A stretch of DNA of 64,000 bases, taken from positions 1 through 64,000 of the forward strand of contig NZ_JADKYY010000013.1 in assembly GCF_015354315.1 (NCBI RefSeq), written 5' to 3'. Below the pieces are notes generated by a model. The model did not search any database, was not told the origin of the DNA, and was given only the letters and a program-made list of their open reading frames with translations. Source of the DNA: Planobacterium oryzisoli (GTDB lineage Bacteria > Bacteroidota > Bacteroidia > Flavobacteriales > Weeksellaceae). Shown here one piece after another: positions 1 to 64,000 of the stretch; the first letter of the stretch is position 1; each line of letters opens with the position of its first letter. Made by a program: the position numbers and the translations under genes.

Positions 1-6
1 CAAGAA

Positions 7-28
7 AAGGACGGCATAAACCGTCCTT
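7..28 (-). terminator. Intrinsic-terminator-like hairpin at window edge
   Basis: A perfect 8-bp stem (AAGGACGG at 7-14, CCGTCCTT at 21-28) with a 6-nt loop. On the minus strand it is followed by TTTTCTTG, so it reads best as a terminator for leftward transcription; it lies downstream of the rpsO terminator, so it may serve a gene outside the window or act as a second stop. Confidence 0.5.
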
Positions 29-84
29 CTGCTTGGGCTAAAAACCCAAAATCTACTTTTTTAACCCCAATTGGCTAAAAACAA

Positions 85-123
85 AAGACTGTCCTCATTT
101 TTAGTTATGGGGACAGCCTCTTT
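85..123 (-). terminator. rpsO terminator
   Basis: Inverted repeat with arms at 87-94 and 111-118 (minus-strand RNA arms GGCUGUCC and GGACAGUC, one G-U pair), followed on the minus strand by TTTTGTTTTT. It lies 20 nt beyond the rpsO stop codon and should end that transcript. Confidence 0.75.
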
Positions 124-143
124 TATTTTGGAAATTGGTTTGC

Positions 144-413
144 TTATTTTCTAAGACCCAATTCAGCGATAATCGCTCTGTAGCGGGTAATATCTTTTTT
201 CTTAAGATAATCCAACAATCTTTTTCTCTTACCTACCATTTTCACAAGGGAACGCTCCGTAGCATAATCTTTGTGGTTCTTTTTAAGGTGGGAAGTAAGG
301 TGGTTAATACGGTAGGTAAAAAGTGCTACCTGCCCTTCTGCAGAACCTGTGTTTTCTGCTTTTCCTCCGTGTTTTTCGAAGATTTCAGCTTTTTTCTCTG
401 ATGTTAAGTACAT
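144..413 (-). CDS. rpsO: 30S ribosomal protein S15
   Basis: Full-length S15 (89 residues, the usual family length). S15 binds the central domain of 16S rRNA early in 30S assembly. The sequence shows the family signature: a GSAEGQVALFTYRINHLTSHL helix near residues 22-42 and a C-terminal GKRKRLLDYLKKKDITRYRAII stretch that contacts rRNA (positions given approximately). The gene is monocistronic here: a promoter lies at 450-480 and a terminator at 85-123. In many bacteria pnp follows rpsO, but no pnp is visible before the window edge. S15 in other bacteria represses its own translation through its mRNA leader; no leader structure was established here. Confidence 0.97.
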   Translation of the reverse strand: MYLTSEKKAEIFEKHGGKAENTGSAEGQVALFTYRINHLTSHLKKNHKDYATERSLVKMVGKRKRLLDYLKKKDITRYRAIIAELGLRK

Positions 414-449
414 GCCAATATTATTTAATGATTATTATGTAACGAGCTG

Positions 450-480
450 CAAAAGTACTACTTATTTATAAAACACACAA
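450..480 (-). promoter_or_regulatory. Promoter of rpsO
   Basis: On the minus strand GTTG (481-478) is followed after about 20 nt by TACTTTTG (457-450), matching the Bacteroidota housekeeping promoter TTG/TTTG-N19-21-TAnnTTTG. The predicted transcript starts about 30 nt before the rpsO ATG. Confidence 0.6.
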
Positions 481-585
481 CTCTAGATAAAAACAAGTAT
501 TATAGTAGAAAAATTGTTAAAAAAATCTTAAATAATAATACACTTTACCCCTCCTTTGGTTCTATTTTTGTACCAGATACATACG

Positions 586-1161
586 ATGAAAAACGCTCTG
601 CTCTCCACAACTCCGCTCTGCATACTGCTTCTATTTTTGCAAAGCTGCACCACTCTTTACGCTTCCACCGACCCAGTAAACGAAAAACTTTCTGCTCAAA
701 AAAAGCAAAACTACCAAATCGTATACTTCAACCCTCAGATAGAGCCTAATATTGAGGAAATAAAATTTCCAACGTACCAAGCTTTTTTTGACGGTATGAC
801 GCAAAAAACAGCCACTTACGACAATATTCGTATTATGCGCATTGATGATCCTCAGTCCTATCAGAATGTAGATCTGGATATGGTACGTAGTGTATGCAAG
901 CACAATCAATCTAATATAGCGATAGTGCCTAAAATCAAGTATTTCAAGGTGGGACTGGGAAAATATGTATTTTCAAATCAAGTGGTAGTGACTCTTAAGA
1001 TGTACGATGCTAATGGCAATTTACTTGCGGAGTCAGAGCATGACACGTACAAAAAAAACAGGAAACTGTTAAGTAATACAGAGAACTCCATCCGAATGGG
1101 AGTAAGTGGTGCGATGGACGGACTGCTTAAAAAACTAAAGTACCTGGAACGCCGCAATTAA
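586..1161 (+). CDS. Conserved lipoprotein of unknown function
   Basis: I do not recognise a family. The likely start is the ATG at 586, not the in-frame codon at 556, because it places a clean type II signal peptide at the N terminus: a hydrophobic stretch ending LFLQSC with the lipid-anchor cysteine at residue 21. The mature protein (about 170 residues) is soluble and lysine-rich towards the C terminus, with a predicted alpha/beta pattern and the phrase IAIVPKIKYFKVGLGKYVFS. A TAnnTTTG element (TATTTTTG, 563-570) lies only about 15 nt before the ATG, so the leader is very short. The next gene starts 9 nt after its stop and may be cotranscribed. Envelope location is inferred from the lipobox only. 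Confidence 0.75.
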   Translation: MKNALLSTTPLCILLLFLQSCTTLYASTDPVNEKLSAQKKQNYQIVYFNPQIEPNIEEIKFPTYQAFFDGMTQKTATYDNIRIMRIDDPQSYQNVDLDMVRSVCKHNQSNIAIVPKIKYFKVGLGKYVFSNQVVVTLKMYDANGNLLAESEHDTYKKNRKLLSNTENSIRMGVSGAMDGLLKKLKYLERRN

Positions 1162-1170
1162 TCTTGTTTT

Positions 1171-1893
1171 ATGCGTATCATCTCACTGGTCCCCTCGGTG
1201 ACTTTTTCCTTACTGGACCTTGGACTTCCTGTAGGGCAGTTAGTGGGCCGAACCAAATTCTGCATTTCTCCTAAAAATCTCCTAAGCAGTTGCCCCGTAG
1301 TGGGAGGAACCAAATCACTTAAATTAGAGGTGATCGCCCGGCTCACACCCGATCTTATACTCGCCAATAAAGAGGAGAACACGAAAGAAGAAATAGAGGC
1401 CCTTGCAAAAGACTTCAACGTGTGGACCTCTGAGGTCTCCTCGCTAGAGGACAATAGTAAATTTTTATTGGAACTTGGCCATAGAATAGGTCGTAGCACC
1501 AATGCACAAAGCTTCGCTAAAGAAATTGAGTCCATTTTTGATAGGCCCTGGGAACAAAAACAGATGGCTACGTACCTCATCTGGCAAAATCCGCTGATGG
1601 CTGCAGGTGGCGACACTTTCATCTCCGATGTCTTAAATAGCTTGAACATCCCAAATGCCCTAGGTACTAAGAAGCGGTACCCTACACTAGAAAACAATGA
1701 CCTGGACGAAATACCCAATATTCTGTTATCTAGCGAACCCTACCCTTTTTCCGAAAACCACAGAATACAGATGCAGAATCGCTACCAAAAAAGTAATTTA
1801 GTGCTTTGTGACGGACAGGCCTTTTCCTGGCACGGAACCTTTCCGAGGCATTGCAGAGAATACTACAGGCGTTTTACCCAACAGCTTCTATAG
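1171..1893 (+). CDS. BtuF-like helical-backbone metal receptor (cobalamin-type binding protein)
   Basis: The protein (240 residues) has the layout of class III periplasmic binding proteins of the BtuF/FhuD type: an N-terminal lobe opening RIISLVPSVTFSLLDLG, a VGRTKFCISP segment, the TPDLILANKEEN strand before the long backbone helix, and a C-terminal lobe with ILLSSEPYPF. Such proteins normally bind cobalamin or chelated iron for an ABC importer. This one has no signal peptide and no ABC transporter genes beside it. Leaderless relatives are common in Bacteroidota and their ligand is not known to me. Its stop overlaps the 3' end of the convergent GAF gene by 6 nt. Fold confident; ligand unknown. 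Confidence 0.8.
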   Translation: MRIISLVPSVTFSLLDLGLPVGQLVGRTKFCISPKNLLSSCPVVGGTKSLKLEVIARLTPDLILANKEENTKEEIEALAKDFNVWTSEVSSLEDNSKFLLELGHRIGRSTNAQSFAKEIESIFDRPWEQKQMATYLIWQNPLMAAGGDTFISDVLNSLNIPNALGTKKRYPTLENNDLDEIPNILLSSEPYPFSENHRIQMQNRYQKSNLVLCDGQAFSWHGTFPRHCREYYRRFTQQLL

Positions 1894-2337
1894 TATTACA
1901 GACAGCTTGTCGCACAACCATTCCAGCATTTCTCGGTCCTCTTCTGTAAAGGGATCCAGTGAATGGGAATCGATATCGATTTGACCTATATTTTCCCCGT
2001 CCTTTATTATAGGAACTACTATCTCTGCCTTAGTATCAATAGAGCAAGAAAGGTAATTGTCCTGGGCATGCACATCAGGCACTACAAAAGTCTGTGACGA
2101 GACAGCAACTTGGCCGCAAATACCACGACCGTAAGGAATTACGGTATGGTCGGTCTCGGCGCCTACGTAGGGACCTAAGATGAGCTCCTGTCTCTCCGGG
2201 TGTTTGAAATAGAAACCGGTCCAGTTAAAATAGGGTATTTCCTGATCCAGTAATGTGCAGATTTTTTGCAGCTTATCGTTAGTATCCGTACTTGGGCTCT
2301 CGATGATGGAGAGAAGCCTCTTTTTTAGTTCGTTCAT
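1888..2337 (-). CDS. Free methionine-(R)-sulfoxide reductase, GAF-domain type
   Basis: A single GAF domain (149 residues) of the fRMsr family, which reduces free methionine-(R)-sulfoxide in the cytosol using thioredoxin. The diagnostic blocks are present: PYFNWTGFYF near 35-44, GRGICGQVA with Cys74, a DVHA segment, then SCSIDTKAEIVVPI with Cys98, and IGQIDIDS near 117-124. In characterised members three cysteines take part; here the two core ones (74 and 98) are kept and the third position between them carries no cysteine, as in some relatives. The start overlaps the stop of the upstream gene as ATGA, so the two are translationally coupled. Confidence 0.9.
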   Translation of the reverse strand: MNELKKRLLSIIESPSTDTNDKLQKICTLLDQEIPYFNWTGFYFKHPERQELILGPYVGAETDHTVIPYGRGICGQVAVSSQTFVVPDVHAQDNYLSCSIDTKAEIVVPIIKDGENIGQIDIDSHSLDPFTEEDREMLEWLCDKLSVIL

Positions 2338-3767
2338 AATTCGTCAATTGAAATTATTTCTTTGTATCCAAAGAGCCCACGCTCTTTAATCATCTCGGCC
2401 ACACCCTCGGGAAGCTGTGTTTCCCAGCCTGGCTCCTGGTGTGTAATTTTAGAAAGGATTTCTCTGGAGTAAATCTCCGAGAAATCGGGATTGTAGTTCT
2501 CTATGTCCACTATACGGCGGTTGGCAATAAAATATTTATAAAGTTCTTTTAAATTCTCCTCCACTTTAAGATTTTTAGAAGTGAGCAGCTGATTGGAATC
2601 CGGATCCTTGTAGGGATAGAGATAGACCCGCATGTCTTTTCTAAAGAATTTACCGAACGCTTCCAATATACCCCCGGAGAGATGGTTGTAGTACTGTTCA
2701 TCAAACACCATAAGCAGGTTATTCACACCCATAGCAATTCCCAGATATCTGGTATTGTAGCTATTGAAATATTCTGCCATTCGGTAATACTCTGAGAAGT
2801 TGGAGATCATTACCGTGTATCCTAACTTAGCCAATACGTCCACGCGGTCTAAAAAATCCCTCTCGTCGATTTTTCCTGTTGCCCGTAAATTAAACGTGGT
2901 AATTTCAAAAATAATTACGGTATCTTCCGGGGAACCTTCGGTATCTTTTAGGAACATCTCGAGTCCTTTCTCAAACATGTCTATATTAACAAGGGTCACA
3001 GGACGAAAACTTCCTCTCACTGCGAAGACATCTTTCTTGTAAAGTATATCGGCAGGAAGCATGTTCTTTCCTTCCGAATTAAATACAACGGCATCGGTCA
3101 TTCCCTTCTTCACCAGCTGCAGGGACATCAGTCGGTTATCCACATACGGGAAAGCCGGTCCTTCAAAGTGGATCATATCGATTTCGATCTTATCCACCGC
3201 AATATCATCATACAAAGACTTTATCAGGTTCCGGGGATTGTCGTAATAATTGAACGCTCCGTAAATGAGATTAACGCCAAGAAGACCCAAAGTTTCCTGC
3301 TGCAGGCTGGTCTCGTTTTCCTTAAATTTCACGTGAATTATTATTTCACTGTAGGCCTGACCGGGCCTATGCTGAAACATAAGTCCGACCCAACCGTGTC
3401 CCTTGAATGTTTTATGGTAGTTTATAGTGGTTACGGTATTGGCATAGGAAAAAAACCTTCGGTTTGGGGAGTGGGAATTGTCCAGTCGTTCATCGATTAG
3501 TTTGATCTCGTGCCGCAGCATTTTTTTAAGGCGTACCTGGGTAACAAAACGGTTTTTCTCTTCGGTGCCATAAATAGCGTTGCTGTAGTCTTTGTCGTAG
3601 GCCGACATAGCTTTTGCAATGGTATTGGAAGCACCGCCTGCACGAAAAAAATGACGTACCGTTTCTTGGCCGGCGCCAATTTCAGCAAAAGTACCGTAGA
3701 TATTCTGGTCTAAATTGATAGCCAAGGCTTTCTGCTTAGGTGTCAATAAGGGCTTGATATCAGACAT
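2334..3767 (-). CDS. Large conserved Bacteroidota protein of unknown function
   Basis: The start is taken at the ATG at 3767 (MSDIKPLLTPKQKALAINLD), since this phrase is where relatives I remember begin; an upstream codon would add 15 unconserved residues. The protein (477 residues) has a striking N-terminal AEIGAGQETVRHFFRAGG segment near residue 27-44, a central HFEGPAFPYVDNRLMSLQLV block and a C-terminal MRVYLYPYKDP block. It has no signal peptide and no clear membrane segments. Homologues are often labelled as nicotinate nucleotide adenylyltransferase or TonB receptor; I see neither a nucleotidyltransferase HxGH motif nor barrel features, so I treat those labels as errors. ATGA overlap with the reductase gene suggests a shared role. 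Confidence 0.75.
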   Translation of the reverse strand: MSDIKPLLTPKQKALAINLDQNIYGTFAEIGAGQETVRHFFRAGGASNTIAKAMSAYDKDYSNAIYGTEEKNRFVTQVRLKKMLRHEIKLIDERLDNSHSPNRRFFSYANTVTTINYHKTFKGHGWVGLMFQHRPGQAYSEIIIHVKFKENETSLQQETLGLLGVNLIYGAFNYYDNPRNLIKSLYDDIAVDKIEIDMIHFEGPAFPYVDNRLMSLQLVKKGMTDAVVFNSEGKNMLPADILYKKDVFAVRGSFRPVTLVNIDMFEKGLEMFLKDTEGSPEDTVIIFEITTFNLRATGKIDERDFLDRVDVLAKLGYTVMISNFSEYYRMAEYFNSYNTRYLGIAMGVNNLLMVFDEQYYNHLSGGILEAFGKFFRKDMRVYLYPYKDPDSNQLLTSKNLKVEENLKELYKYFIANRRIVDIENYNPDFSEIYSREILSKITHQEPGWETQLPEGVAEMIKERGLFGYKEIISIDEL

Positions 3768-3950
3768 CGTCAATTTTTGGTAAAAATACTCATAAAAAGG
3801 AATAAGTTCCAACCTAGATTCTCAACTGCTTTGGAAACTAGTTTATAAACTCTACTCCTAAAAAGCACACCTGGGCGGCATATTAAATTTAGCTTAAGTT
3901 CACTAGGGTTGCTGACAAAAAAATGTATTTTCGTTTTTACATTTACTATA

Positions 3951-4370
3951 ATGTACAAAAAAACAACTTGTACCCTCCTTAAAGTTCTAAATTATGCCAT
4001 TGCATTGGTGTTCTTCTCCGAAGGACTGCAAAAATTCCTTACGCCCGAAAAAACAGGGGCAGGCCGGTTCTCTAAGATTGGATTTGAGTACCCGGAGCTA
4101 TGGGCATCGCTAGTGGGAGGCCTCGAAATACTCTGTGCTATAATTCTAATTCTTATCCCTCTACAACGTATCGCAACCCTGGTGCTTCTGGTAATCATGG
4201 CCACTGCATTTATTACCACCAAGATTCCACTTCTATCTAGCGAGGGATTTTGGGCTTTTGCCCATGGGTACCGCACAGACTTTTTCGCTACGGTACTATT
4301 AGTTTTGATGCTGCGGTACGAAGGCGTTTTCAAAAAAGAAAATACAGAAGCGAATGAAAAACAGCACTGA
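3951..4370 (+). CDS. DoxX family membrane protein
   Basis: A 139-residue protein with four hydrophobic segments (about 8-28, 46-66, 70-90 and 105-125) and the family pattern near the N terminus: a first helix followed by FSEGLQKFLTPEKTGAGRF, then a helix with LEILCAIILILIPL. DoxX-like proteins sit in the inner membrane and some partner redox enzymes, but most are uncharacterised. The start at 3951 is preferred over 3909 because it puts the first helix at the N terminus. Its 3' end overlaps the start of the chromate transporter gene by 17 nt, so both are in one operon; a functional link is possible but not shown. Confidence 0.8.
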   Translation: MYKKTTCTLLKVLNYAIALVFFSEGLQKFLTPEKTGAGRFSKIGFEYPELWASLVGGLEILCAIILILIPLQRIATLVLLVIMATAFITTKIPLLSSEGFWAFAHGYRTDFFATVLLVLMLRYEGVFKKENTEANEKQH

Positions 4371-5481
4371 TTTAAAGGAAGTGGCCCTACTCTTTTTAAA
4401 ACTGGGCTGTACGGCATTTGGTGGTCCCGCAGCTCATACTGCAATGATGCAGCGGGAGGTGGTGGAAAAAAGACGGTGGATGGATCATGAAAAATTCTTA
4501 GACCTAATGGGTGCCACCAATTTAATACCCGGTCCTAATTCTACCGAACTGGCAATCCATCTGGGTCATGTGCGCGCAGGTTGGAAAGGTCTTCTCGTTG
4601 CTGGATTCTGTTTTATATCTCCCGCCGTACTAATGGTTTTGACTTTAGCGTATCTCTATAAGAAATACGGCACACTACCGCAAATTGAGCCCTTTATTTA
4701 CGGTATTCAACCGGCGGTTATAGCAGTTATAGTAGCTGCCGTCTACCCTTTGGCAGAAAAATCAATAAAAAACCGGACCCTGCTTATCGTAGGAATTGTT
4801 GTATTTATTCTCGCAGTTTTAGGCGTCAAAGAGCTCTATTTACTCTTCGGCAGTGGTCTATTCATGATGGGAATGCATTTACTTGGTCACCGAAGTGGAA
4901 CCCGTGCATTTCTCCCTATACTGCTTTCCACCAAACCCTCTCTGGCGTGGCTTGACCCTTCGATTTTGCAGTTGTTTTGGATTTTCCTTAAAATAGGTTC
5001 GGTTCTCTACGGCAGTGGATATGTTCTCTTTGCCTTTCTTGAGCAAGAGCTGGTACAAAGAGGACTTCTGACTTCGAAGCAACTACTGGACAGCATCGCT
5101 GTAGGACAGTTTACACCGGGCCCGGTTTTTACCACCGTAACTTTTGTGGGGTATTTAATGGAGGGCTGGAATGGAGCCTTAGTATCTACTGTAGCTATAT
5201 TTCTACCTGCATTTGTTTTTGTTGCGCTACTTGGCCCACTGATGAGACTACTTCGTAGCTCCAAGATTTTCTCCACTTTTTTGGATGCAGTGAATGTAGC
5301 ATCGGTGGCCTTAATTGCCGCCGTATGCGTTAGTATGTCCCTGCAAACGCTTTCCGACTGGCGTACAGTTGCAATAGCTCTTAGCGCGTTTGCTGTGCTT
5401 TGGCGCTTTAAGACCCTAAATTCCGCATGGGTAATTATAGGAGGTAGTCTTGTTGGTTTCCTATTGAGCTATACGGGATAA
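4354..5481 (+). CDS. chrA: Chromate transporter family (ChrA/CHR) permease, two-domain
   Basis: An inner-membrane permease (375 residues) made of two homologous CHR halves. The N-terminal half shows the family motifs FGGPAAHTAMMQREVVEKRRW (about 21-41) and NLIPGPNSTELAIHLGH (about 56-72). The second half repeats them as YGSGYVLFAFLEQELV and GQFTPGPVFTTVTFVGYLM. Characterised ChrA proteins export chromate with the proton gradient; many CHR homologues have no tested substrate, so chromate is only the family default. No chrB-like regulator is next to it. It is cotranscribed with the DoxX gene. The next gene has its own TAnnTTTG element (TATATTTG, 5510-5517). Confidence 0.88.
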   Translation: MKNSTDLKEVALLFLKLGCTAFGGPAAHTAMMQREVVEKRRWMDHEKFLDLMGATNLIPGPNSTELAIHLGHVRAGWKGLLVAGFCFISPAVLMVLTLAYLYKKYGTLPQIEPFIYGIQPAVIAVIVAAVYPLAEKSIKNRTLLIVGIVVFILAVLGVKELYLLFGSGLFMMGMHLLGHRSGTRAFLPILLSTKPSLAWLDPSILQLFWIFLKIGSVLYGSGYVLFAFLEQELVQRGLLTSKQLLDSIAVGQFTPGPVFTTVTFVGYLMEGWNGALVSTVAIFLPAFVFVALLGPLMRLLRSSKIFSTFLDAVNVASVALIAAVCVSMSLQTLSDWRTVAIALSAFAVLWRFKTLNSAWVIIGGSLVGFLLSYTG

Positions 5482-5537
5482 CTAGATTTTCATGGCCATT
5501 TAAATATTGTATATTTGGTTAAAACTTAAAGTAAGGC

Positions 5538-6305
5538 ATGAAATTTACATTTTTGGGAACAGGCACTTCTCAGGGAGTTCCCGTGATAGGATGTTCGTGT
5601 CACGTATGTAGTTCCACAGATCCTAAGGACTTGCGACTTCGATCTGCTGCGATGCTTTCCAGTGAGGACGATAAAAATTTGCTTATTGACTGTGGACCCG
5701 ATTTTAGAGAGCAAATGCTTGCATTAGGTGCGGAGCATTTGGAGGCCATTGTCTTGACCCATGAACACAACGACCACGTAATAGGACTCGACGATGTTCG
5801 CCCACTTATTTTCAAATCCCGAAGGGACATGCCTATTTATGCCCATTCCCGTGTTCATGCAGAACTTAAGGTGCGATTCCCGTATGCTTTCGCTCAAGAG
5901 CGCTATCCCGGGGCGCCTTCTTTTGAACTTTTTCCCATAGAGCAGAATGCCCTTGAGATTGGTCCATTTACGCTTCTACCTCTGCCTGTTTTACATTACA
6001 CACTTCCTATTTTTGGATTTAGGATAAAGAATTTAGCCTATATAACGGACGCTAGTTCCATTCCAGAAGCCACACTATCAAAGCTGGAGGGTCTGGACTA
6101 TTTAATTATAAACTGCATCCGGAAGAGCCAAGCACATCCCGCCCATTTTGTACTAGAAGATCTGCTGCCGGTCATTGAACGAATTGCACCTGCCCGCGCA
6201 CTGCTGACCCATATATCCCATCAGTTTGGCGTGCACGAAGAGGAAAATGCGCTCCTTCCCAGCCATATTCAACTTGCCTACGACGGTCAGGAAATTCATT
6301 TTTAA
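5538..6305 (+). CDS. PhnP-like metallo-beta-lactamase-fold phosphodiesterase
   Basis: Cytosolic MBL-fold hydrolase (255 residues). The HxHxDH metal motif is THEHNDH (His75, His77, Asp79, His80), with later ligands in VLHYT, YITDAS and LTHISH. The N-terminal GCSCHVC cluster (Cys19, Cys21, Cys24) matches the structural zinc site of PhnP, the phosphoribosyl cyclic phosphate phosphodiesterase, which separates it from RNase Z. No other phn genes are present, so it may act on another cyclic phosphate or nucleotide. Promoter element TATATTTG lies at 5510-5517, about 20 nt before the ATG. Family confident, substrate open. Confidence 0.88.
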   Translation: MKFTFLGTGTSQGVPVIGCSCHVCSSTDPKDLRLRSAAMLSSEDDKNLLIDCGPDFREQMLALGAEHLEAIVLTHEHNDHVIGLDDVRPLIFKSRRDMPIYAHSRVHAELKVRFPYAFAQERYPGAPSFELFPIEQNALEIGPFTLLPLPVLHYTLPIFGFRIKNLAYITDASSIPEATLSKLEGLDYLIINCIRKSQAHPAHFVLEDLLPVIERIAPARALLTHISHQFGVHEEENALLPSHIQLAYDGQEIHF

Positions 6306-6367
6306 GGAATTTATTCGTATCGTATTTTATAAAGTGGGAAATTTATTTATATTTGCACACCATAATT

Positions 6368-6448
6368 GCCCAGGTGGCGGAATTGGTAGACGCGTTGGTC
6401 TCAAACACCAATGCCTTTGGCGTACCGGTTCGATCCCGGTCCTGGGTA
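6368..6448 (+). tRNA. tRNA-Leu, anticodon CAA
   Basis: A class II tRNA of 81 nt. The acceptor stem is GCCCAGG with CCTGGGT (one G-U pair at the end), the anticodon loop is CTCAAAC between TTGGT and ACCAA, giving anticodon CAA for UUG codons, and the variable arm is long as expected for leucine. The T arm is CCGG-TTCGATC-CCGG and the discriminator is A. CCA is not encoded. A promoter element TATATTTG lies at 6348-6355 and a terminator at 6460-6500. Its 3' end borders an integrase remnant, so it probably served as an integration site. Confidence 0.95.
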
Positions 6449-6459
6449 CATGTAATTTT

Positions 6460-6500
6460 AAAACCTAGCTGAGTATCAATCGGTTAGGTTTTTTATTTTG
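6460..6500 (+). terminator. Terminator of tRNA-Leu
   Basis: Stem AAAACCTA (6460-6467) pairs with TAGGTTTT (6485-6492) and runs into TTTTTTATTTTG. It lies 12 nt after the mature tRNA. Confidence 0.75.
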
Positions 6501-6550
6501 TTGAATGTTCCCAAATTGTTCCCGCTGAGCAATTATTTCTATATTTTAAT

Positions 6551-6715
6551 TTATCCATAGAAAGTGTTTCAAAATTGCTGGGACATAAAAGTATTAAAAC
6601 CACAAAGCGCTACGCTAAAATTTTGGATAAAAAAGTAAGTGAGGATATGTGTAAACTCAAATTTCTCCTACAGCGGAAATACCAGCATAAACACAGCAAA
6701 AAACTCGGCACATAG
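6551..6715 (+). pseudogene. C-terminal remnant of a tyrosine recombinase (integrase)
   Basis: Reading the frame at 6551 gives LSIESVSKLLGH followed by KSIKTTKRYAKILDKK and SEDM, ending at the TAG at 6713-6715. This is the C-terminal box of tyrosine site-specific recombinases: LLGH carries the conserved histidine of the R-H-R triad region, and the Tyr in TTKRYAK is the position of the catalytic nucleophile. Upstream of 6551 the frame stays open for a short way but is no longer integrase-like, and no start codon or N-terminal domain exists before the tRNA terminator, so the gene is a 5'-deleted stub. Its place just behind tRNA-Leu marks a former integrative element. Not expected to be functional. 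Confidence 0.85.
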
Positions 6716-7180
6716 ACCGTTTATTTGCTCAACCTCGCTCCGCAATCAACTCCAGTACTACGAGAATTTTTTTATTATTTGTAAGTTTGAAAAACGAAAA
6801 TGGTTTTTGCTCAGGTTCGTGTTTATAGAAAGTTTTGGCTTTCTTAGCCCCGCCTTCGCAAAGCCCTTTCCCAATAAAAACAAAGTTACTAAAACGGCGA
6901 ATGGGAAAAGCTACCGGAGGTTTAGTTCAACAATGTATTTCTATATGCGGGGTTGACGGTTAGCAGTAGAGTATTTGACATCCAAAGCCACAAAAATTTT
7001 CACCGCTTCCAATTTTTTAGTAATGTAGTCAGCGGAGACATCGAAGATTCGACGGAGTCAAAATTTTTGTTCAGGGTGATTATCAGTATGAAAATTTGTC
7101 ATCTTTAGCCCGCATACAGAAATACTCTCTCGTTATCTGCAACCGGATTTGAGATTCGCTACCAAAAATAAATTTTTTTA
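6716..7180. repeat. Non-coding accessory stretch with nested inverted repeats
   Basis: No convincing gene in these 465 bases. It holds two nested inverted repeats: an outer pair at 6935-6951 and 7109-7125 (17 nt, GTATTTCTATATGCGGG, 16 of 17 matching in inverted form) and an inner pair at 6990-7003 and 7057-7070 (14 nt, 13 matching). The arms are far apart (about 157 nt and 53 nt), which suggests remains of a mobile or palindromic element rather than a terminator. An open frame runs through 6639-6956 but has no protein-like features. Confidence 0.55.
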
Positions 7181-7202
7181 ATACCAATAATTGGTATATT
7201 TG
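7181..7202 (+). promoter_or_regulatory. parDE operator and -7 promoter element
   Basis: A perfect palindrome ATACCAATAATTGGTAT (7181-7197) runs into TATATTTG (7195-7202), a TAnnTTTG promoter element, 18 nt before the parD ATG. Binding of the antitoxin here would cover the promoter, the usual autorepression of type II toxin-antitoxin operons. Confidence 0.7.
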
Positions 7203-7219
7203 GATAAAATTATTTTGTG

Positions 7220-7468
7220 ATGGCAAAAAATACGTCGATATTATTGGGAGATCATTTTGATCAATTCATTTCCCAGCAAATTAAAACAGGAAAATTTTCT
7301 TCCGCTAGCGAAGTTGTGAGAGCTGCTTTGAGAATGTTTGAACATGAGGAATCTAAAAAAACTCAACTGATTAACGAACTGAAAAAAGGTGAAAAATCAG
7401 GATTTGTAAAAGATTTTGATCGCTCAAAATTTTTAAAGACTCTTCACAATAAATATGCCGCTGAATAA
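7220..7468 (+). CDS. parD: ParD-type antitoxin (ribbon-helix-helix)
   Basis: Antitoxin of a type II toxin-antitoxin pair (82 residues). The N-terminal NTSILLGDHFDQFISQQI, GKFSSASEVVRAALRMFE pattern (about residues 4-44) is the ParD/CopG ribbon-helix-helix DNA-binding fold; the charged C-terminal part normally wraps the toxin. The ATG at 7220 is chosen; a GTG directly in front (7217) would only add one residue. The stop and the toxin start share one base (TAATG). It binds and neutralises ParE and most likely represses the operon through the palindrome at 7181-7197. The AT-rich composition differs from the neighbouring metabolic genes and fits acquisition with the integrase remnant. Confidence 0.92.
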   Translation: MAKNTSILLGDHFDQFISQQIKTGKFSSASEVVRAALRMFEHEESKKTQLINELKKGEKSGFVKDFDRSKFLKTLHNKYAAE

Positions 7469-7767
7469 TGAAATACAAAATCAGCAAAGAGGCAGAAGGA
7501 GATTTAGAAAAAATCTGGCTATACACTTTTGAAACTTGGTCTTTGCAGCAAGCTGATTATTATTATGATTTGCTTATGGACGAAATTGAGTATCTCTCTG
7601 AAAATCCTAAAAACGGACAAGATTGCAGCCAGCTTAGAAAAGGATATTTCCGTTCGAGAGTAAAATCTCATTTCATTTTCTATCGCGTAAACGTCAAAAG
7701 AGATGAATTAGAAATTATCCGTATACTACACCAACAAATTGATATTGACGCGCAACTAAATGATTGA
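7468..7767 (+). CDS. parE: ParE-type toxin (RelE/ParE superfamily)
   Basis: Toxin of 99 residues. The start MKYKISKEAEGDLEKIWLYT and the middle EYLSENPKNGQDCSQLRKGYFRSRVKSHFIFYRV are typical of the ParE branch of the RelE/ParE superfamily, whose members poison DNA gyrase; the late DELEIIRILHQQIDI strand closes the fold. The gene overlaps parD by one base, so translation is coupled. It looks intact, with no frameshift. Gyrase as the target is inferred from the family and was not tested. Confidence 0.9.
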   Translation: MKYKISKEAEGDLEKIWLYTFETWSLQQADYYYDLLMDEIEYLSENPKNGQDCSQLRKGYFRSRVKSHFIFYRVNVKRDELEIIRILHQQIDIDAQLND

Positions 7768-7936
7768 AAAGTTCCGGCTGCAGTAGTCGATCTGTATAGA
7801 AATATCAGTATTGTTTAGTAAAAAAACGACGGTACCGGCGCTTAGTGGAGCTTAGCTCTTAGAAATACTACCAGTAATTGGCAATTAATTAGTAGGCTAA
7901 AGTGCCTACGTTATGTAATTTCGTTCAAAAATTAGT

Positions 7937-8287
7937 ATGAAAGCAATAGAAATTTCGCAAAGACCTTGGGGAAGTTACGAAGTACTCTTCGATGAGCCTC
8001 ACTTCAAATTGAAGCGCATTACCGTGGAACCCGGACAAAGACTCTCCTATCAGTACCACTTCAAAAGGCAGGAAGCTTGGACCCTCATTGAAGGCAGTGC
8101 TATGGTAACCCTTGAGGGTGAGAAAAGGCAGGTATCCTATGGAGAGACGGTCCTTATTCCCCTAGGTGCAAAACACCGCATCGAAAATACGGGCACCCAA
8201 AGAGTCGTCTTTATAGAAGTGCAGACAGGAACCTATTTTGGAGAAGACGACATTGTGCGCTTGGAGGACGATTACCAGCGTTCCTAA
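7937..8287 (+). CDS. Stand-alone cupin mannose-6-phosphate isomerase (type II PMI domain)
   Basis: A 116-residue cupin matching the C-terminal isomerase domain of bifunctional AlgA/ManC enzymes, here without the guanylyltransferase half. Seen motifs are QRPWGSYEVLFDEPHFKLKR at the start (about 8-27), LSYQYHFKRQEAWTLIEGSA with the metal-binding His (about 36-55), GETVLIPLGAKHRIEN and a VFIEVQTGTYFGEDDIVRLEDDY end. It should interconvert mannose-6-phosphate and fructose-6-phosphate in the cytosol. It lies convergent to the mannan locus and would take up the mannose-6-phosphate made from mannose-1-phosphate, so I count it as a flank gene of that locus. A near-consensus -7 element (TAATTTCG, 7916-7923) precedes it; the 169 bases between parE and this gene hold nothing else I can name. 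Confidence 0.82.
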   Translation: MKAIEISQRPWGSYEVLFDEPHFKLKRITVEPGQRLSYQYHFKRQEAWTLIEGSAMVTLEGEKRQVSYGETVLIPLGAKHRIENTGTQRVVFIEVQTGTYFGEDDIVRLEDDYQRS

Positions 8288-8300
8288 AAATCTATAGTGT

Positions 8301-8340
8301 AGCTACGCGCCCTCTTATTTACCCGCTAGGGCGCGTAGCT
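8301..8340. terminator. 13-bp perfect hairpin shared by two convergent gene ends
   Basis: AGCTACGCGCCCT (8301-8313) and AGGGCGCGTAGCT (8328-8340) are exact inverted copies around a 14-nt loop. The right arm lies inside the last codons of the convergent GH5 gene, whose stop codon (TTA on the plus strand at 8315-8317) is in the loop. Leftward transcription runs on into a T-tract (GATTTTT, 8286-8292), rightward transcription has none. It probably ends or stabilises one or both transcripts. Confidence 0.6.
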
Positions 8341-9277
8341 TCAATCGGACGAGTCGTCCGGATAGTTTTAAATCCTCCATACCCCATCTACCTGTAGAAG
8401 AGGCAGATGGATAGAGAATGGAACAGGTCTCGTCCTTATCCGATACGGACCACGTGAGCCAGCTTATACCTCTTTTTTCCATCCAATCGATATACGCAAG
8501 CCAAGACACGGTATCGAGAGGACCGTCCCCAGTGGCTTCCATTGCTGCACTTTCGGAAACAAAAATAGGCAACCCCTTTTCAAGTGCCTTATCGGCTCGC
8601 TCCCGTAGCCATTCTTTATGGGTCGCTGCATAAAAATGTAGGGTGTACATTAGATTCGAGTCCGTAAGAATAGGATCGTTGGCCGCAAGATGTACGTCCT
8701 GATCCCAGGAAGGAGTACCTACAAGGATTACATTGTACGGGTCGTTTTTCCTGATAACACTTATAATTTCTTCCGCATACGATTTTACCTCTGGCCAGGT
8801 TTCGTAATCAGGTTCATTGAAAACTTCATAAATGATATTATCGTATTTGCCGTACTTTTTTGAGACGTAGGCAAAAAACTCCCGTGCCTCTGGCAGATAA
8901 ATATCGTGTGTATGCCAGTCAATGACTACATACATTCGGTTCCTTACCGCGCCACGGACGACATTATCCAGAAGTTTCTTTGCTTTCTGCGGGTTCTGCA
9001 GATACGAATTAGGCAGATTTTTGTCTACACCGATAGCTGCCCGAACCACATTGGACGAGAAGTCCTTTTTCAGCCAGCGGACCGTCTGCTTTTGGTAAAA
9101 CCGAGGCCAGAAATTATGCCACCCAAAGCTCATACCTCGGAGTTGTACCGTATTTCCACTCTCTCCTACCAACTGCACTCCCTCTACGCGGAGCCTGCCA
9201 AAGGGTCCCGTTCCTTGTGCCTGCAGTACTAGGCTACCTATACACAGTATCCCTATTAAGAGTATCTTCTTGCTCAT
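8315..9277 (-). CDS. Secreted GH5 endoglucanase-type enzyme (probably GH5_2)
   Basis: A 320-residue enzyme with a type I signal peptide ending near LVLQAQG (residue 20-22) and one GH5 domain. The acid/base is Glu155 in YEVFNEP and the nucleophile Glu242 in PIFVSES; QLRGMSFGWHNFWP, VVIDWHTHD and LHFYAATH are the other GH5 core motifs. The style fits subfamily 2, mostly endo-beta-1,4-glucanases, so here it may cut glucose-containing stretches of glucomannan. It retains the full catalytic barrel but has no binding module. It is the last gene of the SusCD operon; its ATG overlaps the stop of the GH27 gene by 4 nt. Periplasmic or secreted location is inferred. Confidence 0.85.
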   Translation of the reverse strand: MSKKILLIGILCIGSLVLQAQGTGPFGRLRVEGVQLVGESGNTVQLRGMSFGWHNFWPRFYQKQTVRWLKKDFSSNVVRAAIGVDKNLPNSYLQNPQKAKKLLDNVVRGAVRNRMYVVIDWHTHDIYLPEAREFFAYVSKKYGKYDNIIYEVFNEPDYETWPEVKSYAEEIISVIRKNDPYNVILVGTPSWDQDVHLAANDPILTDSNLMYTLHFYAATHKEWLRERADKALEKGLPIFVSESAAMEATGDGPLDTVSWLAYIDWMEKRGISWLTWSVSDKDETCSILYPSASSTGRWGMEDLKLSGRLVRLKLRALAGK

Positions 9278-10488
9278 TTCTCAGGTATTAGGCGATAAAC
9301 AACTACATCGTGGGGTTCCAGTTCCAAAACGCTCTTAGCCCTAGTACTTCCTTCATTACGTTTTTTCCACAAGTTCCGTAAACGGAAGGTGTTTTGCACT
9401 AGGTCCAGCTGATAGGGAAAGTCCGGATCTTTAATAATCTCCCGCGACCAATTAAATTCTATTTTTTGTTTCTGAGTGGAGCGGTTAAGAAACGCAACAG
9501 CAAAATTACGCTCTGCAAGAGGTTTAACCCATATCTCTACCTCGCCCATAGTCTTCCATTTAAATCCTTGTACACCGAGTGGATCTTGGTTAAGCGCAAT
9601 GATATCTCTATCGGTAAGTATACTTAGTGTCTGAGCACTCATGCTGCGTAAATCGTTACCTGCAAAAAGTGGAGAAGACATCATTGACCACATGGTAAAA
9701 TGGGTGCGGTCCTGCGCCGCACTCATTCCATTCCCCACTTCGAGCATATCGAAATCATTCCAACCGTCTGGTCCACTGTATTTACGAATATTTTCTCGCA
9801 TATTGAGTATTCTCAGTACACCCCAGGAGCTCCATCCCGTAGGATGCTTATGTTCGCAATCAAAACAAGGATAGATATCTCCCGATATTCTCCACATATG
9901 ACCAAGCGGCTCCGCCCACTCCCAGGGCTGATTATCACCCCATTCGCAAACGGAAAAAACGATATTTCTACCGGTCTGTGCAAGGGCCTTACTCATGGTA
10001 GTATAGGCCTCCTTAGCCTGGATACCCTCCGTACCGCACCAGTCGTACTTAAGAAAGTCCACACCATGGCGCGCATAAAAGCGCGCATCCTGGTATTCGT
10101 ATCCGCGCGTCCCTGGATAACCGGCACAGGTTTGTGTTCCTGCCGAGTTGTACAATCCGAACTTCAGACCCTTGGAATGGACATAATCCACCAGGTTTTG
10201 AAGGCCACTTGGAAACTTCTCTGGATCGGGGATAAGATCTCCATTGGAGTCTCTGCCGTCCTTTTTCATCCACCCATCGTCAAGTACCAGATAGGTATAT
10301 CCGGCATCACGCATGCCAGAACTTACCATTTTATCTGCCATTTCTTTGACAAGTTGCTCGTTGATATGCACTTCAAAAGTATTCCAAGAATTCCATCCCA
10401 TCGGAGGGAGGGAGGCTAAATTTTCAATTTTCTGAGCTGAGAGTAACTGCATTATAAATACAAATGCTAAAGTAATTTTGAATTTCAT
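9274..10488 (-). CDS. GH27 alpha-galactosidase, secreted
   Basis: A 404-residue clan GH-D enzyme that removes alpha-1,6-linked galactose from galactomannan or galactoglucomannan. The start is taken at 10488, which gives a signal peptide (MKFKITLAFVFIMQLLSAQ) directly at the N terminus; the longer frame to 10566 adds 26 unlikely residues. The barrel starts with PPMGWNSWNTF, the nucleophile is Asp149 in FLKYDWC, the acid/base most likely Asp204 in WRISGDI, and PDGWNDFDML follows near 240-249. A C-terminal beta domain (from about 315) completes the family layout. Six cysteines fit oxidising conditions outside the cytosol. It is separated from the upstream glycan-binding gene by an 81-nt gap with two hairpins and overlaps the GH5 gene. 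Confidence 0.93.
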   Translation of the reverse strand: MKFKITLAFVFIMQLLSAQKIENLASLPPMGWNSWNTFEVHINEQLVKEMADKMVSSGMRDAGYTYLVLDDGWMKKDGRDSNGDLIPDPEKFPSGLQNLVDYVHSKGLKFGLYNSAGTQTCAGYPGTRGYEYQDARFYARHGVDFLKYDWCGTEGIQAKEAYTTMSKALAQTGRNIVFSVCEWGDNQPWEWAEPLGHMWRISGDIYPCFDCEHKHPTGWSSWGVLRILNMRENIRKYSGPDGWNDFDMLEVGNGMSAAQDRTHFTMWSMMSSPLFAGNDLRSMSAQTLSILTDRDIIALNQDPLGVQGFKWKTMGEVEIWVKPLAERNFAVAFLNRSTQKQKIEFNWSREIIKDPDFPYQLDLVQNTFRLRNLWKKRNEGSTRAKSVLELEPHDVVVYRLIPEK

Positions 10489-10502
10489 AACCAATGGTAT
10501 TT

Positions 10503-10534
10503 TAAAAACAAACCCCGCTAGTACGGCAGGGTTT
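10503..10534 (-). terminator. Hairpin between binding-protein and enzyme genes (partial terminator)
   Basis: On the minus strand AAACCC with GGGTTT (10529-10534 and 10510-10515) plus an inner GC pair form a stem, followed by TGTTTTTAAAA. A second 7-bp stem (ACAAAAC/GTTTTGT, about 10536-10552) lies just upstream. As no new promoter is evident before the GH27 gene, this may thin out rather than stop transcription, giving more SusC/D than enzyme. Confidence 0.55.
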
Positions 10535-10569
10535 GACAAAACAACGTTTTGTGAGAAACTAAACAAATG

Positions 10570-11622
10570 CTATTTCAGTACAAATCCCATATCATCAATC
10601 AGAAGGGTGTTTCCTCCAAAGTTTCCGGCTTCTTGGAAGGTAATCTGATCAAATGTAGTAGGGTTACCTATTTCAGAAAATGGAATTTCAATACTCGTCC
10701 AATCACTTCCTACCGATTTGGTAATCTGATAGGCCCATCCTCCAAAGACTAGTACCAGCTTGGCATCCGGATTATCTGTCATACTTTTAATGCGGATTCG
10801 GAATGCTTTGTACGGTGTTACGTCACGCGGTGTAAACTTAAAATCTGCTCCATCCCAGCCGCCCATTGCTATTTTCATACTTTGAACTCCTTGCGCGGCA
10901 TCGTCCTGATGGTCCGTCACAATGGCATTGCCACTCCATGTCCAGTGTCCTGCATCGCCCTGAAGCGCATCGTCGTAAAGAGCTGAACCTATGGCCTGAG
11001 GAGCAGTAACAGTTCCAGACATAGTGGTTACACTTACCAACTTATGCATTGCGTCGGCTGGAACGCGGGCTTTGATTTCCGTCAGTGTAGAAGAAACCAC
11101 TTCCACCTCTTGTTCTCCAATCTTCACTACAGGGTCCAGAAAATAATTCCCATAAAGCGTAATGAGATCTCCCGTCTGTGGATTGATCGAGTTATAGCTG
11201 TCAAATACTGGCGCAGGAGGTGCTACTACAAAGTCGTACTCAGTCTGGCCATACTTAGTTACAATCTGCACTTTATTTGAAGTGTCCGCATACGGTGTGT
11301 CCTGATGAATGGTAACAAAAATGGTATTGTCTGTCACCAGATTAGGATTAAAGACTGCTTCTTTACCGTTGAAACTAATTTTCTGTAGGGTTGAAAAGCC
11401 ACTACCTTGAATAACGTAGGTGTTTCCCGCATAACCAAATGCAGCAGGCGAGAGGTCACTGGGTTGTCCGTCTTCATTCAGAGAGGCGCTAATGGACTGT
11501 ATCTCTGGTGCAGAGAGTGAAATCTGCTGCTCGTTATTTTCGTCACGGCAACTTATAAGGCCTATACATAGCAGCATTGCCGAAAGCAGACCTATACCGT
11601 ATTTTCCTATTATCTTTTTCAT
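10570..11622 (-). CDS. Surface glycan-binding lipoprotein with IPT/TIG domains
   Basis: A 350-residue lipoprotein directly behind SusD, the usual place of the surface glycan-binding protein (SusE/F position). The lipobox is GLISC with Cys25, followed at once by RDENNEQ; acidic residues right after the cysteine match the lipoprotein export signal of flavobacteria and suggest surface exposure. Residues about 40-215 hold IPT/TIG-like beta domains (for example TYVIQGSGFSTLQKISFNG, DLITLYGNYFLDPVVKIG). Residues about 220-350 form a beta-sandwich-like module with GHWTWSGNAIV, YKAFRIRIKSM and TFDQITFQEAG, probably the glycan-binding part. Substrate is inferred as mannan from the locus. Confidence 0.85.
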   Translation of the reverse strand: MKKIIGKYGIGLLSAMLLCIGLISCRDENNEQQISLSAPEIQSISASLNEDGQPSDLSPAAFGYAGNTYVIQGSGFSTLQKISFNGKEAVFNPNLVTDNTIFVTIHQDTPYADTSNKVQIVTKYGQTEYDFVVAPPAPVFDSYNSINPQTGDLITLYGNYFLDPVVKIGEQEVEVVSSTLTEIKARVPADAMHKLVSVTTMSGTVTAPQAIGSALYDDALQGDAGHWTWSGNAIVTDHQDDAAQGVQSMKIAMGGWDGADFKFTPRDVTPYKAFRIRIKSMTDNPDAKLVLVFGGWAYQITKSVGSDWTSIEIPFSEIGNPTTFDQITFQEAGNFGGNTLLIDDMGFVLK

Positions 11623-11631
11623 AACTGTATT

Positions 11632-13221
11632 TTATTTAAACGTATACGCAACTGGTTCTTGGGTCAGTTTGGGATTCTTTGCTACTTCATTAGTAGGATA
11701 CGGCAGAAGGAAATCATTTTCTTCAGGAGTAAAGTACTCCTCTCCCCATATGCTTCCTCTGTTTTGCGCCGACATAATAGCTATGGCCTGAGCACGCGGA
11801 AGCCTACCTAAATCAAACCAGTAGTCCCCTTCAAACGCTAGTTCTTTTCTTCTCTCCAAGAATAGCTCGTTGAATGTAAAGGAACTCACACTTTGCAGCC
11901 CGGCACGGTTTCGCACAGCGTTGAAGGATCTTAAAGCTGCCGCATCCGCGGTGCTACCACCGCCAGCCAAGATGGCCTCGGCATGAATTAGTAGAAGTTC
12001 TGCGTAGCGCATGATATAGGTATTGTTATCCATCATAGCCCAGGAATCTGCAGGCCCTGTAACATCTCCATTGACAATTCCGATTGTGTATTTTTTAATA
12101 GCTGCCCCAGCTCCCTGGCCACCTATCTGGTCTGCAGCAGGTACTACCAATGGACCAAAGGAGGAACCAATTTTTGCTTTGATGTTAGGATATTCATCTC
12201 CAGGCAGCATAATAGTTTCTTTTCGACGCAAGTCATTGGAAGAATAAAGATTAAGGATATCTTGTGAAGGCGCAAATACCCCACCGTACGTAGCATTACT
12301 AGTAGAAATAGTACCGTTGCTTATACCGAACTGTGTGTTGGCATTATTGGCAGAGCCGTAATTCCCGTCCCCTTTCCATTGCAAGGCAAATATGGATTCC
12401 TCGTTATTATCGTGGGAATAAGTGAATAGATCGGCAAAACTTTTGCCCGGCAGAGCACTACCCCCCAGCAATTTGAACTCTCCACTGTTTATGACTTCCT
12501 CTGCCAGCTGCTGGGCTTTTGGATAGTCCTTACGGTAAAGGTATACTTTCGCCAATAACGCCTTGGCAGAACCTTTTGAAACTTTTGCATTAGAGGCATA
12601 GGCCGACCCCCTTACCTTGGAAGGAAGAAGTTCTGATGCCTTCATATAATCACGAGTTATGAGTTCGTAAATATCCTCTACCCGGTTGGTATTGAGCTGT
12701 GGGTTTGCAACATGGTCCAGGTTGTTTTCTATAATGGGCACGGGACCCCAAAGTCGTACCAAATAAAAATAGGCGGTGGCTCTAATAAAATAGGCCTCAC
12801 CCAGCGCTTGGTTAATGACCGCGGGAGAAACCTCTTTTCCTACCCTTGTCTGAAGATTGTTAATCAGATAATTTGCCTGAGCTACATTCGCCCATAGGGA
12901 CTGCCATCCATTATTAAGTTCTGGGTCTGAACCAGTGATGGAGAAATTACGCATGGCGTTGACATCCGAGGAGTTGGTATACATATTACCCGAGCCCACT
13001 TCGGAGATTGCGTAGAAAAATTTGTTGTTGAACTGGAACCATGTCCGGTAATATAATGCATCCGTTGCGCTCATTACCTGCTCATTGGTTTTGTAATAAC
13101 CCTCTGCCGTAAGTGAATCTTCGGAAGGACGGTCGGTGAAATCATTGGTACAGGAAATACCTAGGAATAAAATTCCGCTGCATACAATAGACTTCCAATT
13201 TATAGTGGTTGAAACTTTCAT
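11632..13221 (-). CDS. susD: SusD/RagB family glycan-binding lipoprotein
   Basis: A 529-residue SusD-like protein, the lid and binding partner of the SusC pore on the cell surface. The signal peptide ends in LGISC with Cys24, followed by TNDFTDRPSEDS. The N-terminal part carries helical TPR-type repeats (for example ALGEAYFIRATAYFYLVRLWGPVPII, about 140-165), and the C-terminal part has MRYAELLLIHAEAILAGGGS and the ending block RRKELAFEGDYWFDLGRL, then LLPYPTNEVAKNPKLTQ. It starts 12 nt after the susC stop. Length and motifs are complete. In this locus it should bind mannan chains. Confidence 0.96.
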   Translation of the reverse strand: MKVSTTINWKSIVCSGILFLGISCTNDFTDRPSEDSLTAEGYYKTNEQVMSATDALYYRTWFQFNNKFFYAISEVGSGNMYTNSSDVNAMRNFSITGSDPELNNGWQSLWANVAQANYLINNLQTRVGKEVSPAVINQALGEAYFIRATAYFYLVRLWGPVPIIENNLDHVANPQLNTNRVEDIYELITRDYMKASELLPSKVRGSAYASNAKVSKGSAKALLAKVYLYRKDYPKAQQLAEEVINSGEFKLLGGSALPGKSFADLFTYSHDNNEESIFALQWKGDGNYGSANNANTQFGISNGTISTSNATYGGVFAPSQDILNLYSSNDLRRKETIMLPGDEYPNIKAKIGSSFGPLVVPAADQIGGQGAGAAIKKYTIGIVNGDVTGPADSWAMMDNNTYIMRYAELLLIHAEAILAGGGSTADAAALRSFNAVRNRAGLQSVSSFTFNELFLERRKELAFEGDYWFDLGRLPRAQAIAIMSAQNRGSIWGEEYFTPEENDFLLPYPTNEVAKNPKLTQEPVAYTFK

Positions 13222-13233
13222 AATTCTAATACT

Positions 13234-16188
13234 TTAAAATTCTAAATTAACGCCTAAAGCGAAGGTGCGCGGGGTAGGATATCTACCGTTATCAATTCCG
13301 TTTAGTAATGGATTCTGGTTGAACAAACCAATTTCTGGATCGTATCCTTTATAGTCGGTGAAAGTGTGCAGGTTCTGCACGGTTCCATAAAGTCGGATTT
13401 TTTTCATCCGGATTGCTTCCAGAGCCTCAGGACTAAACGTGTAACCGAGCGTCACATTTTGAATTCGTAAATAATCTCCTTTTTCTATAAAGCGGTCGGA
13501 GATCTCTATGTTTCGGTTACTAGAGCTGTTAATAGGTCTTGGCAGAGCTGCATCGGTATTATCAGGTGTCCAGTAGTCCATTGCTTCTACAAATTGGTTT
13601 TGATAAAGCATCGCATTCTGTATACCGTTTCTGTGCGTTAGATTCATCAAATCGTTGCCAAACACACCGTATAGGAATACGGACAAATCAAAATTCTTAT
13701 ACGAGAAGTTATTAGTCAAACCGATGTTGAATTTTGGATTTGGATCCCCTATGATAGTACGGTCTCCGTCATCAATTTTCCCATCCCCATTGATATCCAC
13801 ATAACGTACATCCCCAAGGTAGGTCTGTCCCGGCGCAGTACCAATACTTTGACCAAACTGCACTGGCGCGGCAGTTAATTCTTCTAAGGTCCGGAAAATG
13901 CCTGCTGTTTTAAAACCCCAATAGGTACCAATTGGCTGGCCTACGAGTGTATTAGAAACTACATACGGCTGGTATCCATTCATGTTGGCCTGTTCGGTTA
14001 GGGTGATTCCATTGAGGATATCAAGGAGTTTATTTTGGTTATGGGAGAAAGTGAGCGTAGTATCCCATGCAAACGTATTAGACTTGTCGTTGTGGTAATT
14101 CAAAGTAAATTCCACCCCTTTGTTTTCCACCTGACCCATGTTGTAGTAAGGAGAATCCAATCCGCCAATCCAAGATGGGCCGCCGGTTAGATAATCCGGA
14201 AGAGGATATTGGAAAAGGAAATTATCGGAAAGCTTCTTGTAGAAATCTACCGTGAAATTCAGACGGCGGTATAGTGCCAAATCCAATCCAATGTCGGTCT
14301 GCTTCATATGTTCCCAGGTAAGCTCTGGGTTAGGGATATTGGCTGGAAGGAAATACTGCGTAAGATTCGATGCGAAGCGTCCGCCCGGAATCTGTTGGTT
14401 TCCAGTTTCTCCGTACCCTGCACGTAATTTAAGTAACGTGACCACTTCGGCAAGTGGTTCAAAGAAAGGTTCAGAACTCAATTTCCAAGACACTGCAACG
14501 GAAGGGAAGTAACCGACCTGTTTACCTTTTACCGCAGGGTCGAACTTCGAGGACTGGTCCCTGCGAATGGAGGCTGTAAGACTATAACGACTGTCGAAAT
14601 CATAGATTAATCGGCTAAAAAGTGAATACAGTGCTCCACTACCCTTGTAGCCAGTAACGGTGCGGCTTTCGGGATCAGACATGGAGAGGTTGTAAATATC
14701 ATTGGTTTTAAATCCATGTGCTTCGGCTACAATACCCTCCCAATGCGAATCGTTTGCCTCCTGACCTGCAAGGAGGGTAAATTTGTGTTGCCCAAGGCTC
14801 AAATCGTATGTAAGTAAATTCTGAATATTCGTCGAATACCAGTTTTGTCTTCTCTCTATTAGATCGGCAGTGAGATTTACTTGGGACCCTCGGTCGTAGG
14901 ACGGTGTAAAGTCCGTATGCTCAGAAAATTCTGTGTTTGCAGAGATCTCGGCACGGTATTTCAAACCCCTTGCAAGGTTTACCTCCGCAAAAAGACCGCC
15001 AAGGAAATTCTTACGTACCAGGGAATTGTCCCGTTCCAATGCTTCAGCCACCGGATTGAAATAATTCACGTTCTGTCCTGCAGGAGGAGCCGCGTAGGTT
15101 CCATCTAAGTTTCTAATAGGAAGGTCTGGCGCCTGGAGAAGCGTATTGGTGATAAGTCCACCGAAGCTCTGGTTGATGGTAAAGCGCTCATTGGTAATCC
15201 CTGTAGAGATGTTGGTCCCTACTTTTAACCAAGACTTGACTTTAGCATCTACATTAACACGGAATGTGTAGCGTTTCATCCCCGTGCCGATTATGTTACC
15301 AGACTGGTCCATGTAATTACCAGAAATATAGTAGTTCACCCCCTCTTTACCTCCGGAAAAGCCTAATTGGTGGTTCTGACCGTATCCGAGCTGAAATATC
15401 TCGCGCTGCCAGTCGGTTCCTTTGCCGAGCAACTCAGGATGCGCAAATTCCGCACGTGGTTCGGTATTAAATAATGCACCCAAGGCATTCTGGTGCGCAG
15501 CGTACTGCTGTAGGTTCATAAGCTCTAGGAAAGTAGGTATTTGCGTGATGTTGGTGGAACCATCGTAGCTAATTCTACCCTCACCTCTTTTACCCGTCTT
15601 TGTAGTAATTATAATCACACCGTTCGCTCCCCTGGCTCCGTAAATAGCTACTGCTGAGGCATCTTTAAGAACATCAACACTCTCAATGTCATTAGGATTT
15701 AGGAACGATATTGGAGAGACCGCGTTGTTTCCTGAACCACCGGTAGAAGAAAAATCATTTCCCGCAATAGGTCGTCCACTGGTAGCTCTTCCACTGGCAT
15801 CGCCCGAAATAGGAACTCCGTCGATGATGTAGAGTGGCTCATTTACCCCATTAAGAGAGGTGGTTCCCCGCACCCTGATAGAGGCTGCCGCACCGGGCTG
15901 TCCGCTACCATTGGTAACCATCACACCACTCATCTTTCCTTGCAGCATCTGATCAACGTTCATTTGTTTAAGATCTGCAATGTCACCGGACTTGATAGAA
16001 GAAATCGCAGAATTCACATCTTTTTTCTTCTGCGTACCGTATCCGATCATTACTACTTCTTCGATCCCTTGGGTTCGAATGGAGTCACCTGTGGTTTGCC
16101 CGTCCATGAATGCAAAGGAGCCGAGCAAAAACACAACCGCGGTTTTAAGGCTGGTGCTCTTTGGATTGAAATAAAGAAAACTCTTCAT
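13234..16188 (-). CDS. susC: SusC/RagA family TonB-dependent outer-membrane receptor
   Basis: A 984-residue importer that forms the barrel of the SusCD complex and brings mannooligosaccharides into the periplasm with TonB energy. The start at 16188 gives a signal peptide (about 1-30); the upstream frame to 16215 is not needed. Unusually, the mature protein goes straight into the TonB-box-like IEEVVMIGYGTQKKKDV (about 42-58) and the plug domain (SGVMVTNGSGQPGAAASIRVRG, DVLKDASAVAIYGARGANGVII); the carboxypeptidase-regulatory-like N-terminal extension seen in many SusC proteins is missing. The barrel runs to the terminal aromatic FALGVNLEF. It is the first gene of the operon, with a -7 element at 16263-16270. 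Confidence 0.96.
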   Translation of the reverse strand: MKSFLYFNPKSTSLKTAVVFLLGSFAFMDGQTTGDSIRTQGIEEVVMIGYGTQKKKDVNSAISSIKSGDIADLKQMNVDQMLQGKMSGVMVTNGSGQPGAAASIRVRGTTSLNGVNEPLYIIDGVPISGDASGRATSGRPIAGNDFSSTGGSGNNAVSPISFLNPNDIESVDVLKDASAVAIYGARGANGVIIITTKTGKRGEGRISYDGSTNITQIPTFLELMNLQQYAAHQNALGALFNTEPRAEFAHPELLGKGTDWQREIFQLGYGQNHQLGFSGGKEGVNYYISGNYMDQSGNIIGTGMKRYTFRVNVDAKVKSWLKVGTNISTGITNERFTINQSFGGLITNTLLQAPDLPIRNLDGTYAAPPAGQNVNYFNPVAEALERDNSLVRKNFLGGLFAEVNLARGLKYRAEISANTEFSEHTDFTPSYDRGSQVNLTADLIERRQNWYSTNIQNLLTYDLSLGQHKFTLLAGQEANDSHWEGIVAEAHGFKTNDIYNLSMSDPESRTVTGYKGSGALYSLFSRLIYDFDSRYSLTASIRRDQSSKFDPAVKGKQVGYFPSVAVSWKLSSEPFFEPLAEVVTLLKLRAGYGETGNQQIPGGRFASNLTQYFLPANIPNPELTWEHMKQTDIGLDLALYRRLNFTVDFYKKLSDNFLFQYPLPDYLTGGPSWIGGLDSPYYNMGQVENKGVEFTLNYHNDKSNTFAWDTTLTFSHNQNKLLDILNGITLTEQANMNGYQPYVVSNTLVGQPIGTYWGFKTAGIFRTLEELTAAPVQFGQSIGTAPGQTYLGDVRYVDINGDGKIDDGDRTIIGDPNPKFNIGLTNNFSYKNFDLSVFLYGVFGNDLMNLTHRNGIQNAMLYQNQFVEAMDYWTPDNTDAALPRPINSSSNRNIEISDRFIEKGDYLRIQNVTLGYTFSPEALEAIRMKKIRLYGTVQNLHTFTDYKGYDPEIGLFNQNPLLNGIDNGRYPTPRTFALGVNLEF

Positions 16189-16262
16189 AGTATTTTGATT
16201 AATAATTTTGAACACCCTTAAATTTTGAAATATTCATTAATTGAGGATATTCATTAGCAAAA

Positions 16263-16270
16263 CAAATTTA
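16263..16270 (-). promoter_or_regulatory. -7 promoter element of the susC operon
   Basis: TAAATTTG on the minus strand (TAnnTTTG), about 75 nt before the susC ATG. No good -33 TTTG lies at the usual distance, which fits a promoter needing an activator such as the AraC protein encoded upstream. AATTAACAAT on the minus strand (16285-16276) sits just upstream and recurs before the GH26 operon. Confidence 0.5.
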
Positions 16271-16330
16271 TACTGATTGTTAATTGTTTATTAATATTAT
16301 TTTATCAATTACTCCTACTATTTTCTTATC

Positions 16331-16367
16331 AGAAATAAAACGGTCCGAAATTGGATAAAATCGGACC
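16331..16367 (-). terminator. Terminator of the AraC regulator gene
   Basis: GGTCCGA and TCGGACC (16342-16348 and 16361-16367) form a 7-bp stem; on the minus strand it is followed by GTTTTATTTC. It lies about 30 nt after the regulator stop codon and separates it from the susC promoter. Confidence 0.7.
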
Positions 16368-16397
16368 AATGTTTATAAATAATATGATAAAATAATA

Positions 16398-17276
16398 TTA
16401 CAGAATTCGTTTGATGCCATTGAACTCTTCACGGTAACTGCTCGGGGTAGTGCCTTTGACCGATTTAAATACGCGGTTGAAATTCGCAATGTTGTTAAAA
16501 CCCGATTTATATGCCACCTCTGCAACACTTAGATCTTTCTCGACTAAATTTCTAGCTGCATAACCTATTCTGATATCATTGAGATAGTTGACAAATGTTT
16601 TATTAGTTCGTCTCTTTATAAATCTGTTAAAAGAAACGGGACTCATCGAGGCGAGTTGGGAGACTTCTTCCAAGGTGATTTTATTGGAATAGTTCTTCTG
16701 AATGTACTCATACACAAGCTTCATCTTGTCGTCCTCTTCAAATTTGTCCTTCTCTACTGTATACGTGGAGAGTATCCGTTGGTTACGGGAAGTAGCCATA
16801 TCGTGCAGAATAGAAAGAATTTCCAAAAAATAGTCCATACCATCCAGCTTGGAGAGCCCGCAAATGCGGGGAGCTAAGTCCTGAGTGGTCTTGCGTGAAA
16901 AAACAACACCATGGGTGGAGCGATTGAACAGATCCCGAATTGGGCGCATAATCCTTCGGGACAAAAGACTCGAATCAAAGAGTTGACCGTCAAACTGAAT
17001 GGTGATCTCATGAATCCGCTTTTCCTTACATTTATGTGTTTCCCACGCATGGTAAAGATTAGGACCCACAAACACGAGCTCAATATCATCAATCTCCTCA
17101 ATGCTATCGCCCATTATACGTTTGACTCCTTTTCCGTTCTCAATGAAATTGATTTCGTACTCAGGATGAAAATGCACCGGAAAATCAAATTCATCCTTTA
17201 CGCGGTCAAAAACCAGGAAACTGTCCAAACTTGACAAAGGAGGGATTTCACGGAAAAAATGAGATTCAGTTTTCAT
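16398..17276 (-). CDS. AraC family transcriptional regulator of the mannan locus
   Basis: A 292-residue regulator with an N-terminal cupin-like sensor domain (FPVHFHPEYEINFIENGKGVKRI, about 32-54) and a C-terminal double helix-turn-helix (about 185-285). The first HTH is ITLEEVSQLASMSPVSFNRFIKRRT; the second is LSVAEVAYKSGFNNIANFNRVFKSVKGTTPSSYR, the AraC signature. Its place between the divergent susC and GH26 operons makes it the likely activator of the locus, replacing the hybrid two-component or ECF sigma regulators common for SusCD loci. The sensor would then see a mannose-containing sugar in the cytosol, which is inference. Its own -7 element may be TAAATTTG at 17361-17354. Confidence 0.93.
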   Translation of the reverse strand: MKTESHFFREIPPLSSLDSFLVFDRVKDEFDFPVHFHPEYEINFIENGKGVKRIMGDSIEEIDDIELVFVGPNLYHAWETHKCKEKRIHEITIQFDGQLFDSSLLSRRIMRPIRDLFNRSTHGVVFSRKTTQDLAPRICGLSKLDGMDYFLEILSILHDMATSRNQRILSTYTVEKDKFEEDDKMKLVYEYIQKNYSNKITLEEVSQLASMSPVSFNRFIKRRTNKTFVNYLNDIRIGYAARNLVEKDLSVAEVAYKSGFNNIANFNRVFKSVKGTTPSSYREEFNGIKRIL

Positions 17277-17343
17277 AACTCGCAGATTTTTGATAGAACA
17301 ATGACAAAATAGTATTAATTAATTAACAATAACAAAAACTACA

Positions 17344-17374
17344 TTTGTGTTAACAAATTTAAAAAATAAGTTTG
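17344..17374 (+). promoter_or_regulatory. Promoter of the GH26 operon, back to back with the araC promoter
   Basis: TTTG (17344-17347), 19 nt, then TAAGTTTG (17367-17374): an exact Bacteroidota housekeeping promoter, about 75 nt before the GH26 ATG. On the other strand TAAATTTG (17361-17354) falls inside the same window and may drive araC, so the two promoters overlap. AATTAACAAT at 17321-17330, found also at susC, is a candidate regulator site. Confidence 0.75.
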
Positions 17375-17455
17375 CATTACAGCAGATTAATATCATTTTG
17401 TTTTTCTTGCATTTTCATTAAATAAGCATTTTCATTAAATAAAATATAATATCCG

Positions 17456-18592
17456 ATGAATAGCATAAAGTTTCTTTTTTTCTGCAGCTCCCTACTGCTC
17501 GTAGGTTGCCAGAACCGACCGCTGAGCACAGATCCACTAGCCCCAAAGCCTGAAAGTACCTCCAAAGAGATACTCGTATCAAATCTTATGGATCTAGCGA
17601 AAAAAGGCTATATGATAGGTCATCAAGACGCTTTAGCGTATGGCGTTTCATGGCGCTATCAGGAGGGAAGAAGCGATATTCAGGACGTCGCTGGGGACTA
17701 TCCAGCCCTCTACGGTTGGGATATTGGTGGTATTGAACATGGAAAGAAAAATAACATAGACGGGGTCCCCTTTTCAAAAATGATTCAGTGGATCAAAGAA
17801 ATACACCAAAGAAAAGGTCTCTCTACTATTAGCTGGCATATGGACAATCCTTTATCAGGAGGAAATTCTTGGGATGTTACGGCGGGAACTGTAGAGAGTA
17901 TGCTTCCAGGAGGAAGCAAAAACACCCTCTACAACCAGTGGCTGGACAGGGCAGCTGATTTTCTCAATGCCTTAGAAGATACGCAAGGAAACAAAATCCC
18001 TGTGCTGTTCCGTCCCTACCATGAACTCACAGGAACGTGGTTCTGGTGGTGCCAGAACAACACCTCATCCGACAACTACAAAGCGCTATGGAGGTACACG
18101 TTTGATTACTTGACAAAAAACCATCAGATCAAGCATTTGGTATGGGTATATAATACTGCAGACTATGCCACCAAACAGGAGTTTCTCGAATACTATCCCT
18201 CAGATGCGCTCGTGGACATGCTGAGTTTTGATAAATACCAATACGGTGCGCCGGATCAAGGGCAGTCGTTTAAGACCACACTTAGAAATCAACTTCAAAT
18301 CCTAACAGAAATAGGGAAAGAGAAAAACAAGCCCATAGCATTTGCCGAAACTGGCTACGAAACCATTCCCGACCCTCAATGGTGGACCGGTACGCTGCAC
18401 CAAATCCTTAAAGACTTTCCTGTGAGCCACGTACTTCTTTGGCGCAACCACGGCTGGCAAGAAACAGAACAGAAGATGCACTATTATGCCCCATACGAGG
18501 GACATCCATCTGCAAAAGATTTTCAAACATTCCACGCACTGGACGCTACCCTTTTTCAAAGCGACCTCTCAAGAATCAATATTTACCAATAG
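17456..18592 (+). CDS. GH26 endo-beta-1,4-mannanase, lipoprotein
   Basis: A 378-residue lipoprotein with lipobox LLLVGC (Cys18) and one GH26 domain. The acid/base is Glu190 in FRPYHELTGTWFWW and the nucleophile Glu298 in IAFAETGYE; the early GHQDALAYG and WDIGGIEHG motifs line the active site. It cuts internal beta-1,4-mannosyl bonds. The residues after the cysteine (QNRPLST) lack the acidic export signal, so a periplasm-facing location, cutting imported oligosaccharides, is more likely than the surface. First gene of a five-gene operon; the symporter gene starts 1 nt after its stop. Confidence 0.95.
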   Translation: MNSIKFLFFCSSLLLVGCQNRPLSTDPLAPKPESTSKEILVSNLMDLAKKGYMIGHQDALAYGVSWRYQEGRSDIQDVAGDYPALYGWDIGGIEHGKKNNIDGVPFSKMIQWIKEIHQRKGLSTISWHMDNPLSGGNSWDVTAGTVESMLPGGSKNTLYNQWLDRAADFLNALEDTQGNKIPVLFRPYHELTGTWFWWCQNNTSSDNYKALWRYTFDYLTKNHQIKHLVWVYNTADYATKQEFLEYYPSDALVDMLSFDKYQYGAPDQGQSFKTTLRNQLQILTEIGKEKNKPIAFAETGYETIPDPQWWTGTLHQILKDFPVSHVLLWRNHGWQETEQKMHYYAPYEGHPSAKDFQTFHALDATLFQSDLSRINIYQ

Positions 18593-18593
18593 G

Positions 18594-19979
18594 ATGGAGA
18601 ACACACCAATAAAACTACAGGAAAAGATAGGATACGGACTTGGCGACGCGGCCTCATCCATGTTTTGGAAGATTTTTAGTATGTATCTTATGTTCTATTA
18701 TACGGACGTATACGGACTTGCCCCTGCCGTTGTGGGTACCATGTTTTTAATTACCAGGGTATGGGACTCGTTCTTTGATCCAATAGTGGGCATTCTTGCA
18801 GACCGCACAAATTCGCGATGGGGTAAGTTCCGCCCGTATTTATTGTGGGTTAGTATACCCTTTGCGCTGGTGGGACTGCTAACGTTCTATACACCAGACT
18901 TTGATGAGAAGGGGAAAATCATTTATGCCTACATCACCTACTCCCTTATGATGATGGTCTATTCTTTAATCAATGTCCCTTATGCATCGCTTCTGGGCGT
19001 TCTCTCCTCCAGCAGAAAAGAGCGTACTGTCCTCTCGTCCTACCGCATGGTGTTTGCTTTCGCCGGAAGCCTGCTGGCCTTATGGATACTGGAGCCACTC
19101 GTAGTATTTTTTGGAGGAGATTTAAATTCCAAGGAAGGGTGGTTTTATGCAATGGTGGTTTTCGGAGCCCTCACCACCTTATTCTTTCTGCTCTGTTTTA
19201 CCCTGACAAGGGAACGGGTACAGCCTATAGCAGAAAATAACGATCTGAAAAGCGACTTCAAGGACTTATGGAACAATCGTCCCTGGTGGATTCTACTTGG
19301 CGCCGGAGTAGCTACTTTAATATTTAATTCCGTTCGGGACGGAGCGGCGGTATTTTACTTTAAGTACTATATCTCCTCACAGGTGAGCCTAGACACTAAT
19401 TTCCTAGGACAAAGCCTTGGACTCACCCCTACTTCCCTGTACCTTGTGGTAGGGCAAGCGGCCAATATCGTAGGGGTTATTTTAGCCACCCCCATTGCAA
19501 ATAAAATCGGCAAGAAAAAGACTTTTTTCTACGCCATGCTTCTGGCATTTGTATTCAGTATTGTATTTTATTTCACCAACAATTCTGCACTGATGCCCAT
19601 CCTAATGCTTCAGTCGCTGATAAGCGCCTGCGCAGGAGCCATCTTCCCATTGATTTGGTCCATGTATGCCGATACGGCAGATTACTCCGAATGGAAACGG
19701 GGGCGTAGGGCTACGGGATTAGTATTTTCCGCCTCCTCCATGTCACAGAAATTAGGTTGGACCCTTGGAGGCGCCGCAACCGGCTGGCTCCTCGCCCTGT
19801 ACGGCTTTCAGGCGAATACCATTCAAAATGCAACAACTCTGGAGGGTATAAAGCTCATGCTAAGTATTTTCCCTGCAGTAGCTACTCTGATTTCACTGCT
19901 GTTCATCTGGTTCTATCCTTTAGACGAACAACAGCTACAAAAAATGGAGGAAGAACTCAAAAACACTAGAACTCAATAG
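18594..19979 (+). CDS. GPH-family sugar:cation symporter (MFS)
   Basis: An inner-membrane transporter of 461 residues with about 12 membrane helices. The start at 18594 (MENTPIKLQEKIGYGLGDAA) is chosen because this is the typical GPH opening; the open frame extends further upstream into the GH26 gene. Family motifs are DVYGLAPAVVGTMFLITRVWD (about 35-55), FDPIVGILADRTNSRWGKFRPYL (about 57-79) and, late, MYADTADYSEWKRGRRATGLVFS. It should import mannobiose or short mannooligosaccharides from the periplasm, as its neighbours process them in the cytosol. Substrate inferred from context. Confidence 0.93.
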   Translation: MENTPIKLQEKIGYGLGDAASSMFWKIFSMYLMFYYTDVYGLAPAVVGTMFLITRVWDSFFDPIVGILADRTNSRWGKFRPYLLWVSIPFALVGLLTFYTPDFDEKGKIIYAYITYSLMMMVYSLINVPYASLLGVLSSSRKERTVLSSYRMVFAFAGSLLALWILEPLVVFFGGDLNSKEGWFYAMVVFGALTTLFFLLCFTLTRERVQPIAENNDLKSDFKDLWNNRPWWILLGAGVATLIFNSVRDGAAVFYFKYYISSQVSLDTNFLGQSLGLTPTSLYLVVGQAANIVGVILATPIANKIGKKKTFFYAMLLAFVFSIVFYFTNNSALMPILMLQSLISACAGAIFPLIWSMYADTADYSEWKRGRRATGLVFSASSMSQKLGWTLGGAATGWLLALYGFQANTIQNATTLEGIKLMLSIFPAVATLISLLFIWFYPLDEQQLQKMEEELKNTRTQ

Positions 19980-20001
19980 TAATCGACTCAATTTAACTAT
20001 A

Positions 20002-21186
20002 ATGGACACAAACGCACTCTTTCTACAGCGGAAAGAAAATCTTTGGAGCGAATACAATGCATTAATTACACGCTCAAACCATCCTTCAGAAAAATGCTCG
20101 AACGGCATCTTTTCTCGATTTAAAAATCCTGTGATTACTCGCAATCATATACCCCTGAATTGGCGCTACCACTTCAATGTGTCCCAGAATCCCTATCTGA
20201 TGGAACGAGTGGGTATCAATGCTACCTTCAATGCGGGCGCGTTACTATTCAATGGTAAATATGTGCTGTGCGTTAGGGTGGAGGCTAATAACCGAAAATC
20301 CTTTTTTGCCATTGCAGAAAGCCCCAATGGAATAGATAATTTTACATTTTGGGACGCTCCTTGCGTTATTCCATCCATTGAAGGAAATCCCGACACCAAC
20401 CTCTACGACATGCGTCTGATAGCCCATCAAGACGGTTGGATTTACGGTATATTCTGCACCGAGAGAAAGGATCCTCATGCCGCACCGGGGGATACCAGTG
20501 CCGCGGTTGCCAACGCTGGAATTGTGCGTACAAAAGACCTTCGCCATTTTGAACGGTTGCCGGATCTAATTTCAACCTCTGGCCAACAGAGAAACGTCGT
20601 GCTCCATCCCGAATTCATTGATGGAAAATACGCGGTCTATACCCGCCCACAGGACGGATTCATAGACGTAGGTTCGGGGGGAGGCATTGGCCTTGGATAC
20701 ATTAAAGATATGCTTAACCCTGTAGTAGAGGAAGAATCCATTATATTTGGTAAAACCTACCATACCGTCTATGAACTGAAAAACGGCTTAGGCCCCGCCC
20801 CTATAAAGACTTCCAAGGGATGGCTACATCTAGCACATGGTGTACGAAACACCGCCGCAGGGCTTCGCTATACACTCTATGCTTTTATGACGGATCTACA
20901 CGACATTAAAAAAGTAACTCATATTCCTGCGGGCCATCTAATGGCGCCCGAAGGTAAAGAACGGGTTGGCGACGTTTCCAACGTACTGTTTTCCAATGGT
21001 TGGATAGTGGATCCTAACGGACGCATCCTCATCTACTACGCTTCTTCCGACAGCAGGCTGCATGTAGCGGAAACCTCCGTGGAGCAACTGATTGATTATG
21101 TAGAAAACACAGCAAGTGATTCACTGACCTCCACGGGCACGGTAGAGGAGATAATCCGACTTATCGAGTCTAATGCACAGGAATAA
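20002..21186 (+). CDS. GH130 beta-1,4-mannosylglucose phosphorylase (GH130_1 type)
   Basis: A 394-residue cytosolic phosphorylase. It matches the Bacteroides fragilis mannosylglucose phosphorylase pattern closely: GIFSRFKNPVITRNHIPLNWRY near the start, MERVGINATFNAGA, LYDMRLIAHQDGWIYGIFC with the catalytic Asp136, QQRNVVLHPEFIDGKYAVYTRPQDGF, GWLHLAHGVRNTAAGLRY and GDVSNVLFSNGWI. The reaction is 4-O-beta-mannosyl-glucose plus phosphate to alpha-mannose-1-phosphate and glucose. The epimerase gene directly downstream makes its substrate from mannobiose, which supports subfamily 1. No signal peptide, as expected. Confidence 0.93.
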   Translation: MDTNALFLQRKENLWSEYNALITRSNHPSEKCSNGIFSRFKNPVITRNHIPLNWRYHFNVSQNPYLMERVGINATFNAGALLFNGKYVLCVRVEANNRKSFFAIAESPNGIDNFTFWDAPCVIPSIEGNPDTNLYDMRLIAHQDGWIYGIFCTERKDPHAAPGDTSAAVANAGIVRTKDLRHFERLPDLISTSGQQRNVVLHPEFIDGKYAVYTRPQDGFIDVGSGGGIGLGYIKDMLNPVVEEESIIFGKTYHTVYELKNGLGPAPIKTSKGWLHLAHGVRNTAAGLRYTLYAFMTDLHDIKKVTHIPAGHLMAPEGKERVGDVSNVLFSNGWIVDPNGRILIYYASSDSRLHVAETSVEQLIDYVENTASDSLTSTGTVEEIIRLIESNAQE

Positions 21187-21201
21187 GTAAAACCAAATTT
21201 C

Positions 21202-22395
21202 ATGGAACACCGCTTAGAAAACCTCAACCAACGCGCCTATTCCCAACTGGTCCAAACTCTTGAATTCTGGCTTCATGAAACCACTGACCAGGTATACGGA
21301 GGATTTATTGGGCAAATTGACTACCGAAACCATAAAAACCCACAGGCAGATAAAGGAGCAGTACTAAATGCGCGTATTCTCTGGAGTTTCTCCGCAGCTC
21401 ATCAGCTCATTCCGCACGCAAAATATTTCTCTGCCGCACACCGTGCGTTTGATTATATAGAAAACCACTTCCTTAACCACGACTCCAAGGGACTATACTG
21501 GAGCGTAGATTATAAAGGAAGGCCCAAGGAAACTAAAAACCAAACCTATGCTTTGGCTTTCATGATTTATGGACTGAGTGAATTTTACAAAATTTCCGCA
21601 CATCCCAAAGCCCTAGAATACGCTCTTACTCTATACCAATCTATTGAAGAACATACCTATGACAAGCAGTTCAACGGGTACATCGAGGCTTTGGATTCTT
21701 CATGGAACCCCCTAAATGATCTTAGGCTGAGCGAAAAGGACCAAAACACCGAAAAAACGTTCAACACCCACCTCCACATAGTGGAAGCCTACGCAAATCT
21801 GTACCAAGTATGGCCCGATCCACATCTTAAAGAAAGGATCAGCAATCTCCTACAACTCTCTATAACGTATTTTGTAGATCCGGTGGCCCACCGCTGCCGA
21901 CTGTTCTTTGACCGGCAGTGGAACGAAACCCTAGACCATATTTCCTTCGGACATGACATTGAAGCCTCCTGGCTTCTAACCTCATGTGCGGAGAAAACAC
22001 AAGACATCAAAATGCTCTCACGGCTTAAAAAGCTTAGCCTAAACTTGGTACGAGGGGTAAAAAACGCAGTAGACAAAGACGGGGGCCTATGGTATGAAAA
22101 AAGCTTGACAAACAACGATTGGATTTATGAAAAGCATTGGTGGTGTCAAGCCGAATTCTGGATAGGGATGATACACGCCTGGCAACTTACTGGCACAAAA
22201 CACTATTTTCAACTCGCAGAGGATAATTTCAATTTCGTAGAGAAATACATTGTAGATAGTCAGTACGGTGAATGGATCTGGGGTATCGACAAGGAAATGC
22301 GTCCTATTGAAAAAGATAAAGTAGGACCTTGGAAATGCCCCTACCACAACACCCGTGCGTACATTGAACTAATTCAGCGACTAAAACCGCTTTAA
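21202..22395 (+). CDS. Mannobiose/cellobiose 2-epimerase (AGE family)
   Basis: A 397-residue cytosolic alpha/alpha-barrel enzyme of the N-acylglucosamine 2-epimerase superfamily. It carries conserved YGGFIGQIDYRN (about 33-44), KGAVLNARILWSFSAAH, RPKETKNQTYALAFMIYGLSEFY, HLHIVEAYANLY, SFGHDIEASWLL and CPYHNTRAYIELI, the last three with the histidines used for proton abstraction in the family. In a GH130 operon it converts beta-1,4-mannobiose to mannosyl-glucose. The gene sits 15 nt after GH130 and 33 nt before GH5_7. Confidence 0.93.
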   Translation: MEHRLENLNQRAYSQLVQTLEFWLHETTDQVYGGFIGQIDYRNHKNPQADKGAVLNARILWSFSAAHQLIPHAKYFSAAHRAFDYIENHFLNHDSKGLYWSVDYKGRPKETKNQTYALAFMIYGLSEFYKISAHPKALEYALTLYQSIEEHTYDKQFNGYIEALDSSWNPLNDLRLSEKDQNTEKTFNTHLHIVEAYANLYQVWPDPHLKERISNLLQLSITYFVDPVAHRCRLFFDRQWNETLDHISFGHDIEASWLLTSCAEKTQDIKMLSRLKKLSLNLVRGVKNAVDKDGGLWYEKSLTNNDWIYEKHWWCQAEFWIGMIHAWQLTGTKHYFQLAEDNFNFVEKYIVDSQYGEWIWGIDKEMRPIEKDKVGPWKCPYHNTRAYIELIQRLKPL

Positions 22396-22428
22396 ATACT
22401 TACTTTCCAAGTCGAAAAAACCATTTTT

Positions 22429-23727
22429 ATGAATAAAAATCTTCACAAGGTACTCTTTGCCGCTGGCTTACTGATGCTTCTGGTGCTTTCCGGATGCCGG
22501 TCTAAAAACTTCATTACGGTAGAGAAACAGTCATTTGTTAAAGAAGGTAGGCCCTACCACTATATTGGAGCCAACTACTGGTACGGGGCCTTGCTAGGCA
22601 TGAAAGACGGCGACAGGGAACGCTTAAAGAAGGAACTTGACGAGCTCCAAGCCCACGGTGTTACCAATCTACGCATTATGGCTGCTGCAGAGGGAGGAGC
22701 GCAAGATTACACGGTACGTACTACCCTACAACCTACACAAGGCCAATTCAATGAAGAGTTTTTGATCGGCCTTGATTATTTACTTGTGGAGATGCAAAAA
22801 CGAAATATGGATGCCGTTTTGTACTTAACCAACAATTGGGAATGGAGCGGTGGACTGGCTCAATATCTGGAATGGAACGGGTATGGTCCCCTACCCAACC
22901 CCAACATTGCACCTAATACATGGCCGGAGCTTATGGCCTACACTGCAAACTTTCACTCGTGCACTCCGTGCAAAAAAGCCCTTCTCACACAAATAAGACA
23001 TGTGGTTAAAAGAACCAACACCCTCAGCGGCAAGAAATACATAAACGACCCCACAATAATGGCCTGGCAAATTGCCAACGAACCCCGAATTTGGAACCCC
23101 GAAAACGAAAAAAACTTTACCGAGTGGATCGCAGAGGTCGTTAGTGAGATTAAGTCGCTGGACCCCAACCACCTGGTTAGCACCGGGTCGGAGGGAATGG
23201 CTGGTTCCAATGACGATTTACAGGCCTATGTTCGCACCCACCAAAATCCCCAAATTGATTATCTTACCATGCATATCTGGCCGAAAAATTGGGGTTGGTA
23301 CAGTGCGGAAAACGAAGAGAAAACCATAAAAAACGCAATAGACAATACTTTAAGCTATATTACGCAACATACGGAGGTAGCCCAAAATCTCGCAAAACCA
23401 ATTGTACTAGAAGAGTTCGGGTTCCCAAGGGAGAAGGAACAGATTGACCCTGCAGCCTCTGTAGAACTCAGGAATCGCTATTACAACGCTGTATTTTCTG
23501 CACTAAAGGCCTCCGTGGCTGCTTCCAAACCTTTCGCCGCACTTAACTTTTGGGGGTACGGGGGAATAGGACAAAACTCCCATCCTACTGGAAAATGGGA
23601 AGTGGGAAGCGATTACACGGCAGATCCCCCACAGGAACCGCAGGGATTAAACTCCGTATTCTCTACAGATAAAAGCACCCTTGAGCTTATTAAAGACACT
23701 AATAAATCCTTAGGGAATCTTCCTTAG
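22429..23727 (+). CDS. GH5_7 endo-beta-1,4-mannanase, lipoprotein
   Basis: A 432-residue lipoprotein, lipobox VLSGC (Cys23), with a single GH5 subfamily 7 domain. Typical mannanase blocks are YIGANYWYGALLG, NWEWSGGLAQYLEW (about 136-149), the acid/base Glu218 in WQIANEPRIW and the nucleophile Glu329 in VLEEFGFPR. It acts on mannan backbone together with the GH26 enzyme; two mannanases of different families suggest a division between long chains and oligosaccharides. RSKNFIT follows the cysteine, so no acidic export signal is seen. Last gene of the operon, with a strong terminator at 23756-23793. Confidence 0.94.
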   Translation: MNKNLHKVLFAAGLLMLLVLSGCRSKNFITVEKQSFVKEGRPYHYIGANYWYGALLGMKDGDRERLKKELDELQAHGVTNLRIMAAAEGGAQDYTVRTTLQPTQGQFNEEFLIGLDYLLVEMQKRNMDAVLYLTNNWEWSGGLAQYLEWNGYGPLPNPNIAPNTWPELMAYTANFHSCTPCKKALLTQIRHVVKRTNTLSGKKYINDPTIMAWQIANEPRIWNPENEKNFTEWIAEVVSEIKSLDPNHLVSTGSEGMAGSNDDLQAYVRTHQNPQIDYLTMHIWPKNWGWYSAENEEKTIKNAIDNTLSYITQHTEVAQNLAKPIVLEEFGFPREKEQIDPAASVELRNRYYNAVFSALKASVAASKPFAALNFWGYGGIGQNSHPTGKWEVGSDYTADPPQEPQGLNSVFSTDKSTLELIKDTNKSLGNLP

Positions 23728-23755
23728 AGGTGCGCCACTAGGGCCCTCACACAAA

Positions 23756-23793
23756 ATCGCCACAATCTACTAAAAGGTTGTGGCGATATTTTT
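23756..23793 (+). terminator. Terminator of the GH26-GH5_7 operon
   Basis: ATCGCCACAA (23756-23765) pairs exactly with TTGTGGCGAT (23778-23787), followed by ATTTTTTAA. It also lies at the convergent end of the GH3 gene, 23 nt away. Confidence 0.85.
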
Positions 23794-23815
23794 TAATGTG
23801 GGGCAATGCTCTCTG

Positions 23816-26110
23816 TTATTTCTCCAAAGTAATGAGCTTCTCAAGACTATGATTGGAACTTCCTCCGACCATTATAGTAAATGCACCTGGTTCCACGATA
23901 TAGTCCCCATTGTTGTTGTAGAAACCCAGTTCTTTTTCACTTAGTACGAATTCCACCACTTTACTCTCTCCTGGGGCAAGCGCTACCTGTTTAAAGCCTT
24001 TAAGCTCCTTGAGGGGCCGTACGATGGAAGCATGTTTGTCATGGATGTAGAGCTGCACCGTTTCCACTCCCTTCCTCTCTCCAGTATTAGCTACCTCTAC
24101 GCGAACCGTGATTTTTTCTCCCATACCGTAGAGTGATTTTTCTGTCCAAAGATTCGAATAAGAGAATGAGGTATAGCTAAGGCCATGTCCAAAAACATAC
24201 TGTGGTGTCTTTTCCGAATCGATATAATGCGACCAAAAGACCAGACCGTCGGTATTGGTATAGCGTCCCGTACTAAGTTCGTTGTAATAGATAGGAACCT
24301 GTCCTACATTCCGTGGAAAACTTACCGGCAACTTTCCGCTTGGGTTGTAGTCCCCGTAGAGCACCTGCGCGATGGCGTTGCCCGATTCGGTGCCCAGATG
24401 CCACGCTTCAACAATGGCTGGAACATGTTCCGCCGCCCATGGAATGGTAAGGGGGCGTCCGTTATTAAGTACCAGAACTACATTTGGGTTCACCGCAAAT
24501 ACCTTTTCCAGTAGCTCCTGTTGCAGTCCCGGAAGTCCCAGGTCGGTTCGGCTTCTTCCTTCTCCGCTCTGAAAACCATGTTCACCGAGTACCATTACTA
24601 CGACATCAGATTCTTTCGCCGCGTTTATCGCCTCATCAAACCCCGAGCGGTCCGTCGTATTGATCTTTACCTCCGTGGTAAAACTCACCGCTCCCACGCT
24701 CACATCGGCCCCTTTGGAGTATACCAATGAGTTGCCCTTATAGGCCTGCATACCTTCCAGTACGGAGACTGCGGTATTGTCGTCCGAGGCAATGCGCCAG
24801 CTACCTAGTGGAGAATTCTTATCTGCCGCCAGGGATCCAATAAGTGCTATTTTCTGTCCCTTTTTCTTAAGAGGTAAAATACCTTTTTCATTCTTAAGAA
24901 GAACGATGGATTTTTTAGCAACATCCAGTACTGCTTCCCTATTCTCTTTGCTTCCTGTTATTTTCTTTTCACGCTCTTCGTCCAGATACAAATAAGGATT
25001 ATCCATTAACCCCAACTCAAACTTCAAGGTGAGGATTCTGCGCACCGCATCATCCACTAGAGACTCCTGTACCTTACCTTCACGAACTAAGTCTGCGAGA
25101 TGCTCCACATACAGATAGGACTCCATATCCATGTCCGAGCCCGCTTCCACTGCCTTTAAAGCGGCATCCTGTTCGTCTTTTGCGTACCCGTGGGCTATAA
25201 GCTCACGTATTGAGGCATAATCACTAACCACCATGCCTTTAAATCCCCATTCTTCTTTCAGCAAATCACGCTGCAAATAAGTACTTGCCGTGGCAGGTAT
25301 CCCATTAATGACATTAAAGGAGTTCATCACACTTCGTGCTCCGGCTTCGACTGCCGCTTTGAAAGGAGGTAAAACAATATTGTGCAGTGTTGCATTGGAT
25401 ATTTCTACCAAATTGTATTCTTTACCGGCCTCAGCGAACCCATAAGCTGCGAAATGCTTCAATGTGGCTGCAATCGTATGGGGACTTTTAAGGTCTTCAC
25501 TCGATTCACCCTGAAAACCTTGAACTCTTGCTACCGCTACCTTACTGTTTAGGTAGGGGTCTTCCCCTGCCCCCTCCATGATCCTGCCCCACCGGGGTTC
25601 GCGCGTCACATCTACATTGGGTGCAAAGGTCCAGTTAATACCTGCTGCCGAGGCTTCAAGAGCAGCAACGCGCGCCGAATTCTTTATGGCCTGCAAATCC
25701 CAACTGGCAGCCTCTGCCAAAGGTATTGGACTGATGGTCTTGTAGCCGTGAATCACATCAAATCCTATGATCAGTGGAATTTTTAACCGGGTCTTTTCCA
25801 CGGCAATCTTCTGGACAGCACGGACCTGCTCCACACCTCGGACGGTCAGCATGGAACCCACCAGCCCTCGTTCAAGCTGACGGTATTTAAGTTCTGCAGT
25901 ACCTTCCTTAGGCGCTGGCCCCGTCACATCCCAAAACCCATTCAGCTGGTTCATTTGCCCTACTTTCTCCTCGAGGGTCATCTCTTTCAATAACAATTCC
26001 ACCCTTTCGGCAATGGGTCTTTTCTGATCCTTATAGAGCGCCTCCTGCGCCGCACCTGTTATACTTACTCCCATAGTCAGTAGCAATAAAATTCTTTTCT
26101 TGAGTATCAT
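23816..26110 (-). CDS. bglX: GH3 beta-glucosidase, periplasmic (BglX-like)
   Basis: A 764-residue exo-acting enzyme with a signal peptide (cleavage near ITGAAQ, residue 20-22). The N-terminal barrel has GFDVIHGYKTISPIP, WTFAPNVDVTREPRWGR and the nucleophile Asp297 in VVSDYAS; a middle alpha/beta sandwich follows (VVMVLGEHGFQSGEGRSR) and a C-terminal fibronectin III-like domain (about 670-760). It removes terminal beta-1,4-glucose from the non-reducing end; in this locus it would trim glucose from glucomannan oligosaccharides or split cello-units. It is the last gene of the esterase operon, 9 nt behind the SGNH esterase. Confidence 0.93.
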   Translation of the reverse strand: MILKKRILLLLTMGVSITGAAQEALYKDQKRPIAERVELLLKEMTLEEKVGQMNQLNGFWDVTGPAPKEGTAELKYRQLERGLVGSMLTVRGVEQVRAVQKIAVEKTRLKIPLIIGFDVIHGYKTISPIPLAEAASWDLQAIKNSARVAALEASAAGINWTFAPNVDVTREPRWGRIMEGAGEDPYLNSKVAVARVQGFQGESSEDLKSPHTIAATLKHFAAYGFAEAGKEYNLVEISNATLHNIVLPPFKAAVEAGARSVMNSFNVINGIPATASTYLQRDLLKEEWGFKGMVVSDYASIRELIAHGYAKDEQDAALKAVEAGSDMDMESYLYVEHLADLVREGKVQESLVDDAVRRILTLKFELGLMDNPYLYLDEEREKKITGSKENREAVLDVAKKSIVLLKNEKGILPLKKKGQKIALIGSLAADKNSPLGSWRIASDDNTAVSVLEGMQAYKGNSLVYSKGADVSVGAVSFTTEVKINTTDRSGFDEAINAAKESDVVVMVLGEHGFQSGEGRSRTDLGLPGLQQELLEKVFAVNPNVVLVLNNGRPLTIPWAAEHVPAIVEAWHLGTESGNAIAQVLYGDYNPSGKLPVSFPRNVGQVPIYYNELSTGRYTNTDGLVFWSHYIDSEKTPQYVFGHGLSYTSFSYSNLWTEKSLYGMGEKITVRVEVANTGERKGVETVQLYIHDKHASIVRPLKELKGFKQVALAPGESKVVEFVLSEKELGFYNNNGDYIVEPGAFTIMVGGSSNHSLEKLITLEK

Positions 26111-26119
26111 AGTTCTATT

Positions 26120-27493
26120 TTAGTATTCGGTTGTGAAAGTGGACATCGGTATGCCGGCAGAATTAAATATATCTGCCTGATCGGTATTCTTCCAAGCATA
26201 GCGTACCCTTTGAGGAATTTTAACCGCATTAGAGTACACCTCTATTGTGCCGTTCCTCACTACACCTTGGGCCGGATGAAAGACCCCATCCTCACCTGCA
26301 AGCTCAAAGAGTGGAGATCTAGTGCCCCCTTTTACATACATTCCTTGACTGTTATGGAAGGAAAGCACCATTTTTCTACCCCGTACCACTGCCTCTTTTA
26401 GCAGTGGACCCTCAGCAACTAAATCCAAGCGTGCGAAACGTTTGGAAAGCACAAGATCGGCTAAGCGTTCCCCTAGCTGCTTCTTTTGTTTTGGATGGAT
26501 ATCGTCGGTGGTAGAGAGATCAGAAGTCACCACCATTCCCGTGTGCGCTACACTAAGGATTCTTCTCTGGGCATCCCGTATGCGCGCTCCCCCATCGTAC
26601 TGCGCGCCGTAGTTGTAGGGGGCAATTTGCACCACATAAAAAGGAAATTCTCGGCCTGCTTGTTTTCTCCAGGAACGTATCAAAGTTTCTAAAGTATTGT
26701 CATACGATTGCGATCCCGTATTGCTTTCTCCTTGGTACCATAACACGCCGTGAAATCCGTACGGGAGCAATGGATGTACCATTGCATTGTACGCTGCTCC
26801 CGCCTTGGAAGGCCATGCATCCGAAGTTTCGAGCTTCTCTAGCTCGGATTGCGCAAGCTTATTTTCTGAAAATTCTTCTTCGGGAATCCATACTTCTGCC
26901 GGGGACCCTCCCCATGCGCTGACAATGAATCCTACCGGTACCCCCTGTAGTTCTTTGCTTAGCCGCTGGGAAAAGAAATAGCCCAGCGCACTGTTGTTTT
27001 TCATTACCTCGGGAGTGACGCTCTGCCATGCACTTTGCGCGGAGATTTGCGGAGAAGGCGCCGTGGATTTTTCGAGTTTAAAAAAACGAATATGGGGCGC
27101 ATGGGCCTGTGCTATCTCCTCTGGACCATTTTCAATTCCCCAGGCAGGGGTCATTTCCATATTACTTTGACCGGATCCAATCCACACTTCCCCTACCATT
27201 ACGTCGTTAATTTCAATGGTATTGTAGCCCTTTAGCGTAAGGGTATAGGGTCCACCGTACGAGGGGGTTTTAATTTCCAGAGACCACTTAGCGTAACTGT
27301 CTCCTTTAGTAGTGTAGGTTTTTTTATCCCACCCCGTAGTTAGTGCTACAGGTTCGTTGGGATCTGCTGTACCCCAAATCCGGACCGTGGAATTTTGTTG
27401 CAGTACCATATGATCAGAGAACAGATGGGGTAAGGTAATTTTCGCAGGTGCCAAGAAGGAAATAAACACCAGCAAGAGAGCAAATTTATTCAT
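26120..27493 (-). CDS. Sialate O-acetylesterase-type SGNH esterase
   Basis: A 457-residue secreted esterase with a signal peptide at about 1-17. After an N-terminal beta domain (FSDHMVLQQNSTVRIWGTADP), the SGNH domain shows GEVWIGSGQSNMEM with the catalytic Ser110, WGGSPAEVWIP, GVLWYQGESN, and the late DDIHPKQKKQLGERLA with the catalytic Asp/His pair. Family members deacetylate sialic acid, xylan or mannan; the mannan locus and the neighbouring CE2-like esterase favour removal of acetyl groups from galactoglucomannan. Its start overlaps the CE2-like gene by 8 nt, so both are made together. Confidence 0.87.
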   Translation of the reverse strand: MNKFALLLVFISFLAPAKITLPHLFSDHMVLQQNSTVRIWGTADPNEPVALTTGWDKKTYTTKGDSYAKWSLEIKTPSYGGPYTLTLKGYNTIEINDVMVGEVWIGSGQSNMEMTPAWGIENGPEEIAQAHAPHIRFFKLEKSTAPSPQISAQSAWQSVTPEVMKNNSALGYFFSQRLSKELQGVPVGFIVSAWGGSPAEVWIPEEEFSENKLAQSELEKLETSDAWPSKAGAAYNAMVHPLLPYGFHGVLWYQGESNTGSQSYDNTLETLIRSWRKQAGREFPFYVVQIAPYNYGAQYDGGARIRDAQRRILSVAHTGMVVTSDLSTTDDIHPKQKKQLGERLADLVLSKRFARLDLVAEGPLLKEAVVRGRKMVLSFHNSQGMYVKGGTRSPLFELAGEDGVFHPAQGVVRNGTIEVYSNAVKIPQRVRYAWKNTDQADIFNSAGIPMSTFTTEY

Positions 27494-28550
27494 AAAGCAA
27501 TGTATTTAATAAAGGACTAATCTGCAAGGCCATCTGTTGGTCTTGGACTATGGAGGGATGGTATCCACACCCGGTTGGAACAATGTTCTCGTAGCGAAAA
27601 AGGTGTACACGGGAGGAAAAAACCACACTCGCACGCACTTCATTCAATGCCTCTTGCAACAGTTCACTATCCTTACTGTGAAGCATTGGACTGTTGGAAA
27701 GCACAATTTCTGCTAAGGGATACTTTTTTGAAACTAACTCTAAGAATTCTCTATAGCGACGCACAAAATGGTTGTAGTCAAAATCCTTTCGAAACTTACT
27801 TCCGTCTCCGCGCGAAAGATCATTTGTTCCCAGCGCTATAACTACTACGTCGGGTGCAAAGCTATTGTCAAATTCCCCTTCTTTCGCTCTGGACAGATGC
27901 AGGTATTGGTATACTTCCGGCATGGAGTCCTCTTCCCTGTATTCGGTATTCCAGTTTCGGTACATACCCATCCCGGAGACCGAACTAAGTAAAAAATCCG
28001 CACCGACCATGCGCGCTGCGATAGCAGCATAAGAATAGTAGGCATTATGTTGGTCGTACCAGTTCTCTGAACCGCACGCTATGGTAGTATCGTTTCCCAT
28101 CCCAGAAGTAATGGAATCTCCGATAAATTCAATTTTTTTCTTTTTTGGAGTTGCGTGCATTTTAAAGTTCTTGGGAACTCGTACCGTAATTTCCGCATTG
28201 GAAGCTTCCGTAGCTTTGTAAATACGGGCGGTTTTCACGCCCTTAGGCACTTTGAGTTTTTTCTCCGCGCCCAGGAACACTTTATCTCGCTCTGCGTAGA
28301 CCCCATCGAGCTCTAGTACATACCAACCGTACTTTTCATGACCCTCCTCCAGTTCTAAGACCAACTCGTTTCCACCCGCAGAGCGAAGTTCCACGTACGA
28401 TCCTGCGCTTATCAATTCAATTAGAGGGCCGTCCGGATGGATTTGCACTCGACCACCGGTACTAAAAGAGAAAGACTCTTGAAGAGACTGTGACGTACTA
28501 CAAGCAGATAAAAGACTAAGAAGAAGGAGTAGGAAAACTCTAATGCACAT
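27486..28550 (-). CDS. CE2-like acetyl esterase, lipoprotein
   Basis: A 354-residue lipoprotein (lipobox LLSAC, Cys17) with the two-part CE2 layout: an N-terminal jelly roll (about 25-130; PLIELISAGSYVELRSAG, GWYVLELDG) and a C-terminal SGNH hydrolase (about 138-350). Block I is IEFIGDSITSGMG with Ser146, block III VIALGTNDLS, and GYHPSI near the end supplies the histidine. CE2 enzymes take 6-O or other acetyl groups from glucomannan and xylan. It heads a three-gene operon with a second esterase and a beta-glucosidase. A -7 element lies at 28690-28697. Confidence 0.88.
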   Translation of the reverse strand: MCIRVFLLLLLSLLSACSTSQSLQESFSFSTGGRVQIHPDGPLIELISAGSYVELRSAGGNELVLELEEGHEKYGWYVLELDGVYAERDKVFLGAEKKLKVPKGVKTARIYKATEASNAEITVRVPKNFKMHATPKKKKIEFIGDSITSGMGNDTTIACGSENWYDQHNAYYSYAAIAARMVGADFLLSSVSGMGMYRNWNTEYREEDSMPEVYQYLHLSRAKEGEFDNSFAPDVVVIALGTNDLSRGDGSKFRKDFDYNHFVRRYREFLELVSKKYPLAEIVLSNSPMLHSKDSELLQEALNEVRASVVFSSRVHLFRYENIVPTGCGYHPSIVQDQQMALQISPLLNTLLYE

Positions 28551-28689
28551 AGGGTTTAAATTTATTCAATAAAGCTACATAATATTGAATTCCGCTTTTA
28601 ATACAAAACCGTCATTGTATGGTGAAATATTGCAATAGAAATGCGACTTTCACTATCCTAAGGTTATCCTTACTTCTTCACGTATATCG

Positions 28690-28697
28690 CAAAGATA
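28690..28697 (-). promoter_or_regulatory. Candidate -7 element of the esterase/GH3 operon
   Basis: TATCTTTG on the minus strand (TAnnTTTG), about 140 nt before the CE2-like ATG, without a clear -33 partner. The 477 bases between 28551 and 29027 hold only regulatory sequence for the two divergent operons as far as I can see; they are very AT-rich and contain no gene. Confidence 0.4.
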
Positions 28698-28772
28698 TTG
28701 AGAATTTTATACCTATTATTCATTGAATCATGCAAAATATATTTTTTATTAATTACAAATGCAAAATGTTGT

Positions 28773-28788
28773 TATGATATTCATCATA
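28773..28788. promoter_or_regulatory. Inverted repeat resembling a Crp/Fnr site
   Basis: TATGAT-ATTC-ATCATA is a perfect inverted repeat with 6-nt arms and a 4-nt spacer, similar in build to Fnr sites. It lies between the divergent esterase and YceI operons and may serve either. Confidence 0.35.
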
Positions 28789-28926
28789 TACCCTCTACTA
28801 GGTATTTCCTTATTATCAACAGATTACTCCTTTTAACATTAACTAAACACTAAAACAACATTTAAAATTATAATATTTATATCATTATTGCGTATTAGAT
28901 TATTATTAAATAATTATTTGCCAAAA

Positions 28927-28993
28927 TTTGACATATATCATATAAAAATAAAGCCAACTTATTAGCAACTAACAAAAAAGGGTTATACATTTG
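28927..28993 (+). promoter_or_regulatory. Crp/Fnr-type operator and promoter of the YceI-porin operon
   Basis: TTTGACATATATCATA (28927-28942) has the TTGAC-N4-ATCAT build of a Crp/Fnr-family site and differs by a single base from the site at 48071-48086. TACATTTG (28986-28993) is the -7 element, 34 nt before the yceI ATG. The operator centre is about 63 nt upstream of the predicted transcription start, a common distance for class I activation. Confidence 0.55.
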
Positions 28994-29027
28994 TACAAGA
29001 AAAAGAAACCAATAAAAGTTACATACA

Positions 29028-29558
29028 ATGAAAAAGTTCAACACAATCAAGATCTTCACTTTAGCACTAGGATTATTTTCAGGTGTCCTTATGGCACAGA
29101 ACATTACCGGTAAGTCTGTAAAGGTTGCCGTGGATGGAACTTCACCTATGCACGATTGGACCATGACTTCCAGTGCAGCGAAATTTTCGGCCAATGTGAG
29201 TGGAAACACTCTCACAGGAGTATCCTTCTCCATGCCAGCAAAGAACCTTAAAAGCACTAAAGGAAAAATGATGGATAACAAAGCGCACGATGCTTTAAAA
29301 GCAGATAATGCTCCTAACATCACTTTTAGCGCCGCTTCAATAAATGTGGGTAAGAGTACCGTAAGTGGAAAACTATCCATCGCAGGTGTGACTAAGAACG
29401 TATCCTTCCCAGTTAGTGTGACCAAAAACGGTGCATCGTACACCATTACTGGAACAGAAAACGTAAAAATGAGTGAGTTCGGAATGCAGACTCCAGGCTT
29501 TATGGGAGTTAAAACCGGAGACGCCGTGACTATCAAAGTAAACATAGTGGCCAACTAG
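29028..29558 (+). CDS. YceI family periplasmic protein
   Basis: A 176-residue exported protein with a type I signal peptide ending near LMAQN (residue 24). The mature part is one YceI domain, an extended lipocalin-like beta barrel that binds isoprenoid or fatty amide ligands in structures known from other bacteria. Typical features are the SPMHDWTMTSSAAKFSANV opening, KGKMMDNKAHDALKAD, the repeat of G-rich strands (STVSGKLSIAGVTKNVSFPV) and the closing KMSEFGMQTPGFMGVKTGDAVTIKVN. It is the first gene of a cluster with a porin-like protein and a second YceI-like gene. Ligand unknown. Confidence 0.93.
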   Translation: MKKFNTIKIFTLALGLFSGVLMAQNITGKSVKVAVDGTSPMHDWTMTSSAAKFSANVSGNTLTGVSFSMPAKNLKSTKGKMMDNKAHDALKADNAPNITFSAASINVGKSTVSGKLSIAGVTKNVSFPVSVTKNGASYTITGTENVKMSEFGMQTPGFMGVKTGDAVTIKVNIVAN

Positions 29559-29618
29559 TACAAGACACTGACACAGAATAAAAAATAACTCAATTAGGAA
29601 CCAATAAATTATAATACA

Positions 29619-30950
29619 ATGAAAACTTCATTCTTTAAAATTTCCGCTGCAGCTATTATGTTAACTAGCGGACTGATCACAGCCCAGGAAACCAACGGCT
29701 CTATGAGAGAATACCTGGCCCCTGAGAAGTACCAAAGAAATATTTTTGAAGACCCTAAAGTTCAGGCTCCCGAATACGACGGCGTAAAAGTTTCCATCGG
29801 TGGGGATTTCGCACTACAATTCCAAGCGCTTGACCACGAAACCAAAGCTACAAACTTAGGTACCGTGGGAACCACCACTACTCCTGCACAGTTACTCACT
29901 TTGGGTAGCGACGTGAACCTTCCTACTGCCAACTTAGACGTGAATGCATATCTTGCAAAAGGCGTTAAACTACACTTAAGAACGTATTTGTCAGCCCGTA
30001 GACACAATGAAGCTTGGGTGAAAGGAGGATACTTACAAATAGACAACTTGGATTTCATATCTGAAGGTCTTTTATCTGGCCTTATGGAAAACGCAAGGAT
30101 TAAAGTGGGTATGGATGAAATAAACTACGGGGACTCCCACTTCAGACGAACCGACAATGCTAAAGCGATCAACAACCCATTTGTAGGAAACCTTATCATG
30201 GATAACTTCACTACGGAGCCGTTCTTGGAAGCATACTACTTTAAAAACAACTTCATCGGTATGGTTGGGGTATCCAATGGTAAACTAAACCAAACTCCGG
30301 TAAAAGGAACAAACGACAACAAACCTTCCATCTATGCTAAGATTGGATACGACAAGCAGATTGACCAAGATCTACGTGTACGTCTTACAGGATCCGTAAT
30401 GCAAACCAATGGTCTTTCCACAGGAGGTTACCTCTACGGAGCGGACCGAGCAGGTTCCCGTTACTACTACGTACTTCTTACCACGAACGATGCATTGGGA
30501 CAAAGCAACGCCGATACCGGTAGATTCAACCCTGGTCTAAAAGAAATGACTGCTATCCAGATTAACCCGTTCGTAAAATACCAAGGACTTGAATTCTTCG
30601 GAACCTATGAGCGCGTAACAGGAAACAAACTCCTTAACGGAGCGAAGAGACCTACCGATGGATCGTACGACCAAATCGCTGCAGAATTACTTTATAGATT
30701 CGGAGCAAAAGAGCAGTTCTACTTCGGTGGAAAATATAATACCATCAGCGGAGAAGACTACGAGGGCGCTGCTGAGAGACAGATCGACCGTTTCAACATT
30801 GGTGGCGGTTGGTACATGACTCCAAATGTACTTGCAAAAGTTGAGTATGTGAACCAACAGTACAACGAAGGAACTGTATGGGGAGCTACCAGCCCACGTA
30901 ACGGTGGTAAGTTCAACGGAGTGATGCTAGAAGCAACTATTGGTTTCTAA
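29619..30950 (+). CDS. Porin-like outer-membrane beta-barrel protein
   Basis: A 443-residue exported protein: signal peptide (about 1-22, ending LITAQ) and then alternating amphipathic strands with many aromatic and glycine residues, ending in the outer-membrane signature VMLEATIGF with a terminal Phe. Segments such as GVKVSIGGDFALQFQAL, GKYNTISGEDYEG and NIGGGWYMTPNVLAKVEYV fit porin strands. I cannot assign a substrate. It lies 60 nt behind a YceI gene, suggesting a joint envelope function, perhaps uptake of a hydrophobic or small anionic solute (guess). A terminator follows at 30972-31002. Confidence 0.8.
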   Translation: MKTSFFKISAAAIMLTSGLITAQETNGSMREYLAPEKYQRNIFEDPKVQAPEYDGVKVSIGGDFALQFQALDHETKATNLGTVGTTTTPAQLLTLGSDVNLPTANLDVNAYLAKGVKLHLRTYLSARRHNEAWVKGGYLQIDNLDFISEGLLSGLMENARIKVGMDEINYGDSHFRRTDNAKAINNPFVGNLIMDNFTTEPFLEAYYFKNNFIGMVGVSNGKLNQTPVKGTNDNKPSIYAKIGYDKQIDQDLRVRLTGSVMQTNGLSTGGYLYGADRAGSRYYYVLLTTNDALGQSNADTGRFNPGLKEMTAIQINPFVKYQGLEFFGTYERVTGNKLLNGAKRPTDGSYDQIAAELLYRFGAKEQFYFGGKYNTISGEDYEGAAERQIDRFNIGGGWYMTPNVLAKVEYVNQQYNEGTVWGATSPRNGGKFNGVMLEATIGF

Positions 30951-30971
30951 TTATAACTTTAGTTTTTCAAG

Positions 30972-31002
30972 GGAAAAAGGGCACGAAAATTGCCCTTTTT
31001 CC
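30972..31002 (+). terminator. Terminator after the porin gene
   Basis: GGAAAAAGGGCA (30972-30983) and TGCCCTTTTTCC (30991-31002) are exact inverted copies with a 7-nt loop; the U-tract is part of the right arm. Only 15 nt remain to the next ATG, so it may only reduce read-through. Confidence 0.75.
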
Positions 31003-31017
31003 ATTTGATATATCGCC

Positions 31018-31518
31018 ATGAAACACCTACTTTATTTTCTGTTTTACTTTGCTGCCACTTCCTTGAGTGCACAGACCAACACACTGGTGATTCTGGGGAA
31101 AACCAACGTGAACACGTTTAAGTGCACCAATACGGGATTTAATCACGTAGTGGATTTAGACAGTAAGTCCGCGCAGAGTTTCTCCCTTGCAGTGGACGAT
31201 TTCGATTGCCGAAACCGCATGATGACAGCGGATTTTAGAAAAACCCTCCATGCAGACACCCATCCAAAGATGAGCGTAAAGTTTATAAAACTCAGAAAAA
31301 TCAATACCAGTAACTACTACGCCGCGCAGATTGAGGTACGTCTTATGAACCGAGCAAAGCTCTACGACGTTACCTTCTTTTCAGACGACCGCGTCCTTCA
31401 GGGAAGTAAAACGGTAAAATTCAGTGATTTTGGAATCACCCCACCCAAACGAATGGGTGGCACCATTCAAGTAAAGGATACTCTGGACCTTTCCTTCAGC
31501 CTTCTGGCAAAGTCCTAG
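31018..31518 (+). CDS. Second YceI-like exported protein
   Basis: A 166-residue protein with a signal peptide (cleaved after about SLSAQ, residue 19). It keeps the YceI outline: NTFKCTNTGFNHVVDL early strands, the HADTHPKMSVKFIKLRKI strand with a conserved histidine, and the ending TVKFSDFGITPPKRMGGTIQVKDTLDLSFSL that mirrors the MSEFG...TPGFMG...D..TI pattern of the upstream YceI protein. It is more diverged than the first copy. Two YceI-type proteins flanking a porin suggest one transport or stress system. It ends 30 nt before the convergent queG. Confidence 0.8.
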   Translation: MKHLLYFLFYFAATSLSAQTNTLVILGKTNVNTFKCTNTGFNHVVDLDSKSAQSFSLAVDDFDCRNRMMTADFRKTLHADTHPKMSVKFIKLRKINTSNYYAAQIEVRLMNRAKLYDVTFFSDDRVLQGSKTVKFSDFGITPPKRMGGTIQVKDTLDLSFSLLAKS

Positions 31519-31548
31519 AAGACTACTCAGTACGCCCTATAGCTCCCA

Positions 31549-32490
31549 CTACAAAATATCGTTCTTTGTAATAAACTCGATATTGCGCTTCAGGCCCGCA
31601 AACTTGGTGCGTTTTACCGGCGACTTTCGAAATATCTCTGAAAAAACCTCCTGAGTAAGTTCTTTCCAATCTTCTTTCTTCAGCATAGTGAGCTTCTTAG
31701 AGGGCTCAAAAAGCACCTGAGAATGGGGCTTAGAGAACCGGTTCCACGGGCACACGTCCTGGCAAATATCACATCCAAACATCCACTCCTCCATCTTTCC
31801 CCGAAAACTCTCCGGAAGCTCGTCCTTAAGCTCTATAGTGGCATAAGAAATACATTTACTTCCGTCCACCACCTTATCCTCTACAATGGCCTGGGTCGGG
31901 CACGCCTCAATACAGCGCCTGCAGGTACCGCAGTAATCTTTGATGGGACCGTCCGGGGCAATCTCCAAATCGGTAATTATTTCGGCAAGGAAGAAAAAAG
32001 ATCCCTGGTCTCGGGTAATCAAATTGGCATTCTTTCCGACCCAACCCAGACCGGATTCTCGGGCCCATGCCCGTTCAAGCACGGGGGCGGAATCTACAAA
32101 TATCCTGCACGAGAAGTCCCCCACTACTCCAGTCAATTCCTCCACCATTTCCCTTAAGATACCTTTTATTATTTCGTGGTAGTCCTGTCCGTAGGCGTAC
32201 TTAGATATCTTTAGGTTGTCCAAGGTATCTATAGGGCTTGCAGGATAGTAGTTATAGAGAAGGGAGATTACCGAGCGGCTGCCCTCCACCAGTTTAGTAG
32301 TATCGGTGCGCTTTTCAAAATGGTTGGCCATGTAGTGCATCTGTCCGTGGAAATCCTTTTTAAGGTATTCCTCCAGCTGCCGCGCATCCTTATCCAAAGC
32401 TCCGGATTTAGATATACCGCAGCTTTTAAATCCGTACCGCTTGGCCGTAGATTTGAGTAACTGGGAGAGGTTGTGTGGGTTATGTATCAT
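31549..32490 (-). CDS. queG: Epoxyqueuosine reductase QueG
   Basis: A 313-residue cytosolic enzyme for the last step of queuosine synthesis in tRNA: reduction of epoxyqueuosine with cobalamin and two [4Fe-4S] clusters. The cluster ligands are seen in [17 protein letters not shown] (about 186-202) and [17 protein letters not shown] (about 234-250). The conserved [26 protein letters not shown] segment (about 125-152, with a slight variant) lines the active site. The predicted -7 element lies only about 12 nt from the ATG, so the transcript should have almost no leader. Confidence 0.96.
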   Translation of the reverse strand: [313 protein letters not shown]

Positions 32491-32501
32491 AAGTTACACT
32501 G

Positions 32502-32527
32502 CAAAGGTAGTGGAAAAAGTAATTTTG
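32502..32527. promoter_or_regulatory. Divergent -7 elements for queG and the rhodanese genes
   Basis: TACCTTTG on the minus strand (32509-32502) points to queG and TAATTTTG on the plus strand (32520-32527) to the rhodanese genes; both match TAnnTTTG. They are 10 nt apart, back to back, in a 57-nt intergenic gap. Confidence 0.5.
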
Positions 32528-32547
32528 CCTTGTAAAATAACATACAT

Positions 32548-32829
32548 ATGAATATACAAGACATTTTAGCACAAAAAAACTATACCCTGATCGACGTACG
32601 CGAACCGTTTGAACTGCAATTGGACGGCAGTATTGAAGGAGCCGTAAATATTCCTACGGGACAAATCGAAGCCCGACTGGAAGAAATCCGCTCCATCGAA
32701 GGACCCAAACTTATTTTCTGCAAGAGCGGAGGACGCTCGCAAGGAGTAAGCAGCTATTTGCAAAGCAAACAAATACCTGAGGTCTTCAATGCAGGGAGCT
32801 ACATTATGCTGCGTCACATGATAGCTTAA
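32548..32829 (+). CDS. Rhodanese-like domain protein (copy 1)
   Basis: A single-domain rhodanese of 93 residues, cytosolic. The signature IDVREPFELQLDGSIEGAVNIP (about 15-36) and the active-site loop LIFCKSGGRSQ with Cys58 are present, so persulfide transfer is possible. The loop CKSGGRS is as expected for single-domain sulfurtransferases. It ends unusually (MLRHMIA), without the final helix seen in copy 2, and lies 49 nt upstream of a second rhodanese. No sulfur pathway genes are adjacent. Confidence 0.9.
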   Translation: MNIQDILAQKNYTLIDVREPFELQLDGSIEGAVNIPTGQIEARLEEIRSIEGPKLIFCKSGGRSQGVSSYLQSKQIPEVFNAGSYIMLRHMIA

Positions 32830-32878
32830 GAGAAGAATTAGAAAATAACTTTGTAACTTCGCTAGCAAATTTATTGAA

Positions 32879-33166
32879 ATGGAAGAACTATCAAATGTAC
32901 TTAAAAGCGGCAACTACCATTTGGTGGATGTTCGTGAACCGATGGAACTGGAAATGGACGGCGAGGTACCTGGAGCGGTGAACATCCCTCTGGGAGAAGT
33001 TGAAGAAAGAAAGCAGGAAATTCTCTCTCAAGACAAACCTGTGGTACTATTCTGCAGAAGTGGAAACCGTAGTGGTCGTGCGCTGGAATACCTAAACGCT
33101 CAGGGACTAAAACAGGGTTACAACGGCGGGGGATTTCAGGACGTACTAAAAGTACTTGAAGACTGA
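32879..33166 (+). CDS. Rhodanese-like domain protein (copy 2)
   Basis: A second single-domain rhodanese, 95 residues, clearly paralogous to its neighbour: VDVREPMELEMDGEVPGAVNIPLGEVEERKQEI parallels copy 1, and the active-site loop is VVLFCRSGNRSGRA with Cys59. The C-terminal GYNGGGFQDVLKVLED is the more canonical end. The pair most likely arose by tandem duplication; the two may differ in acceptor. A bidirectional terminator follows at 33186-33234. Confidence 0.92.
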   Translation: MEELSNVLKSGNYHLVDVREPMELEMDGEVPGAVNIPLGEVEERKQEILSQDKPVVLFCRSGNRSGRALEYLNAQGLKQGYNGGGFQDVLKVLED

Positions 33167-33185
33167 AGCTAAGTCCACAACTCTT

Positions 33186-33234
33186 AAAAAAAACGAAGCC
33201 CCGAAAAAGTACTTTTCGGGGCTTCGTTTTTTTT
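33186..33234. terminator. Bidirectional terminator between rhodanese and oxidoreductase genes
   Basis: A long perfect stem, ACGAAGCCCCGAAAA with TTTTCGGGGCTTCGT, flanked by eight A on the left and eight T on the right, so it works in both directions. It touches the stop codon of the convergent oxidoreductase gene. Confidence 0.92.
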
Positions 33235-34216
33235 ACAGTTCGGGAATGCTTGCTGCGCGGTACTCTGATAGCATGTTCTCTAGTACTTCTCCCGCCGAGG
33301 GAATAGTACGCAAAAGTGCACTGACCTGGCCGATTTCCAGTTCTCCGTTTTTCAGATCCCCTTCAAACATCCCTTTCTTTGAACGACCTCTACCGAGGAG
33401 CTCCTTTAGTGCTAACGGATCTCTTCCGGTAGAATATATTTTTTCAATTTCCTCAAAAAATGCATTTTTTACAAGGCGAACCGGAGCAAGTTCTTTAAGG
33501 GTGAGCTTAGTGGCGCCTTCCTCGAGTGTGGTGATAAGTTCTTTCCAATCCTGATGTCCACTCGATTCTTTCGTTGCCGCAAAACGCGAACCTACCTGAA
33601 CTCCGTCGGCGCCAAGCACCATGGCCGCTTTCATTTGCGAACCTAAGGCAATTCCACCGGCAGCGATTAGGGGTAGAGATATTGCCTGGCGTACCGAAGG
33701 AATCAAGACCATCGTTGTCGTCTCGTCCCGGCCATTATGTCCTCCCGCTTCAAATCCTTCAGCCACGACTGCATCTACCCCCGCCTGCTGACTTTTGAGG
33801 GCAAATTTAGTGGAAGACACCACATGTGCTACCTTGATTCCGTGGGATTGGAGCATGGAGGTGTAGGTAGTAGGATTTCCAGCCGAGGTAAATACAATCT
33901 TTACGCCCAACTCAATGATAATAGAGAGTATTTCTTCGATATTGGGATAGAGCATTGGCACATTCACTCCGAACGGCTTTTGGGTAGCCTTCTGGCACTT
34001 GAGTATATGTTCTCTTAGAACATCCGGATACATGCTTCCTGCTCCTATCAGTCCAAGCCCTCCGGCGTTCGATACGGCCGAGGCCAGTTTCCAGCCGGAA
34101 TGCCATATCATGCCGCCCTGCACGATAGGGTACTTTATGCCAAAGAGACGCGTGATGGAAGTCCCCAAGCCCTTATACTGTTTTTCTGCTATTCCAAAGT
34201 CAATAAAATTACTCAT
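33233..34216 (-). CDS. NAD(P)H-dependent flavin oxidoreductase (nitronate monooxygenase/FabK family)
   Basis: A 327-residue FMN TIM-barrel protein. Conserved features are ITRLFGIKYPIVQGGMIWHSG (about 18-38), GGLGLIGAGSM, VVAEGFEAGGHNG (flavin-phosphate and active-site His region) and PLIAAGGIALGSQMKAAMVLGADGVQVGSRF. The family holds nitronate monooxygenases that detoxify propionate-3-nitronate and FabK-type enoyl-ACP reductases; the motif HNGRDETTT does not let me choose safely. The ATG at 34216 is preferred to the TTG two codons upstream. It follows surA after a terminator, so it is probably a separate unit. Confidence 0.85.
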   Translation of the reverse strand: MSNFIDFGIAEKQYKGLGTSITRLFGIKYPIVQGGMIWHSGWKLASAVSNAGGLGLIGAGSMYPDVLREHILKCQKATQKPFGVNVPMLYPNIEEILSIIIELGVKIVFTSAGNPTTYTSMLQSHGIKVAHVVSSTKFALKSQQAGVDAVVAEGFEAGGHNGRDETTTMVLIPSVRQAISLPLIAAGGIALGSQMKAAMVLGADGVQVGSRFAATKESSGHQDWKELITTLEEGATKLTLKELAPVRLVKNAFFEEIEKIYSTGRDPLALKELLGRGRSKKGMFEGDLKNGELEIGQVSALLRTIPSAGEVLENMLSEYRAASIPEL

Positions 34217-34220
34217 ACCC

Positions 34221-34254
34221 AAAAATAAAAAATCCTTCAGAGAATCTGAAGGAT
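34221..34254 (-). terminator. Terminator of the surA-like gene
   Basis: ATCCTTCAGA and TCTGAAGGAT (34232-34241 and 34245-34254) form a 10-bp stem with a 3-nt loop; on the minus strand TTTTTTATTTTT follows. It lies 13 nt after the peptidylprolyl isomerase stop. Confidence 0.88.
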
Positions 34255-34267
34255 ACGGTTCTAAATA

Positions 34268-35626
34268 TTATTTCTTATTCCACTCGTCTTTAAAAGCGCA
34301 AGAGTTATACCGCTCGTTTATAGAGACAAATGTATCCGGGAGTTTTTCTTTCACCCATTTCTCCACCATCTCGGACTTTTTTCTATCTAAGGCCAAATTC
34401 TTGATACGCTCGTAATCGGTGGCAATATCCAGCTGGTGCGAAGGAATTTCTTCAATGACGCGTACAATATTAACCGTCTTGCGCTGATTTAACTCGTCCT
34501 GAAACACATCGGTGATATCGCCCGGATTATACCCGGCGATCTGGTAGGAAAGTGTCGGGGGAAGATTTAGTTTCTCGATTTTGTCACTGCCGTCCGGGGA
34601 GGTAAGTACCCCGCCGTTGAATTTGGTGTTCTTGTCGTCGGAAAACTTAAAAGCCGCTTCCTTGAACGTTATCTTGCCTTCTTTGATTAAGGTACGTATA
34701 CTGTCTAGTTCACTGCGCGCCGCTGCAATTTCCTCCGCATTGGGCTCTGCCTTGAGAAGAATATGCCTGGCATCGTACATCTTTCCGCTTTTTTTCACTA
34801 GTTGGATCAAGTGGTATCCGAACTCAGTTTCCACCGGATCGGAAATCTCCCCCTCCTGAAGATTCAGCGCTGCGGCCTCAAAAGGCTTAACCATTTTACC
34901 GCGAGCCACATTGGTATAGAGGCCACCATTGGAGGCCGAGCCGGGGTCTTCCGAGTAAATGCGCGCCATCTGCTCGAAGCTCTCTCCTGCAACTATCTGC
35001 TCTTTCATCTTCATTAGCCTCGCTTTTATTTCATCCTTATGCGCCTCGGTGAGTTTGGGGTACATAACAATCTGCGCCAGAGACACCTCGTCCTTGACCA
35101 TTGGTAACTGGTAGCGGTACGTATTGAAAAAATCCGTCACTTCATTGGGAGTTACATCCACCTTCTCGGTGATGCGCATATACTTTTGCTGTCCGTAGTA
35201 CTGGTCCGAGTCGATCTTTTCAATTGCGGTCTTCATCTCGTAGGAAGTACGAAACTTATACGTGGCAAGCATAGTGCGCTCATCGGGGAACTGGGAAAGG
35301 ATATTATTGTATTTGCTATCGGCACTCTCCTTAAAAGCCGCCGAACGATTTTCTATTAGGGTATCGCGCTTGGCTTCATAGATAAGAAGCTTGTTGTTCA
35401 CCATATTTTCCAGAAACGTACAGCGGTCCGGAACGGCAATTCCCTGCTGACGCGCGTAGTTCATCTGTTCTTCAATATCGGATTCCAAAATAATTTCATC
35501 ACCAATAACGGCAGTGATCCCGTCCACAAGCATACCCTTTTGGATCTGCTGCGCGGTGGCCATCGATCCTGCTAAGAAAAACAATGCCAAAAGCAAAACC
35601 AATGCTCTATTCTGTGCTAACTTCAT
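34268..35626 (-). CDS. surA: SurA-like periplasmic peptidylprolyl isomerase, two parvulin domains
   Basis: A 452-residue exported chaperone: signal peptide (about 1-25, ending ATAQ), a SurA-type N-terminal helical domain (ITAVIGDEIILESDIEEQMNYARQQG, about 37-62), and two parvulin domains (about 175-275, with SEDPGSASNGGLY and ISDPVETEFGYHLIQLV; about 283-385, with DARHILLKAEP and FSDDKNTKFNGGVL). SurA guides outer-membrane proteins to the Bam complex, which fits a cell with many SusC-type barrels. It lies downstream of another parvulin gene and a sugar kinase in the same direction. Confidence 0.93.
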   Translation of the reverse strand: MKLAQNRALVLLLALFFLAGSMATAQQIQKGMLVDGITAVIGDEIILESDIEEQMNYARQQGIAVPDRCTFLENMVNNKLLIYEAKRDTLIENRSAAFKESADSKYNNILSQFPDERTMLATYKFRTSYEMKTAIEKIDSDQYYGQQKYMRITEKVDVTPNEVTDFFNTYRYQLPMVKDEVSLAQIVMYPKLTEAHKDEIKARLMKMKEQIVAGESFEQMARIYSEDPGSASNGGLYTNVARGKMVKPFEAAALNLQEGEISDPVETEFGYHLIQLVKKSGKMYDARHILLKAEPNAEEIAAARSELDSIRTLIKEGKITFKEAAFKFSDDKNTKFNGGVLTSPDGSDKIEKLNLPPTLSYQIAGYNPGDITDVFQDELNQRKTVNIVRVIEEIPSHQLDIATDYERIKNLALDRKKSEMVEKWVKEKLPDTFVSINERYNSCAFKDEWNKK

Positions 35627-35688
35627 AAGTATATATAATCTGCAAAATTAAACTTCTTAGCTACGCCAGGGGCGTAGAACTATTATAA

Positions 35689-37515
35689 TTATTTCTTAAA
35701 ATTTTTCTCTAAATCGGCCATAAATGCTTTATCGACGATTATCTTTGTGCTAGAGCGCTGAAGACTAAGGGTTTGTTCCAGTCTCTGCTGCGTAAGGGCA
35801 TCCTTAATATAGTCTTTAGATTCCTCTAAGCTCATCTGTTTCTCGGCTACGATCTGATCCAAAGCAATCACCACGGTACGCTCCCCTAACTGCGCTGAAT
35901 GCACTCCTTGGGTGAAAGGCACCTGGTGTTTGGTGAAGATATCTGCTTCTTTGGACATCTCCCCTTGCTCAAAATGCACCAGTCCTACGCCTTTGCTGTC
36001 TACTTTCTGCTCGTAGCGTTTCTTTAAGGCTTCCCATTGTTTGGGGTCCTTGATGCTGCTCTTGATTTCACCCACAAGCTTAGGATCGGATACAATGGCT
36101 ACTCTTCCCTTTCCATGCGTTTCCCAGAGGTATTTATCCTTGTTCTTGGCGTAGTACTCACTTACCCACGATGGATTATCTTCCACTTGTTTTCTTAGGT
36201 AGTCTGTGAAAATATATTCTGAATAGAGCATTTTTCTTTGCTGCTGTAGAGGAGTAAGCACTTCAGGGCGGCTTAGAAACTCCACGTTGTAATGCTGGAA
36301 TACAAAACTGTTTGTGTTCATCTCTAAGAGTTTCTTCCACTGCTCCGAAGTAAGTTTCTCAGGAGTTTCCACTTGCTGGGAAATTTGTTTTAAAAGTGCC
36401 CCGGCAGTCATATCCTTACCATTGTAACTAACGAGCACCGTAGAAGGATTCTTCGTATTTTTCAGTCCTGAGAAAGAGGCACGTACGGCTGCAAAAGCCG
36501 GGGACTCACGGTATTTTCCAGAGGCCTTTTCAAGGGCTACCAGCTCCTCTTCCAAGAGTTGCTGGTAATTGGAAGCCATCATCTCGCGCTGGAAAAGTGC
36601 CCGGGTGTTTGGATTTAGTTCATAAGGCACCACATCGTAGATGTAAAAATAGAAGTGCTTTTCAGCAAGTTCGACCGGCTCGGTGGTGAAGTATCCTTTG
36701 GTCTTTCCGGCCAGTGCTTTGTATACGGCGTCGGGTAGCGTTGGCGATCCCAGGACTACGCCGCCGTTGTTTTTCTCGTTCTCGGTCGTTCCGTACTTGG
36801 CAGTAATTTCATTGAAGGGAACTCCCTTACGCAACTGCGAAAGAATTTCCTGCTTTTTCTGGGACGAGGTAGAGGGATCAATCCCCAGGCTTCCAAAAAT
36901 CATATACCCAAGACTTGGCCGCGTGGCCACCAGCTGCGCGAACATGATGGACTCGCCCTGATCGTATAGTTTTGTAAAGGTACCGGGAGTGAGCTTCTTT
37001 AGGTCTTCGTACATCTGGTGTCCTACAACACCAGGCTTTAGGTACAGGGGCTGCTGCTCACTACCAAGGTGTGTTCTTAGAGCCTGTTGCATGGTAATTT
37101 GTCCTGAGACGACCTGGTTGTATACCGTCTGGTAAAAAGGCAGCTGGGATTTTTCCACCGTAAAGACCAGTACGCTGCGCTCGGTCTTACTGTCCTGCAC
37201 AAAATTGGAAAGCACTTTATTTTTAAGGCTCTCTGGGTAGAAATGCTTCTCCCTAAGCTCGGCTAGAGTTTGGTTCATTCGCTGGCGGAATGCCCGTGTG
37301 GTATCTACCTTATTTGCCTTGGCAATCTGCTGAAGCAAAAGAAAATCCTGGGTAGATTTAAGAGTCTTCTCCACACCTATAGTCTGGAGGTTTTCTAAAT
37401 TTTCTGCCTTAAAGTCCTTGAGTGAAACGCTGTCGCTGCCTACCACCATATACTGGGAAAACACCAACTGCGAGGCAAGCAGTGCGCCAAACACTATAAA
37501 TTTATTGTACGTCAT
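35689..37515 (-). CDS. Parvulin-type peptidylprolyl isomerase, exported
   Basis: A 608-residue exported protein: signal peptide of about 20 residues (MTYNKFIVFGALLASQLVFS), a helical N-terminal region, one recognisable parvulin domain (about 200-310; LGYMIFGSLGIDPSTSSQKK, FNEITAKYGTTENEKNNGGVV) and a long C-terminal chaperone-like part with a possible degenerate second isomerase domain (about 460-565). The ATG at 37515 is used; the frame upstream would start at a TTG and overlap the kinase gene. It neighbours the SurA-like gene, so both probably serve outer-membrane protein folding. Confidence 0.85.
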   Translation of the reverse strand: MTYNKFIVFGALLASQLVFSQYMVVGSDSVSLKDFKAENLENLQTIGVEKTLKSTQDFLLLQQIAKANKVDTTRAFRQRMNQTLAELREKHFYPESLKNKVLSNFVQDSKTERSVLVFTVEKSQLPFYQTVYNQVVSGQITMQQALRTHLGSEQQPLYLKPGVVGHQMYEDLKKLTPGTFTKLYDQGESIMFAQLVATRPSLGYMIFGSLGIDPSTSSQKKQEILSQLRKGVPFNEITAKYGTTENEKNNGGVVLGSPTLPDAVYKALAGKTKGYFTTEPVELAEKHFYFYIYDVVPYELNPNTRALFQREMMASNYQQLLEEELVALEKASGKYRESPAFAAVRASFSGLKNTKNPSTVLVSYNGKDMTAGALLKQISQQVETPEKLTSEQWKKLLEMNTNSFVFQHYNVEFLSRPEVLTPLQQQRKMLYSEYIFTDYLRKQVEDNPSWVSEYYAKNKDKYLWETHGKGRVAIVSDPKLVGEIKSSIKDPKQWEALKKRYEQKVDSKGVGLVHFEQGEMSKEADIFTKHQVPFTQGVHSAQLGERTVVIALDQIVAEKQMSLEESKDYIKDALTQQRLEQTLSLQRSSTKIIVDKAFMADLEKNFKK

Positions 37516-37516
37516 G

Positions 37517-38446
37517 TTAATCAAAATAGAGATCTATCTCAAAGGTAGTTAGTTGTTTGAAATCGGCAACACGTCTTCTAAGATCTTCGGTCGTGATTTC
37601 TTCAATGCGCTGGGTACCAAATTTCTCAACGGTGTAGGAAGCGAGCGCCGAACCCACGATAATAGCGGATTTCATATTGTTAAAGCTCAAATCCCCCGTC
37701 TTTGCAAGATGCGCTGCGAAACCGCCCGCAAAAGTATCTCCTGCCCCGGTCGGATCGAATACATCTTCCAGAGGCAAAGCCGGAATGGCAAACACTTTTC
37801 CTTCATGGAAAAGAAGTGCACCGTGCTCTCCTTTTTTTATGATGACATAATCCGGTCCCATGGCATGAATCTTCTGGGCGGATTTCACTAGGGAGTACTC
37901 CCCGGAAAGCTGTCTGGCCTCCTCGTCGTTTATGGTAATTACGTCGGTTTTGGAAATCATCTTCAAGAGCTCCTCCCAGGCAGTATCCATCCAAAAATTC
38001 ATGGTGTCCAGAATTACCAGCTGCGGCCGTGTTTCCATTTTCTCAAGAACAGAAAGTTGAATGGAAGGATGCAGATTGCCTAACAAAAGCACCTCGGAGG
38101 CACTGGCATGCGGGGGCACTTTAGGATCAAAGTCTGCCATTACATTCACCTCGGTGACCAGGGTGTCGCGGGAATTTAAATCGTTGTGGTATTTTCCACT
38201 CCAAAAAAAGGTCTTGCCTTCCTTTATCATCTCAATTCCAGAGGTATCTACTCCTTTGCTCTCTAAAAGATCCAGGTGCTTTTGTGGAAAATCTCCACCC
38301 ACAACGGACACTAAGCTCACATCGGTTTTAAGGACAGAGGCTGCCAGCCCAATAAAGGTGGCGGCACCACCTAAAATTTTATCTGTTTTTCCAAAAGGGG
38401 TTTCAATCGCATCAAAGGCCACAGACCCCACCACTAAAAGTTTCAT
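37517..38446 (-). CDS. PfkB family sugar or nucleoside kinase
   Basis: A 309-residue cytosolic ribokinase-fold enzyme. The N-terminal VVGSVAFDAIETPFGKTDKILGGAATFIGLAASVL segment (position 4-38, in parts) is the substrate and lid region and DPTGAGDTFAGGFAAHL (about 231-247) holds the catalytic Asp and the anion hole. The short FGKTDKILGGAA stretch is typical of a Bacteroidota clade annotated as sugar kinase; substrate is unknown. Its stop is one base from the start of the parvulin gene, so they are cotranscribed, though no functional link is obvious. Confidence 0.9.
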   Translation of the reverse strand: MKLLVVGSVAFDAIETPFGKTDKILGGAATFIGLAASVLKTDVSLVSVVGGDFPQKHLDLLESKGVDTSGIEMIKEGKTFFWSGKYHNDLNSRDTLVTEVNVMADFDPKVPPHASASEVLLLGNLHPSIQLSVLEKMETRPQLVILDTMNFWMDTAWEELLKMISKTDVITINDEEARQLSGEYSLVKSAQKIHAMGPDYVIIKKGEHGALLFHEGKVFAIPALPLEDVFDPTGAGDTFAGGFAAHLAKTGDLSFNNMKSAIIVGSALASYTVEKFGTQRIEEITTEDLRRRVADFKQLTTFEIDLYFD

Positions 38447-38595
38447 TGAATTGTATTTTAAAAAAATATATAAAAGCGCAATGCCCCTTAAAGCTACCGC
38501 CCTATCGGGGGTAACACTCTACGTGACAAAAGGTGCGCAACCGGGCAAAAATAAGGTTTTTTACGCAAAATACAGTGCACCTTCCTAAAGGACCT

Positions 38596-39633
38596 CTAGG
38601 ACCTGCTGCCGAGCCATTTTTCCAGGTAGCGTTCCAAAGGACGGGGATAGGAATACCCTGCACTTTCTGTGTATGGCACTACTATGCTCTCTTCCTTCTT
38701 GCTCCACTGCTCCAGCTCCCAGGTGGAAAGAACCAGCGCATCAATCCTAATGTTAAGAACACGGTGGGAGAGTCTATGCTGGAGAATTTCTGGAGCCAGC
38801 AACCTGTCTTGGTACTTTTGTTCAATCTCTGTGGGAAATTCATACAAACGTTTCCAAATCGACTTCTCACTACGTTGCTGGATAATATAGCTCAAACCGT
38901 CGTTAACAAAGTAATACTGCATGCTAATGGTAGAGACTTTGGTCTTGCGCTGCTTTACTGGATACTCCTCCATGGTACCTCTGGAAAAGGCAAGACAGCC
39001 CTCCCGTAGTGGGCACTCGTGGCAGAGTGGTGCTAAAGGTTTGCACACCGATGCTCCTACATCCATCATGGCCTGATTAAACTCTCCAGGCCACTCCTTA
39101 GGCATTAATTTCAGGGCAAGCTCAGAAAAGATACGGTACGCACCCGAGGTAGAGATATCTACCGAGCAGAGGAAGAACCGCGCGAGTACCCGATAGAGAT
39201 TCGTATCGACCGCTGCCACAGGCTGTGAAAAAGCAATACTGCTGATTGCAGAGGCCGTATAGGGACCTACTCCTGGCAAGGATAGGATCTGCTGGTACTC
39301 AGTTGGAAAGTTACCCCCGAACTCGGCAAGAATCTTTTGTGCCGCTCGGTGCAGATTAAGGGCTCTTGAATAATAACCCAGTCCCTTCCAGTAGAGAAGA
39401 ACCTCCTCGGCACTGGCCGTGGCAAGAGACTCCACCGTGGGAAAACGCTGCACAAACCGCTCAAAATAGGGTGCACCTTGCCTGACCTGAGTCTGTTGGA
39501 GGATCACCTCACTGATCCACACCCTATAGGGATCCTTGCGTTCCCTCCACAATAGGTCACGTTGATTGGCGCGGTACCATTCGAGGAGTTTCTCGCCCCA
39601 CACCACATAACCGGGCTTTTCTAGTCCTTCCAT
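38596..39633 (-). CDS. mutY: A/G-specific adenine glycosylase MutY
   Basis: A 345-residue base-excision enzyme that removes adenine mispaired with 8-oxoguanine. Start chosen at 39633; the frame is open to 39729 but the extra 32 residues are not family-like and overlap the divergent promoter. Motifs: DLLWRERKDPYRVWISEVILQQTQV with the catalytic Glu, LPGVGPYTASAISSIAF helix-hairpin-helix, AVDTNLYRVLAR with the catalytic Asp, and the iron-sulfur loop C-x6-C-x2-C-x5-C (CKPLAPLCHECPLREGC). A C-terminal NUDIX-like 8-oxoG recognition domain follows (about 225-340). Confidence 0.95.
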   Translation of the reverse strand: MEGLEKPGYVVWGEKLLEWYRANQRDLLWRERKDPYRVWISEVILQQTQVRQGAPYFERFVQRFPTVESLATASAEEVLLYWKGLGYYSRALNLHRAAQKILAEFGGNFPTEYQQILSLPGVGPYTASAISSIAFSQPVAAVDTNLYRVLARFFLCSVDISTSGAYRIFSELALKLMPKEWPGEFNQAMMDVGASVCKPLAPLCHECPLREGCLAFSRGTMEEYPVKQRKTKVSTISMQYYFVNDGLSYIIQQRSEKSIWKRLYEFPTEIEQKYQDRLLAPEILQHRLSHRVLNIRIDALVLSTWELEQWSKKEESIVVPYTESAGYSYPRPLERYLEKWLGSRS

Positions 39634-39733
39634 ATATAAAACGCGGTAAAAGTAATCAATATCCTGTAGTGAAAAAAAATACTTAGGTGGTAAAGAGTTA
39701 TCCCGGCAGTAGGGAACAAAACGATGCAATTGG

Positions 39734-39741
39734 TATATTTG
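39734..39741 (+). promoter_or_regulatory. -7 element of the DUF4838 gene
   Basis: TATATTTG (TAnnTTTG), 23 nt before the ATG at 39765. It lies between the divergent mutY and DUF4838 starts and supports the shorter start for both. Confidence 0.5.
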
Positions 39742-39764
39742 CCTTTTGTTACAACTTAATTATA

Positions 39765-41990
39765 ATGAACCAAGAGGTTAGAAACTACATACTACCTTTT
39801 TGCCTCGTCCTTCTTACCATGCTGGTATCCCCTAGTCTTGCCGCACAGAATACAAAGATCTCCGAACCTGGAAAGGCCCTGTTTTACCTTTCCGTGGACA
39901 CCCTTGAGGAATCAGATCTGCCGCATCCGGCCTTTATACTCCAAGACTACCTCCTTCAGGTCACAGGAAATGAATTTCCGATAGTTCAAGAAACAGCCCC
40001 CAGAGCGCAAAGTATACGATTGGAACTTAACCCTAAGCCTCATGAAATGTACCGCCTTTCTGTGGGACCTGAAAAAATACTACTGCAAGCCGCATCTCTA
40101 AAGACCCTTAATAAGGCTGTATACCATTTTATCGAAGAATCGCTGGGTTGTAGAAAATGGGCTCCTGGAGAAAAGGCGCAGTGCCCCACAACTCCAGAGC
40201 TTTATATAAAAAACAGGCCTGATACTTCTTTTTCCCCTTCCTTTGCCTACCGGGACGTCTATTCGCTTGGCTACAAAGATCCCGAGTACCTGCAATGGCA
40301 CGGACTCCATACGCTCGATGAGCAGTGGGGATTGTGGGGACACTCCTACAATAAACTGGTCTCTCCCAAGCTCTTTGCTACGCATCCGCAGTGGTTCGGC
40401 CTGTACCGTGGTAAGCGACTTCCAAACCAGCTCTGTCTTACGCATCCTGGAGTGTTTCAACATGCAGTAAAGTCACTAGGTAGAATCATTGCCGACAACC
40501 CCCAGGCCCGCTACTTTTCTATTGGAGCAAACGACGATCTGGGGCATTGCGAATGTGCTGGATGCAGCGCTATAAACAAAAGAGAAGGCTCGGTATCAGG
40601 TACACTTGTGGATTTCACCAACCGCCTGGCCAGGCACTTCCCCAAAACTACTTTTTCGATTTTGGCGTATCAAGCCACTAAATTTGCTCCGCGCCACACT
40701 GCGCTGGAAAAAAATGTAGTGGTCTTTTTAAGCACTATTGACATCTACCGCTCCCGTGCGGTACCGACCGAGCGATCGGCAGCGCTATTGCGTTCCCTGC
40801 TCTTGGATTGGAAGAGTAAAGCTTCGCAGATTTTTGTATGGGATTATTACACGCAGTTCACCAACTATCTGGTGCCTTTCCCGGACGATGCGCACATTGG
40901 AGAAAATCTCGCCTACTACCAAAGCCAGGGAGCCACGGGTATTTTTGCACAGATGGCGGGAGATACCTATAACGATAGTGCAGAATTAAAGTCCTATGTC
41001 TTGGCTAAGACCCTCTGGGACGCCTCACTAAAAACCCAGGATGTACGTCGGGAATTTATCGAGGGGTACTACAGGGAGGCCGCACCTTATATAATGGAAT
41101 ACCATCAGCTTTTGCATTCGTTTGCACAAAAAAGTGGGGCGCGTCTGGACATCTATGGAAGTCCCGTTAGTCATTTTGGGGACTATTTGCATCCCACAAA
41201 CCTTACCCAGCTCCACGCATTGGTATCCAAGGCGCAGGAAGCAACTAGTGATCCAGTGGTACGTGCACGCCTGGAAAGACTCGCGCTTTCTCTGGACTAT
41301 ACCAAACTGCAACATGCCCGCATTTATGGTTTCGATGCCCATGGGCTATTTGTAAAGGACCGGAGCGGACACTACCAAATAGACCCGCAATGGAAGCCAC
41401 TCGTTGAAGGATTTGTATCCAAGGCGCAGAAGTATTCAGTGAAAGAAATTTCTGAAGGAGGTGATTCCCCTGCGGGCTACAAGGCAAAGTGGGATTATAT
41501 ATTTTCCCGTGGGGTTCCACAAAATCTTGCCCACGGAGCATCTGTCCATTTTTCTGCGCCCTGGGTGGAGGATTATCCGGCCAAACGACAGCGTACACTT
41601 ACCGATGGAATGTATGGCTTTTCTAATTTCAGTTACAATTGGCTGCTTTTCTCTCAGCATGTAACCATGACTTTGGACTTAGGGGAACGAAGGCATGTAA
41701 AAACTATCGAAACAAGTTTTCTTGAAAACCAGCGGCGATTTATTTTCCTACCGGAAAAGATCCTTTTGGAAGTCTCCTCCAATGGAAAGAACTTTGTTCC
41801 CATGGAAGGAGTGGATGGCTTTGAGGCCAGGCAGAACGCCTCGGTAGCCACCTACCTACAGCGTTTTGAGATTCATTCTAAGATCCGTTATATACGACTA
41901 ACGGCCCACCCGCTTTCCACACTTCCCAAGTTCTCTCAGCCCAGCCAAAGAAAGCCCCTGATTGCCACCGACGAGATCTGGGTTCAATAA
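39765..41990 (+). CDS. DUF4838 protein, probable secreted carbohydrate-active enzyme
   Basis: A 741-residue exported protein (signal peptide to about LAAQ, residue 27). The N-terminal 30-130 region resembles the non-catalytic alpha/beta domain before GH20/GH67 barrels (PAFILQDYLLQVTGNEFPIVQ). The middle (about 175-450) is a DUF4838 domain, a predicted TIM barrel, with HSYNKLVSPKLFATHPQWF, FSIGANDDLGHCECAGCSAIN and FVWDYYTQFTNYLVPFPD. The C-terminal 150 residues look like a discoidin-type sugar-binding module (ETSFLENQRRFIFLPEKILLEVSSNGKNF, in parts). DUF4838 proteins occur in polysaccharide loci but the reaction is not known to me. It stands alone here, about 11 kb from the mannan locus. Confidence 0.8.
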   Translation: MNQEVRNYILPFCLVLLTMLVSPSLAAQNTKISEPGKALFYLSVDTLEESDLPHPAFILQDYLLQVTGNEFPIVQETAPRAQSIRLELNPKPHEMYRLSVGPEKILLQAASLKTLNKAVYHFIEESLGCRKWAPGEKAQCPTTPELYIKNRPDTSFSPSFAYRDVYSLGYKDPEYLQWHGLHTLDEQWGLWGHSYNKLVSPKLFATHPQWFGLYRGKRLPNQLCLTHPGVFQHAVKSLGRIIADNPQARYFSIGANDDLGHCECAGCSAINKREGSVSGTLVDFTNRLARHFPKTTFSILAYQATKFAPRHTALEKNVVVFLSTIDIYRSRAVPTERSAALLRSLLLDWKSKASQIFVWDYYTQFTNYLVPFPDDAHIGENLAYYQSQGATGIFAQMAGDTYNDSAELKSYVLAKTLWDASLKTQDVRREFIEGYYREAAPYIMEYHQLLHSFAQKSGARLDIYGSPVSHFGDYLHPTNLTQLHALVSKAQEATSDPVVRARLERLALSLDYTKLQHARIYGFDAHGLFVKDRSGHYQIDPQWKPLVEGFVSKAQKYSVKEISEGGDSPAGYKAKWDYIFSRGVPQNLAHGASVHFSAPWVEDYPAKRQRTLTDGMYGFSNFSYNWLLFSQHVTMTLDLGERRHVKTIETSFLENQRRFIFLPEKILLEVSSNGKNFVPMEGVDGFEARQNASVATYLQRFEIHSKIRYIRLTAHPLSTLPKFSQPSQRKPLIATDEIWVQ

Positions 41991-42056
41991 GGAGTGGCAG
42001 GCCACCACGTCGGCACTAATCGCAAATCCACCAAGGTTAAGAAAATCAGGGATTTG

Positions 42057-42089
42057 TTTGTCAAGTTTGAAAAATAGTTATTATATTTG
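42057..42089 (+). promoter_or_regulatory. Promoter of the HU gene
   Basis: TTTG (42057-42060), 21 nt, then TATATTTG (42082-42089), 30 nt before the ATG. The intervening 128 bases after the DUF4838 stop hold no gene. Confidence 0.65.
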
Positions 42090-42118
42090 CACACCAAAAT
42101 TAAAAACAAAAAAAGGAA

Positions 42119-42409
42119 ATGACAAAGGCAGAATTGGTTAATACCATCTCTAATAAGTTGGGAACAGAAAAGAATGAAACGCAGAAGGTCATTGAGGCAT
42201 TTATGCAGGAAATCAGGACTTCAATGTATAACGGTGACAATGTTTATTTGAGAGGGTTCGGGTCTTTTATCATCAAAACAAGAGCTGCTAAAACCGGCCG
42301 TAACATTTCCAAAAATACTGCCATTGAAATACCAGCTCACAATATTCCGGCATTTAAGCCATCCAAGAGCTTCGTTGAGAAGGTGAAAAGCAAAGTAACT
42401 GTAAAATAA
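42119..42409 (+). CDS. hup: HU/IHF family DNA-binding protein
   Basis: A 96-residue nucleoid protein. It shows the HU layout: helices TKAELVNTISNKLGTEKNETQKVIEAFM (in parts, 2-30), the beta region VYLRGFGSFIIKTRAAKTGRN (about 42-62), and the DNA-clamp arm ending IPAHNIPAFKPSKSFVEKVK. It bends DNA as a dimer. The AAAGGAA upstream is A-rich with a weak Shine-Dalgarno-like core. It is followed after 36 nt by a tiny polybasic gene and then RNase G, an arrangement I believe is common in Flavobacteriia. Confidence 0.95.
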   Translation: MTKAELVNTISNKLGTEKNETQKVIEAFMQEIRTSMYNGDNVYLRGFGSFIIKTRAAKTGRNISKNTAIEIPAHNIPAFKPSKSFVEKVKSKVTVK

Positions 42410-42445
42410 AAATTAACTGAATATTAACCTTAACACATTACGACA

Positions 42446-42538
42446 ATGCCAAGCGGAAAGAAAAGAAAAAGACATAAGGTAGCGACGCACAAGAGAAAGA
42501 AAAGAAGAAGAGCTAACAGACATAAGAAGAAAAAATAA
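42446..42538 (+). CDS. 30-residue polybasic protein, possible ribosome-associated peptide
   Basis: A short frame from ATG 42446 to TAA 42538 encodes 30 residues: it begins MPSGKKRKRHKVATHKRKKR and ends in RHKKKK. About two thirds are Lys, Arg or His, with no acidic residue. Codons are used as in a real gene, an A-rich leader precedes it, and it sits between HU and the RNase G promoter. The composition resembles small ribosomal proteins such as bL34 or Thx, so binding to rRNA is likely; I recall near-identical peptides in other Flavobacteriia but cannot check. Its length is below most gene-finder cut-offs. Function unproven. Confidence 0.75.
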   Translation: MPSGKKRKRHKVATHKRKKRRRANRHKKKK

Positions 42539-42565
42539 TTTTTCCTCCAAAATATAATAATATAG

Positions 42566-42598
42566 TTGATGAACTTTATTTCATTAACTATATTTTTG
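42566..42598 (+). promoter_or_regulatory. Candidate promoter of the RNase G gene
   Basis: TTG (42566-42568), 22 nt, then TATTTTTG (42591-42598), 52 nt before the ATG at 42650. Confidence 0.5.
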
Positions 42599-42649
42599 TT
42601 TAAAGAAGTAGCTAATCTACATACTAGTCCAAAATTTAACCCAAGAGCA

Positions 42650-44206
42650 ATGAAAAAAGAACTGATCATCTCCCATCAAAAGGAGAACACGAAGATCGCG
42701 CTGCTCGAAGACGGCCGACTGTTCGAACTTCACGAAGAAGAGGACAATTCGGAATTCTCCGTCGGGGACCTCTATTTAGGACGGGTAAAAAAACTGGCAC
42801 CCAACCTCAATGCGGCTTTTGTAAACATCGGTTACGAAAAAGACGCATTCTTACACTATCAGGACCTGGGACCTGATTTTCTAAGTTATCAGAAATTCCT
42901 CAAGGACACTTTCTCCAAAAGGCAGAATTCCTCCTCGATGAAGAACTTCCCAGTACAGAAGGAAATCGACAAGAACGGCTCGGTGGATAAAGTACTTTCC
43001 AAGGACGATGTGGTACTGATCCAGATCACCAAGGAACCCATCTCCACCAAAGGCCCGAGGATTTCCACCCAAATATCATTAACCGGAAGGTTTTTGGTAC
43101 TCATCCCATTCGACAACAAGGTCTCTATCTCCAAGAAAATACGGAGCGCAGAAGACCGTGAGCGCCTAAAGACGCTCATTGAAAGTATTAAGCCGGAAGG
43201 CTTTGGTGTGATCATCCGCACCGTTGCCGAAGGCAAAAAAGTAGCCGAGCTGCACAACGATATGAACCAGCTGGTACAGAAATGGGAAAGTACCTTTAAA
43301 AACATCCAGAAGCAAAAGGTACCCTCCAAGGTACTGAGCGAAGAAGACCGGGCATCGGCCATACTACGTGATAATTTCAATCAGGATTTCACAAGCATCA
43401 TCTGCGATGATGAGTCCATGGTAGAGGATATCACCAGCTACGTAGAAGTCATTGCGCCAGAAAGAAAAAACATAGTGCAGTACCACAATTCCCATATTCC
43501 ACTGATGGAATACTACAATGTGGAGAAGCAGCTAAAACAGAGTTTCGGTAAACACGTGAACATTCCAAGTTCCAAGGGAGCGTATTTGGTGATCGAACAC
43601 ACCGAAGCATTGCACGTGGTGGACGTGAACTCCGGACCCAATCTAGGCAGTGGAACTTCCTCACGTGACCACGCACTTACTGTAAACAAACTTGCCGCTA
43701 CCGAAATCGCAAGGCAGCTACGCCTGCGTGACATGGGCGGCATCATTGTGGTGGATTTCATTGACATGGTTAATGCCGAGCACCGCAAGGCACTCTACGA
43801 ACATTTCCGCGACGAAATGAAGCGCGATAAAGCGCGCCATAAGATTCTGCCTCCAAGTAAATTTGGATTGATACAGATGACCCGTCAGCGGGTACGTCCA
43901 GAAAAACAAATTGAAACCACAGAGGAAAATCCCAATGCCGACGGAGAGATCCTTGCCCCTATTGTAGTGGTAGAGCGTATGGAAGAGGTGATTAGAGGAA
44001 TCATCCAAAAAGAGAAAGGCAAAATATTTCTCCATGTCCATCCCTTCGTAGAAGCCTACCTGAGCAAAGGACTTATGAGCATTCAAACCAAGTGGTATAT
44101 CAAGTACAAAAAGTGGGTAACTATTATCCCTAGAGACAGTTTCCGTTACTTGGAATACCGACTCTACAATTCAAAAAAAGAGGAACTTGCCAGTTACTCG
44201 AACTAA
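42650..44206 (+). CDS. rng: Ribonuclease E/G family endoribonuclease
   Basis: A 518-residue RNase G-type enzyme that matures 16S rRNA 5' ends and starts mRNA decay. The start at 42650 (MKKELIISHQKENTKIALLE) is family-typical; the frame upstream to 42566 covers the promoter. Seen are the S1 domain (LGRVKKLAPNLNAAFVNIGYEKDAFLHYQDL, in parts, about 40-75), the RNase H/DNase-like core with VVDVNSGPN and GGIIVVDFIDM supplying the catalytic aspartates, and the RQRVRP segment. It has a longer linker after S1 than E. coli RNase G, a feature of Bacteroidota. A terminator lies at 44231-44257. Confidence 0.95.
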   Translation: MKKELIISHQKENTKIALLEDGRLFELHEEEDNSEFSVGDLYLGRVKKLAPNLNAAFVNIGYEKDAFLHYQDLGPDFLSYQKFLKDTFSKRQNSSSMKNFPVQKEIDKNGSVDKVLSKDDVVLIQITKEPISTKGPRISTQISLTGRFLVLIPFDNKVSISKKIRSAEDRERLKTLIESIKPEGFGVIIRTVAEGKKVAELHNDMNQLVQKWESTFKNIQKQKVPSKVLSEEDRASAILRDNFNQDFTSIICDDESMVEDITSYVEVIAPERKNIVQYHNSHIPLMEYYNVEKQLKQSFGKHVNIPSSKGAYLVIEHTEALHVVDVNSGPNLGSGTSSRDHALTVNKLAATEIARQLRLRDMGGIIVVDFIDMVNAEHRKALYEHFRDEMKRDKARHKILPPSKFGLIQMTRQRVRPEKQIETTEENPNADGEILAPIVVVERMEEVIRGIIQKEKGKIFLHVHPFVEAYLSKGLMSIQTKWYIKYKKWVTIIPRDSFRYLEYRLYNSKKEELASYSN

Positions 44207-44230
44207 AAATAGGCCACAGCGCCCCATTGA

Positions 44231-44257
44231 AACTTCCTCATTCGAGGGAGTTTTTTT
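44231..44257 (+). terminator. Terminator of the RNase G gene
   Basis: AACTTCCTC (44231-44239) pairs with GAGGGAGTT (44244-44252, one G-U pair), followed by a run of seven T. Confidence 0.85.
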
Positions 44258-44304
44258 ATGCTTTCTTAACAGAGCAAGGCAGTGAAATTTCCCGTAAAAA
44301 CCCT

Positions 44305-44312
44305 TACTTTTG
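44305..44312 (+). promoter_or_regulatory. -7 element just before the nudix gene (leaderless start)
   Basis: TACTTTTG (TAnnTTTG) ends 5 nt before the ATG at 44318. If used, the mRNA begins at or next to the start codon. Confidence 0.45.
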
Positions 44313-44317
44313 TTACT

Positions 44318-44947
44318 ATGACGGTATTTGGAAGAGATCTTTTGAAGAAAATACAGTGCGCCACTCTTAAGGGAGAACAGGCCCATGCCATCTACTCCCC
44401 ACCCTACCGACCACTGTTTACGTACGAGGAAATACTCCAGCGCAATCCGCGGTTTGCTGCAGTCAATATCCTGCTCTATTTGAAAGACGGAGAATGGCAC
44501 TTTCCCCTCATGGTCCGCACCCACAATGAGAACGACAGACACAGCGGGCAGATTTCACTGCCTGGAGGAAGCCGCGAACCTTTGGACCAATCTTTTGGAC
44601 AGACTGCGCGCAGGGAAACTTCTGAGGAAATGGGAATCCACCCCAATTACATCCGACTGATCCGTCCGATCTCACCTATCTACATACCTCCCAGTAACTT
44701 TTATGTGCATCCCTTCATATCGTATACCGGTAAGAATCCCCAATTTACCCTGCAGGAATCCGAAGCCAAGGAGCTTATTGAATTTCCGGTCCGCTCCATT
44801 CTCTCACTTCAGGAAGCACCACAAATGCGCACTCTTGCGCAAAGCAGAGGACACGAAGTACCTGTCATTGAATTTCAGGGACACTTGATTTGGGGCGCCA
44901 CTTCAATGATCCTAAGTGAGTTTAGGGACTTGCTGAAAAATTTGTAA
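44318..44947 (+). CDS. NUDIX hydrolase, CoA pyrophosphatase type
   Basis: A 209-residue cytosolic hydrolase. The LMVRTHNENDRHSGQISLPGG stretch (in parts) is the UPF0035/NudL signature that marks coenzyme A pyrophosphatases, and REPLDQSFGQTARRETSEEMGI is the nudix box with the metal-binding RExxEExG core. It would split CoA or acyl-CoA to 3',5'-ADP and phosphopantetheine. The start at 44318 (MTVFGRDLLKKI) is chosen because relatives begin with a similar helix and because a promoter element overlaps the longer frame that starts at 44282. It heads a group with an acyltransferase 27 nt downstream. Confidence 0.9.
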   Translation: MTVFGRDLLKKIQCATLKGEQAHAIYSPPYRPLFTYEEILQRNPRFAAVNILLYLKDGEWHFPLMVRTHNENDRHSGQISLPGGSREPLDQSFGQTARRETSEEMGIHPNYIRLIRPISPIYIPPSNFYVHPFISYTGKNPQFTLQESEAKELIEFPVRSILSLQEAPQMRTLAQSRGHEVPVIEFQGHLIWGATSMILSEFRDLLKNL

Positions 44948-44974
44948 ATTCGCACGATTAATGCAATGTGAATA

Positions 44975-45784
44975 ATGGCGAAGAAAACGATTTTTGCAGA
45001 TGCCTTCGGCACGCCCTACTTCTTGAAGCGGTTTATCATCTTTCTGCTGGGCATCGTTTCCTACCGGCGGTTTAATGGCTTTAATAAACTAAAGATATCA
45101 GGCACCCACCACCTTAAAGATCTGCCGGACTCCAATGTACTGTTTGTTTCCAACCACCAAACCTATTTTGCGGATGTGGCAGCCATGTACCATGTCTTCT
45201 TTGCGGTAAACAACGGCTACTACGACACGATCAAAAACCCCGTCTACCTCTTGAATCCCCGCGTGGACTTTTACTACGTAGCTGCAGAAGAAACCATGAA
45301 CAAAGGACTGCTTTCGCGTATTTTTAAACTCGCTGGTGCCGTTACAGTAAAAAGAACCTGGAGGGAGAAGGGACAGAACGTGAACCGTATGGTGGATATG
45401 AGCGAAGTGGACAATATAATGAAAGCTTTGGATAACGGTTGGGTCATTACCTTTCCCCAAGGCACCACTTCAGCCTTCGCCCAGGGAAGAAAAGGTACAG
45501 CAAAGCTGGTTAAACAGCAGCGTCCTATCGTAGTACCCATAAAGATTAACGGATTTCGCCGCGCTTTTGACAAAAAAGGACTTAAGATAAAAGTTACGGG
45601 CGTGAAACCTACCATGGAGTTTAAAGCGCCCTTAACCATTGATTACGACGACGACAGTGCTCAGGATATCCTACAAAAGATCATGGTGGCTATTGAACAG
45701 ACTCCTGACTTTAATGTCCTGTACGAATACGACGAGGAATTAAAGGCCCGTACCGAGGTACAAGTTCCCGAAAAAAACATCTAA
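44975..45784 (+). CDS. Lysophospholipid acyltransferase family (PlsC-like)
   Basis: A 269-residue membrane-associated acyltransferase, probably adding an acyl chain to lysophosphatidic acid or another lipid head. A hydrophobic helix lies near 17-30. Block I is VSNHQTYFADVAAM: the catalytic pair is His-x5-Asp instead of the usual His-x4-Asp. Block III reads TFPQGTTSAF where FPEGTRS is typical. VPIKINGFRRAF is block IV. These variants are conserved-looking rather than decayed. A pair of small genes follows at 5- and 7-nt gaps, so all four genes from the nudix gene on form one operon. Confidence 0.86.
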   Translation: MAKKTIFADAFGTPYFLKRFIIFLLGIVSYRRFNGFNKLKISGTHHLKDLPDSNVLFVSNHQTYFADVAAMYHVFFAVNNGYYDTIKNPVYLLNPRVDFYYVAAEETMNKGLLSRIFKLAGAVTVKRTWREKGQNVNRMVDMSEVDNIMKALDNGWVITFPQGTTSAFAQGRKGTAKLVKQQRPIVVPIKINGFRRAFDKKGLKIKVTGVKPTMEFKAPLTIDYDDDSAQDILQKIMVAIEQTPDFNVLYEYDEELKARTEVQVPEKNI

Positions 45785-45789
45785 TTCTT

Positions 45790-46230
45790 ATGAAAAGACT
45801 TCTTTTACTCCTTATTGCTGTACTGGGCCTTACCGGCTGCAGCTCACACAAAATATTTGAAGAATACGATATCAGTTATAGCCGCAGCGGTGGTCTTGCA
45901 CCTATCTACGAGAATATGCTGATTAAAGGGCAGACCGTGCATTATTTTTATGAGGGGCACGGAAAGAAATACAACAAAAAAAGCACCTTGTCTCAGAAAG
46001 AGAAAACGGCGCTTTACCAAGCCATCGAGTCCAACAAACTCTCCACCATACGGGAAGACTACAAAAAGGTGTACGACCATATTACCACCACGGTAAAAGT
46101 ACGCACGCCTAGAGAGGATATCTACAAAAACGACGGGAGTTTCATCATGCCTCAGGACCAGAAAAGGTGGGAAAACATCGTCGGTGCTTTTGAGGCATTG
46201 GTAGAGGAAAAAAACCTTCGTACTCCATAA
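45790..46230 (+). CDS. Small lipoprotein of unknown function
   Basis: A 146-residue lipoprotein: signal peptide MKRLLLLLIAVLGLTGC with Cys17, then a soluble domain with YDISYSRSGGLAPIYENMLI, GKKYNKKSTLSQKEKTALYQ and TTVKVRTPREDIYKNDGS. I do not recognise the family; the SQKEKTALYQAIESNKLSTI helix and the sheet-like C terminus suggest a compact alpha/beta fold. It is cotranscribed with an acyltransferase and the Mur-ligase-like gene, so a cell-envelope role is possible. The cysteine is followed by SSHKIF, without the acidic surface-export pattern. Confidence 0.78.
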   Translation: MKRLLLLLIAVLGLTGCSSHKIFEEYDISYSRSGGLAPIYENMLIKGQTVHYFYEGHGKKYNKKSTLSQKEKTALYQAIESNKLSTIREDYKKVYDHITTTVKVRTPREDIYKNDGSFIMPQDQKRWENIVGAFEALVEEKNLRTP

Positions 46231-46237
46231 TTAACTC

Positions 46238-46771
46238 ATGCAACAAAACGAATTACTTACCCACGGAGAGAACAGAACCCGCGTGGTACTTCTTGGAGGA
46301 CCCCAAGAAATAACTTTCCTTGTAAAAGAAGCGCTTGAAATGGAACGTCCGGGACAAAGCTATTGGACAGAAAAGCACACCATACGGGGAGAGGGCGAGT
46401 TCTTAATTGTTCAGACCTTGGATCCTGTTCTTGCTCAGTCACTGCGCCCCAACATACTCTTTCTGTTGCAACCCTTAAGCCTCGAGCAGTTTTCTGCTGT
46501 CCTTGAACAGGTGACCGACGGGGGAATCGTAGTATACGATAAAGATTTAAATGACGTAGTTTTGGCCCTGGGTCAGGGTACTAATTTTTACAGACACATT
46601 CCCTTCGATCGGATGGCCGAACCCGTAGAGAATTATTCCACCCCTATTGGCATGGTGCCTATTTCAGAATCCCTTGCCCCGGTAGTGCCGTATCTGCAAG
46701 GAATTGAGGAGCTACTTCGTCATCTGGGCATTCAGAGTGAGGCGTTTGCCGAGGTGCTCTCCATGCAGTAA
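46238..46771 (+). CDS. Degenerate Mur-ligase-like central domain protein
   Basis: A 177-residue protein I first took as unknown. Its segments line up in order with the central domain of Mur ligases of the MurC/Mpl type: VVLLGGPQEITFLVKEALE in place of the GTHGKTT P-loop, EGEFLIVQT for the IxExDE strand, RPNILFLL, then LSLEQFSAVLEQVTDGGIVVYDKD for the motif with the glycine pair, and LQGIEELLRHLGIQSEAFAEVL for the helix after the HNLxN loop. The P-loop lysine, the key histidines and both flanking domains are gone, so ligase activity is unlikely. It could be a regulatory relic that binds a Mur ligase or UDP-sugar. The link rests on my own reading of pattern order; moderate confidence. It ends the nudix operon. 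Confidence 0.6.
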   Translation: MQQNELLTHGENRTRVVLLGGPQEITFLVKEALEMERPGQSYWTEKHTIRGEGEFLIVQTLDPVLAQSLRPNILFLLQPLSLEQFSAVLEQVTDGGIVVYDKDLNDVVLALGQGTNFYRHIPFDRMAEPVENYSTPIGMVPISESLAPVVPYLQGIEELLRHLGIQSEAFAEVLSMQ

Positions 46772-46821
46772 GTCCCTAGTACTCTACCCTTCACAGGGCC
46801 TCACTACTGCGGATTGCTAAA

Positions 46822-46846
46822 TGGTAAAATTTAATTAAATTTACCA
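46822..46846. promoter_or_regulatory. AT-rich palindrome upstream of hmgA
   Basis: An inverted repeat with arms TGGTAAA (46822-46828) and TTTACCA (46840-46846) and a palindromic TTTAATTAAA core, broken only by one extra A in the left arm. It ends 14 nt before the hmgA ATG. It looks like an operator for a dimeric regulator of tyrosine degradation. Confidence 0.5.
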
Positions 46847-46860
46847 AAAAGCACCGCCCC

Positions 46861-48012
46861 ATGAGATATATTCAGCGTGGAGAGATTCCACAAAAGCGCC
46901 ATACGGTATATAAATCCCCAGAAGGAAATTTTTACTATGAACAGCTCTTTGGAACCGAAGGTTTCCATGGAATATCCTCGCTACTGTACCATTTGCACCG
47001 GCCCACCCAGATCCGTCATATCTCTGAACCTAGGGATGTCGCTCCAAAGGTTGGGGTAGAACGCAACGTCACGCCACGTATGTTTAAAGGAATGCATGTG
47101 ACCCCGGAAGACGACTATCTGGAAAGCCGCAAAATCCTTCTTTTTAACAGTGATCTGAAGATGGGACTGGCCAAGCCACGCGAATCTACCTCCTACTTCT
47201 ATAAGAATGCACATTGCGACGAACTGCTTTATGTGCACCAAGGGATTGGCACGCTTAAGACGTTTCTCGGAGATCTGGAATTCTCCTTCGGTGATTACCT
47301 GATCATCCCAAGAGGCACCATTTACCAGCTGGATTTTGACGGTTCCGACAACGTGCTCTTTTTCATTGAAAGCCATTCTCCAATCTACACACCAAAGCGC
47401 TACCGCAATGAGTTCGGGCAGTTATTGGAACATTCTCCATTCTGTGAACGCGACATTATTGCTCCCACCTTTAAGCCGCCAGTTGATCAGAAAGGGGATT
47501 TTACGATTAAGGTAAAAAAACAAGATCTTATCTGGGATTTTCAGTATGCTACGCATCCTTTTGACCTGGTAGGCTGGGACGGATACTTCTATCCCTATAA
47601 ATTCAATATAAAGAATTTTGAACCCATCACCGGACGCATTCATATGCCACCGCCGGTACATCAAAACTTCGAAGCGCACAATTTTGTTGTATGCTCTTTT
47701 GTGGCAAGGATGTACGACTACCATCCTTTGGCTGTTCCCGCGCCGTACAATCACTCCAATATCGATTCCGATGAGGTGCTTTTCTACACAGAAGGGGATT
47801 TCATGAGCCGAAACCATATTGATCTGATGGATTTCACACTACATCCTGGAGGTATAGTGCACGGTCCGCACCCGGGCGCTATGGAACGAAGCATCGGGCA
47901 AAAATTCACTCAGGAGTATGCCGTTATGGTAGACCCTTTCCGTCCGCTTCAAATTACGCAAGAAGCGCTAAAAGTGGAAGACCCCTCCTACAAGACTTCA
48001 TGGTTAGAATAA
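46861..48012 (+). CDS. hmgA: Homogentisate 1,2-dioxygenase
   Basis: A 383-residue iron(II) cupin enzyme that opens homogentisate to maleylacetoacetate in tyrosine and phenylalanine breakdown. The first cupin shows FYKNAHCDELLYVHQGIGTLKT; the C-terminal active-site cupin has PPVHQNFEAHNFVVCSFVAR (about 262-281) and HPGGIVHGPHPGAMERSIGQ (about 333-352), carrying the His/Glu ligands and the catalytic histidine. It is about 50 residues shorter than the human enzyme, as usual for this bacterial branch. It opens the tyrosine cluster that continues with a CoA-transferase, hppD and fahA. Confidence 0.95.
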   Translation: MRYIQRGEIPQKRHTVYKSPEGNFYYEQLFGTEGFHGISSLLYHLHRPTQIRHISEPRDVAPKVGVERNVTPRMFKGMHVTPEDDYLESRKILLFNSDLKMGLAKPRESTSYFYKNAHCDELLYVHQGIGTLKTFLGDLEFSFGDYLIIPRGTIYQLDFDGSDNVLFFIESHSPIYTPKRYRNEFGQLLEHSPFCERDIIAPTFKPPVDQKGDFTIKVKKQDLIWDFQYATHPFDLVGWDGYFYPYKFNIKNFEPITGRIHMPPPVHQNFEAHNFVVCSFVARMYDYHPLAVPAPYNHSNIDSDEVLFYTEGDFMSRNHIDLMDFTLHPGGIVHGPHPGAMERSIGQKFTQEYAVMVDPFRPLQITQEALKVEDPSYKTSWLE

Positions 48013-48070
48013 AATCATACTGTAAATCAGATACTTAACACACTTCTGGCAGCCTAGTAGGACCCCTCAA

Positions 48071-48117
48071 TTTGACATATGTCATATTTGAAGCCCTAGG
48101 GAAAAGCAGTATCTTTG
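48071..48117 (+). promoter_or_regulatory. Crp/Fnr-type operator and promoter of the CoA-transferase gene
   Basis: TTTGACATATGTCATA (48071-48086), a palindrome around TGACATATGTCA, lies directly in front of TTTG (48087-48090), 19 nt, TATCTTTG (48110-48117), a perfect Bacteroidota promoter. The operator centre is about 43 nt from the expected transcription start, the class II distance for Crp/Fnr activators. Confidence 0.7.
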
Positions 48118-48158
48118 GAAGGATTCTAAAGAACGATTAATACGAAAATACAACGCTT

Positions 48159-49436
48159 ATGCACCATTATGTCAGTGCCCAAGAGGCCGTTTCAGTAATT
48201 AAAAGTGGAGACCGAATATTCTCTCACGGTAGTGCCTGTACACCCAATTATTTTCTGGACGAGTTGGCAAGGCAATCGGACCGACTGCGTGACGTGGAAT
48301 TTGTATCCATTACCCAGCAGGGGAGTGTGGAAATCGCAAAACCTGAATATAAAGACAGTTTCTATATTAATTCCCTTTTCACTTCCACGCCGGTTCGCGA
48401 CGCAGTAAACTCAGAACGAGGAGACTTTGTACCTGTATTTTTAAGTGAAATTCCTACCCTTTTCAAATCGGGTTTTCTTCCCATTGATGTAGCTATGGTC
48501 ACGGTATCTCCACCAGACAAACACGGATACTGTACACTAGGCACCTCGGTGGACGTTGCCCGCAGCGCTGTGGATACTGCAGGAAAGATTATAGCGATTG
48601 TAAATCCTCTCATGCCTCGCACCCACGGAGACGGAATGATACATATCAGCCGCTTTGACAAAGTGGTATGGCATGAAGAAGAACTTCTCACAGTGGACTA
48701 TGGTGCAAAGGTTGGGGAAGAAGAACTGAAGATTGGTGGGAATGTAGCAGAACTTATCGATGACCGATCCACGTTACAAATGGGTATTGGAACCATTCCT
48801 GATGCGGTACTTAAGAGCCTGGGCAACCATAAGGACCTTGGCATTCACACCGAGATGATAAGCGATGGGGCGATCGATCTAATCCTTAATGATGTCGTAA
48901 ATAATAAGTACAAAGGAACACATACCAACCAAACCATCACCAGTTTTTGTTTTGGAACCAGAAGACTCTACGATTTTGTAGACGACAATCCTTCTATTTC
49001 CTTCATGGACGTACAGCATGTTAATTTTCCGATCAATATAATGAAGAACAAAAAAATGACTGCGATCAATTCCGCTATTGAGGTGGACTTGACTGGTCAG
49101 GTTTGTGCGGATTCCATCGGTACGTACCAATTTAGCGGCATTGGGGGACAGATGGATTTCATGCGTGGGGCTGCTCTGAGTGAGGGAGGAAAGCCTATCA
49201 TAGCAATCTCATCAAGAACTAAAAAAGGGGTGCCGCGTATCGTGCCGTTCTTAAAGCAAGGTGCGGGGGTGGTGACCACCAGAGGGCATATCCACTGGGT
49301 GGTGACCGAGTACGGGGCAGTGAACCTCTACGGAAAAAACTTACGCCAGCGTGCTAAAGCACTAATTAGCATAGCGCATCCAGACGATCGAGAGATGCTG
49401 GAAGAAGCTGCTTATCAGCGCTTCAAACAAATATAA
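48159..49436 (+). CDS. Acetyl-CoA hydrolase/transferase family CoA-transferase
   Basis: A 425-residue cytosolic CoA-transferase of the Cat1/4-hydroxybutyrate CoA-transferase family (two NagB-like halves). The opening SAQEAVSVIKSGDRIFSHGSACTP and the active-site TEMISDGAIDL, whose Glu forms the acyl-CoA thioester, are clear, as are QMGIGTIPDAVLKSL, GGQMDFMRGAALSEGGKPIIA and RGHIHWVVTEYGAVNL. Known members move CoA between acetate and succinyl-CoA, propionyl-CoA or 4-hydroxybutyryl-CoA. Inside the tyrosine cluster it could instead activate acetoacetate, the product of FahA. It has its own strong, probably Crp/Fnr-controlled promoter. Confidence 0.9.
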   Translation: MHHYVSAQEAVSVIKSGDRIFSHGSACTPNYFLDELARQSDRLRDVEFVSITQQGSVEIAKPEYKDSFYINSLFTSTPVRDAVNSERGDFVPVFLSEIPTLFKSGFLPIDVAMVTVSPPDKHGYCTLGTSVDVARSAVDTAGKIIAIVNPLMPRTHGDGMIHISRFDKVVWHEEELLTVDYGAKVGEEELKIGGNVAELIDDRSTLQMGIGTIPDAVLKSLGNHKDLGIHTEMISDGAIDLILNDVVNNKYKGTHTNQTITSFCFGTRRLYDFVDDNPSISFMDVQHVNFPINIMKNKKMTAINSAIEVDLTGQVCADSIGTYQFSGIGGQMDFMRGAALSEGGKPIIAISSRTKKGVPRIVPFLKQGAGVVTTRGHIHWVVTEYGAVNLYGKNLRQRAKALISIAHPDDREMLEEAAYQRFKQI

Positions 49437-49441
49437 ATGTA

Positions 49442-49467
49442 AACCCGGCCTTCCAGCCGGGTTTTTT
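49442..49467 (+). terminator. Terminator of the CoA-transferase gene
   Basis: AACCCGGC (49442-49449) and GCCGGGTT (49456-49463) with a 6-nt loop, followed by TTTTT; it begins 6 nt after the stop codon. Confidence 0.9.
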
Positions 49468-49564
49468 AGTAGGAATTATATAAGATTGCTGCCTGTATAC
49501 TAGCATTTTAGCTTTACTGAAAAATTAGTAAATTAGGCGGTAAACATCTAAAGATTTCCTATAC

Positions 49565-50695
49565 ATGTCAACACTTACTTTCGCAGAAAAGATTGCAAAG
49601 GCGGAGAATTTCCTGCCCATCAATGGTACCGATTATATTGAATTCTATGTAGGCAATGCCAAGCAAGCAGCCCACTTCTACAAAACGGCTTTTGGTTTTC
49701 AAAGTGTAGCCTATGCCGGCCCAGAAACGGGCGTAAGAGATAGAGCATCCTATGTTTTGCAACAAGGAAAGATCCGCCTGGTTCTCACCACAGGACTGAA
49801 ATCGGACTCGGTGGTTTGCGAGCATGTAAAGAAACACGGTGACGGGGTAAAAGTTCTGGCCTTATGGGTAGAAGATGCTTATAGTGCATTTGAAGAAACT
49901 ACCAAACGCGGTGCAAAACCCTACCTGGAGCCGCAGACCCTTACCGATGCGCATGGAGAAGTGCGGATGTCGGGAATCTACACCTATGGAGAGACCGTGC
50001 ATATGTTTGTGGAAAGGAAAAACTATACTGGAGAATTCATGCCGGGCTACGAAAAATGGGAAAGTGCATACAACCCTGCGGATGTTGGTCTACTCTATGT
50101 GGACCATTGTGTTGGAAACGTAGGCTGGGACCGAATGCTTCCGGTGGTTAAATGGTACGAGGATGTCATGGGATTTGTCAATATTCTAAGTTTTGACGAC
50201 AAGCAAATCAACACCGAATACTCGGCACTGATGTCTAAGGTAATGAGCAATGGAAATGGCTACGCAAAATTCCCGATCAATGAGCCTGCAGAAGGCAAGA
50301 AAAAATCACAAGTGGAGGAATATTTGGATTTTTACGAAGGAGAAGGCGTGCAGCACATTGCAGTAGCTACAAAGGACATCATTCATACCGTAACCGAACT
50401 AAAAGCACGCGGTGTTGAGTTTCTCTCGGCTCCGCCACAGGCTTACTACGAGATGGTTCCCGAGCGTGTGGGCAGTATCGATGAAGACTTGGCAAAGCTT
50501 CAGGAACTGGGAATTTTAATTGACCACGACGAAGAAGGATACCTGCTGCAAATTTTCACCAAACCTGTAGAAGACCGTCCAACCCTGTTTTTTGAGATTA
50601 TTGAACGCCATGGCGCACAAAGCTTCGGAGCAGGTAATTTCAAAGCACTTTTTGAAGCGCTTGAACGGGAACAGGCCCGTCGGGGAAACCTCTAA
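49565..50695 (+). CDS. hppD: 4-Hydroxyphenylpyruvate dioxygenase
   Basis: A 376-residue two-domain vicinal-oxygen-chelate enzyme that turns 4-hydroxyphenylpyruvate into homogentisate. The N-terminal half has NGTDYIEFYVGNAKQAAHFY and GDGVKVLALWVED; the catalytic C-terminal half carries the iron ligands in YVDHCVGNV (His), GVQHIAVAT (His) and LFFEIIERHG (Glu), with the QEL...GILIDHDEEGYLLQIFTKP strand before the last ligand. Length is typical. Regulation probably separate from the CoA-transferase, which has a terminator between; no consensus promoter was seen in the 97-nt gap. Confidence 0.96.
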   Translation: MSTLTFAEKIAKAENFLPINGTDYIEFYVGNAKQAAHFYKTAFGFQSVAYAGPETGVRDRASYVLQQGKIRLVLTTGLKSDSVVCEHVKKHGDGVKVLALWVEDAYSAFEETTKRGAKPYLEPQTLTDAHGEVRMSGIYTYGETVHMFVERKNYTGEFMPGYEKWESAYNPADVGLLYVDHCVGNVGWDRMLPVVKWYEDVMGFVNILSFDDKQINTEYSALMSKVMSNGNGYAKFPINEPAEGKKKSQVEEYLDFYEGEGVQHIAVATKDIIHTVTELKARGVEFLSAPPQAYYEMVPERVGSIDEDLAKLQELGILIDHDEEGYLLQIFTKPVEDRPTLFFEIIERHGAQSFGAGNFKALFEALEREQARRGNL

Positions 50696-50741
50696 GAGAT
50701 TGGAATCTTATTTGCTATAGAGAAGCTATAAAAAAATCCCC

Positions 50742-51197
50742 ATGTATAAAGCACTGTATCTTTTAGCATTTCTGACATCTATTCCCTTATTTTCTCAGTC
50801 GGGAAGTATTTCGCAGCGAATCAGCCAATTAGAAAATGCGCGTACTGTGGTAAGTGAAAAGCACTACGATGTATTTACTCGCAGTCCTTTTGTATGGGTC
50901 AAGGAATTTGAAGACCATACCGAACGGCGGGAACTAAAGATGGTGAACGGAAAAGCAGAAATGGTAGAAGTATTCATTGACAAGAAAGACCAAAGCAGTG
51001 CAGTAAATTTATTTACAGGGGATTACCAGATGATGCCGGGGGGCCTAGTGTCGGTACGGTTGGATCGACTTGAGGGAAAACCCTTGCCCCTCCCACTCGC
51101 TTTAAGCCTAAAGATGGCCCGCGAAAAAAGAAATTTCTACCTGGTCAATGTACAAAACGGCGATTTGTTTCTCGAGGCCGGTAGAGACAACAAATAA
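50742..51197 (+). CDS. Exported protein of unknown function in the tyrosine cluster
   Basis: A 151-residue protein with a signal peptide (MYKALYLLAFLTSIPLFSQ, cleaved near residue 19). The mature part begins with a short coiled helix (SISQRISQLENARTVVSEKH) and continues with strands such as FVWVKEFEDHTERRELKMVN and VSVRLDRLEGKPLPLPLAL. I do not recognise a family and see no metal or catalytic motif. It lies 46 nt behind hppD, so it may be cotranscribed, and a terminator follows at 51221-51257. Confidence 0.72.
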   Translation: MYKALYLLAFLTSIPLFSQSGSISQRISQLENARTVVSEKHYDVFTRSPFVWVKEFEDHTERRELKMVNGKAEMVEVFIDKKDQSSAVNLFTGDYQMMPGGLVSVRLDRLEGKPLPLPLALSLKMAREKRNFYLVNVQNGDLFLEAGRDNK

Positions 51198-51220
51198 TTC
51201 TACACTCTTTGTAACGTACT

Positions 51221-51260
51221 AAAACTGCCTTAAGAATTCGTTTCTTAAGGCAGTTTTATT
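51221..51260 (+). terminator. Terminator before fahA
   Basis: AAAACTGCCTTAAG (51221-51234) and CTTAAGGCAGTTTT (51244-51257) are exact inverted copies with a 9-nt loop. The flanking A and T runs make it work in either direction. Confidence 0.88.
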
Positions 51261-51368
51261 GCAATTGGATTTGTGAAAATCCACAGTTTATCCTGCACAA
51301 TGCAAAAGCGTAGTGCCATTTTTAAGTCCCTGTATATTTTGTATCTTTAAGAATCTAAATTAATCTCT

Positions 51369-52619
51369 ATGAAATCGTTTGTAAACTATAGTGAAACCTC
51401 AGATTTTTCCATCCATAACATACCCTTTGGTGTCGCCGTATTTAATAAAGAATATATTGCCTGCGCTACACGCATCGGCGATATTGTAGTGGATTTGGCC
51501 ACTCTATACGACTTCGGCTTTCTGGACGATGTGGATGGACTTAGCGAAAATGTCTTTGAGGCCTACACGCTAAATGAATTCATAGAACTGGGCAAGCCCG
51601 TGACCTCTGCGGTGCGGCTCAAGATACAGGAACTGCTATTAGAAGATTCCTTACTCGCAAAGGACGAAAAAAGTATTGAACAGTGCTTCTTTGAACTGGA
51701 TCAAGTAAAGATGCTTATGCCGGTACATGTTCCCAATTATACAGATTTCTATTCCAGTGAACAGCATGCACGCAATGTGGGTGAAATGTTCCGCGATCCA
51801 GCCAATGCCCTGCTTCCCAACTGGAAACATCTTCCGGTGGGCTACCATGGCCGGGCTTCCTCCATAGTGGTCAGTGGCACAGATATCCACCGCCCGAAGG
51901 GGCAAACCAAACCCAAAGATGCTCCCGCACCGGTATTTGGTCCCACCCGACAGCTGGATTTCGAACTTGAAATGGCCTTCATTGTGAACCGTAATACGGA
52001 GATGGGCGAATCCATATCTACAGAGCAAGCAGAGGAAGCAATCTTTGGTCTGGTACTTTTCAATGACTGGTCGGCGCGCGATATTCAGGCATGGGAATAC
52101 GTTCCTCTTGGTCCATTTTTAGGAAAAAACTTTGCCTCCTCCGTTTCCCCATGGGTGGTTACTCTAGAGGCCCTGGAACCCTTCCGTACCGAAGGACCGA
52201 TACAGGACCCTGCAGTTTTGCCCTATTTAACCTTTACAGGAAACAAGCATTACGACATTTCAATGGAAGTGGGTCTTACCCCCTCCCACGGCACAGAGAA
52301 AACGCTTGCTAAGACCAATTTCCGTCATATGTACTGGAATATGTGCCAGCAACTGGCCCATCATACTGTGAGCGGGTGTAATATTGAAGTGGGCGATCTC
52401 TATGCATCGGGAACTATCTCCGGGAATTCACCAGAGAGTTTTGGCTCTATGCTGGAACTTTCCTGGAAAGGAGAAAACCCAGTGGTACTAAACGACGGTC
52501 AGAAACGCAGCTTTATTGAGGACGGTGATACCGTTACCATGCGGGGGTACGCCCAGAAGGAAGGGATACGTGTGGGATTTGGTGAAGTGGTAGCCACAAT
52601 ACTTCCTAGTAAAGTCTAA
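51369..52619 (+). CDS. fahA: Fumarylacetoacetase
   Basis: A 416-residue enzyme that splits fumarylacetoacetate to fumarate and acetoacetate, the last step of tyrosine degradation. The N-terminal SH3-like part spans about 1-115; the catalytic barrel has TDFYSSEQHARNVGEMFR (Asp, His), LPVGYHGRASSIVVSG, LDFELEMAFIVN (Glu pair for the metal), LFNDWSARDIQAWEYVPLGPF (Asp) and the late TISGNSPESFGSMLELSWKG. It is complete. Its promoter is probably TATCTTTA (51342-51349), one base off consensus. No maleylacetoacetate isomerase gene is nearby. The flavin reductase gene follows after 22 nt. Confidence 0.96.
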   Translation: MKSFVNYSETSDFSIHNIPFGVAVFNKEYIACATRIGDIVVDLATLYDFGFLDDVDGLSENVFEAYTLNEFIELGKPVTSAVRLKIQELLLEDSLLAKDEKSIEQCFFELDQVKMLMPVHVPNYTDFYSSEQHARNVGEMFRDPANALLPNWKHLPVGYHGRASSIVVSGTDIHRPKGQTKPKDAPAPVFGPTRQLDFELEMAFIVNRNTEMGESISTEQAEEAIFGLVLFNDWSARDIQAWEYVPLGPFLGKNFASSVSPWVVTLEALEPFRTEGPIQDPAVLPYLTFTGNKHYDISMEVGLTPSHGTEKTLAKTNFRHMYWNMCQQLAHHTVSGCNIEVGDLYASGTISGNSPESFGSMLELSWKGENPVVLNDGQKRSFIEDGDTVTMRGYAQKEGIRVGFGEVVATILPSKV

Positions 52620-52641
52620 CGCTTTTTCGATCTATCGACAG

Positions 52642-53472
52642 ATGAAAACCATAAGTCCTGAGTCTTTAAATCCCATGGAACTGCAGACGCTGCTGCAGAC
52701 CGCAATAGCACCGCGTCCCATAGCATTGGTATCCAGTGTTAATGACCAAGGGGAAGTCAACCTTTCGCCCTTCAGTTTCTTTAATCTTTTTTCTACTCTG
52801 CCTCCCGTGGTTATTTTTTCACCCTCGCGCAGGGTTAGGGACAACACTACCAAGCATACACTACAAAACGTACTGGAAGTACCTGAGGTAGTTGTAGGCA
52901 TTGTTAATTTCCCAATCGTACAGCAGGTCTCCCTGGCCTCCACGGAATACACTCGCGGTACGAATGAGTTCTTGAAATCGGGTCTTACGATGCGCCCCTC
53001 AGAGATTGTCGCTCCTCCACTTATCCAAGAATGCCCTGTAAACCTGGAATGCAAGGTACTGGAAGTAAAATCTCTAGGAAGTGAGGGAGGTGCGGGTCAA
53101 CTAGTTATAGCGCAGATCGTACGCATTCACGTGGATGAGAAATACCTAACCGATGAGGGCACTCTGGATCCGCTTTCTTTGGACTTGGTTGCGCGTCTCG
53201 GGGGTAACTACTATAGCAGGCAAAATGCACAAAACCTGTTTGAAGTACCAAAGCCACTAACTACACTAGGAATTGGAATAGATTCTCTCCCTACTGAAGT
53301 GCGTGAAAGCCTAGTCCTTACAGGAAATGATTTGGCGATGCTTGCAAACATTGAAAAACTTCCTGCGGGAAAATTCAGCGCAGAAATCCAGAACCATACC
53401 CTTGCCAAATCTGCTCTAGAGAAAGGGCAGGTGGAGTTGGCCTGGCACTATCTGCAAACCTCTAAGCACTAA
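52642..53472 (+). CDS. Flavin reductase-like domain protein
   Basis: A 276-residue cytosolic FMN-binding split-barrel protein. The IAPRPIALVSSVNDQGEVNLSPFSFFNLFST opening (in parts, about 22-52) is the classic flavin reductase-like block; VIFSPSRRVRDNTTKHTLQNV and FPIVQQVSLASTEYTRGTNEF continue the domain. Such proteins bind FMN and either supply reduced flavin to monooxygenases or act directly. The conserved place behind fahA suggests a role in aromatic amino-acid use, but no partner oxygenase is seen. The C-terminal 80 residues are an extra helical part. Confidence 0.88.
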   Translation: MKTISPESLNPMELQTLLQTAIAPRPIALVSSVNDQGEVNLSPFSFFNLFSTLPPVVIFSPSRRVRDNTTKHTLQNVLEVPEVVVGIVNFPIVQQVSLASTEYTRGTNEFLKSGLTMRPSEIVAPPLIQECPVNLECKVLEVKSLGSEGGAGQLVIAQIVRIHVDEKYLTDEGTLDPLSLDLVARLGGNYYSRQNAQNLFEVPKPLTTLGIGIDSLPTEVRESLVLTGNDLAMLANIEKLPAGKFSAEIQNHTLAKSALEKGQVELAWHYLQTSKH

Positions 53473-53497
53473 TTACTCTTAACCTGTAAAAAGAAAA

Positions 53498-53533
53498 CAT
53501 CCCGCAGAAACCTATTTTCTGTGGGATGCGTTT
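53498..53533. terminator. Bidirectional terminator between flavin reductase and terC
   Basis: CATCCCGCAGAAA (53498-53510) and TTTCTGTGGGATG (53516-53528), one G-U pair, flanked by A-rich sequence on the left and CGTTTTTA on the right. It serves both convergent genes. Confidence 0.85.
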
Positions 53534-54370
53534 TTATGAGGGTTGATCACTGGAATGTTCAATCTCGAGATTGTCTTTTAAATCCGGATTGAGCTTGAAT
53601 GCCCGCTCCTTTTTACTCCGAAGCCGGATGTTGAGCAGTTCTACGGCCAGAGAGAAAGCAAGGCAAGAATAAATGATATTCTTACTCACATGCTGATGGA
53701 TTCCTTCTGCGACCAGCATAACACCAATTACCACTAAGAAGGCAAGGGCCAGCATCTGAAGGCTTGGATGTTTATTGATGACCCGCGCAATAGGCCCTGC
53801 AAAGGCCATCATGATACCTATGGAAATCACAACCGCAATGATCATAAGCAAAACGTTATCTACTAATCCCACTGCAGTAAGAATGGAATCTAGTGAGAAC
53901 ACCATATCGATAAGGATGATCTGACTGATAACCAGTACCATAAGAGCCGATCCTGCAGAGGCGGCTTTGGGTCCATGGATTTCATCGACCTGCATTTTAC
54001 TGTGTATTTCAAAGGTACTTTTTCCAATCAGGAAAATACCTCCCGCAAGAAGAATAATATCCTTCCAACTAAGCAGAAGTGGCCCGCCAGTGGTTGCATC
54101 ACTCATAAAGCCCAAGGTAAGCACAGGGTCTTTCAGGGAGATGATCCAATTGATCATCAGAAGCAGGATGACTCTAAATAACATGGCAAATCCCAGTCCG
54201 AGATTGCGTGCAAATTTCTGCCTTGCTTTAGGAAGCTTATCGGAAATAATCGAGATGAAAATAATATTGTCGACTCCCAATACAATTTCCAGGAAAGTCA
54301 GGGTCAGAAGCGAGACCCAGATCTGCGGGTCTGCGAAATTGGGCCAATCAATGCCGGTAAATAAGTCCAT
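53534..54370 (-). CDS. TerC family integral membrane protein
   Basis: A 278-residue inner-membrane protein with about seven helices. The two diagnostic acidic segments are LTFLEIVLGVDNIIFISII (about 26-44) and VLVISQIILIDMVFSLDSILTAVGLV (about 146-170, in parts); the buried Asp residues are typical of TerC/Alx proteins, which have been linked to manganese export and tellurite tolerance. The soluble C-terminal tail (about 245-278) is charged. It is monocistronic; no tel or metal-regulator genes adjoin. Confidence 0.93.
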   Translation of the reverse strand: MDLFTGIDWPNFADPQIWVSLLTLTFLEIVLGVDNIIFISIISDKLPKARQKFARNLGLGFAMLFRVILLLMINWIISLKDPVLTLGFMSDATTGGPLLLSWKDIILLAGGIFLIGKSTFEIHSKMQVDEIHGPKAASAGSALMVLVISQIILIDMVFSLDSILTAVGLVDNVLLMIIAVVISIGIMMAFAGPIARVINKHPSLQMLALAFLVVIGVMLVAEGIHQHVSKNIIYSCLAFSLAVELLNIRLRSKKERAFKLNPDLKDNLEIEHSSDQPS

Positions 54371-54434
54371 AGTTTTTGTTTTTAATTTCCAGCGGTAAAA
54401 ATACAGCGTCTGGAAAAATAAGTGTTATATAATT

Positions 54435-57293
54435 TTAATAATTGAAGAGAAAGTGCACATCGAGCTCTTCCACCTCCGAGGAATGTATTGCTTGCGCCTG
54501 CTGCAGAGCCGCTTTATCCCCAATAATCCCTGTATTGAAAGTCTTCTCCCTGATTCGTTGGTCCGCAAAGTGGGAAAAGGAGTTAAAATCCAATTCCTTT
54601 AGTTCCCCGTACATGGCCTGACGGATATCGTAGCTGATACCGAGTTTTTCTAGGCGCAGCGCGTTGAAAAATATCTGTGTGCGCCGCAAACGGTGTGAGG
54701 CTAGCTGCTTGAGGGCCGCTTGCCGGGCCGCCTCAAACTGCTCCGGATAGTGGGGAAGTTCTTTGAACAATTCCGCCAGCGCGGTCCTTGCCTCCGAGAG
54801 CTTATCGGTCTGGGTTCCTATATAGCTGCTTATATAGTCGTGCCTATAAATATGCGTAGCAGAGCGGTAATGGGCATAGGCAGAATACGCAAGACTCCGT
54901 TTTTCACGGATTTCTTGGAATACCACGGAGGAAAGTCCGGAGCCGAAATATTCGTTAAACAAGCTGACCTTTCCAAAATGTTGCGGGCTTACTTGCAATG
55001 AGCGCGCCGCCTGTACCATTTCCACCTGTACCATATCGTAGGGCACATAAAACACTTTCCCTGTAGTAGGCAGTTCTTCAAATTTCTTAGCTTCTGGAAG
55101 CCTCAGATGCGGTACTTCCATCATAGGGTCCAGAGTACTAAGGATTGCCTCAGGGTTTTTACCGTAAAAAAACACTTGGTACGGATACGCAAGTAACGCA
55201 TGTATGCCACGCACCAGTTCCTGTGGATCGAGTGTTTGAAGCTGCGTAAGGGAAAGGGTATGGCGAAGTCTTGAATTTTCCTGAAACTTTATAAATTGCG
55301 TAAGAGCCGATACAATCCGGCCCTTGTCCTGAAGTTCTGCCTGGCGGCTCGAGTTAATTGTGGTAAGAAACGATTCATAGACCTGCACTTCACTTTTCAA
55401 TTCGGTAATCCAATGGAAAAGCAGCTCCAGCCCCCTGGGAAGATTTTCTTCCAAGCCGGTTAGGGAGAAAGTAATCTGATCGGTTCCAATCTTTACATCG
55501 TGCATCAGCCCCAGAGTGAAAAATTTGAGCTTCAGCTCTTCAGCCGTATATTTATTGGTACCTAGGTACTGCATAAATTCCAGTGCCGTAGTTAAATAAA
55601 GGTCGTGGTCGGTACCCAGAGGGAATATTAGATGAATCTCCCCCAGTTCATTATGCGTATTTAAAAGGTGCGTAAATTTTCTTCCTTTTATACGCTGGGG
55701 TTGGAGGTACTTGCTGTACTCTATAAACTCCGGGCTGGGAGCAACGGAAGGTACGCTCTGGAGCTCCAGGTAGAAAGCACTTTTTGCGTCGCGGTTTAGA
55801 ACAATGGGCGTAATTCCTGGATTCTCCACACGCAGAAGAAGAGGATTCTCCCCCACCAATTTATGTACCTCTACTACCCCCGTAGCAAAGAGCGTGCGCG
55901 CATAGGACATAATTTGTTCTTTTGTTATAGCTTCGTATTGTGCTATTTCAGAGAGTTGCAGCGTCCAGCTTTGATTCCGTATAAAACTTTGGTAGAGACG
56001 ACTGGCAAGCCCTTCGCTGCTTTCCAAGGATTTAATTTGCTGTACCTTTAAATCATTGATGAGCGCTTGAAGCAACGCGTCGGGAAAAGCTCCATTCTTC
56101 AGGTTTTCTATCTGCTCCATTACCAGTGCACGCGCCTCTTCGAGGCTCTGCCCCTCCTTAGGTACTACAACAAGGCTGAAGACTCCGTAGTGATTAAGGG
56201 ACATCTGGTAACTACCGGCGTACAGAGCCTTTTGTTTTTGATTGACTTCCAAGTCCAAAAGTCCAGCTTCCGCCCGGTTGCTTAGCAAAGAGGCGATAAG
56301 CTGGGCCTTCATCGCCTCAGGAGTTCCATAACTGGGGGTTCTATAGGCCAAATGCAACCTGGAGGTAGAGGGACTGTAAATGTGGCGCACGGATCTTCCA
56401 CTAAGCGGCTGCTCCTCAATAAATGGCTTTTGCGGTGCACTCCTGGAAGGTAAAACTCCGAAATACCTTTCCACTAATTTTACGCTCTCTTCAAAATCCA
56501 GATCTCCCACAAGTACCAAGGCCATATTGCTTGGAACGTAGTACTGTTCAAAGTACTCCCTGAGTGCCTTCATGGAAGGATTCTTCAGATGCTCGGGTCT
56601 TCCCAGTGTGGTTTGTTGTCCATTAGGATGTGTGGGAAAGAGCATTTCCATCAGTGCGTAATTCACCTGACGTGCATCATTGTCCTGCGCACGGTTGAAC
56701 TCCTCATATACCGACTCTAATTCCGTATGGAAAAGACGAAGAGCCAAACCCGAAAAGCGTTCGCTCTCAATCCGTAGGAAACGTTCTAGTTCGGTGGAGG
56801 GGATATTGTTTTTGTAGACCGTTTCGTCGTACCAAGTGTGCGCATTGGTTCCACTGGCCCCTAAAAGGTTCATAAGCTGGTCGTACTCTCCCGCCACGGC
56901 ATAGCAACTTGCCTGATGGGACACGCGATCGATTTCTTTATAGAGTTGCCTTTTTTTCTCGGGATCCTGCTCCGCCTTATGCTCTTCAAAAAGCATCTCT
57001 AGAGTATCGAGTAAAGGCTTTTCCTTTTCCCAGTTCAGTGTTCCGATTTTAGAAGTCCCCTTAAAGAGCATGTGTTCTAAATAATGCGAAAGACCGGTAT
57101 TGTCGCTAGGGTCGGCATTACTTCCCGTACGCACCGCTATAAAGGACTGAATCCTAGGAGCATCGGTATTCTTTGCCAAATAAAGAGAAAGTCCGTTTTC
57201 AAGCCGGTACAGCCTCACCCCGTACGGGTCTTGCGGCGTATAGGTATATTGCGTACCACCAAGATCGGTGGCAGTGTGCTGAGTGTATTTCAT
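54435..57293 (-). CDS. M16 family zinc metallopeptidase, long two-unit form
   Basis: A 952-residue insulinase-type peptidase with the inverted zinc motif HYLEH (His70, Glu73, His74) in GLSHYLEHMLFKGTSKIGT and a downstream Glu ligand probably in ELESVYEEFNRAQ. The second, inactive half contains FNEYFGSGLSSVVFQEIREKRSLAYS. The start at 57293 is chosen over 57350; no signal peptide is evident with either, so it may be cytosolic, unlike many Bacteroidota M16 proteins. Such enzymes degrade peptides inside a closed chamber. It follows polA by 82 nt on the same strand. Confidence 0.9.
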   Translation of the reverse strand: MKYTQHTATDLGGTQYTYTPQDPYGVRLYRLENGLSLYLAKNTDAPRIQSFIAVRTGSNADPSDNTGLSHYLEHMLFKGTSKIGTLNWEKEKPLLDTLEMLFEEHKAEQDPEKKRQLYKEIDRVSHQASCYAVAGEYDQLMNLLGASGTNAHTWYDETVYKNNIPSTELERFLRIESERFSGLALRLFHTELESVYEEFNRAQDNDARQVNYALMEMLFPTHPNGQQTTLGRPEHLKNPSMKALREYFEQYYVPSNMALVLVGDLDFEESVKLVERYFGVLPSRSAPQKPFIEEQPLSGRSVRHIYSPSTSRLHLAYRTPSYGTPEAMKAQLIASLLSNRAEAGLLDLEVNQKQKALYAGSYQMSLNHYGVFSLVVVPKEGQSLEEARALVMEQIENLKNGAFPDALLQALINDLKVQQIKSLESSEGLASRLYQSFIRNQSWTLQLSEIAQYEAITKEQIMSYARTLFATGVVEVHKLVGENPLLLRVENPGITPIVLNRDAKSAFYLELQSVPSVAPSPEFIEYSKYLQPQRIKGRKFTHLLNTHNELGEIHLIFPLGTDHDLYLTTALEFMQYLGTNKYTAEELKLKFFTLGLMHDVKIGTDQITFSLTGLEENLPRGLELLFHWITELKSEVQVYESFLTTINSSRQAELQDKGRIVSALTQFIKFQENSRLRHTLSLTQLQTLDPQELVRGIHALLAYPYQVFFYGKNPEAILSTLDPMMEVPHLRLPEAKKFEELPTTGKVFYVPYDMVQVEMVQAARSLQVSPQHFGKVSLFNEYFGSGLSSVVFQEIREKRSLAYSAYAHYRSATHIYRHDYISSYIGTQTDKLSEARTALAELFKELPHYPEQFEAARQAALKQLASHRLRRTQIFFNALRLEKLGISYDIRQAMYGELKELDFNSFSHFADQRIREKTFNTGIIGDKAALQQAQAIHSSEVEELDVHFLFNY

Positions 57294-57374
57294 TGGTTTG
57301 TGTTTTAGTTTGTAACTGGGATTTGGCAAGCAGAGAAAGATCCCAATCATGAGATATCTCTCCCTGCCCCTCAG

Positions 57375-60182
57375 TTAGTGGGCCTCCAGCCAATTTTTAC
57401 CCACCCCTACTTCCACGAGCAGAGGCACCTTGGTTTCATAGACCTCTTCCATCTGCGTCTTGATCAGAAGGGAGGCGGTCTCTATCTCATCCAGTGGAGA
57501 TTCAAAGACCAGTTCGTCATGAACCTGCAGAAGCATTTCTGTCTTTAAATTCTTCTCATTGAAAAGACGATCAATACGGATCATCGCCATCTTAATCAAA
57601 TCTGCTGCTGATCCCTGAATAGGCGCGTTCACTGCGTTGCGCTCCGCATGACCGCGAACCACAAAATTTCTGGAATTGATATCTTTAAGGTATCTTCTTC
57701 TCCCTAGTAAAGTCTGCACATATCCTTTTTGGCGCGCCTCTTCCACCTGGTTTGCCATCCAGCTCTTTAGATTGGGATAGGTGGCAAAATAAGCATCAAT
57801 CATAGATTTGGCTTCAGAGCGCGAAAGGCCTGTTTGCTGCGAGAGCCCAAAGGCACCCTGTCCGTAAATGATGCCGAAATTTACTGTTTTGGCTTGGCTT
57901 CTCTGCAACTTACTGACCTCCTGCAGCGGAACATTAAAAAGTTTGGATGCTGTGGAGGCGTGGATGTCTTCTCCTTTTAGAAACGCCTCTATCATACTTT
58001 GCTCTTTAGCAATCTCGGCTATTAGCCTGAGCTCTATCTGACTGTAGTCGGCCGAAATGATACGGTGGCCCCTGGAGGCTACGAATGCGCCACGGATCTG
58101 CTGTCCGCGCAAAGTACGTATAGGAATGTTTTGTAGATTAGGATTCAGAGAAGAAAGTCTCCCGGTGGCCGCCGTGGTTTGTGAGAAATTAGTATGTACC
58201 CGACTGTCGTGGGCATCGATTTGCAGAGGCAGAGCATCTACATAAGTGCTCTTTAATTTCTGGTAGGTGCGGTATTCCAGTATAGGTTCAATTACCGGAT
58301 GTGCGGCCGAGAGTTTTTGCAGAATATCTTCGGATGTGGCATACTGACCACTTTTTGTCTTCTTTGCCTTGGGATCCAGACCCAGCCGTTCAAAGAGTAT
58401 ATCCCCTAGTTGCTTAGGCGAATTAAGATTGAAAGTCTCACCACTTAATGAAAATACTTTTTCCTCGAGGGCTTTAAGATCGCTCTCCAAATCTTTACTC
58501 TCTTTTTCCAGCCAACCACGGTCTAGTTGCACACCGCGAAGTTCCATCCCTGCCAAAACTTGGAGTAAGGGCATTTCGACTTCTTTAAAAAGTGTAAGTA
58601 GTTCACTCTTTTCCAGTTCCGGCCGAAAGAGCTCATAGAGCTGAAACGTAATATCTGCATCCTCACAGGAGTAATCGCGTTGGGTCTCTAAAGGAAGCTC
58701 GTTAAACAAACCCTGCCCCTTGCCTTTTTTACCAATGAGCGATTCGAGAGAAATCGGTTCGTAATTAAGGTGCATCTGGGCCAGGTAATCCATCCCATGC
58801 CTGCCGTCGGGATTCAATAGGTAGTGGGCAATCATGGTGTCAAAGTACGGTTCCTGTACCTGCACTCCATGCATATATAGGACCTTGTAATCGTACTTGA
58901 GATTATGTGCCACCTTCTCCACCTTGGTACTCTCAAAAAACGGGCGCAGAAGTTCTAAGGTCTGGGACCTTTGCTCTAGTTTTGTAGGAATTGGAACGTA
59001 GTAGGCAAGGCCTTTTCGGTAGGAAAAGGAAATTCCCACTAGCTGGGCCTCCAGCTCATTAAGCGACGTTGTCTCTGTATCGAAACAGACCGAATCTTTC
59101 TCAAGCAAGGTTTTTACCAAGGCTTTTACTGCAGTACTGTTGTCTATCAATTGGTACAGCGTTTGGGAACTATCCAGCGAAGCCTTCTGGGAAGTGGCCT
59201 GCTCCAAGTCGTCAAATGAGGAAAAAAGATCAAGTTGGGTTGCTCCCTCTTTTGCGGGTTCCAGAACCTCCGCTCCAGTGCTTACTTTATCTTCTGAAAA
59301 CGCCCTGTATAAAGTTTCGTAGAGCCTGCGAAACTCAATCTCGTCAAAAACCTGACGGACCTGTTCAAAGTCGGGGGTTTCCAGGTCGTATTTCTCGTGC
59401 TCAAAGTCCACGGGGACATCACAGATGATAGTGGCCAGACGCTTGGACATACGCCCGCGCTCGGCCGAATTCTCCACTTTTTCCTTGAGTTTACCCTTTA
59501 GCTCATGCGTATGTTCTAGAAGGTTTTCCAGACTTCCGTACTGCTGGAGAAATTTTGTTGCCGTTTTCTCTCCTACACCCTCAAGTCCCGGAATATTATC
59601 CACTGCATCGCCCATCATAGCAAGAAAATCAATAACTTGTTTAGGATCCTTGATTCCGTATTTCGCTTGGACCTCCTCCACACCGAGTATCTCAAATTCA
59701 GCCCCTTTAAGACCCGGTTTGTATATTTTAATATTGGGGGTAACCAGCTGCGCGAAGTCTTTGTCAGGAGTTACCATATAGACAGTATACCCCTGTTTCT
59801 CGGCTTTGCACGCAATGGTGCCAATCACGTCGTCTGCTTCGTAGCCCTCCACTCCCAAAATAGGTATATGCATGGCCTGAAGGATTCGGTGTATATAGGG
59901 AATAGCGAGTTGGATGGCTTCAGGGGTATCGCTGCGGTTGGCCTTATAATCTGCAAAATCCTCTGTACGCACGTTGGTTTTACCTACATCGAATACTACT
60001 GCAAGCTGGGTAGGCTTCTGGCGACGAATGAGTTCAATAAGTGAATTAGTGAATCCAAAAATGGCGGAAGTATCCATACCACTGCTTGTTATTCTGGGAC
60101 TACGAATTAGGGCGTAGTACCCCCGGAAGATCATGGCGTAGGCGTCGACTAAAAAGAGCCTTTTATCGTTATTCTCTGACAT
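57375..60182 (-). CDS. polA: DNA polymerase I
   Basis: A 935-residue polymerase for Okazaki fragment processing and repair. All three domains are present: the 5' nuclease (LFLVDAYAMIFRGYYAL; EADDVIGTIA; DNIPGLEGVGEKTA), a 3'-5' exonuclease with VCFDTETTSLNELEA and CEDADITFQLYE that appears catalytically intact, and the polymerase domain with SADYSQIELRLIAEIA, RSQAKTVNFGIIYGQ and QVHDELVFES. The start at 60182 (MSENNDKRLF) is preferred. A TATATTTG element (60194-60187) ends 5 nt before this ATG, suggesting a leaderless mRNA. Confidence 0.97.
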   Translation of the reverse strand: MSENNDKRLFLVDAYAMIFRGYYALIRSPRITSSGMDTSAIFGFTNSLIELIRRQKPTQLAVVFDVGKTNVRTEDFADYKANRSDTPEAIQLAIPYIHRILQAMHIPILGVEGYEADDVIGTIACKAEKQGYTVYMVTPDKDFAQLVTPNIKIYKPGLKGAEFEILGVEEVQAKYGIKDPKQVIDFLAMMGDAVDNIPGLEGVGEKTATKFLQQYGSLENLLEHTHELKGKLKEKVENSAERGRMSKRLATIICDVPVDFEHEKYDLETPDFEQVRQVFDEIEFRRLYETLYRAFSEDKVSTGAEVLEPAKEGATQLDLFSSFDDLEQATSQKASLDSSQTLYQLIDNSTAVKALVKTLLEKDSVCFDTETTSLNELEAQLVGISFSYRKGLAYYVPIPTKLEQRSQTLELLRPFFESTKVEKVAHNLKYDYKVLYMHGVQVQEPYFDTMIAHYLLNPDGRHGMDYLAQMHLNYEPISLESLIGKKGKGQGLFNELPLETQRDYSCEDADITFQLYELFRPELEKSELLTLFKEVEMPLLQVLAGMELRGVQLDRGWLEKESKDLESDLKALEEKVFSLSGETFNLNSPKQLGDILFERLGLDPKAKKTKSGQYATSEDILQKLSAAHPVIEPILEYRTYQKLKSTYVDALPLQIDAHDSRVHTNFSQTTAATGRLSSLNPNLQNIPIRTLRGQQIRGAFVASRGHRIISADYSQIELRLIAEIAKEQSMIEAFLKGEDIHASTASKLFNVPLQEVSKLQRSQAKTVNFGIIYGQGAFGLSQQTGLSRSEAKSMIDAYFATYPNLKSWMANQVEEARQKGYVQTLLGRRRYLKDINSRNFVVRGHAERNAVNAPIQGSAADLIKMAMIRIDRLFNEKNLKTEMLLQVHDELVFESPLDEIETASLLIKTQMEEVYETKVPLLVEVGVGKNWLEAH

Positions 60183-60186
60183 AGGG

Positions 60187-60194
60187 CAAATATA
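60187..60194 (-). promoter_or_regulatory. -7 element at the polA start (leaderless)
   Basis: TATATTTG on the minus strand ends 4 nt before the polA ATG, so the transcript should begin at or within a few bases of the start codon. Confidence 0.5.
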
Positions 60195-60331
60195 CATAAA
60201 TCAGTGCAGTAGGGTAAGATCCCGCGGAAGGGTTGTATAGAAAAATTTTGTTTTGGACCAAGGTCCTTCTATAATTTCCACATTGTTTTGATATGGCAGA
60301 GTTTTCACTCATTTTTGTAAAAAACGAATCA

Positions 60332-61999
60332 ATGGAATTAAATAAACTCGACCAATACGTCAAATTTTTCTCTTTCATTTTAAAATACTATAACAGTGAC
60401 GTGCTAAAATCCGCTTCCAGTACCGCACTTGGAGAGGACACTGCCACAGAAACTTCCAACTACGATCAAAAACCCGAAGAACTGGTAGAAGACCTAAAAA
60501 AAATGGGTCCGACCTACGTGAAACTGGGCCAACTACTCTCCACTAGGCCCGATCTGCTTCCCGCTCCCTACTTGGCGGCGCTTGCTTCATTGCAGGACGA
60601 CGTGGAGACTATCGAGTACAGCCAGATAGAAGAAATCATTGAAGAGCAGCTGGGCACCAAAATTAACAAAGCATTCACCCTATTCGATCCCGAGCCTCTT
60701 GCCAGCGCTTCGATCGGCCAGGTACACCGCGCCCTACTTCCCTCCGGAAGAATGGTTGCCGTAAAAATCCAGCGTCCCGGCGTGGATGAAAAGTTTAAGC
60801 AGGACCTGGCGACCCTTAGGGAGGTCTCTACCCTTGCCGTCAAGCACTCCTCCGTAGCGCGCCAGTATGCACTGGACCAAATCATTGAGGAGCTGGAATA
60901 TATCCTTTTAAACGAACTGAACTACGAGAAAGAATTCCACAACCTTATTACTCTGCGTGAAAACCTCCACGATTTTGATCTGCTTTTTGTGCCAGAGCCT
61001 GTAGCACAGTATTCTTCTTCCAGGGTACTCACCATGGATTTTGTGGAAGGGCGAAAAGTGACCTCTCTCGGACCTCTGGCTGTCATCGAGAACAATTTCA
61101 CTCCCTTGATCGAGCAGCTTGTACACGCCTACCTCAAGCAAATTATCGTAGACGGATTTGCCCACGCGGATCCCCATCCAGGCAATGTCGTTTTGACCTC
61201 AAAAAACCAGATTGCACTCATGGATCTGGGGATGGTTGCAAAATTCTCTGGAAAGATGCAAGAGCAGATTCTGGAACTAATGATGGCACTTAGCAACCGA
61301 GACGGTGATAAAATCACCGATGCCCTCGTTGCAATAAGTGATCACGATCCACAGAAGGTAGATTTGGATGCCTTTAGAAAAGATATCAACCGCCTGGTGA
61401 TGGACCATACCAGTACCCAGGCGCAGGACATGGCTACGGGACGCGTAGTGATCCAGATGAACCGTATAGCCGCAGAACATGGACTTCATTTGGCAGTAGA
61501 ACTGAATATTCTTGGAAAGATCCTTCTCAACATGGATCAGATTGTTGCGGCACTTGCTCCAGAGTACGACCTACAGAAAAGCATTCGAAGCTATATGGAG
61601 GAGCTGGTTAATAGTAAGATGAAGCAGGAACTAAAACCCGAGAACATCTACAGGGTACTGCTCGACCATAAGAAACTTGCAGAAGAACTACCAGGGCGCC
61701 TTAACCGAATAACCGAGCAACTCTCGGAAGGGCAGTTAGAGCTGAAGATAAACGCCATCGATGAAGACCGCCTTACCGACGGGTTCCAAAAAGTGGCCAA
61801 CCGCATCACCTCTGGACTGATCATTGCCGCCATGATTATCGGCGCGGCCCTTTTGATGCGCGTAGAAAGCACCTACAGCATCATGGGCTACGGACTACTT
61901 CCTTTCGTATTTTTTATGATAGCAACTGCATTGGGACTTTATCTTCTCTATCAGATACTTTTCAAGGACAAAAGTCCTACATTGAATAAAAAACGCTAA
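60332..61999 (+). CDS. ABC1/UbiB family atypical kinase
   Basis: A 555-residue membrane-anchored protein of the UbiB/ADCK family, which supports quinone biosynthesis by ATPase activity. Motifs: the KxGQ loop in YVKLGQLLSTRPDLLP, ASASIGQVHRALLPSG for the A-rich loop, VAVKIQRPGVDEKF, GFAHADPHPGNV and IALMDLGMVAKF (the catalytic D-x-N and D-x-G type residues). Two membrane helices end the protein (about 500-545). The start at 60332 (MELNKLDQYVKFFSF) fits relatives and lies 15 nt after CATTTTTG, a one-off promoter element; the ATG at 60293 would add 13 residues. No other quinone genes adjoin. Confidence 0.92.
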   Translation: MELNKLDQYVKFFSFILKYYNSDVLKSASSTALGEDTATETSNYDQKPEELVEDLKKMGPTYVKLGQLLSTRPDLLPAPYLAALASLQDDVETIEYSQIEEIIEEQLGTKINKAFTLFDPEPLASASIGQVHRALLPSGRMVAVKIQRPGVDEKFKQDLATLREVSTLAVKHSSVARQYALDQIIEELEYILLNELNYEKEFHNLITLRENLHDFDLLFVPEPVAQYSSSRVLTMDFVEGRKVTSLGPLAVIENNFTPLIEQLVHAYLKQIIVDGFAHADPHPGNVVLTSKNQIALMDLGMVAKFSGKMQEQILELMMALSNRDGDKITDALVAISDHDPQKVDLDAFRKDINRLVMDHTSTQAQDMATGRVVIQMNRIAAEHGLHLAVELNILGKILLNMDQIVAALAPEYDLQKSIRSYMEELVNSKMKQELKPENIYRVLLDHKKLAEELPGRLNRITEQLSEGQLELKINAIDEDRLTDGFQKVANRITSGLIIAAMIIGAALLMRVESTYSIMGYGLLPFVFFMIATALGLYLLYQILFKDKSPTLNKKR

Positions 62000-62033
62000 A
62001 AAAGTACCAACGGAAATAAGTACATTTGTTCTC

Positions 62034-62813
62034 ATGTCCTTACAGCCACTACGCCATGTCACTGTTATGCGCTACGTCCTTCCACTTAGGGAAGGAGGCT
62101 CCTTGCCAGCCCTTGCCGACGGCGACGACGGATTCAAATACGTCGTGAAATTTCGTGGCGCAGGCCATGGAGTAAAGATGCTGATCTCCGAACTTCTGGG
62201 AGGTCTCATAGCAAAGGAGCTGGGACTACGGGTTCCAGAATTGGTGTTTATTCATTTGGACGAGGATTTTGGCCGCACGGAAGCCGACGAGGAAATCCAG
62301 GATTTACTTAAATTTTCGAAAGGGCTTAACCTTGGACTGCACTACCTCTCCAGTGCGCTTACTTACGAACCTAAAATGGTCGTTGAGGCCGGGGAAGCCT
62401 CCCGGATCGTGTGGTTGGACTGTTATATTACCAATATTGACCGCACCTTCAAGAATACCAATATGCTTTGGTGGAAGCAGCAGCTCTGGCTTATAGATCA
62501 TGGTGCATCCTTCTATTTCCACCACTCGTGGCAGAACATCCCGAAAGCCGCTCGTTCGGTTTTTCCCTATGTAAAAGACCATGTACTGCTTCCTTATGCC
62601 ACAGAACTTCACAAGGCTGATGCGTTTGCACACAGCGTACTCTCCAGAGAGGTACTAGCCGCGATAGTGGAACAGATACCTTCCGACTGGCTACTGTGGG
62701 AGGATGTGGAAAGCTCCCCGGAGCAATTACGGGCGATTTATTTGGAATTTCTAGTGGAGAGACTGGAAAATTCGCATTTATTTTTAAAACAAGCCAGCGA
62801 TGCACGAGTTTGA
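62034..62813 (+). CDS. HipA-like kinase (HipA_2 type)
   Basis: A 259-residue cytosolic protein with a compact HipA-like fold and no N-terminal HipA domain. The N-terminal lobe has DGFKYVVKFRGAGHGVKMLI (about 31-50) with the ATP-binding lysine; the catalytic part is VWLDCYITNIDRTFKNTNML (about 124-143), matching the N-x-D-R...N kinase loop of HipA, followed by LWLIDHGASFYFHH with the DxG-like metal site. HipA kinases phosphorylate tRNA synthetases; the target here is unknown. Its end overlaps the DUF3037 gene by 14 nt, a pairing I recall from many genomes. Confidence 0.85.
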   Translation: MSLQPLRHVTVMRYVLPLREGGSLPALADGDDGFKYVVKFRGAGHGVKMLISELLGGLIAKELGLRVPELVFIHLDEDFGRTEADEEIQDLLKFSKGLNLGLHYLSSALTYEPKMVVEAGEASRIVWLDCYITNIDRTFKNTNMLWWKQQLWLIDHGASFYFHHSWQNIPKAARSVFPYVKDHVLLPYATELHKADAFAHSVLSREVLAAIVEQIPSDWLLWEDVESSPEQLRAIYLEFLVERLENSHLFLKQASDARV

Positions 62814-63183
62814 TTTGTACGAATACGCCGTGGTACGTCTGGTGCCAGTGGTGGAACGCGAAGAGTTTTTCAACGTGGGTCTTCTAATGCTTTGCAAAAG
62901 AAAGAAATTCTTACGCTGCGAGATTTCTCTTTGCACAAGCAAATTTAATTTAATGAAAAGTCCCCTGGACTATACCGAAGTAGAGCAAAGTCTGTATAAT
63001 CTCCGTGCAATCGCAATGGGAGAGAAACAAAGTAGCCCCATTGCACTTCTTCCGGCAGAAGAACGCTTTCGGTGGCTCACTTCCCAGCGGAGCAGTGTGA
63101 TACAAACGTCACGGCCCCACCCCGGTAAGTCCAAGAACCTGGAAGAGACTTTCGAGAAATTATTTACCGAACTTGTGCGGTAG
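62800..63183 (+). CDS. DUF3037 domain protein
   Basis: A 127-residue protein that begins HEFDLYEYAVVRLVPVVEREEFFNVGLLMLC, the DUF3037 hallmark: a strand with two arginine/glutamate turns and the FxNVGxxL motif. The rest is helical (EVEQSLYNLRAIAMGE, RFRWLTSQRSSVIQTSRPH). DUF3037 proteins are uncharacterised and usually sit beside a HipA-like kinase, as here with a 14-nt overlap, so they are likely partners. No membrane or signal segment. It ends 3 nt before the convergent helicase gene. Confidence 0.88.
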   Translation: MHEFDLYEYAVVRLVPVVEREEFFNVGLLMLCKRKKFLRCEISLCTSKFNLMKSPLDYTEVEQSLYNLRAIAMGEKQSSPIALLPAEERFRWLTSQRSSVIQTSRPHPGKSKNLEETFEKLFTELVR

Positions 63184-63186
63184 CTC

Positions 63187-64000
63187 CTAGAGCTTAGTGA
63201 GCTTGGCGAACTTTAAAATTAGATTCTTCTCTCCTTCGTTTTGAAAAAGCACCTTGGCTTTAATATTACCCGGATCCGTACCGTCTAGAAAAAGCACCTC
63301 CCCTACACCAAAACGGTCGTGCCGTACCTTGTCTCCTACCTCAATGTTTTCAGAGCTGGCTCCACTAGGATTAATAATCCGGGCAGTAGCCACAGGCTTT
63401 AGATTCTTGCTCTTTGGCTCTAAAGATCCCATGCTCGAAGGAAGTGTTTTCTTGGGTGGTTTTTTCTCAAATTTTCGAACGCTCGGACTTGTATCGTCAA
63501 AAAGCGAAGACGATAGTCCGCTATGATTTACAAAGCGGCTTTCCCGGGCCGGATTAAGAAGTTCTATAAAGTCACTACGGACCTCACTTAAGAACCGAGA
63601 AGGTTCCGCATCTGTGATCTTTCCCCATTGAAAACGCGAGATCGCATAGGAAAAAAAGGCCTGTTTCTCGGCGCGCGTCAAGGCCACGTAAAAAAGGCGA
63701 CGCTCCTCCTCGAGTTCTTCCCTTGTGGACGAGCTCATAAAGCTGGGGAAAAGATTCTCCTCTAGTCCCACCAAATGGACCACTGGAAATTCCAGACCCT
63801 TGGAAAGATGTATGGTCATAAGGGAGACCTGGTCCGCATTAGGATCTTTATTTTGGTCCTGATCGGTAGTAAGGGCAATGCTACCTAAAAAATTACTTAG
63901 GGAGGGGTCTCCGTCTTCGAGCTGTTGCTGCTCTTCAATGAAGCCCCGCATGGAATTGAGCAGTTCCTGGACATTCTCTACCCGGGAGATGCCCTCTGGG
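63187..64000 (-). CDS. UvrD/PcrA-type DNA helicase, C-terminal part
   Basis: The gene is cut by the right edge of the window; about 270 residues of the C terminus are seen, the frame staying open to the edge as ISRVENVQELLNSMRGF. Superfamily 1A helicase motifs are clear: VSLMTIHLSKGLEFPVVHLVG (motif V region), EERRLFYVALTRAEKQAFFSY (motif VI with its arginine finger). The C-terminal 60 residues (VGDKVRHDRFGVGEVLFLDG, LILKFAKLTKL) are the RNA-polymerase-binding Tudor-like domain of PcrA/UvrD. It unwinds DNA in excision and mismatch repair. Confidence 0.93.
   Translation of the reverse strand, partial: PEGISRVENVQELLNSMRGFIEEQQQLEDGDPSLSNFLGSIALTTDQDQNKDPNADQVSLMTIHLSKGLEFPVVHLVGLEENLFPSFMSSSTREELEEERRLFYVALTRAEKQAFFSYAISRFQWGKITDAEPSRFLSEVRSDFIELLNPARESRFVNHSGLSSSLFDDTSPSVRKFEKKPPKKTLPSSMGSLEPKSKNLKPVATARIINPSGASSENIEVGDKVRHDRFGVGEVLFLDGTDPGNIKAKVLFQNEGEKNLILKFAKLTKL

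Follow-up and report, generated by a model that had tools for sequence, protein, structure and literature searches.

A 30-residue gene between HU and RNase G in Planobacterium oryzisoli very probably encodes ribosomal protein bS22

The locus and its open reading frame

The stretch of DNA that we analysed, hereafter the window, covers 64,000 nucleotides of the genome of Planobacterium oryzisoli (contig NZ_JADKYY010000013.1). It contains a very short gene lying on the same strand as two longer neighbors, which encode an HU-family DNA-binding protein and an RNase E/G family ribonuclease, here called RNase G (Table 1). The short frame translates as MPSGKKRKRHKVATHKRKKRRRANRHKKKK. A preliminary description, made from the sequence alone, had pointed to a Lys/Arg/His-rich peptide without acidic residues between HU and RNase G, and both observations hold: 21 of the 30 residues are K, R, or H and none is D or E, with PF00216 matched upstream and PF10150 downstream, at gaps of 36 nt (HU stop to short-gene ATG) and 111 nt (its stop to the RNase G ATG). 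Both strands of the window together hold 381 ATG-started frames of at least 25 codons, and no other frame among them combines a K/R/H share of 50% or more with a lack of D/E. When the window was simulated 100 times with a first-order Markov model, no such frame arose; the polybasic frame is therefore not due to chance. No Shine-Dalgarno-like sequence precedes its ATG, around which there is hardly any structure (MFE -0.5), a combination that is expected in Bacteroidota according to passages of PMC6847099.

Table 1. Features at the HU-bS22-RNase G locus, in window coordinates.
Feature	Position	Strand	Basis and remarks
Promoter-like site, Bacteroidota type	42058..42089	+	TTG (42058) and TAnnTTTG box TATATTTG (42082-42089); box starts 37 nt before HU ATG
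HU-family DNA-binding protein, opening the proposed HU-bS22 unit	42119..42409	+	PF00216, E 9e-28; linkage
HU-bS22 spacer, 36 nt	42410..42445	+	Little structure around start codon; no promoter box
bS22, 30S ribosomal protein, 30 aa (very probable)	42446..42538	+	ATG..TAA; PDB matches, conservation, composition
A+T-rich hairpin after bS22, probable terminator	42554..42599	+	MFE -18.2 for 42539-42649, z -3.3
Promoter-like box before RNase G, TATTTTTG	42591-42598	+	Overlapped by 3' arm of hairpin 42554-42599
RNase E/G family ribonuclease (RNase G), probably transcribed separately	42650..44206	+	PF10150, E 4e-96; TIGR00757 above cut-off

Identity of the gene product

A phmmer search of the PDB with the 30-residue peptide (E <= 10) matched three sequences. 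The closest, 7jil chain 5 (E 2.8e-11), has the same length and differs only at position 21, where it carries alanine and the P. oryzisoli peptide arginine; five PDB entries share its sequence. We take 7jil to be the 70S ribosome of Flavobacterium johnsoniae, in agreement with published descriptions of bS22 from this species. The other matches were 9i5v chain 10, named 'AURKAIP1/COX24 domain-containing protein' (E 1.9e-8), and 8fmw chain V, named '30S ribosomal protein bS22' (E 2.4e-6), from the 70S ribosome of Borrelia burgdorferi. The Borrelia protein belongs to another phylum and has 28 residues in its PDB chain, over which it is 71% identical to the peptide; a THKRKK..NRHKK core is common to both, and this core within a short, highly basic chain places the P. 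oryzisoli protein in the Bacteroidota/Spirochaete type of bS22. Its start codon is given as GUG in a passage of PMC10618245, compared to ATG in P. oryzisoli.

The peptide thus matches at full length two chains modelled as bS22 (7jil chain 5 at 97% and 8fmw chain V at 71% identity). Because a near-identical chain is modelled in a flavobacterial 70S ribosome, we identify the gene at 42446-42538 as that of ribosomal protein bS22, with a probability of about 97%. The earlier suggestion of a small ribosomal or rRNA-binding protein is borne out by this identity at 29 of 30 residues. The density in flavobacterial ribosome structures, which the preliminary description had supposed might be unassigned, has already been given to bS22 as 7jil chain 5. 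Its further proposal, that the protein would be specific to Bacteroidota, fails against the Borrelia homolog and against the filling of the same pocket in mycobacteria and Cutibacterium, as described in parts of PMC10618245 and PMC10085706. bS22 is a well-conserved and already described ribosomal protein, not a new one, and what looked like an overlooked reading frame is settled as a named structural component of the ribosome.

A profile built from 19 aligned relatives, Borrelia among them, with 13 invariant columns, again matched 7jil, 9i5v, and 8fmw in the PDB and nothing more at E <= 10; since 7jil and 8fmw had been used in building this profile, 9i5v is the sole independent match. The peptide had no match in Pfam, NCBIfam, or PHROGs, and it is useful to know that three profile libraries miss this protein. 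Relatives of bS22 (9i5v and the protein of Cutibacterium acnes) bear the name 'AURKAIP1/COX24 domain-containing protein'. COX24_C (PF08213) matched neither the window protein nor any other protein of its genome, and stayed short of its cut-off in two of the 19 bS22 relatives (best E 0.099). Similarly, mitochondrial mS38 (AURKAIP1/Cox24), which is longer, and eukaryotic eL41 have no significant sequence match to this bS22. Both are described in a passage of PMC10618245 as analogs at an equivalent site, and mS38 runs along h44 according to part of PMC6582356; we do not claim common descent of either with bS22. The 19-row profile likewise did not match actinobacterial bS22 at E <= 10, which is weak evidence for so short a chain, and the relation to the actinobacterial protein rests on a shared position in published structures.

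The PDB pools two names for the identical 30-residue sequence, 30S ribosomal protein S22 and 50S ribosomal protein L38, so that the product might instead be read as the large-subunit protein bL38. This is very improbable. Passages of PMC10618245 distinguish two proteins in F. johnsoniae, bS22 and bL38, and describe the latter as a 50S protein with beta-strands, which a 30-residue K/R/H chain would be unlikely to fit. In the same passages, Borrelia bL38 contacts H95/H97, uL6, and uL14 at a place similar to that of F. johnsoniae bL38, beyond which it has a third beta-strand, and a translated search for F. johnsoniae bL38 in Borrelia is stated to have found nothing; yet Borrelia bS22 (8fmw chain V) matches the window peptide. 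The L38 label on the 7jil chain 5 sequence is probably a labelling slip, and we retain bS22 as the identity of the protein.

Position on the ribosome and proposed role

In the structures of its relatives, bS22 forms a bent helix, short and highly basic, that sits in a pocket of the 16S rRNA, and its contact with 23S rRNA (H68 in Borrelia, H67 in Cutibacterium) forms an extra intersubunit bridge, as passages of PMC10618245 and PMC10085706 describe. According to the former, Borrelia bS22 occupies a pocket of h2/h27/h44/h45, meets H68 of the 23S rRNA, shares this pocket with F. johnsoniae bS22, and is closer to that protein than to the mycobacterial one. According to the latter, the 33-residue bS22 of C. 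acnes lies between h27, h44, and h45, touches H67, and is 37% identical to that of F. johnsoniae, whose structure is noted there to contain bS22. For mycobacteria and C. acnes, the passages of PMC10085706 place a basic helix in the same rRNA pocket. By analogy with these structures, bS22 of P. oryzisoli would neutralize rRNA phosphates in the 16S pocket, may steady h44, the neck, and the decoding region, and could help to keep the 70S ribosome together.

A cationic peptide of this kind could also be imagined to do its main work off the ribosome, as a free nucleic-acid-binding or antimicrobial-like peptide made together with HU. Its probable co-transcription with HU would suit such a role, as would the report, in part of PMC10085706, that C. 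acnes bS22 peptide, in vitro, was inhibitory to an E. coli cell-free system as well as to the growth of other bacteria. Those growth tests, however, were disk assays with added peptide (PMC10085706, same part), the structures model bS22 as a component of the ribosome, and extreme residue conservation would fit a fixed rRNA site, so that we find a free peptide hardly credible next to the ribosomal protein bS22.

Conservation and spread

The frame occurs in 39 of the 40 near genomes, including that of the window; the single miss is an assembly that is 80% complete and in 460 contigs. In a profile search of the phylum, 290 of 296 sampled genomes, again with the window's own, encode bS22, the query profile (A1) having included the window peptide along with its three PDB matches. 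The presence of bS22 across the sampled phylum is nearly universal. Within the family of the window, pS was 0.60 and pN 0.029, a ratio of 0.05 (276 pairs among 24 loci including the window's own, first 28 codons), while across all 39 loci pS was 0.76, which is near saturation, and pN 0.083. Strong purifying selection acts on this frame. A fortuitous open frame within an untranslated leader or terminator RNA, for which the shortness of the gene and the lack of matches in three libraries might speak, is vanishingly improbable, and is refuted in practice by the pN/pS of 0.05, together with the presence of the frame in nearly every near genome and the fact that the other two frames of the same strand are open in just 14 and 3 of the 39 loci. 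In addition, a search of 39000-46000 against Rfam at E <= 1 gave nothing, and there is thus no known leader RNA at the locus.

A separate observation concerns a genome consisting of one contig of 344,793 bases, probably that of a reduced symbiont, which has kept bS22 (L029:1501-1587, 83% identical) beside RNase G; no HU was found at this locus.

Gene order and proposed transcription units

bS22 usually travels with HU, a linkage worth knowing. HU lies upstream of bS22 in 38 of the 39 near loci (34 within 125 nt and four at 500-541 nt), RNase G lies downstream in 38, and the complete order HU-bS22-RNase G is found in 37, the window included. Among named loci fetched through RNase G, the tight three-gene order is present in 69 of 72, a set that has some contigs in common with the 39 loci and is not independent of them. 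HU is about 0.8-0.9 kb upstream in L108 and L110 (Cytophagales and Saprospiraceae MAGs), and neither HU nor RNase G occurs within the 6.5 kb of L095. The bS22 match of the L095 genome (G333, at C137:42925-43011) has the same place as in G004, the genome of L010, so that G333 and G004 appear to be a single genome; at L010, HU and bS22 adjoin and RNase G is elsewhere. RNase G is also more than 65 kb from bS22 in three genomes (G117, G187, and G286). At seven more distant loci (L126-L132), the list of open reading frames gives an HU-like frame just upstream of bS22 in five (L126, L127, L128, L129, and L131).

The promoter consensus of Bacteroidota is TAnnTTTG. Two of the 71 loci, in which HU is distant, were left out; in all 69 named loci tested, this box was present in the 120 nt upstream of HU, compared to 8.8 expected from dinucleotide shuffles, and in 66 loci it starts at -36 or -37. 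The HU-bS22 spacer holds a box in one of 70 loci, with 0.5 of 69 expected in the spacer alone, so that absence there is what chance gives; in HU coding sequence and spacer together there were 2 in 69 against 8.5 expected. In 59 of 71 loci, against 12.1 expected, the gap between bS22 and RNase G carries such a box. Moreover, folding of the 90 nt after the bS22 stop gave z <= -2 for 69 of the 71 relatives (median -4.6, 30 shuffles each), compared to 2 of 71 for the 90 nt before the bS22 ATG. A simple terminator scan of the window, which requires G-C pairs, did not list the hairpin at 42554-42599.

These sequence signals suggest that HU and bS22 form one transcription unit closed by bS22, and that RNase G has a promoter of its own. 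A two-gene mRNA would start at the HU promoter and end at the hairpin after bS22, with RNase G presumably transcribed separately. We judged it unlikely that RNase G is the third gene of a single operon; two units are preferred because of the hairpin after bS22, the frequent box before RNase G, and the arrangement at L010. The literature that we consulted, which was not targeted at operon structure, made no mention of an HU-bS22 unit or of natural losses of bS22, and we do not claim that either is unpublished.

Genomes without bS22

Six of the 296 phylum genomes had no bS22 match, also with the 19-row profile at E <= 10. Within one genus (g116), no match was found in 7 of 12 genomes, each at least 97% complete. 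At three of these non-carrier loci (L133-L135), the HU ortholog is kept at 91-95% identity and pieces of the neighboring genes are recognizable by eye, with no polybasic frame of at least 20 codons in the 900 nt after HU. In a second genus (g136), all three sampled genomes (G183, G231, and G235) lacked a match, and another open reading frame follows HU. As these non-carriers show, the bS22 gene can be lost and is not indispensable everywhere, and such natural losses offer a ready comparison for studies of bS22 function. One might go further and picture bS22 as a dispensable, tunable subunit of the Bacteroidota ribosome, its supply coupled to HU by a common mRNA, such that bS22-containing and bS22-free ribosomes could occur in a ratio following nucleoid or growth state and some lineages dropped the gene; we regard this extended scheme as unlikely.

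The 16S rRNA of one non-carrier (L147) was compared with those of two carriers of the same genus (L148 and L149); the other three genomes searched alongside gave no 16S match. In 22 of 1552 columns the carriers agree and the non-carrier differs. With the columns assigned to helices as we take them to be, the h27 stretch that was printed, h45, and the anti-Shine-Dalgarno sequence are unchanged by eye, and four columns differ in h44, which is a wall of the bS22 pocket. Resting on three sequences, these differences neither support nor exclude a link to the loss of bS22.

At the two remaining distant loci, L130 and L132, a zinc-ribbon-like frame (CPSC..C..C, by eye) stands upstream of bS22 in place of HU, and a similar frame comes after HU in genus g136.
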